DNA of 21,707 bases from positions 1 to 21,707 of IMG/VR virus record IMGVR_UViG_3300023174_004933; one strand, written 5' to 3'. Every line of letters begins with the position of its first letter. Position 1 is the stretch's first letter. Under the pieces are notes generated by a model. The model was not told the DNA's origin, searched no databases, and saw nothing but the letters and a program-made list of their open reading frames with translations. The translations under genes and the position numbers were made by a program. Below, piece after piece: positions 1 through 21,707 of this stretch. The stretch is from a virus.

Positions 1-2
1 AA

Positions 3-215
3 GTTGAAGAAGTTGCAGAATTCCTGCACAGTTTTTATGACAGAGATTCAGGCACGTTTCCTAAAGGCCCAGAAGGCGTTTGCACAATGGTAGGCAAGAA
101 GTTTGGCGAACAGGCAGAACAAGTTGCTCGTAAAATGGTAGAAAGAATGGCCCCACAACAACAAGATCCACAGATTGCAGAATTGGCTCGTATGAGAGAA
201 CTAGCAGGCTACTAA
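3..215 (+). CDS. C-terminal end of a small conserved phage protein of unknown function (5' partial)
   Basis: The window opens inside this gene; the frame is open from base 3 to a TAA at 213-215, giving 70 residues. Visible features are an N-terminal helical stretch, a Phe-Pro-Lys-Gly-Pro-Glu-Gly turn and an amphipathic segment rich in Glu, Gln, Ala and Lys, ending in Ala-Gly-Tyr. The Tyr-Asp-Arg...Phe-Pro-Lys-Gly pattern recalls small uncharacterised proteins of T4-like cyanophages, but that is memory, not a search. A strong terminator follows 22 bases after the stop, so this is the last gene of its transcription unit. No function is assigned. Confidence 0.75.
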   Translation, partial: VEEVAEFLHSFYDRDSGTFPKGPEGVCTMVGKKFGEQAEQVARKMVERMAPQQQDPQIAELARMRELAGY

Positions 216-237
216 CAAGTTTCGTCGCAGTTAGATT

Positions 238-262
238 GGGCACTTAGGTGCCCTTTCTTTTT
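238..262 (+). terminator. Rho-independent terminator after the first gene
   Basis: Perfect 6-bp stem GGGCAC (238-243) / GTGCCC (248-253) with a 4-base loop, followed by TTTCTTTTT (254-262). It separates the partial gene from the secreted-peptide gene. Confidence 0.85.
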
Positions 263-368
263 GGCGAAATGAAATTAAACTTTTATGTAAACGTTCAGTC
301 TTACTAAAGCGTTATATATATACGTAGGGAATATTCTTTGCGTAAAACAACCTAAAGGAAACTTTAAA

Positions 369-596
369 ATGAAATCAATCGCAATCGTAGTAGCATCATT
401 GTTCGCAGTATCAGCATTTGCACAAGCACCTGCTAAGAAAGAAGAAGCCAAGCCAGCAGCACCAGCTGCTACAGCAAGTGCTCCAGCACCAGCTAAGGCA
501 GAAGCCAAGAAAGACGAGAAAAAGCCTGCAAAAAGCGAACCTGCTAAGAAAGAGCCAGCTAAAGCAGACGCAAAAGCCGCTACTCCAGCGAAGTAA
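369..596 (+). CDS. Small exported Lys/Ala/Pro-rich protein with signal peptide
   Basis: Predicted protein of 75 residues. Residues 1-18 form a textbook signal peptide (MKS, hydrophobic core, then Ser-Ala-Phe-Ala before a Gln), so cleavage after residue 18 is likely and export to the periplasm or membrane is inferred. The mature part is low-complexity: Ala, Pro, Lys and Glu in loose repeats such as PAKKE and PAKAE, strongly basic and probably disordered. The start is supported by AAAGGAA at 354-360, 8 bases upstream. It is free-standing between two terminators, except that a second coding segment continues in the +1 frame right after its TAA. An A/T-rich run TATATATATA (314-323) upstream could hold a promoter -10, but I see no matching -35. 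Similar tails occur in bacterial histone-H1-like and envelope peptides; the function is unknown. Confidence 0.75.
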   Translation: MKSIAIVVASLFAVSAFAQAPAKKEEAKPAAPAATASAPAPAKAEAKKDEKKPAKSEPAKKEPAKADAKAATPAK

Positions 597-774
597 TTTT
601 GGATTAGATGATAGTGACTTCATTGTTGATGATGAAGTCACATTTGGCCGTAATCTAAAGGCTCGAACCTTTGGTAAGGTAGTTGATGAAGATGAACTAT
701 CAGACTATGTAAAGTTTAGATTATGGTTAGCTAGACAAAGAGCAATGGCAAAGTATAAGGAAAAGTGGGGTTGA
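595..774 (+). CDS. Acidic conserved-looking coding segment in the +1 frame, without a canonical start codon
   Basis: Starting right behind the TAA (594-596) of the secreted-peptide gene, the +1 frame reads about 59 residues to a TGA at 772-774. The sequence looks like a real protein: acidic N-terminus (Asp-Asp-Ser-Asp-Phe-Ile-Val-Asp-Asp-Glu), then a basic helical C-terminus (residues like RLWLARQRAMAKYKEKWG). This frame has no ATG, GTG or TTG between 418 (TTG, deep inside the upstream gene) and the late Met near 745. Three explanations are possible: +1 frameshifting at AAG-TAA to make a fusion with the secreted peptide; initiation at a rare codon such as ATT 622; or a missing base near ATG 609, which would give Met-Asp-Ser-Asp-Phe-Ile. 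A perfect 9-bp stem (615-623 / 632-640) lies inside it. Codon pattern and a terminator at its stop argue that it is translated. Function unknown. Confidence 0.55.
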   Translation, partial: NFGLDDSDFIVDDEVTFGRNLKARTFGKVVDEDELSDYVKFRLWLARQRAMAKYKEKWG

Positions 775-789
775 CCCACTTTTTCTTTT
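763..789 (+). terminator. Rho-independent terminator overlapping a stop codon
   Basis: Perfect 7-bp stem AAGTGGG (763-769) / CCCACTT (775-781), 5-base loop containing the TGA stop, followed by a T-rich run to about 788. It ends the secreted-peptide/+1-frame unit and isolates it from the gp32 operon. Confidence 0.85.
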
Positions 790-822
790 GGTAAAATAAA
801 TTAAAAAAATAGCAGATAATCA

Positions 823-851
823 TTGACCTTGATAAATAAAAAGCGCATAAT
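823..851 (+). promoter_or_regulatory. Sigma70-type promoter of the gp32-uvsX-uvsY operon
   Basis: TTGACC (823-828; 5 of 6 to the -35 consensus), a 17-base spacer, and CATAAT (846-851; 5 of 6 to the -10 consensus). Transcription would start near 858, leaving a leader of about 50 bases. The spacer also contains GATAAATA (831-838), one base off the T4 late promoter box, so early and late use may be combined. The promoter is placed in the only sizeable non-coding gap left of gp32 and directly after a terminator. Confidence 0.7.
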
Positions 852-857
852 AAAACA

Positions 858-908
858 TGTGCATAAGGCATATAAACATTTTAGGCATAACACAAGGAGG
901 CATTTAAA
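858..908 (+). promoter_or_regulatory. gp32 mRNA leader with repeated GCATA and strong Shine-Dalgarno
   Basis: The inferred untranslated leader is A/U-rich and carries GCATA at 861, 868 and 885 (a fourth copy at 845 overlaps the promoter -10). It ends in a near-perfect Shine-Dalgarno AAGGAGG (894-900), 8 bases before the ATG. In T4, gp32 represses its own translation by binding an unstructured A/U-rich leader; this leader could do the same, which is inference. I see no obvious pseudoknot. Confidence 0.5.
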
Positions 909-1877
909 ATGGCAACATTATCAGAAATCCGTGCTAAACTTCAAGAAGCACAATCAAAGTCCACAGGACAATCCACCAGCGGTGGAGACAACGCAATTTA
1001 CCCACACTGGAATATGCAAGAAGGCAAAGAAGCTGTTGTACGTTTCTTACCAGACGGTAATCCCAACAACACATTCTTCTGGGTAGAACGTGCGATGATC
1101 AAATTGCCATTCGCTGGCATCAAGGGTGAAACAGACAGCAGAGCAGTACAGGTACAAGTTCCATGTGTGGAAATGTACAACGACGGTACAGCATGTCCAA
1201 TCCTATCAGAAGTGCGTGGTTGGTTCAAAGACAAGAGTCTTGAAGAAATGGGTCGTAAGTACTGGAAAAAGCGTTCATATATTTTCCAAGGATTTGTAGT
1301 TGAAGATCCACTCAAGGAAGATAAACTTCCAGATAATCCTATCCGTAGATTTATTATTGGTCCTCAGATCTACGCTATCATCCGTTCAGCGTTGATGGAT
1401 CCAGAATTAGACGAATTGCCAACAGACTACTTGAAAGGTCTGGACTTCCGTATTGCTAAAACTAGCAAAGGTGGCTTTGCTGACTACTCTACTTCAAAGT
1501 GGAGCCGTCGTGAGCGTTCACTGACAGATGTTGAGTCAGCAGCAGTAGAAGCACATGGTCTTTTTGATCTCAGCGGATTCTTACCAAAGAAACCCACTGA
1601 TGTAGAACTCAAGGTCATGAAGGAAATGTTTGAAGCTTCTGTAGATGGTGAAGCCTATGACATGGAACGTTGGGGTCAGTATTTCAAACCAGCAGGCATG
1701 AGTCAAGCCACTGGTGATCCTAATAGACCAGCAGCCGTTGCTGCCCCTGTAGCAGATGCAGATGACGAGCCGGCTCCTGTGGCCAAAGCTGAAGCTCCCA
1801 AGACTGAAGCTAGTGCAGAAGGTGCCAGTCGTGCGCAAGATATTCTTGCCATGATTCGCAATCGTCAGAAACAATAA
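909..1877 (+). CDS. 32: gp32-like single-stranded DNA-binding protein
   Basis: Predicted 322 residues, close to T4 gp32 (301). It would coat single-stranded DNA during phage replication and recombination and work with UvsX and UvsY encoded just downstream. The short N-terminal part carries a Lys-Ser-Thr like the T4 cooperativity (LAST) motif (residues 17-19). The OB-fold core runs roughly 30-215, with an Ala-Val-Val-Arg-Phe-Leu-Pro strand (42-48) and a Cys86-x9-Cys96-Pro-Ile-Leu segment where T4 has its zinc site. The third zinc cysteine is replaced by Leu99 and no matching His is evident, so classical zinc binding is doubtful. The C-terminal tail (about 270-305) is Ala/Pro/Glu/Asp-rich, as expected for the partner-binding tail, but the last residues are basic (Arg-Asn-Arg-Gln-Lys-Gln). 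The start is fixed by AAGGAGG at 894-900. Confidence 0.92.
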   Translation: MATLSEIRAKLQEAQSKSTGQSTSGGDNAIYPHWNMQEGKEAVVRFLPDGNPNNTFFWVERAMIKLPFAGIKGETDSRAVQVQVPCVEMYNDGTACPILSEVRGWFKDKSLEEMGRKYWKKRSYIFQGFVVEDPLKEDKLPDNPIRRFIIGPQIYAIIRSALMDPELDELPTDYLKGLDFRIAKTSKGGFADYSTSKWSRRERSLTDVESAAVEAHGLFDLSGFLPKKPTDVELKVMKEMFEASVDGEAYDMERWGQYFKPAGMSQATGDPNRPAAVAAPVADADDEPAPVAKAEAPKTEASAEGASRAQDILAMIRNRQKQ

Positions 1878-1885
1878 GACTAAAC

Positions 1886-1913
1886 ATAGAGTGTGGGGCA
1901 ACTCACACTCTAT
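1886..1913 (+). terminator. Strong intergenic hairpin between gp32 and uvsX
   Basis: A perfect 10-bp stem (1886-1895 / 1904-1913) with an 8-base loop lies between the two genes. The following bases TTCTC form only a weak T-run, so it is more likely a partial terminator or 3' stabiliser that keeps gp32 mRNA more abundant than uvsX mRNA than a full stop. uvsX has no promoter of its own that I can see. Confidence 0.6.
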
Positions 1914-1934
1914 TTCTCAACAGGGCAAAACATA

Positions 1935-3014
1935 ATGGCAAAAGCATTTGATATTTCTAAATTTAGAAAGTCAATTACTAAATCTATCGACGGTTTAAGT
2001 ATTGGCTTTAACGACCCAACGGATTGGGTTAGCACAAACAACTACGCATTAAACTATCTTATCAGTGGTGACTTCAAACGAGGTATTCCACTAGGCAAGG
2101 TTACTGTGTTTGCTGGTGAAAGTGGTGCAGGTAAGAGTTTTATCTGTTCAGGCAATCTAGTAAAGAACGCACAGGCACAAGGCATCTTTCCGATCTTGAT
2201 CGATACAGAAAATGCACTTGACGAAAAGTGGTTACACGCACTTGATGTTGATACAAGTCCAGATAAGTTGCTAAAACTTAACATGGCCATGATCGATGAT
2301 GTAGCAAAGACTATTACAGAATTTGTTGCAGAATATAAAACAATGCCTGAAGACGAGCGTCCTAAAGTATTGTTTATTATCGACAGTCTTGGAATGTTAC
2401 TGACCCCTACTGATGTTAACCAGTTTCAAGCCGGGGATCTCAAAGGCGACATGGGTCGTAAACCTAAAGCACTCACCGCACTAGTTCGCAACTGTGTAAA
2501 CATGTTTGGTAGTCTAGGCATTGGTCTTGTAGCAACAAATCACACATACGCAAGTCAAGACATGTTTGACCCAGATGATAAAATTTCAGGCGGTCAAGGT
2601 TTTATCTATGCAAGTTCAATTGTAGTTGCTATGCGCAAGTTGAAATTGAAACTTGATGCAGACGGCAATAAAACTACAACTGTGCAAGGTATTCGTGCAG
2701 CCTGTAAGATTATGAAAACTCGTTACGCAAAGCCGTTTGAAAGTGTACAGGTTGAGATTCCTTATGAAACAGGTATGAGTCCATATAGTGGATTAGTCGA
2801 CTTGTTCGAAGCCAAAGGCATGCTCAAGAAAGAAGGTAACAGCCTTGTATACACCACCAAAGATGGTGAAATCATCAAGCAGTTCCGCAAGGCTTGGGAA
2901 CGTAATGAGAAAGAAGGGCTAGACATTGCCATGGACGACATTTCGAAACATGGTGAAATTTCCGCTTCAGAGATAACTACTATTGTTGAACCTGAAACGG
3001 AGACTCAAGAATGA
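1935..3014 (+). CDS. uvsX: UvsX, RecA-like recombinase
   Basis: Predicted 359 residues, similar to T4 UvsX (391). It would form ATP-dependent filaments on single-stranded DNA and drive strand invasion for recombination-dependent replication. Walker A is GESGAGKS (residues 61-68); Walker B is VLFIID (145-150) followed by Ser-Leu-Gly. The ATP-dependent loop region with Asp-Met-Gly-Arg-Lys-Pro-Lys-Ala, typical of UvsX rather than RecA, follows near 175. The C-terminus is acidic. I chose ATG 1935 because the frame-extending GTG at 1893 lies inside the hairpin stem and adds residues not expected in the family; AGGG at 1922-1925 is a modest ribosome site. The stop overlaps the next start by ATGA, so the two are translationally coupled. 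Confidence 0.94.
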   Translation: MAKAFDISKFRKSITKSIDGLSIGFNDPTDWVSTNNYALNYLISGDFKRGIPLGKVTVFAGESGAGKSFICSGNLVKNAQAQGIFPILIDTENALDEKWLHALDVDTSPDKLLKLNMAMIDDVAKTITEFVAEYKTMPEDERPKVLFIIDSLGMLLTPTDVNQFQAGDLKGDMGRKPKALTALVRNCVNMFGSLGIGLVATNHTYASQDMFDPDDKISGGQGFIYASSIVVAMRKLKLKLDADGNKTTTVQGIRAACKIMKTRYAKPFESVQVEIPYETGMSPYSGLVDLFEAKGMLKKEGNSLVYTTKDGEIIKQFRKAWERNEKEGLDIAMDDISKHGEISASEITTIVEPETETQE

Positions 3015-3244
3015 AAGAAGATTTAATTGCTGACCTATGGCATGTGGTAATTGGGCATATTCCTGAAAAACATAGACCAGATGTGGCTACTGATTTTGTA
3101 AACACATTATTAGACTATGGCATTAAAGAAAGTGTGTTAGACAGTCTGCAAGGAGTAGATCCTTTTCTCGACGAAGCTATCACATACGCTATCGACGGTG
3201 AAGAGATCGACGAAGATGTAGACAGCTACGACGAAGAGGAATAA
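3011..3244 (+). CDS. Small acidic conserved phage protein between uvsX and uvsY
   Basis: Predicted 77 residues, overlapping the uvsX stop by 4 bases and ending directly against the uvsY start. The N-terminal two thirds are helical with a Leu-Leu-Asp-Tyr-Gly-Ile-Lys-Glu-Ser core; the last 20 residues are almost all Asp and Glu. Such an acidic tail could mimic DNA or contact UvsX or gp32, but that is inference. A protein of this type between uvsX and uvsY recalls related T4-like aquatic phages. No catalytic motif is visible and function is unknown. Confidence 0.8.
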   Translation: MKEDLIADLWHVVIGHIPEKHRPDVATDFVNTLLDYGIKESVLDSLQGVDPFLDEAITYAIDGEEIDEDVDSYDEEE

Positions 3245-3700
3245 ATGAATTGGTACGACAGGGTTAGTAAAGATATAAGCAACATTCCAGATGCTGTGGC
3301 CTATTATGAAGCTGAGTTAATCGAAGCAAAACAAGATGTACGCATAGCGGGTAACATTGAGAAGGCAAGTTCGCAAATGCCCGGCATTGTGGAAGAACGT
3401 TTTAATCAACTTCAAGAAATTGAAGGCATCCTTGAGTATTTAAACATTGAACTTCGTAGACTTCGAAGTCAACATTTTCGCAAGTATTTAGAAAACTATC
3501 AACGAGCTTTATCTTCTAGGGACTGTGAAAAGTTTGTAGAAGGTGAAGCTGACGTTGTAGATTTTGAAAAGATTATCAACGACTTTGCCCTACTACGCAA
3601 CAAGTGGTTAGGCATTATTAAAGCACTTGATCAGAAACAATGGCATCTAAGCAACATTGTTAAGCTACGAGTATCTGGATTAGAAGACGCCAGTCTTTAA
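3245..3700 (+). CDS. uvsY: UvsY-like recombination mediator
   Basis: Predicted 151 residues (T4 UvsY has 137). UvsY binds single-stranded DNA and loads UvsX onto gp32-coated strands. The protein is almost entirely helical and charged, with no enzyme motif. It carries the Phe-Asn-Gln-Leu-Gln-Glu-Ile-Glu segment (near 54-61), a Tyr-Leu-Asn-Ile-Glu-Leu-Arg-Arg-Leu-Arg basic helix, Arg-Ala-Leu-Ser-Ser-Arg-Asp, and the C-terminal Lys-Leu-Arg-Val-Ser-Gly-Leu-Glu-Asp-Ala-Ser that I associate with cyanophage UvsY. The position behind gp32 and uvsX fits. GAGGA at 3236-3240 supplies the ribosome site and the ATG directly follows the upstream TAA. Confidence 0.88.
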   Translation: MNWYDRVSKDISNIPDAVAYYEAELIEAKQDVRIAGNIEKASSQMPGIVEERFNQLQEIEGILEYLNIELRRLRSQHFRKYLENYQRALSSRDCEKFVEGEADVVDFEKIINDFALLRNKWLGIIKALDQKQWHLSNIVKLRVSGLEDASL

Positions 3701-3716
3701 ATACTGGATAATATAC

Positions 3717-3732
3717 GCAGATAAATATCTGC
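3717..3732 (+). repeat. 16-base palindrome abutting a start codon, with late-promoter-like core
   Basis: GCAGATA-AA-TATCTGC (3717-3732) is a perfect inverted repeat of 7-bp arms. It ends exactly at the base before ATG 3733, and no Shine-Dalgarno sequence is present. Its centre holds GATAAATA (3720-3727), 7 of 8 to the T4 late promoter box. It marks the left edge of the accessory block and could be a promoter giving an almost leaderless mRNA, an operator, or a translation-control hairpin. Confidence 0.5.
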
Positions 3733-4494
3733 ATGAAAAAGATCGTTTTAATCACTGGAGGATTTGATCCTCTACATTCTGGGCATATCGCTTATTTTAA
3801 AGCAGCAAAAGCATTAGGAGATATTCTTGTTGTTGGTGTTAACTCAGATGCATGGTTAACACGCAAGAAAGGATCTCCTTTCATGCCCTATCAAGAACGT
3901 GCAGAAATTGTACGTAACATTGTTGGCGTAGATTTTGTCATAGACTTCAACGACAACGACGGATCAGCAAAACATGCTATCAAAATGGTTCGACAAAGTT
4001 ATCCACAAGATCTTATTATTTTTGCCAACGGCGGAGATAGAACCAACGACAATATTCCGGAAATGGACATTGCTGACGATAACTTGCAATTTGTGTTTGG
4101 TGTCGGCGGATTTAATAAAGCAAATTCTAGTTCTTGGATTTTACAAGAATGGAAAGCTCCTAAAACAGAACGTCAGTGGGGTTACTATCGAGTATTGCAC
4201 GAAGTTCCAGGCATGAAAGTCAAAGAACTCACAGTCAATCCCGGCAAAAGCCTAAGTATGCAACGACACAATCAACGTGCAGAATATTGGATTGTCAGCG
4301 AAGGCGAAGCTGTGGTTAACAGAGCAACGCCATTGAATTTTCAACTACCACCTGCGCTGTTAGATAAGCACGATCAATTGCATGTTGCAGTACAGGAGTG
4401 GCACCAACTTACAAATCCCCATGAATATCCATTAAAAATTGTAGAAATACAATACGGTGAACAGTGTGTTGAAGAGGACATCGAAAGAAAATGA
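3733..4494 (+). CDS. Nucleotidyltransferase-cupin fusion protein (nucleotide-sugar supply)
   Basis: Predicted 253 residues in two domains. Residues 1-140 are a cytidylyltransferase-fold nucleotidyltransferase: GGFDPLHSGHI (9-19) holds the nucleotide-binding His15-x-x-His18, and Asn-Ser-Asp (37-39) and Asn-Ser-Ser-Ser (131-134) match later motifs of the RfaE/HldE C-terminal and TagD type enzymes. Residues about 147-247 are a cupin like the C-terminal part of mannose-6-phosphate isomerase/GDP-mannose pyrophosphorylase, with GKSLSMQRHNQRAEYWIVSE (171-190) and His224. The combination suggests activation of a phosphorylated sugar or polyol with CTP or ATP plus sugar isomerisation or sensing; the substrate is not readable. 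It is the first gene of the accessory block and overlaps the next gene by ATGA. Confidence 0.8.
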   Translation: MKKIVLITGGFDPLHSGHIAYFKAAKALGDILVVGVNSDAWLTRKKGSPFMPYQERAEIVRNIVGVDFVIDFNDNDGSAKHAIKMVRQSYPQDLIIFANGGDRTNDNIPEMDIADDNLQFVFGVGGFNKANSSSWILQEWKAPKTERQWGYYRVLHEVPGMKVKELTVNPGKSLSMQRHNQRAEYWIVSEGEAVVNRATPLNFQLPPALLDKHDQLHVAVQEWHQLTNPHEYPLKIVEIQYGEQCVEEDIERK

Positions 4495-5162
4495 AAGTTT
4501 TTGTAGGATACGATATTAGAGAAGATATTGCATTTCAAGTCTGTGAACACAGCATATATAAACATCAACCTCAAGCACAGGTCATGGCGTTAAAACAGCA
4601 AGAACTTAGAGAGAGCGGTATCTACACCAGAGACATTGATCCCTTAAGTTCTACAGAATTTACCTTTACACGATTTTTAGTTCCGTATCTTACAAATTAC
4701 CAAGGTTGGGCAGTGTTCGTAGACTGTGATTTTGTTTTTGTCGATGATGTTGCTGAACTGTTTAAACAGGCTGACGACAAATATGCAGTGATGGTAGTCA
4801 AACATGACTATACTCCTAAAGAAGGCCTAAAGATGGACGGATGCAAGCAATTGCCATATCCAAGAAAGAATTGGAGCTCGGCAATTTTATGGAATTGTGC
4901 TCATCCATCTAACAAACAGATAACTCCTGATGTAGTAAATTCTCAAACCGGGCAGTATCTGCATAGATTTCAATGGTTAGATGATTCAGAAATTGGAGAC
5001 TTAGCACCAGAATGGAATTGGTTAGCAGGATGGTACCAAGAGCCTCGAGACGGCGTTCCTAAAGCAGTACACTATACTGAAGGGGGTCCTTGGTTCAAAG
5101 AATATCGACGTTGCGAGTATCACAAAGTATGGAAACAAAATCTACGTGAGATGTTAAAATGA
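4491..5162 (+). CDS. GT-A fold glycosyltransferase, GT8-like
   Basis: Predicted 223 residues. The N-terminal Val-Phe-Val-Gly-Tyr-Asp strand, TEFTFTRFLVPYL (55-67) and a VFVDCDFVFVDD segment (75-86) with the metal- and nucleotide-sugar-binding Asp78-x-Asp80 define a GT-A glycosyltransferase resembling GT8-like enzymes found in phages. A C-terminal Val-His-Tyr-Thr-Glu-Gly-Gly-Pro-Trp supplies the usual late His and a Gly-Gly-Pro-Trp-Phe motif. It is expected to be cytosolic and to move a sugar from a UDP- or GDP-sugar; acceptor and donor are unknown. It overlaps both neighbours by ATGA, so it belongs to a coupled string with the nucleotidyltransferase and the GT-B-like paralogues. Confidence 0.82.
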   Translation: MKVFVGYDIREDIAFQVCEHSIYKHQPQAQVMALKQQELRESGIYTRDIDPLSSTEFTFTRFLVPYLTNYQGWAVFVDCDFVFVDDVAELFKQADDKYAVMVVKHDYTPKEGLKMDGCKQLPYPRKNWSSAILWNCAHPSNKQITPDVVNSQTGQYLHRFQWLDDSEIGDLAPEWNWLAGWYQEPRDGVPKAVHYTEGGPWFKEYRRCEYHKVWKQNLREMLK

Positions 5163-5953
5163 TCTTCTTAAGCAAAGATGGTGCCGACCCTTATATCAAT
5201 ATGTTTGCACAAGGATGCAAAACTAAGATAACATCAACTGACGAGTTTAATTATCATGATAGTACCGATACTATTGTGTTAAGAGGCATACTTAAGAAAA
5301 AGTGGATGCATCAGTGTTGGGAAGATGCTAGAACTTTTTACTATATGGATACAGGATATTTTGGTAACGAACGAACTGATTCAAATCCTAACGGTTGGAA
5401 ATATTGGCACCGCATAGTAAAGAACAATCTACAACATGGTGAAATAGTTCCGAGAAAAGATGATAGATTCAAACACTTTAACAAGAAATTTCAGCCTTGG
5501 AAAAAAGATGGTAGAAAGATACTAGTGGCAAAACCAGACGAAAAACCTATGAGATTCTATGACTATGATCTAGACATCTGGTTAGAACATACAGTAAATG
5601 AAATAAAAAAATACACAGATAGACCTGTAGTAGTTAGAGAGCGAGCACCTAAAAGATTAGATAGAATAGCCAATGACACACTAGAGCAGGCTCTAAATGA
5701 CGATGTATTTGCATTGGTTACATTTAACAGTGTAGCGGCCACGGAAGCTGTATTTCAAGGAATACCGGCATTCACTCTAGCACCAGCTAATGCTGCTAGC
5801 CCTGTTAGTCTGCAAGATCTATCTAAAATTAACGAACCTTACTATCCTGACCAAGATAAATTATATGCATGGGCATGTCACTTATCATACGGTCAGTTCC
5901 ATAACTCAGAACTAAAAAACGGCAAAGCCATGGAGATGTTATTGAATGGATGA
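5159..5953 (+). CDS. GT-B-like family member 1 (of six), capsule-synthesis type
   Basis: Predicted 264 residues. It belongs to the six-member family of this window, recognised by a shared order of motifs: YYMDTGYFGN (61-70), WHRIVKN (83-89), a helix and strand Trp...Glu-Ile-Lys-Lys-Tyr-Thr-Asp-Arg-Pro-Val-Val-Val-Arg (141-160), TFNSVAATEAVFQGIPAF (188-205), and a C-terminal LSYGQF followed by Glu-Leu-x-x-Gly. The Asn-Ser...Glu-Ala...Gly-Ile-Pro-Ala motif is the donor-binding signature of capsule-synthesis (KpsC/KpsS-like) GT-B enzymes. The His-Pro expected after the preceding Arg is missing here (Arg-Glu-Arg-Ala-Pro). It overlaps the upstream gene by ATGA and the next by 8 bases. Function: probable sugar transferase or inactive paralogue. 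Confidence 0.7.
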   Translation: MIFLSKDGADPYINMFAQGCKTKITSTDEFNYHDSTDTIVLRGILKKKWMHQCWEDARTFYYMDTGYFGNERTDSNPNGWKYWHRIVKNNLQHGEIVPRKDDRFKHFNKKFQPWKKDGRKILVAKPDEKPMRFYDYDLDIWLEHTVNEIKKYTDRPVVVRERAPKRLDRIANDTLEQALNDDVFALVTFNSVAATEAVFQGIPAFTLAPANAASPVSLQDLSKINEPYYPDQDKLYAWACHLSYGQFHNSELKNGKAMEMLLNG

Positions 5954-6695
5954 AGAACAATTTAGAAAATCGATTCCAGGTATGTCTCCTTCAATTTTTC
6001 GAGGAGTAGTTAAGAGAAAACACATACAACATCACTGGCAGAATAAACAAGATTTCTATTACATGGATACAGGGTATTTTGGTAACTTTATAAGTCCTGG
6101 AAATCCCGGCGGAAAAAAACTGTTCCATAGAATAGTCAAAAATGATTTACAAAAACATTGGTTAGAAAATTATCCTAACGATCGGTGGAAAGAAATTTGC
6201 AAAATTGATCCTAGGTATAAATGGAACGGGTGGAAGAAACAAGGAAGCAAGATTTTAATAATTGTACCAAATAGAAAATCTTGTGTATTTTATGGCTACG
6301 ACACTGATCCATACATCAACGGCGAAAAACCTTGGCTAATGAATACCATAGAAACTATAAAAAAACACACAGACATGGAGATTGTTATTAGAGAAAAAGG
6401 CAGTAGGTCAGCACGTCAATATCATTCAATATTTGATGCCCTAGATGAAGATGTATTTGCCACAGTGGCTTTCAATAGTATTGCAGCATTAGAATCTGTG
6501 ATATACGGAATTCCTGCGTTTGTCACTGTGCCGTGTGCAGCATCTCCCCTGTCCCTAACTGACCTCAGTCAAATATCTACACCGTTTTATCCGGATGAAT
6601 CTTTGGTACAACAACACTGTGCATCGTTGGCCTATGGACAATTTACCGGAGAAGAAATAGCCGATGGCACAGCATGGAAATTATTAAACAAATGA
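5946..6695 (+). CDS. GT-B-like family member 2, close tandem relative of member 1
   Basis: Predicted 249 residues. FYYMDTGYFGN (37-47), HRIVKNDLQ (61-69) and FNSIAALESVIYGIPAF (176-192) are nearly identical to those of member 1, as is Ser-Pro-Leu-Ser-Leu-x-Asp-Leu-Ser-x-Ile after it, so the two probably arose by tandem duplication. Compared with member 1, the N-terminus is about 24 residues shorter and lacks the first beta strand. The His-Pro position reads Arg-Glu-Lys-Gly-Ser, so the motif is lost. The start at ATG 5946 overlaps the previous stop by 8 bases; the ATG at 5950 is out of frame. Role as for member 1: probable glycosyltransferase-like protein, activity uncertain. Confidence 0.7.
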   Translation: MDEEQFRKSIPGMSPSIFRGVVKRKHIQHHWQNKQDFYYMDTGYFGNFISPGNPGGKKLFHRIVKNDLQKHWLENYPNDRWKEICKIDPRYKWNGWKKQGSKILIIVPNRKSCVFYGYDTDPYINGEKPWLMNTIETIKKHTDMEIVIREKGSRSARQYHSIFDALDEDVFATVAFNSIAALESVIYGIPAFVTVPCAASPLSLTDLSQISTPFYPDESLVQQHCASLAYGQFTGEEIADGTAWKLLNK

Positions 6696-7786
6696 AACTT
6701 TTAGTAAATGACAAAGAATTAGCAAACTATCTTATTTCTTTAATAGATCTTAAAGAAATTTGCAGTAAGCATCAGATACATCCCATACATGTACAAGACG
6801 CAATAAATTTTATTATTCAAAAAAGAGATCATCATAAATTTGATATTAATAAATTTAGAGATAAATTCAAAGAAAAATTGTATAGAGGAAATTTAGCAGA
6901 CGTACATGATTGGTCGAAAGAAGTTAAGAAAACCTTGAGCTTTTACAGAGTGAATCATTTTAAAAAGATTCACAAGCACGTTGAATACTTTATAGATAGA
7001 CTAGGTGAAAAAGATATCATAGATAGATATATCAACAGTGACAGTCAGTATTTTATTAAAACAGTAGGAATGCAAATTGATCCTACAGCTGAAATGATAC
7101 GCAGGAAAGATTTTAAAGATATCTACGAAGACTGTCTACTAAGGAATACTGTAGGTAATGAAAATATTTTAGTAGATAAAATTGATAGTAACTTACCTTT
7201 TTGGTTTATTGATAGTGGATATACTAATTTTATAGAGCCAAATAAAAAATGGCATAGATTAGTAAGAAACCACCTGCATTTCAACACTCATTTCGATGCG
7301 CCAGTTGATCGATTATCGTCTTTTAAAAGTTTTCCGAGACCTTGGCAACACAACGGTAAAGCAATTTTAATTGTTGAGCCGGGAGAGTTTGCAGCTGGTA
7401 TATTTCATACAGATGCTAAAATATGGGGTCAACAAGTAGCGGAAGAATTAAAAAAGTATACAGATCGTCCTATAGAATTTAGATCTAAGACAAATAAAAA
7501 AACTAGAAAAAGTCTGTATCAGCAGTTATTAACAGGAGACTATTACTGCACAATTAGTATTAATTCAAATAGTGCTATCGAATCTATTTGGGCTGGAATT
7601 CCTGCTATTACTCTCGACAAGCATGTCAGCAATGCTGTAACTAGAAACAGTCTTGAACAGATCAATGATCTGTACTACGGACCGTTGGGTGATTGGTTGG
7701 CATGGCTCAGCTATTGTCAATTTACCTACGACGAACTCATGGATGGAACAGCACTAACTATTATCAAGGAATATCACGGTGTCTAA
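6692..7786 (+). CDS. GT-B-like family member 3 with a long unique N-terminal extension
   Basis: Predicted 364 residues from ATG 6692, which overlaps the previous stop by ATGA as most junctions here do; an in-frame ATG at 6674 would add six residues. Residues 1 to about 165 are helical, Lys-rich and unlike anything else in the window. The family part begins at FWFIDSGYTNF (170-180), then WHRLVRN (187-193), Lys-Lys-Tyr-Thr-Asp-Arg-Pro (254-260), INSNSAIESIWAGIPAI (290-306) and Leu-Ser-Tyr-Cys-Gln-Phe near 339-344. The His-Pro motif is absent (Arg-Ser-Lys-Thr). Base composition is strikingly A+T-rich in the extension (for example 12 G+C in 6841-6900), which may indicate a separate origin. Probable glycosyltransferase-like protein with an added binding or partner domain. 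Confidence 0.65.
   Translation: MKLLVNDKELANYLISLIDLKEICSKHQIHPIHVQDAINFIIQKRDHHKFDINKFRDKFKEKLYRGNLADVHDWSKEVKKTLSFYRVNHFKKIHKHVEYFIDRLGEKDIIDRYINSDSQYFIKTVGMQIDPTAEMIRRKDFKDIYEDCLLRNTVGNENILVDKIDSNLPFWFIDSGYTNFIEPNKKWHRLVRNHLHFNTHFDAPVDRLSSFKSFPRPWQHNGKAILIVEPGEFAAGIFHTDAKIWGQQVAEELKKYTDRPIEFRSKTNKKTRKSLYQQLLTGDYYCTISINSNSAIESIWAGIPAITLDKHVSNAVTRNSLEQINDLYYGPLGDWLAWLSYCQFTYDELMDGTALTIIKEYHGV
7766..7770 (+). promoter_or_regulatory. Ribosome binding site fixing a GTG start
   Basis: AAGGA lies 8 bases before GTG 7779, inside the end of the preceding gene. It supports GTG as the true start of the next gene. Confidence 0.6.
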
Positions 7787-8702
7787 TATCACTGCTGTGG
7801 CCTATTATGCTGGGATACCTCCCAATAACCATAACATGGAGAAGCCGCAGATATTAAATTATTTTTGTCAAGGAGTCACTGCGGCCGGCGATACTGCAAT
7901 AGCGCATACTGGGATGAATGCGATTCCTTGCGACGTGGCACTGATACAAGGATTTGTTCACGAGCACGGCAAGTCTGCACCGCATCTACAACTAAGACAA
8001 AGTGCTGTAGATCTTCAAAAGAAAAATAACAAACGATCGTTGATTGTAGATAGTAATTTGTTTCTATACGCAGACAAATCTAATGCCTTGCATTATTTGA
8101 GATATAGTTTTGATGGAGTGTTTCCAACTACGGGATTTTATTTTGATAAAGATATCGATCCTAGTCGCTGGACACAGATCAGCAAAGATTTAGGCATAAG
8201 TTTACAGCCTTGGAGAACACAGGGGAATCATATTCTAATCTGCCTGCAGAGAAACGGCGGGTGGAGCATGAGAGGATTAGATGTTATTGAATGGATGAAC
8301 TCGACTATTTTAGAAATAAGAAAATATAGTAAGCGTCCGATTATTGTTAGAGCTCATCCCGGCGATAAAAAAATTGGAAGCTACTTGAAGGTAAATCATA
8401 AATCAGCATCATTGAGTGTCAACCCTGATCTCAAAGAAGATTTGATCAATGCATGGGCCACTGTGGTGTATAACAGCAGTCCCAGTGTGGCTAGTATTAT
8501 ACAGGGAATTCCTGCATTCTTAACAGATCCGCAACCCCAACACAGTCAAAGTGTTGCAGTGGCCAATACTGATATAAGTAAAATAGAAGATCCTGTGATG
8601 TTAGATAGACAGGCATGGATAGAAAGATTATCTATGTGTCATTGGAAATTTGATGAATTAAAATCTGGCGAAGCATGGCAATTTTTTAAAAAGTATATAT
8701 GA
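7779..8702 (+). CDS. GT-B-like family member 4, with intact His-Pro motif
   Basis: Predicted 307 residues from a GTG supported by AAGGA at 7766-7770. The N-terminal half (1-150) forms its own alpha/beta domain with Ala-Leu-Ile-Gln-Gly-Phe-Val-His-Glu-His (54-63), like the N-terminal domain of capsule-synthesis GT-B proteins. The C-terminal half has RPIIVRAHPGDKK (186-198) with the His-Pro, then YNSSPSVASIIQGIPAFLTD (231-250). His-Pro plus Ser-rich motif is the nucleotide-binding pair of CMP-sugar-using capsule transferases (KpsC/KpsS and polysialyltransferase relatives), so this copy is the best candidate for an active enzyme; the donor is inferred. It overlaps its neighbours by 8 and 4 bases. 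Confidence 0.75.
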   Translation: MSNITAVAYYAGIPPNNHNMEKPQILNYFCQGVTAAGDTAIAHTGMNAIPCDVALIQGFVHEHGKSAPHLQLRQSAVDLQKKNNKRSLIVDSNLFLYADKSNALHYLRYSFDGVFPTTGFYFDKDIDPSRWTQISKDLGISLQPWRTQGNHILICLQRNGGWSMRGLDVIEWMNSTILEIRKYSKRPIIVRAHPGDKKIGSYLKVNHKSASLSVNPDLKEDLINAWATVVYNSSPSVASIIQGIPAFLTDPQPQHSQSVAVANTDISKIEDPVMLDRQAWIERLSMCHWKFDELKSGEAWQFFKKYI

Positions 8703-9298
8703 AAGATTATAAATGGAATGCGGTTTTTAAGCCGTTGATAGAAAAATATAAACCCAAAGACTTCTGTGAAATTGGGTGTCATGAAGGGCTAACGCTAAAA
8801 TCTCTAACCCCACTTATCAAAGAACTTGGATATAAAATTAATTATATCGGGTACGATGCATTTGAATTAGCTGACAGACCTACATTTGAATATCCAAAAA
8901 ATCCCATCACAGGAGAAATGGAACATAACGGTAAAGAGTCTGCATCATACAACATAATTAAAGAACGATGCGAAAAGTATGTTAAGAATGATTTATTAGA
9001 ATCTTATGATTTAATCAAAGGTTGGACGCATGATACATTGATCGGTCCGCTGATATTTGATATGGTATATATAGATGGCGGGCATTCATATTCCACAGTC
9101 AAGTGGGACTATGAACATGTTAAAGACAGTAAAATTATAATATTCGACGATACATATCCAGTAAAATTTCCAGGAGTAGCTAAATTCATAGAAGAATTAA
9201 AAACTTCAGGAATACCAGTAACAGAATTAATTGAAAAAAATGCAGAAGGAAAAACTATAATGCAATGCGCAATTATTATTAACGAGAACACAATATGA
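8699..9298 (+). CDS. Class I SAM-dependent methyltransferase (Methyltransf_24 type)
   Basis: Predicted 199 residues. The glycine-rich SAM motif is FCEIGCHEG (22-30), with Tyr-Asp-Ala-Phe (52-55) as the acidic end of strand 2. MVYIDGGHSYSTVKWDYEHV (122-141) is the hallmark of the family that includes cephalosporin hydroxylase-like and glycan O-methyltransferases, where Asp and His bind metal. Asp-Asp (149-150) after Ile-Ile-Phe supports this. It probably methylates a sugar or a small glycan precursor made by the surrounding enzymes; the substrate is not readable. ATGA overlaps on both sides place it in the same coupled string. Confidence 0.8.
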   Translation: MKDYKWNAVFKPLIEKYKPKDFCEIGCHEGLTLKSLTPLIKELGYKINYIGYDAFELADRPTFEYPKNPITGEMEHNGKESASYNIIKERCEKYVKNDLLESYDLIKGWTHDTLIGPLIFDMVYIDGGHSYSTVKWDYEHVKDSKIIIFDDTYPVKFPGVAKFIEELKTSGIPVTELIEKNAEGKTIMQCAIIINENTI

Positions 9299-10008
9299 AA
9301 AAATTAAAAAACGGGTGGATGGTTCCTGATGACGATACCAGAGTCTCATTCTTGTTAGAAAAAGACACTGATATGTTTTCTCCTTCTTACGAAGACAAGT
9401 ATAGACAGGAAATAATAACTCATCTTCCTAATCAGCGAACATTTGTCGATGTCGGCGCTAATGTCGGTATTTGGAGTTTGCCAATGACCAAGCATTTTAA
9501 AAAGATAGTTTCTTATGAGCCATCTCAACAAAATATCGAATGCATAAAAACAAACATTCCGAATGGTATTGAACTTCGTGAAAAAGCTGTGGCAGACTTC
9601 AACGGTGAAGCTAACTTCCATCAAGCCGGAAAAAATTGTGGAGACGGAAAACTATGTCGAGACGGCGTAAAGTCTACATACACTGTTCCTGTGGTAAAAT
9701 TAGATGATGAAAATTTAGAAAATGTTGACTTGGTCAAAATTGATACTCAAGGATGGGAACTAGATGCGCTAAAAGGTATGCATAACATCATAACAACACA
9801 ACGACCATGGATTATGATAGAAGTCAACGAAGATATTGATCTATGCTGCGACTTGATGGAAAAATACGGATATGAAACTATCTATGTTAAAAGCAAACGA
9901 AATTTTGTCTGGGCACCTAAAACTGGGCATAACAGTCCTGCAGACACAAGTATTCTAAAAAGATATTTGGGACCTGGACCGTATGCAGAGAGATTTGGTG
10001 GGAAATAA
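9295..10008 (+). CDS. FkbM-family methyltransferase (first copy)
   Basis: Predicted 237 residues. FVDVGANVGIW (50-60) is SAM motif I, Tyr-Glu-Pro (74-76) binds the ribose, and VDLVKIDTQGWELDALKGM is the FkbM post-motif with the typical Lys-Ile-Asp-x-Gln-Gly-x-Glu. FkbM enzymes O-methylate sugars or polyketides, which fits the surrounding glycan genes. The C-terminal tail Arg-Tyr-Leu-Gly-Pro-Gly-Pro-Tyr-Ala-Glu-Arg is extra. It starts with an ATGA overlap and is the last + strand gene of the first accessory block: its TAA is separated by one base from the stop of the convergent - strand gene. Confidence 0.88.
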   Translation: MKKLKNGWMVPDDDTRVSFLLEKDTDMFSPSYEDKYRQEIITHLPNQRTFVDVGANVGIWSLPMTKHFKKIVSYEPSQQNIECIKTNIPNGIELREKAVADFNGEANFHQAGKNCGDGKLCRDGVKSTYTVPVVKLDDENLENVDLVKIDTQGWELDALKGMHNIITTQRPWIMIEVNEDIDLCCDLMEKYGYETIYVKSKRNFVWAPKTGHNSPADTSILKRYLGPGPYAERFGGK

Positions 10009-10009
10009 A

Positions 10010-10777
10010 CTAGTTAATAAGTTTCCAAGCCAATCCAGAAAGCAATTCTTCTCTAGTAAATTGAGAATACGCTAGATGATTCAACCAAGCCTGTTTATCA
10101 CTAAGATAAGCAGGCTTTATCTTTTCAATATCTTCTAATTGATAATTGTATAAACTTTTTGTAGCAGAATGACCTAAAGATATTACCGGTATGTCGTGCA
10201 TGGCTGCTTCGACTAATGCGTTTGAAGAATACCCTATTACACAAAAGGTATCGTCTTTAATAAAATCTTTAAATGTGTTTGAAACTATGCGATCAGCTCG
10301 CGGTTCCGGACGTTTTCTTATTTTAATTATTCGATCTGTGAAACTTTTTATTTTAAGAACAGTTTCTTCAATCCACTGGTCTTCTGAACCTAGCCCAAGT
10401 GTATGCACTATTTTTCTATCAGGTGGTACAATAACTATTTTAGACCCGTGTTTAAAAGAAGATTGTTCTATATTCAGTTGTTGCCATCTATCCGCAGGTC
10501 TGTCTATAATAGGATCAACATTTTGAAAATTATTAATACTTAATCTAAAAATTGTTTTCTTCTTTTTATTACCAAAATATCCGCTGTCTAAATTATAAAA
10601 TTTTAAATTATATTTTTTGCAGATTTCCAACCACTGAGGTTTGAAAAATCCTGCCCAACACATGGGTAGTGTGGTATTTTTATACATGTCCTCGCCGCTG
10701 ACAAATTTTCCACTACTTCCTTTAGTGAATTCAGTAGCACCGTAATCGGTACCTTCCACACATATGAAATTTGTCAT
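10010..10777 (-). CDS. GT-B-like family member 5, on the minus strand
   Basis: Predicted 255 residues. I chose ATG 10777 because it overlaps the preceding gene by ATGA; a TTG at 10783 is the alternative and adds two residues. Family motifs: FYNLDSGYFGN (60-70), Arg-Leu-Ser-Ile-Asn-Asn-Phe (78-84), KIKSFTDRIIKIRKRPEP (142-159), YSSNALVEAAMHDIPVISL (183-201) and HLAYSQFTREELLSG (234-248). The order and spacing match member 1 almost residue for residue, so it is a dispersed and inverted copy. The His-Pro site reads Arg-Lys-Arg-Pro, losing His but keeping Pro. Probable glycosyltransferase-like protein. Its 3' end abuts the convergent FkbM gene. Confidence 0.7.
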   Translation of the reverse strand: MTNFICVEGTDYGATEFTKGSSGKFVSGEDMYKNTTLPMCWAGFFKPQWLEICKKYNLKFYNLDSGYFGNKKKKTIFRLSINNFQNVDPIIDRPADRWQQLNIEQSSFKHGSKIVIVPPDRKIVHTLGLGSEDQWIEETVLKIKSFTDRIIKIRKRPEPRADRIVSNTFKDFIKDDTFCVIGYSSNALVEAAMHDIPVISLGHSATKSLYNYQLEDIEKIKPAYLSDKQAWLNHLAYSQFTREELLSGLAWKLIN

Positions 10778-11607
10778 TGCCAATAAGATTCTGTTCTTGG
10801 AACTTTTAGATCTTCGGGCTTGCTACGGCCTAGTTTCTTTCTACCACCTTTGAGATGATCTAACCAAGCACCCCAATCACTGTTTATTAACGGGTGTCCT
10901 TCACCGGTGCTACTCCCTGGATGAGGTTTGAGGTTATGTAGATGTGCAGCCCAGTCTAGCTGTCGCATCTGAGGGAATTTTATTCTAACAGCATCAAAAA
11001 CAAAACTGTCATGCCATTCAGCTAATTGAAAAATTCCCTGTTCCGCTTGATCATAAAATCGTTGGAATTCTTTGAGAAACATTTGAATGTTAGGCGATCG
11101 CAAATTCATGGCGTAAAGCCCGCATTCTGAATACTTGCCCTTTCGACCCAGATAACATAACTCGCTATCTGAAGGAATCATTCTGTATAGATCGTTCATG
11201 GTGATAGGACTGTGACAAATAGTATCTGCATCCATCCATATCAAAATATCTGCATCTGTTTCTTTGGCACAATCAAATATTGCATATACTTTGTGTGCAA
11301 ATCTCACAGCATGCCATTTGAATCCCTTACCGGAATCTTTTCTTTTAGATCTCACAGGGTCAGATGAAACATCGCCGTTGGCTTTGGGCACATCTTTCCA
11401 GGTATTTTTAAATGTCATTAACTCTGGAATTTCTTCTAATCGTTTTAATGTAACATGGCTATGATCACGTATAGCAGGATTACATTGTTCTGGATAAATG
11501 TGTAAAATTACTTCATGAGGCCAGTTTGCACAGAATGTATCAATCATTTTTTGTGCATATTTTTTTAAACCTTCTTCGTGGAAGGTAGTAACCACTGCTA
11601 TCTTCAT
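10774..11607 (-). CDS. GT-A fold glycosyltransferase, phage type
   Basis: Predicted 277 residues. The N-terminal Lys-Ile-Ala-Val-Val-Thr-Thr-Phe strand, a Trp-His-Ala-Val-Arg-Phe-Ala-His-Lys segment (98-106), and Leu-Ile-Trp-Met-Asp126-Ala-Asp128-Thr (the DxD metal site) make it a GT-A enzyme. Tyr-Leu-Gly-Arg-Lys-Gly-Lys-Tyr-Ser-Glu-Cys-Gly (from about residue 152) and Trp-His-Asp-Ser-Phe-Val-Phe-Asp-Ala-Val-Arg near 198-208 follow. The gene at 17085-17816 shares this order of motifs, so the two are paralogues; this copy has an added C-terminal tail of about 30 residues. Donor and acceptor are unknown. It overlaps both neighbours of its minus-strand string by ATGA. Confidence 0.8.
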   Translation of the reverse strand: MKIAVVTTFHEEGLKKYAQKMIDTFCANWPHEVILHIYPEQCNPAIRDHSHVTLKRLEEIPELMTFKNTWKDVPKANGDVSSDPVRSKRKDSGKGFKWHAVRFAHKVYAIFDCAKETDADILIWMDADTICHSPITMNDLYRMIPSDSELCYLGRKGKYSECGLYAMNLRSPNIQMFLKEFQRFYDQAEQGIFQLAEWHDSFVFDAVRIKFPQMRQLDWAAHLHNLKPHPGSSTGEGHPLINSDWGAWLDHLKGGRKKLGRSKPEDLKVPRTESYWQ

Positions 11608-12002
11608 CTATAATATTCCCATACGTGAAAAATTCCCTGCAAGCTAGTACACGCCCATCCCGAATCGTACAAAGGCTTGGCCATAGTATTATCTATACGA
11701 ATGCCGCCTTCAATGAAAAGTATTGAATTGTGATTTTTCCATAAAGCTTCTACTTTGTCAAGATTGCACAACTCATTATGGTCAACAAAAATTGATGTAA
11801 TGTTTTGTATATGGTCTAATTTAACAAACGTCTCTTTGTAAATAAGATTCTTAGCTTTAACAGATGGTCGATCTGCACTAACTACAAACACAGTATCGTA
11901 CACTTCTAAAACTTGGTCTAACATTCCAAAAGCTGATCCTAGCACTAGGGCATGAGCATGATTTCTTGAAAGTTTGTGCAGTCTTTTTTGGAATTTGGTC
12001 AT
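11604..12002 (-). CDS. Small conserved-looking phage protein, Rossmann-like, unknown function
   Basis: Predicted 132 residues. Residues about 16-42 (Ala-His-Ala-Leu-Val-Leu-Gly-Ser-Ala-Phe-Gly, then Val-Phe-Val-Val) resemble a beta-loop-alpha start of a Rossmann fold, and Ser-Ile-Leu-Phe-Ile-Glu-Gly-Gly near 93-100 looks like a later strand. There is no clear SAM motif or DxD. The C-terminus ends Gly-Ile-Phe-His-Val-Trp-Glu-Tyr-Tyr. Proteins of this look sit near glycosyltransferase genes in aquatic T4-like phages as far as I recall, but I cannot assign a role. It is first in the minus-strand string, read from the divergent promoter region, and couples to the glycosyltransferase by ATGA. Confidence 0.7.
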   Translation of the reverse strand: MTKFQKRLHKLSRNHAHALVLGSAFGMLDQVLEVYDTVFVVSADRPSVKAKNLIYKETFVKLDHIQNITSIFVDHNELCNLDKVEALWKNHNSILFIEGGIRIDNTMAKPLYDSGWACTSLQGIFHVWEYYR

Positions 12003-12006
12003 AATC

Positions 12007-12014
12007 TATAAATA
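12007..12014 (+). promoter_or_regulatory. T4-type late promoter box
   Basis: TATAAATA matches the T4 late promoter consensus exactly, in the 50-base divergent gap. Late transcription would start about 6 bases further right, near 12020, giving a leader of about 33 bases for the gene at 12053. No Shine-Dalgarno is seen before that gene. Confidence 0.6.
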
Positions 12015-12038
12015 TACAGCAACATTAACTACGTAGAT

Positions 12039-12046
12039 TATTTATT
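12039..12046 (-). promoter_or_regulatory. Possible late promoter for the minus-strand block
   Basis: On the minus strand these bases read AATAAATA, one mismatch to TATAAATA, with an inferred start near 12033 and a leader of about 30 bases to ATG 12002. An 8-bp palindrome CTACGTAG (12029-12036) lies between the two divergent boxes. Confidence 0.4.
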
Positions 12047-12052
12047 AAAATT

Positions 12053-12877
12053 ATGCGCTTCAGATTATATCGAGAATATGGTGCCTTGAACAGTCCTGCA
12101 GTATTTGATGCTGTTGAACAAGGGCTAAGACAACAAGGACATGAAATTGTCACCGACAACGAAGACGTTTCAGTGATATGGTCAGTGTTATGGTCAGGTA
12201 GAATGCGACAAAACAAACTGATATACGAACAGTGTCAGCAGATAGGCAGGCCTATATTGATAGTAGAAGTAGGAAATCTAAAAAGAGGCGAAACTTGGCG
12301 GATCAGTCTCGACCACATTAACAATCTTGGAAAATTTGGCAACGATATCGACCTTGACCTGCATAGGCCTGAAAAATTAGGTGTTAAATTAAAGCCAATC
12401 CCCACAATACGGCGTGGTGAAATACTCATTGCCTGTCAACATCAAGAAAGTCTTCAATGGCAGGGAATGCCTGCCATGAAAGATTGGGTAGCAGACACTA
12501 TTGAAAAAATAAAACAGCACACCCATAGAAGAATTCGTGTGAGATACCATCCTCGGTCAGCATTTCCATTTAAACAGTCCGGGGTAGAGGTAGAAAGACC
12601 CATACGCATACCCGACACCTATGATGATTTTGATATTTTTTACAATTATCATTGTGTGATCAATCACAACAGTGGCCCAGCTGTTCAAGCAGCCATAAAC
12701 GGTGTCCCTGTACTATGTGACTCGTCTAGTTTGGCCGCAGATCTCAGCATCAAATGGTCAGAACTAGACAGTCCCTATATACCAGACCGGTCTGAATGGT
12801 TTTTAAAACTATGTCACACCGAGTGGACGGTCGACGAAATACGCCAAGGCATACCAATTTCTAGATTATTCAGTTGA
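12053..12877 (+). CDS. GT-B-like family member 6, with intact His-Pro motif
   Basis: Predicted 274 residues. The N-terminal domain (1-120) is a distinct alpha/beta fold, Trp- and Arg-rich. The family half has WVADTIEKIKQHTHRRIRVR (145-164) running straight into Tyr-His-Pro-Arg (165-168), then INHNSGPAVQAAINGVPVLCD (203-223, Asn-x-Ser-Gly signature) and a degenerate C-terminal Cys-His-Thr-Glu-Trp-Thr-x-Asp-Glu-Ile-x-x-Gly. The His-Pro and Asn-Ser pair make it a good candidate for an active capsule-type transferase, together with member 4. It is alone between a late promoter box and a sigma70 promoter whose -35 overlaps its stop codon. No ribosome site is evident before ATG 12053. Confidence 0.75.
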   Translation: MRFRLYREYGALNSPAVFDAVEQGLRQQGHEIVTDNEDVSVIWSVLWSGRMRQNKLIYEQCQQIGRPILIVEVGNLKRGETWRISLDHINNLGKFGNDIDLDLHRPEKLGVKLKPIPTIRRGEILIACQHQESLQWQGMPAMKDWVADTIEKIKQHTHRRIRVRYHPRSAFPFKQSGVEVERPIRIPDTYDDFDIFYNYHCVINHNSGPAVQAAINGVPVLCDSSSLAADLSIKWSELDSPYIPDRSEWFLKLCHTEWTVDEIRQGIPISRLFS

Positions 12878-12902
12878 CAACCGGAAATCAAGGCTGTATA
12901 CT
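12874..12902 (+). promoter_or_regulatory. Near-consensus sigma70 promoter for the uvsW operon, probably leaderless
   Basis: TTGACA (12874-12879) is a perfect -35, followed by a 17-base spacer and TATACT (12897-12902), 5 of 6 to the -10. Transcription should start 6-8 bases on, at 12908-12910, which is the ATG of the next gene (12909). No Shine-Dalgarno is present. The -35 includes the stop codon of the preceding gene. Confidence 0.75.
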
Positions 12903-12908
12903 TGAATA

Positions 12909-14093
12909 ATGTTACCATCAGAATTTGCCGAAGACATATTTGTTGAATTTTATAAACTTGTTGCTCAACAAAAAATCTCCATACAAGGTCAAGACTTTTC
13001 ACCGATCTCAAGTTTCCACGAAAAAATCATCAACGGCGGAGAATTGACCAAAAATCAGGCAAATTTTCTCGTCAAATTATTAGAAAAATATAAAACCATT
13101 TCTGTTGCAGCCGGGCTTGATTATAGAAATCAACTTAACAATCTTAAATGGAAGAAGTTATTCAGAGTTCTAGATCTCAGTAAAAAAATATATGTAGAAC
13201 TGCGTGAAAACAAACTGGAAATTTGTCTAAAATTTCCTTATCAACTGAAAAAAGAGTTTGAAGATGAAATTGAACGTCGAGAAACTCTTCATGCTCATAG
13301 TTTTTGGGATCCCGATAATAAGGTAAGACGCTTGGATTTTTATCATTATAACTTAATCACATTATACGAATTTGTCTGTAAGCATAATTTTGAAATTGAC
13401 GATACTTTTATGAATGTTTTGTCGGATGTAGAAGAAATTTGGCAAAATTCTGAAGATGCCATACCATACAGCGAACTTGGAATATATGGCGTTCAATTGA
13501 CAAACGCCAGCGACGAAACTGTAGAGTGGTGGCAAAGTAATAAAGCCAGTAGCATCAATAAAGATTTGTTATTGGCTAAAAGTATGGGATTTTTATACCG
13601 AGAAAAACCTCGAAATTTAGTGGAAAAAATCGCAGCCAGCCAAGAAAACAGTTTCTGGATGAAAACCAATCAAGATTTTTTTGAGTTGTCTAAATCTTTT
13701 TCCGGAAAAATATGTGTGTTACTAGATCGAAGCAGTGCCACATTACCATGGCTACAAAATTTCGTGGCAGATGCTGAAAACAGTGGGGTCGACCGTGAAG
13801 AAATCAAGGTGTGTTTTAGAGATAATAAAGAATCCACTACTGGATTAAATGAATGGATCAAGGTCGCAGGGGTTGGCGGCAAAGTCGAGACAGGAAGGAT
13901 ATTAATTTTTGAATCAAAGCCAGCCAAGTGGTTGTTTAAGGCTGACAATGATGTTACACTAGTAGTAACAAATAACATTTTCCCACCAACAAATACCATG
14001 GCACGGGATTGGTTTATGTGTCATCCTTGTGTGATATATCTTGGGAATACTAGACCAACAGAAACCAAAGGACAAAAAATTGTCGAATTGTAA
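12909..14093 (+). CDS. Unknown phage protein upstream of and overlapping uvsW
   Basis: Predicted 394 residues, soluble. No catalytic motif is certain. Residues about 35-65 (Phe-His-Glu-Lys-Ile-Ile-Asn-Gly-Gly-Glu-Leu-Thr-Lys-Asn-Gln-Ala) and the Cys-Leu-Lys-Phe-Pro-Tyr near 110-116 recall N-terminal accessory regions of phage helicases, and the second half (residues 260-394) has several beta-strand/loop units such as Val-Leu-Leu-Asp-Arg-Ser-Ser and Leu-Val-Val-Thr-Asn-Asn, like a nucleotide-binding or helicase-like core without a P-loop. It ends inside the uvsW start (14 bases of overlap), so a complex with UvsW is a reasonable inference. It starts at the inferred transcription start of a strong promoter. 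I do not recognise the family. Confidence 0.8.
   Translation: MLPSEFAEDIFVEFYKLVAQQKISIQGQDFSPISSFHEKIINGGELTKNQANFLVKLLEKYKTISVAAGLDYRNQLNNLKWKKLFRVLDLSKKIYVELRENKLEICLKFPYQLKKEFEDEIERRETLHAHSFWDPDNKVRRLDFYHYNLITLYEFVCKHNFEIDDTFMNVLSDVEEIWQNSEDAIPYSELGIYGVQLTNASDETVEWWQSNKASSINKDLLLAKSMGFLYREKPRNLVEKIAASQENSFWMKTNQDFFELSKSFSGKICVLLDRSSATLPWLQNFVADAENSGVDREEIKVCFRDNKESTTGLNEWIKVAGVGGKVETGRILIFESKPAKWLFKADNDVTLVVTNNIFPPTNTMARDWFMCHPCVIYLGNTRPTETKGQKIVEL
14067..14072 (+). promoter_or_regulatory. Ribosome binding site fixing a TTG start for uvsW
   Basis: AAAGGA ends 7 bases before TTG 14080, within the end of the preceding gene. It favours 14080 over the in-frame TTG at 14041, which has no ribosome site. 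Confidence 0.55.
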
Positions 14094-15534
14094 GTTAACA
14101 ATCAAAGACGAAGTAAACATCAAGGTAGAAGGACTACGAGTCGAAACACGGCGGAAAATTGTCAATAAATTAAAGTTCGATTTACCCTATGCCCGACACA
14201 TGCCTGCATATAAACTAGGTCGTTGGGATGGAACTAAAACTTATTTTAATATCGGCGGCAGTGGATATCTTGCACACCTTGATGTGATTCTAGCAGTGAT
14301 CGAAGATGAAGGATATGACATTGAAGTTGAAGATCTCAGGCCACATCAGGAATTAAAATTTGCTGCTATTGATGAAAATTATTGGGCTAATTTAGGAAAG
14401 ACGTGGCCTAAGGGACATCAGCAGGCAGGAGAACCTATTGTACTGAGAGACTATCAGTATGAAGTAATCAATAAATTTTTAGAAAATCCTCAAGCCCTGC
14501 AAGAAGTTGCTACCGGTGCCGGAAAAACAATTACTACAGCTACCTTGAGCCATCTATGTGAACCTTATGGTCGCACTATGGTGGTTGTTCCTAATAAATC
14601 ATTAGTGGTGCAAACCGAAGAAGACTATCGTAATCTCGGACTAGATGTAGGTGTGTATTTTGGCGATAGAAAAGAACTAGGCAAGACGCATACTATATGC
14701 ACCTGGCAGAGTTTGAATGTATTAGACAAGAAAAGTTATGACAATGACACCATGACATTGGCAGAATTCTGCGAAGGTGTCTGTGCAATTATTGTTGACG
14801 AAGTTCATCAGGCCAAGGCCGAAGTACTAACTAAACTACTAACACAAAACTTTCGCAACTGTGCCATCCGCTGGGGATTAACAGGAACAGTACCTAAAGA
14901 ACAGTGGGAATTTCAAGGCATATTAGCTAGTATAGGTCCTGTGATTAATCAAGTGTCTGCACATGATCTACAAGAAAAAGGTGTATTAGCACAGTTGAAT
15001 ATCAACGTGTTGCAGACCACAGACGTACAGGTGTTTAATTCATTCCAAGACGAATATTCCTTTCTGGTCACTGACGACAACCGATTACAATGGATTGCTA
15101 GTAAGATCACTGCGCTATCTGCTACCGGCAACACTCTGGTGTTGATTAACAGGATCGACACAGGAAAAAAATTAATTGAGTTGATGCCTCAAGCAGTGTT
15201 TGTCAGCGGTGGAATGAAACTAGATGACCGCAAGGAAGAATATGACGAAATTAAAACAAGTGATGACAAGATTATTTTGGCGACTTATGGTGTGGCCGCT
15301 GTGGGTATTAATATTCCAAGGATTTTTAATTTGGTTCTTCTTGAACCCGGAAAGAGCTTTGTCCGCGTTATACAAAGCATTGGGCGAGGCATTAGAAAAG
15401 CAGAAGACAAAGATCATGTAGAGATCTGGGATATTACCAGCACCTGCAAATACGCCAAGAGACATCTTACAGAAAGAAAAAAGTTTTATAAAGAGGCCAA
15501 ATACCCCTTTACCATTACCAAGGTTAATATATGA
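14080..15534 (+). CDS. uvsW: UvsW-like SF2 DNA/RNA helicase
   Basis: Predicted 484 residues, close to T4 UvsW (503). UvsW unwinds branched DNA and R-loops and shifts replication from origin- to recombination-dependent mode. An N-terminal DNA-binding region (1-85) holds Leu-Gly-Arg-Trp-Asp-Gly (46-51). Helicase motifs: a Q-type LRDYQYEVI (122-130), Walker A ATGAGKT (144-150), DEVH (240-243), Leu-Thr-Gly-Thr motif III (near 269-272), and a late IQSIGRGIRK (motif VI). The start is TTG 14080 because of AAAGGA just upstream and because this is where family similarity begins; an in-frame TTG at 14041 is weaker. It overlaps the 394-residue protein by 14 bases and the next gene by ATGA. Confidence 0.93.
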   Translation: MSNCKLTIKDEVNIKVEGLRVETRRKIVNKLKFDLPYARHMPAYKLGRWDGTKTYFNIGGSGYLAHLDVILAVIEDEGYDIEVEDLRPHQELKFAAIDENYWANLGKTWPKGHQQAGEPIVLRDYQYEVINKFLENPQALQEVATGAGKTITTATLSHLCEPYGRTMVVVPNKSLVVQTEEDYRNLGLDVGVYFGDRKELGKTHTICTWQSLNVLDKKSYDNDTMTLAEFCEGVCAIIVDEVHQAKAEVLTKLLTQNFRNCAIRWGLTGTVPKEQWEFQGILASIGPVINQVSAHDLQEKGVLAQLNINVLQTTDVQVFNSFQDEYSFLVTDDNRLQWIASKITALSATGNTLVLINRIDTGKKLIELMPQAVFVSGGMKLDDRKEEYDEIKTSDDKIILATYGVAAVGINIPRIFNLVLLEPGKSFVRVIQSIGRGIRKAEDKDHVEIWDITSTCKYAKRHLTERKKFYKEAKYPFTITKVNI

Positions 15535-16037
15535 GAATACTTACATTAAACAATCAAGCATTTGATTTAAACGAACTACCAGACGAGGTAGACGAGGACA
15601 CAAGATTTTCGGTGTTGGATAATTCAAATCCACAAGAACCAGATTTCTTTTTCATGCCGTTAATATTTTTGGAATCATTTAACTCGCCTGCCATAGTACT
15701 GAATATAGGCGGCTATGAAGTACAGATGCCTCTAGACTGGTGCATGGTAGTAGGTGACAAAGATTGCGGGCTTGATCCCGAAGTATTGCCGCTGACCAGT
15801 ATCAATGAGCGGGGATTTGATGCCCTGGTGTTCAATCCAATCAAAGGATTCAGAGCAGAATATATGCCTATAGAAATCGTTAATATCTATCAGGATGTGC
15901 GATGGTATTTTCCTAAGATGAAAAACGGTCAACTATTAACGGTACCACTCAGCGAAGAGGTCAATCCACCTTGTGTGTACTTTGTCAAAGAAGTTTCGAG
16001 ACAAAGTGAAGTTTTACAGTTGCATAAATTAATCTGA
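15531..16037 (+). CDS. Conserved-looking phage protein after uvsW, unknown function
   Basis: Predicted 168 residues, acidic. Features: Trp-Cys-Met-Val-Val-Gly-Asp (70-76), Glu-Val-Leu-Pro-Leu-Thr-Ser-Ile-Asn-Glu-Arg-Gly-Phe, and Pro-Ile-Glu-Ile-Val-Asn-Ile-Tyr-x-Asp-Val-Arg-Trp-Tyr-Phe-Pro. These patterns recall an uncharacterised protein of T4-like cyanophages, from memory. The protein is all soluble, with several predicted beta strands and no enzyme motif. It overlaps uvsW by ATGA and is the last gene of that operon. A role with UvsW is only inferred from position. Confidence 0.78.
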   Translation: MRILTLNNQAFDLNELPDEVDEDTRFSVLDNSNPQEPDFFFMPLIFLESFNSPAIVLNIGGYEVQMPLDWCMVVGDKDCGLDPEVLPLTSINERGFDALVFNPIKGFRAEYMPIEIVNIYQDVRWYFPKMKNGQLLTVPLSEEVNPPCVYFVKEVSRQSEVLQLHKLI

Positions 16038-16063
16038 TTAAATACACATATTAAGGGGATAAC

Positions 16064-16408
16064 ATGAAAGCAGGAAAAGTGTGGGGCCAAACAGAATTAT
16101 TGGAAGCCAATGGAGTATTAGAATTCCATAGAATTGAAGCTACAGCTGGCGGCGTGTGTTCTAAACACAAACACAAATACAAATGGAATGGATTCTTTGT
16201 AGAGTCTGGAGAAATGATTATTCGTGTATGGAAGAATAATTACAATCTAGTTGACGAAACATTGCTCAAGGCCGGTGACTATACAAAAGTTGCACCAGGA
16301 GAATATCATCAATTTGAAGCTGTTACTGACTGTGTTGCTTTTGAATTATACTGGGCAGAATTCGATCACGATGATATCGAAAGAGAAACAGTAGGACATT
16401 CGAAATAA
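16064..16408 (+). CDS. Small cupin-domain protein
   Basis: Predicted 114 residues, one cupin domain. Motif 1 gives His35-x-His37, but the usual Glu is replaced (position 42 is Asn), then Gly49; motif 2 is Pro78-Gly-x-x-His82. At least three of the four classical metal ligands are present. Cupins in glycan clusters are sugar epimerases, isomerases or sugar-binding sensors; the C-terminal cupin of the nucleotidyltransferase fusion at 3733 is a distant relative. AAGGGG at 16053-16058 is the ribosome site. It opens the second accessory block after a 26-base gap, with a few AT-rich bases that could hold a weak promoter. Confidence 0.8.
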   Translation: MKAGKVWGQTELLEANGVLEFHRIEATAGGVCSKHKHKYKWNGFFVESGEMIIRVWKNNYNLVDETLLKAGDYTKVAPGEYHQFEAVTDCVAFELYWAEFDHDDIERETVGHSK

Positions 16409-16409
16409 A

Positions 16410-17084
16410 ATGAGTAATCCGGTAGCAGAACAACTGAGAGCTGCGTTTGGCACATTTATCCCTAACACATGTCTTGATATCGGTGCGAATACCGGACAGT
16501 TTGCTACCGAATGGCAAAAAGTATTTCCGAGATGCAACATAACATCAATCGAGCCAAATCCTCATTGTGAAAAGGGATTGAAAAAATTAAGAGTTAACTA
16601 TTTCCAATATGGGATATCGGATAGAGTTGGAGAATTAGAACTTATTTTGCCCAAAGCTAAATCCAAGTCTAAGGGTGCATCATTTTATAAAGAAATTAAT
16701 TTCAACAAGTTGCCCGATGAGGAAATTTTAAAAATTAAAGTTCCTGTAACCACTCTTGATACTCTGTTTCAGAATGAAACGTTCGATGTAATCAAAATTG
16801 ATGTTCAAGGAGCTGAATTGGATGTTATCAACGGCGGTAACTCGATCTTAGAAAGAACTGCGTATGTTATCATAGAAGTTTCTCTAGTTCCTTACAATAC
16901 TGGAGCGCCGTTGGCAGATGTAATCGTACGCCGCATGGAAAATTTTAATTTTTTTGTTCAAGACATTGTCGGCATGCACACTAATAAATCCGGCGATACA
17001 ATACAACTAGATTTATTATTTTCAAAAATTGGCGCACATCGATTATCTGCTGTCAATGATGTTAAAACAAAATTGGGATTATAA
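16410..17084 (+). CDS. FkbM-family methyltransferase (second copy)
   Basis: Predicted 224 residues. CLDIGANTGQF (21-31) is SAM motif I, Ile-Glu-Pro-Asn-Pro (47-51) holds the acidic residue, and FDVIKIDVQGAELDVINGG is the FkbM core motif. It differs from the copy at 9295 in being shorter and in lacking the Cys-rich segment there, so the two may act on different sugars. It probably O-methylates a sugar of the glycan. The ATG follows the cupin stop after one base and the next gene starts directly on its stop. Confidence 0.87.
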   Translation: MSNPVAEQLRAAFGTFIPNTCLDIGANTGQFATEWQKVFPRCNITSIEPNPHCEKGLKKLRVNYFQYGISDRVGELELILPKAKSKSKGASFYKEINFNKLPDEEILKIKVPVTTLDTLFQNETFDVIKIDVQGAELDVINGGNSILERTAYVIIEVSLVPYNTGAPLADVIVRRMENFNFFVQDIVGMHTNKSGDTIQLDLLFSKIGAHRLSAVNDVKTKLGL

Positions 17085-17816
17085 ATGAGAATAGGAATTG
17101 TAACTACCTTTAGCGATAAAGGGTATGAAGAATACGGAAAGTATTTTGTAGAAAGTTGTAAAAAATTTATTAGCAAAGATATAACAATATTCTTCTATGT
17201 CGATAACATCAATATCACACCTGAATCAAATTTTGTTGTAAGAAAATTAGAAGAATCTGTGCCCGATCTAACAATTTTTAAAAATAGAAACAAAGATAAA
17301 ATTGCTGGAAAATTTATAAACGATGCTGTGAGATTCAGTCATAAAAGTTATTGCATATATCATGCAGCAAATAACACCGATGTAGATCTATTAATTTGGC
17401 TAGACAGTGATACAGAAATTTACGATAATATTGATAAATCCTACCTAACTAAATTTTTGCCAGAAGGATTATTCACTAGTTATCTAGGAAGACCGCACTA
17501 TTCGGAAACAGGATTCCTTGCGTTTGATCTACGAAATCCCCATAGCAAAGAATATTTTGAATTGTTTAAATGGTATTATGATTCTGATGAAATTTACAAG
17601 TTACCAGGCCAATTAGATTGTCATGTGTATGATGCAGCCAGAGTGCGATTAGAGAATGAAGGGAAAATAAAAAATTATGATCTATCACCCCCAGGTATTG
17701 GAAAGAATCATTTTAATCATGTGTTCGAAGGGTACATGATTCATTACAAGGGTGACCGAAAAGAAAAAAGAGATGAGCAGATTGCCCGAGCATTAAAAAG
17801 AAAACATAAAAAATGA
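17085..17816 (+). CDS. GT-A fold glycosyltransferase, paralogue of the 10774-11607 gene
   Basis: Predicted 243 residues. It follows the plan of the minus-strand glycosyltransferase: Ile-Gly-Ile-Val-Thr-Thr-Phe, Ala-Val-Arg-Phe-Ser-His-Lys (81-87), Leu-Ile-Trp-Leu-Asp107-Ser-Asp109-Thr with the DxD, Tyr-Leu-Gly-Arg-Pro-His-Tyr-Ser-Glu-Thr-Gly, and Leu-Asp-Cys-His-Val-Tyr-Asp-Ala-Ala-Arg. A late His-Tyr-Lys-Gly-Asp-Arg-Lys completes it. Shorter in the N-terminal loop and tail than the other copy. Donor and acceptor unknown. The sequence TATAAATG over its start resembles a late box but overlaps the start codon, so I do not count it as a promoter. Confidence 0.8.
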   Translation: MRIGIVTTFSDKGYEEYGKYFVESCKKFISKDITIFFYVDNINITPESNFVVRKLEESVPDLTIFKNRNKDKIAGKFINDAVRFSHKSYCIYHAANNTDVDLLIWLDSDTEIYDNIDKSYLTKFLPEGLFTSYLGRPHYSETGFLAFDLRNPHSKEYFELFKWYYDSDEIYKLPGQLDCHVYDAARVRLENEGKIKNYDLSPPGIGKNHFNHVFEGYMIHYKGDRKEKRDEQIARALKRKHKK

Positions 17817-18670
17817 ATATTGTATTAACTGGTCATAACGGATTCATAGGAAGCCATTATCACAACTTGATTAAACATGCCAATCAAGTTTTTACGTTTG
17901 ACAAAATTTCTGGAAATGATTTATGCGACACCCCCACTGTAAATGCTATTCCGGAATGTGATGTAGTAGTTCATATGGCAGCTACAAATGGAACTAAATT
18001 GTTTTATGAAATTCCTACCGAAGTGTCATTTAATAACACTATTCCCACTTTTAATTTAATCAAAAAATTTAAAGATACCCAAACTAAATTTGTTTTTACT
18101 TCAACTTGCGAAATCTTTAATGGGGCCATAGACGATGGATTATATCCTGTTCCCACAGACGAAAATGTTCCTGTGATGTTTAAGGATGTTACCAATCCTC
18201 GATGGAGTTATAGTTTACCAAAAGCCCTTGGCGAAAACCTAGTAGCGAATAGCGGACTACCTTGGATAATCATACGATATTTTAATATATACGGTCCGGG
18301 TCAAAAGGATCATTTTATTTCAGAGTTTGTAGAACGTGCTGCCAAAGGAGAATATTATCTCAAAGGTGATGATACTAGATCGTTCTGCTATGTACAAGAT
18401 GCAGTCAATATCACGCATCACTTGGTACAACATGTCAACAACGAAATAGTTAATGTCGGAAAACAAGAAGAAGTAAGAATAAGTGATGTTGCAAGAATTA
18501 TATTAGATATCATGGGCATTGATCCTAACAAACTTGAAATATTGCCAGGCCCGATCGGAAGTGCAAAAAGACGTTGCCCTGATACTTCTAAAATGTTGAG
18601 ATTAACAAATTACGAGTACAAATTTAATTTAAAAGATGGATTAAAACTCACAGTGGAATCTTTATTATGA
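17813..18670 (+). CDS. NAD-dependent epimerase/dehydratase (extended SDR) of nucleotide sugars
   Basis: Predicted 285 residues. Rossmann motif TGHNGFIG (6-13), Ser-Thr at 97-98 and the catalytic Tyr133-x3-Lys137 are all present, followed by IRYFNIYGPGQ (154-164), which is typical of UDP-sugar epimerases and UDP-glucuronate decarboxylases. An Arg-Ser-Phe-Cys-Tyr-Val segment follows near 194-199 (usual Arg-x-Phe-x-Tyr-Val). It is coupled by ATGA to the UDP-glucose dehydrogenase, so its likely substrate is UDP-glucuronic acid, giving UDP-xylose (decarboxylase) or UDP-galacturonic acid (epimerase). The choice cannot be made from motifs I can see. Cytosolic. Confidence 0.85.
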   Translation: MNIVLTGHNGFIGSHYHNLIKHANQVFTFDKISGNDLCDTPTVNAIPECDVVVHMAATNGTKLFYEIPTEVSFNNTIPTFNLIKKFKDTQTKFVFTSTCEIFNGAIDDGLYPVPTDENVPVMFKDVTNPRWSYSLPKALGENLVANSGLPWIIIRYFNIYGPGQKDHFISEFVERAAKGEYYLKGDDTRSFCYVQDAVNITHHLVQHVNNEIVNVGKQEEVRISDVARIILDIMGIDPNKLEILPGPIGSAKRRCPDTSKMLRLTNYEYKFNLKDGLKLTVESLL

Positions 18671-19464
18671 AAATTGGAATTATAGGATTAGGTGCAGTAG
18701 GGTCTGCAAATAAACAGGGATTCGAGCATCTAGGCCACGAAGTGTTAGTGCATGATATACGGCTTAACACTTCGATACATGATGTATTATCCACAGAAAT
18801 TAATTTTATCTGTGTGCCAACCCCCAGTGCCGACGACGGTCAATGCGACACCCATATTTTAGAATCAGTTATACAAGAACTGGATGATAACGGTTACAAA
18901 GGTATAATCGCCATACGAAGCACTGCGGTTCCAGGCTTCACTCAGAGCATGATAGAAAAACACAAAAACTTGGCTATCTGCTTTGTTCCTGAATTTTTAA
19001 GAGAACGATGTGCCGTAGATGACTTTATAAACAATCATAAATTGTTAGCGGTAGGAACTTTTGATATTTGGGTGTTTAGAAAAGTAGTTAAAGCTCATGG
19101 CGATCTTCCGGAACACACTGAGCACTTAACGCCAACAGAAGCAGAAGTATTAAAATATTTCAACAATGTTTATGCCAGTCTTCGTGTAACTTTTGCAAAC
19201 GTCATGTACGAGATATGTGAAAAATTAAATTGTGATTACACAACTATAAAAAATTCATATATTAAAACCGGAAAAGCTGTAGACATGTATCTAGATGTAT
19301 CAGACGGACTACGGGGGTATGGTGGTATGTGTTTGCCCAAAGACACCAAGGCATTAGCAAGATTGATGGAAAAATTAGATTTAGATCTAGATTTGATATC
19401 TTCGATCGACCATGATAATTCTAAATTTAAAAGAACAGTGTTTAACGGGATGAGGGACCTGTGA
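18667..19464 (+). CDS. Compact UDP-glucose 6-dehydrogenase-like enzyme
   Basis: Predicted 265 residues, against about 390-450 for typical Ugd. It would oxidise UDP-glucose to UDP-glucuronate with NAD. Motifs: Gly-Leu-Gly-Ala-Val-Gly (7-12), Val-Pro-Thr-Pro-Ser (50-54), Arg-Ser-Thr-Ala-Val-Pro-Gly (84-90), Pro-Glu-Phe-Leu-Arg-Glu (108-113), Asn166/Asn167 in the long helix, and GYGGMCLPKD (217-226) with catalytic Cys222. The protein ends about 40 residues later, so the separate C-terminal UDP-binding domain is missing. Either the enzyme is truncated and inactive, or it is a minimal phage variant that relies on a dimer partner. The reading frame is intact. It is coupled by ATGA to the SDR before it. 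Confidence 0.82.
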   Translation: MKIGIIGLGAVGSANKQGFEHLGHEVLVHDIRLNTSIHDVLSTEINFICVPTPSADDGQCDTHILESVIQELDDNGYKGIIAIRSTAVPGFTQSMIEKHKNLAICFVPEFLRERCAVDDFINNHKLLAVGTFDIWVFRKVVKAHGDLPEHTEHLTPTEAEVLKYFNNVYASLRVTFANVMYEICEKLNCDYTTIKNSYIKTGKAVDMYLDVSDGLRGYGGMCLPKDTKALARLMEKLDLDLDLISSIDHDNSKFKRTVFNGMRDL

Positions 19465-20186
19465 TGAGTTGGCGATTACCTTATGAAAAACAAATAACAT
19501 CTCAGCATGGCGAGGATGGGATTATTGAACAAATGGTCGATGCTATCATCACACCAGATAAAACTTTTTTAGAGATCGGGTGGGGTGATGGTGGAAGTAA
19601 CATGACTTGGCACCTCATGATGGATAAAGGTTGGGGCGGAGTTGGTGTTGATGCTAAGGAACCCGGCAAAGGTCGTGATAGGTTTCCGCCACAATTTAGA
19701 CACATGCAAGAATTTGTATATCCCGATACTTGCACAAAATATCTAGACCTAGTACCGCTAAACTGTGATTTTTTTAGTCTAGATATTGATAGCTTTGATT
19801 ATGAAATTGCAAAAACCTTGTTTGCTGCAGGGTTTAGACCAAAAACTGTATGCGTTGAAATAAACCAACGATTTGGAGCCAATGATTACGGTAGCTTTCC
19901 CTTTGAAACTCCGAGAAAACGATTGTATGATAAAGTATATAAACACGGTGTTAGCCTTCAAAAATATATCGCGTTTTTTAATCATTATGGCTATGAATAT
20001 TTTGGGTATGATTCTTCATGTGTTAACGCATTCTTTTATAAAAAGGATGAGTGTAATTATATAGATTTACCTATTTTAAAACTTGAAGATTTTTCTTATC
20101 AAACAAATCAAATAAAAGAAAATTTAAAAGATACATTCTGGGAAGACAAGTTTCATTTGATATTTCAAGATGAATTTGTTCTATGA
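19464..20186 (+). CDS. Methyltransferase-like protein (class I SAM fold)
   Basis: Predicted 240 residues from ATG 19464, in a TGATG junction with the previous stop; the GTG at 19461 is the alternative and would add one residue. The N-terminal Ile-Thr-Ser-Gln-His-Gly-Glu-Asp-Gly-Ile-Ile-Glu is the start signature of a phage and bacterial FkbM-related family, and Phe-Leu-Glu37-Ile-Gly-Trp-Gly-Asp-Gly-Gly is its SAM motif. Val-Gly-Val-Asp-Ala is strand 2, and Phe-Phe-Ser-Leu-Asp-Ile-Asp-Ser-Phe-Asp-Tyr corresponds to strand 4. The substrate is probably a sugar in the same glycan. No transmembrane segment. Confidence 0.78.
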   Translation: MSWRLPYEKQITSQHGEDGIIEQMVDAIITPDKTFLEIGWGDGGSNMTWHLMMDKGWGGVGVDAKEPGKGRDRFPPQFRHMQEFVYPDTCTKYLDLVPLNCDFFSLDIDSFDYEIAKTLFAAGFRPKTVCVEINQRFGANDYGSFPFETPRKRLYDKVYKHGVSLQKYIAFFNHYGYEYFGYDSSCVNAFFYKKDECNYIDLPILKLEDFSYQTNQIKENLKDTFWEDKFHLIFQDEFVL

Positions 20187-20211
20187 TTAGAAAAGGTATA
20201 GATTTTTAATT

Positions 20212-20793
20212 ATGGGATATTTTACTCAAACTGTAAATGTAGACACATCTTATCAAGAAATTTCTAGACTAGATTTCCTAAAATCACTAGTGAAAGATCT
20301 CAAAGTTCTACATGTGGGATTTGTAGATTATCCTATTACCAAGCCTAAGAAAAATCTGCATTTAAGAATTGCATCAGAGTGCAGTCGAATAGATGGCATA
20401 GATCCTAATGCCAGCGAAGAAGTAAAACAAATATTGGCTGTGCCCAACGGTGATATCTATGATGCTTGGGTTGATGTACCTGACGACTATGATATAATAA
20501 TAGTGCCCGAAGTAATAGAACACGTAGATAATGTTGCACTGTTTCTACAACAGCTAGATAAAGTTAGAGGTAAATTAATAATCACAGCACCGTGTGCTTA
20601 TAAACTTAGCAATAATTTTAAAGAGGAACAAGGAGTATACATCGAAACAGTTCATCCCGATCATAACTGTTGGTATACACCATATACCTTAAAAAATGTC
20701 ATTAACAAATATAGTAAAACTCGACAGGTAACATCAATGCACTGGGTAGTTGGATCAATCGTAGCAATATGCGAGGATATCGATGACGTATGA
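20212..20793 (+). CDS. SAM-dependent methyltransferase-like protein (Methyltransf_23/11 type)
   Basis: Predicted 193 residues. The motif I strand is Lys-Val-Leu-His-Val-Gly-Phe-Val (31-38), degenerate in the second Gly positions; Ile-Asp-Gly-Ile-Asp-Pro-Asn-Ala (60-67) is the acidic loop, and VPEVIEHVDNVALFLQQL (98-115) is the motif IV-post sequence typical of methyltransferase 11/23 proteins. The Gly-x-Gly loop is weak, so SAM binding should be treated as probable. A 25-base gap precedes it, with AAAAGG at 20190-20195 as a distant ribosome site. It is coupled by ATGA to the glycosyltransferase after it. Confidence 0.72.
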   Translation: MGYFTQTVNVDTSYQEISRLDFLKSLVKDLKVLHVGFVDYPITKPKKNLHLRIASECSRIDGIDPNASEEVKQILAVPNGDIYDAWVDVPDDYDIIIVPEVIEHVDNVALFLQQLDKVRGKLIITAPCAYKLSNNFKEEQGVYIETVHPDHNCWYTPYTLKNVINKYSKTRQVTSMHWVVGSIVAICEDIDDV

Positions 20794-21452
20794 AAAATTT
20801 TATTATAACATTACGAAACAATCAACTTTCTGAAACAATAGCAGACGAATGCATAGAACAAGCAAGAAAATTTAATTTATTTTTTGAAAAATTTGATGCT
20901 GTTAATGGCTTTCATGCAGATGATTCTAAAAAAAGATTAAATGTTGCACCTTCTAGAAAAATGCGTCCAGGAGCACTCGGTTGCGCACTAAGTCATATAA
21001 CTTTATGGAAAAGCTGTCTAGAAGATAATGAAGCTTATTTTATTCTAGAACATGACGGCTTTGTTATTGAGAATATTCCTTTGGATATCTTGGAAAAGTT
21101 TAATGATATTTTAAAACTAGACATATGTAATCCTTACAGTGAATGCTATGAGCAAGAGTTAGATAACTCTCAAACAAGGTCTCTAGAAATTTTAAATATA
21201 CCGGAAGATAGTAATATGATCAGCAATGCCGGACAATATTCCAGAGGCACTTACGGATATATTATCAAGCCACATGCAGCAAAAAAACTATTAGACTGGA
21301 TAGACATACACGGCTTTTTAAGATCAGATCATCAATTAGGTAATGGCATCTGTGAAATAGCTATCACAAACAAAAGTTTGATAAGATTACACCCCTATTA
21401 CCTCGGTAAAGTTAAATCTTTATCTTTGACTACATTCCTCACAAATGAATAA
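20790..21452 (+). CDS. GT25-family glycosyltransferase (LPS galactosyltransferase-like)
   Basis: Predicted 220 residues. RPGALGCALSHITLWKSCLE (59-78) and Ala-Tyr-Phe-Ile-Leu-Glu-His-Asp-Gly (82-90) are the two best-known motifs of the GT25 family, whose members add galactose or related sugars to lipooligosaccharide. The usual Glu-Asp-Asp is Glu-His-Asp here. Gly-Thr-Tyr-Gly-Tyr-Ile-Ile-Lys-Pro-His-Ala-Ala (near 152-163) is the third motif. It should be cytosolic. The stop overlaps the start of the next gene by 8 bases. Confidence 0.87.
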   Translation: MKNFIITLRNNQLSETIADECIEQARKFNLFFEKFDAVNGFHADDSKKRLNVAPSRKMRPGALGCALSHITLWKSCLEDNEAYFILEHDGFVIENIPLDILEKFNDILKLDICNPYSECYEQELDNSQTRSLEILNIPEDSNMISNAGQYSRGTYGYIIKPHAAKKLLDWIDIHGFLRSDHQLGNGICEIAITNKSLIRLHPYYLGKVKSLSLTTFLTNE

Positions 21453-21707
21453 AACAATCTATATATTTTGGACTGAAGCCAACGAGCTCACTCCTCGTAG
21501 AAAAAACAATCTACAGATTATAAAAGATCAGTGTGGAGTAGAGTTGAAATTTTTAGATCACAATACCATACCAAACTACGAATTGCCAGAACACAAATTT
21601 CACGAAGCATATCAATACCTATCAGCCACTGCCAAATCAGATTATCTTAGAAGTTATTTTATGAACTTTTATGGTGGCGGCTACTGCGACATAAAAAGAG
21701 CCGAATG
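21445..21707 (+). CDS. Sugar transferase, GT32/capsular polysaccharide synthesis type (3' partial)
   Basis: The gene begins at ATG 21445 and runs out of the window after about 87 residues. Ile-Tyr-Ile-Phe-Trp-Thr (5-10) is the first strand, and Tyr-Gln-Tyr-Leu-Ser-Ala-Thr-Ala-Lys-Ser-Asp-Tyr-Leu-Arg followed by Phe-Tyr-Gly-Gly-Gly-Tyr-Cys-Asp-Ile-Lys is the signature of DxD sugar transferases of capsule synthesis; here the site reads Asp-Ile-Lys, not Asp-x-Asp, in common with some phage proteins. The rest of the enzyme lies outside the window, so activity and start are provisional. It overlaps the GT25 gene by 8 bases. Confidence 0.75.
   Translation, partial: MNKTIYIFWTEANELTPRRKNNLQIIKDQCGVELKFLDHNTIPNYELPEHKFHEAYQYLSATAKSDYLRSYFMNFYGGGYCDIKRAE

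Follow-up and report, generated by a model that had tools for sequence, protein, structure and literature searches.

Six homologous proteins of a virus fragment most likely represent a phage lineage of the retaining Kdo-transferase fold, which has two domains and is GT-B-like, as judged from structure models and profile comparison. The nucleophile of the Kdo transferases is missing from all six, and their genes form an array that is maintained between uvsX and uvsW in a group of related phages.

The array and its neighbours

The stretch of DNA analysed in full, here called the window, is a 21,707-base IMG/VR virus fragment, and the six proteins are named M1 to M6 by start position. Genes for gp32-, UvsX- and UvsW-like proteins are present (the latter two by Pfam), and a T4-type portal protein is found in nine of ten long relatives tested; together these make the window phage a T4-like myovirus. 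An earlier sequence-only reading had placed six open reading frames here, four in tandem, M5 inverted and M6 apart. All are found where it put them, in that layout. The principal features are as follows.

1893–3014, plus strand: UvsX/RecA-like recombinase, conserved left border (Pfam RecA, synteny)
3733–4494, plus strand: nucleotidyltransferase (CTP_transf_like)–MannoseP_isomer cupin fusion, island core (Pfam, synteny)
4491–5162, plus strand: GT8-like glycosyltransferase (Pfam Glyco_transf_8, E 3e-4; synteny)
5159–5953, plus strand: M1, predicted Kdo-transferase-fold paralogue; site type C, P126-x3-P130 and R160-x-R162 (AF2, Foldseek, motif tables)
5946–6695, plus strand: M2, sister of M1; site type C, R-x-K (identity to M1, tree)
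6692–7786, plus strand: M3; site type C, EPGEFA and R-x-K
7779–8702, plus strand: M4; site type B, Q156-x3-G160 and R191-AHP (AF2, Foldseek)
8699–9298, plus strand: Methyltransf_24 methyltransferase, accessory (Pfam)
9295–10008, plus strand: FkbM methyltransferase, accessory (Pfam)
10010–10783, minus strand: M5, inverted, accessory in relatives; site type C, PPDRK and R-x-R-P
10774–11607, minus strand: GT-A-like protein (DAD motif), core, always inverted (31% to a paralogue at 17085–17816)
11604–12002, minus strand: 132-aa protein, core, always inverted, with a weak Spermine_synth match (Pfam, synteny)
12053–12877, plus strand: M6, core member of related arrays; site type B, Q-x3-S and RYHP
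14041–15534, plus strand: UvsW-like helicase, conserved right border (Pfam ResIII/DEAD/Helicase_C, synteny)

The start of M3 is most likely at 6692, as previously read, since many orthologues begin to align at residue 7 of the ORF that opens at 6674. M5 probably starts at the ATG at 10777. M3 carries an N-terminal extension of ~110–150 residues, and the N domain of M2 lacks the first strand. Further neighbours are a second FkbM methyltransferase, an epimerase, a UDP-glucose dehydrogenase and a GT25 protein. No clear membrane segment is found in any island protein.

The proposal that the six are homologues is borne out by pairwise comparison. In Smith–Waterman alignment all 15 pairs score above all 200 shuffles (z 8.4–88; the lowest real score is 81 and the best shuffled score 67), and blastp E-values between pairs run from 1e-62 to 2e-5. 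M1 and M2 are 43% identical, and the remaining pairs 21–33%. The order of motifs is also as previously described, with an invariant Trp, Thr or Val four residues later, I/V-x-x-R, N/S-S, GIP or GVP, and, towards the C-terminus, an aromatic block containing E and G. The (M/I/L)D(T/S)GY block is confined to M1, M2, M3 and M5. A profile search of the window's own record returns exactly these six proteins. Look-ups of M1–M6 in Pfam, PHROGs and NCBIfam give only sub-threshold or meaningless matches, and a near-identity search against GenBank phages gives no match to the six.

Collections were scanned with single members as queries, because an alignment of all six is too diverse for this purpose. 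Scans of viral contigs gave 76 loci with M1, 63 with M3, 18 with M5 and 72 with M6. A profile survey of the loci from the M1, M5 and M6 scans, together with four GenBank phage regions, contains 687 family members, repeats included where loci of one contig overlap. The M1–M6 block lies between uvsX and uvsW in 41 distinct contigs, counted as those holding both M1 and M6, with three to seven members each (the count of seven includes split ORFs). M1 and M6 are thus present in all 41 by selection, and M4 in nearly all; the order M1 M2 M3 M4 M5 (inverted) M6 of the window is shared by 11, and a further eight lack M5 only. The interval from M1 to M4 holds M2 and M3, another paralogue or a paralogue with a canonical site, or is empty. 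The flanks are steady: to the left lie two small genes and uvsX, to the right u394, uvsW and two more genes. In nearly all arrays the inverted GT-A-like and 132-aa genes directly precede M6. Thirteen long contigs of the same group, searched as whole records, have three to seven members each.

In comparisons of the window with six relatives, dN/dS for M1–M6 is 0.03–0.14 wherever dS was estimable, close to the 0.02–0.09 of UvsX and UvsW in the same comparisons. M1–M6 are under strong purifying selection and are maintained proteins, and the array is a conserved locus rather than a recent expansion. The sequence-only reading had known of no phage region with such repeats; the 41 contigs with multi-member arrays show otherwise, as do Pelagibacter phage Mosig and Caulobacter phage CcrColossus. 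In these phages the members, recognized by profile, are hypothetical proteins in or beside glycan-type genes; they differ from the array in having two copies rather than three to seven, and are very divergent. No description of the array was found in open-licence papers.

Predicted fold and active site

AlphaFold2 models of M1 and M4, built with 85 family members, have mean pLDDT values of 96.4 and 94.5 respectively, and a pTM of 0.91 each. Searching the PDB with Foldseek, the best 14 matches of M1 and the best 28 of M4 are all retaining beta-Kdo transferases, namely KpsC, WbbB (GT99) or KrkA. WbbB is the top match of M1 (E from 9e-5), and KpsC provides the best matches of M4; over its 28, E reaches 1.7e-8 and TM 0.59, at probability 1.00. 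For both models ordinary GT-B enzymes and UDP-GlcNAc 2-epimerases rank below the Kdo transferases. The identity of the best matches places the models in the two-domain Kdo-transferase fold, though TM-scores to solved structures are only 0.4–0.6. The suggestion of a GT-B-like fold made from the sequence is therefore supported by two confident models, and sharpened.

Profile comparisons agree with the structure matches. WbbB is the sole relevant PDB match of a 91-member sequence profile (E 0.0046), over RxHP...NSS..EA..G. HHalign of the family to 14 KpsC/KpsS-type modules from Pseudomonadota genomes gives a probability of 95, with an E-value of 2.9e-8 that is for a single-pair comparison, uncorrected for a database; the QXXXD and KxHP motifs of the bacterial modules are in register with the phage motifs. 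KpsC and KpsS (GT107, PF05159) thus share with M1–M6 the two-domain layout and aligned (K/R)xHP and QXXXD positions. They differ in that the phage proteins are only 10–13% identical, lack the QXXXD nucleophile and in four cases the HP, and give no match to PF05159 (Capsule_synth) above the gathering score, either in M1–M6 or in the 91-member set. KrkA (GT140) is another sequence-divergent member of the fold (PMC12887879), but this bacterial capsule enzyme keeps Q189TLND193 and the HP motif.

In retaining beta-Kdo transferases the nucleophilic Asp of QXXXD is absolutely conserved, and CMP is bound by a (K/R)XHP motif (PMC12887879, PMC10148158). The general-base Glu lies on different secondary-structure elements in different families (PMC12887879). 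Site residues of the phage proteins were read from a family alignment of 94 representatives. The nucleophilic Asp is absent from M1–M6 and from all 72 orthologue representatives, and is present in just six of the 94: ct7QV12, four proteins from the relatives L134, L153 (two) and L170, and one bacterial protein. These six have the canonical Q/D/H site. The others are Q/not-D/H (34), P/not-D/(K or R) (46), other/not-D/(K or R) (7) and Q/not-D/(K or R) (1). At the position of the nucleophile of WbbB, Asp232 (PMC9587256), the phage proteins carry G, S, P, A or other residues. The class of 34 includes M4, M6 and their orthologues; its members keep the Q and RxHP, and the Asp is mostly replaced by Gly or Ser. 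In 53/94, among them M1, M2, M3, M5 and their orthologues, both Q and Asp are gone and the His is replaced by Lys or Arg. R160, the Arg of RxHP, is found in 94/94. In the Kdo transferases a phosphate Ser and a ribose-binding Glu stand where the following helix begins; of these, Ser191 is kept in nearly all representatives. The ribose-binding position 196 is nearly invariantly Glu in M1, M2, M3 and M5, Gly or Ala in M4, and Gln in M6.

Within an orthologous group the replacement motif is fixed: LQRNGGWSM in M4, CQHQESLQW-like in M6 and KPDEKPM in M1. Since these are fixed and dN/dS is low, the missing nucleophile does not reflect decay. Some or all of the six might nonetheless have lost catalysis and act instead as scaffolds, or as subunits that bind glycan, for the island's other transferases. 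This would account for a nucleophile gone from six of six and a His gone from four, and for the coexistence of core and accessory members, but R160, S191 and (in M1, M2, M3 and M5) E196 are nearly invariant residues of the nucleotide site, and the His is always exchanged for a second basic residue, which looks like retuned phosphate binding. We consider a loss of catalysis improbable.

M1–M6 are most likely working glycosyltransferases, in which the active site would have departed from the double-displacement chemistry of the Kdo enzymes. With the nucleotide-binding RxHP kept and the Asp nucleophile gone, the site of M4 and M6 would fit a CMP-sugar enzyme that forms no covalent intermediate. 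CMP-sialic-acid-dependent inverting transferases likewise have (K/R)xHP without a retaining nucleophile (motif: PMC12887879), although none is among the PDB Foldseek matches listed for M4. In M1, M2, M3 and M5 the Arg and the Lys or Arg in place of the His provide two basic residues that would suit a nucleoside-diphosphate sugar donor. A donor other than Kdo, or a mechanism of direct displacement, may therefore be used. As the nucleophile was sought and is absent in all six, M1–M6 are not filed as Kdo transferases (GT99/GT107/GT140).

Relatives and history

Each of M1–M6 forms a clade with its orthologues, at 97–100% on both supports. M1 and M2 are sisters (94/80), the group M1+M2+M3+M5 has 84/95, and the HP-bearing side of the tree has 100/94. 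Outside rows, among them one podovirus and one bacterial protein, fall between M4 and M6. Constraining all six to a clade from which the 22 outside rows are excluded lowers the log-likelihood by 100 units, and such a clade is rejected by the AU test (p 5.8e-6), in a tree with long branches among the outside rows. The idea of a single family expanded by duplication within phages thus holds for M1, M2, M3 and M5, and fails for an exclusive group of six. Given these supports and the AU rejection, the history read from the sequences is one of duplication within M1/M2/M3/M5, with M4 and M6 as separate old lineages. The fewest changes on the tree are two for the nucleophile and one for RxHP, so the association of the Q state with the His state reflects one or few events, not many independent ones.

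Members in GenBank phages are found in Mosig (two copies), Caulobacter phages, ct7QV12 and DSL-LC06, and the only match of a plasmid search is a Bradyrhizobium phage-plasmid. Strong viral structure matches come from CcrColossus, uncultured phages and Tetraselmis virus 1. The last encodes four proteins annotated as 'Capsule polysaccharide biosynthesis' or uncharacterized, with TM ~0.7 to M4, and so has a further multi-copy viral set of this fold, but it is a giant virus of an alga and the identity is 14–19%. Bacterial genomes for profile searches were collected by a scan for ribosomal protein S12. Three of 398 Pseudomonadota genomes have members, two strong and one weak and partial; none was found in 296 Bacteroidota genomes, a search run without a positive control. 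With M4 as query, an 8-mer scan of bacterial genomes was also negative. Since members occur on two bacterial chromosomes, a virus-only origin is rejected.

Proposed function

In this group of T4-like phages the array would form the core of an island of glycan-building genes. The nucleotide-sugar and glycan genes nearby, and the lack of clear membrane segments, point to cytosolic addition of sugars to a soluble acceptor. The members may act in sequence with the GT8, GT-A-like, FkbM and nucleotide-sugar enzymes, and the product would be an oligosaccharide built and capped on that acceptor, probably a virion protein. A virion protein is the first guess since four unrelated phages (CcrColossus, the Bradyrhizobium phage-plasmid, ct7QV12 and DSL-LC06) have family members adjoining tail, portal, terminase or lysis genes. 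The T4-like relatives have the portal gene ~60–85 kb from the island, so the assignment of a virion target leans on the other phages. A search of ten phage records for a CMP-sugar synthetase (PF02348) was negative, and M4 and M6 would thus need CMP-sugars from the host, or another donor. As relatives differ in M2, M3, M5 and in what lies between M1 and M4, the variable glycans suggested previously are plausible. We put at about even the chance that M1–M6 are cytosolic transferases with a changed chemistry that build a glycan, probably one on the virion.

Alternatively, the array might act during infection on the LPS or capsule of the host and remodel that surface polysaccharide, for instance so that superinfection is blocked. 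KpsC, WbbB and KrkA, the relatives by structure, all make host surface glycans (PMC10148158, PMC12887879), and one bacterial homologue adjoins GT2-like and sulfotransferase-like genes. Such a role is nevertheless rather unlikely, with no flippase, polymerase or lipid-linked transferase as a membrane-embedded partner in the window, and relatives lying among virion, packaging or lysis genes in the four unrelated phages.

Glycosylation of the phage DNA has also to be considered. The T4 glucosyltransferases are GT-B enzymes encoded near uvsX, and the array lies beside uvsX in a T4-like phage. The addition of sugars to DNA by phages is known (PMC6024577), which counts for this possibility. However, no thymidylate-synthase-type hydroxymethylase (PF00303) was found in the records of 15 relatives, several of 186–282 kb, and no Tet/JBP protein above cut-off in those of ten, the records in both cases being possibly incomplete. 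Instead of base-modifying enzymes, the neighbourhood holds FkbM, GT25 and sugar-nucleotide genes, and the nearest solved folds are Kdo glycosyltransferases. With hydroxymethyl-pyrimidine synthesis not found in the window's relatives, DNA glycosylation is disfavoured, and we regard it as very improbable.

For glycan building by transferases of altered chemistry, the wider reading is a tentative one, at appreciably less than an even chance: that the phage family consists of undescribed glycosyltransferase families derived from the retaining Kdo-transferase fold, in which the nucleophile was lost and donor and mechanism changed, and that all the steps (canonical, Asp-less and fully rebuilt sites) can still be seen, both among related phages and next to one another within a single array. 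So far only a small number of bacterial enzymes, which make capsule or O-antigen, are known to have this fold, and its origin in evolution has been called unclear (PMC10148158). The analysis brings out a modular glycan island flanked by two replication genes, and gives a likely role to proteins without a convincing Pfam or PHROG match in a T4-like group of dozens of contigs. The group-specific, fixed replacements of the nucleophile would provide a natural series for testing how glycosyltransferases change donor and mechanism.

Paralogous pairs and the fused core gene

The genes considered here lie at the following window positions.

3733-4494, CTP_transf_like nucleotidyltransferase domain fused to a MannoseP_isomer cupin (Pfam)
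9295-10008, FkbM methyltransferase
10774-11607, minus strand, GT-A-like protein, copy 1
11604-12002, minus strand, 132-aa protein
12909-14093, 394-aa protein adjoining uvsW
16410-17084, FkbM methyltransferase
17085-17816, plus strand, GT-A-like protein, copy 2

The fusion is a core gene of the island. The two FkbM methyltransferases form a pair of distant paralogues (28%); relatives carry as many as four such genes. A second paralogous pair is formed by the two GT-A-like proteins, which align at 31% over 259 aa with E = 3e-34; neither is matched by Pfam. The equivalent of copy 1 is always inverted in the relatives.

Diverging proteins

The 132-aa protein has a weak match to Spermine_synth and no other. 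Its inverted place is kept in most arrays, and in many of them it has diverged to about 27-50%. The 394-aa protein, with no match in Pfam, ranges from 35 to 96%, evolving much faster than its neighbours uvsW and u168.

The Kdo-transferase-like family beyond the window

Three loci away from the island (L149:17554-18324, L160:18182-18970 and L087:146-934) encode another branch of the family, a highly divergent one with the NS..EA motif replaced by GERTMACVEAVM. One bacterial member (L310:9250-10101) has an intact canonical site (GQVPGDAS, RPHP and SST..E), and sulfotransferase-like and GT2-like genes lie next to it. Member M4 (7779-8702, plus strand) is split into short ORFs on contigs L129 and L170, which is either a frameshift or an assembly error.

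The fold of this family also occurs in at least four proteins of Tetraselmis virus 1, with TM scores of about 0.7 to M4 (BFVD A0A2P0VP54, A0A2P0VNK4, A0A2P0VP74 and A0A2P0VP72). This set is a separate multi-copy case, in a giant virus.
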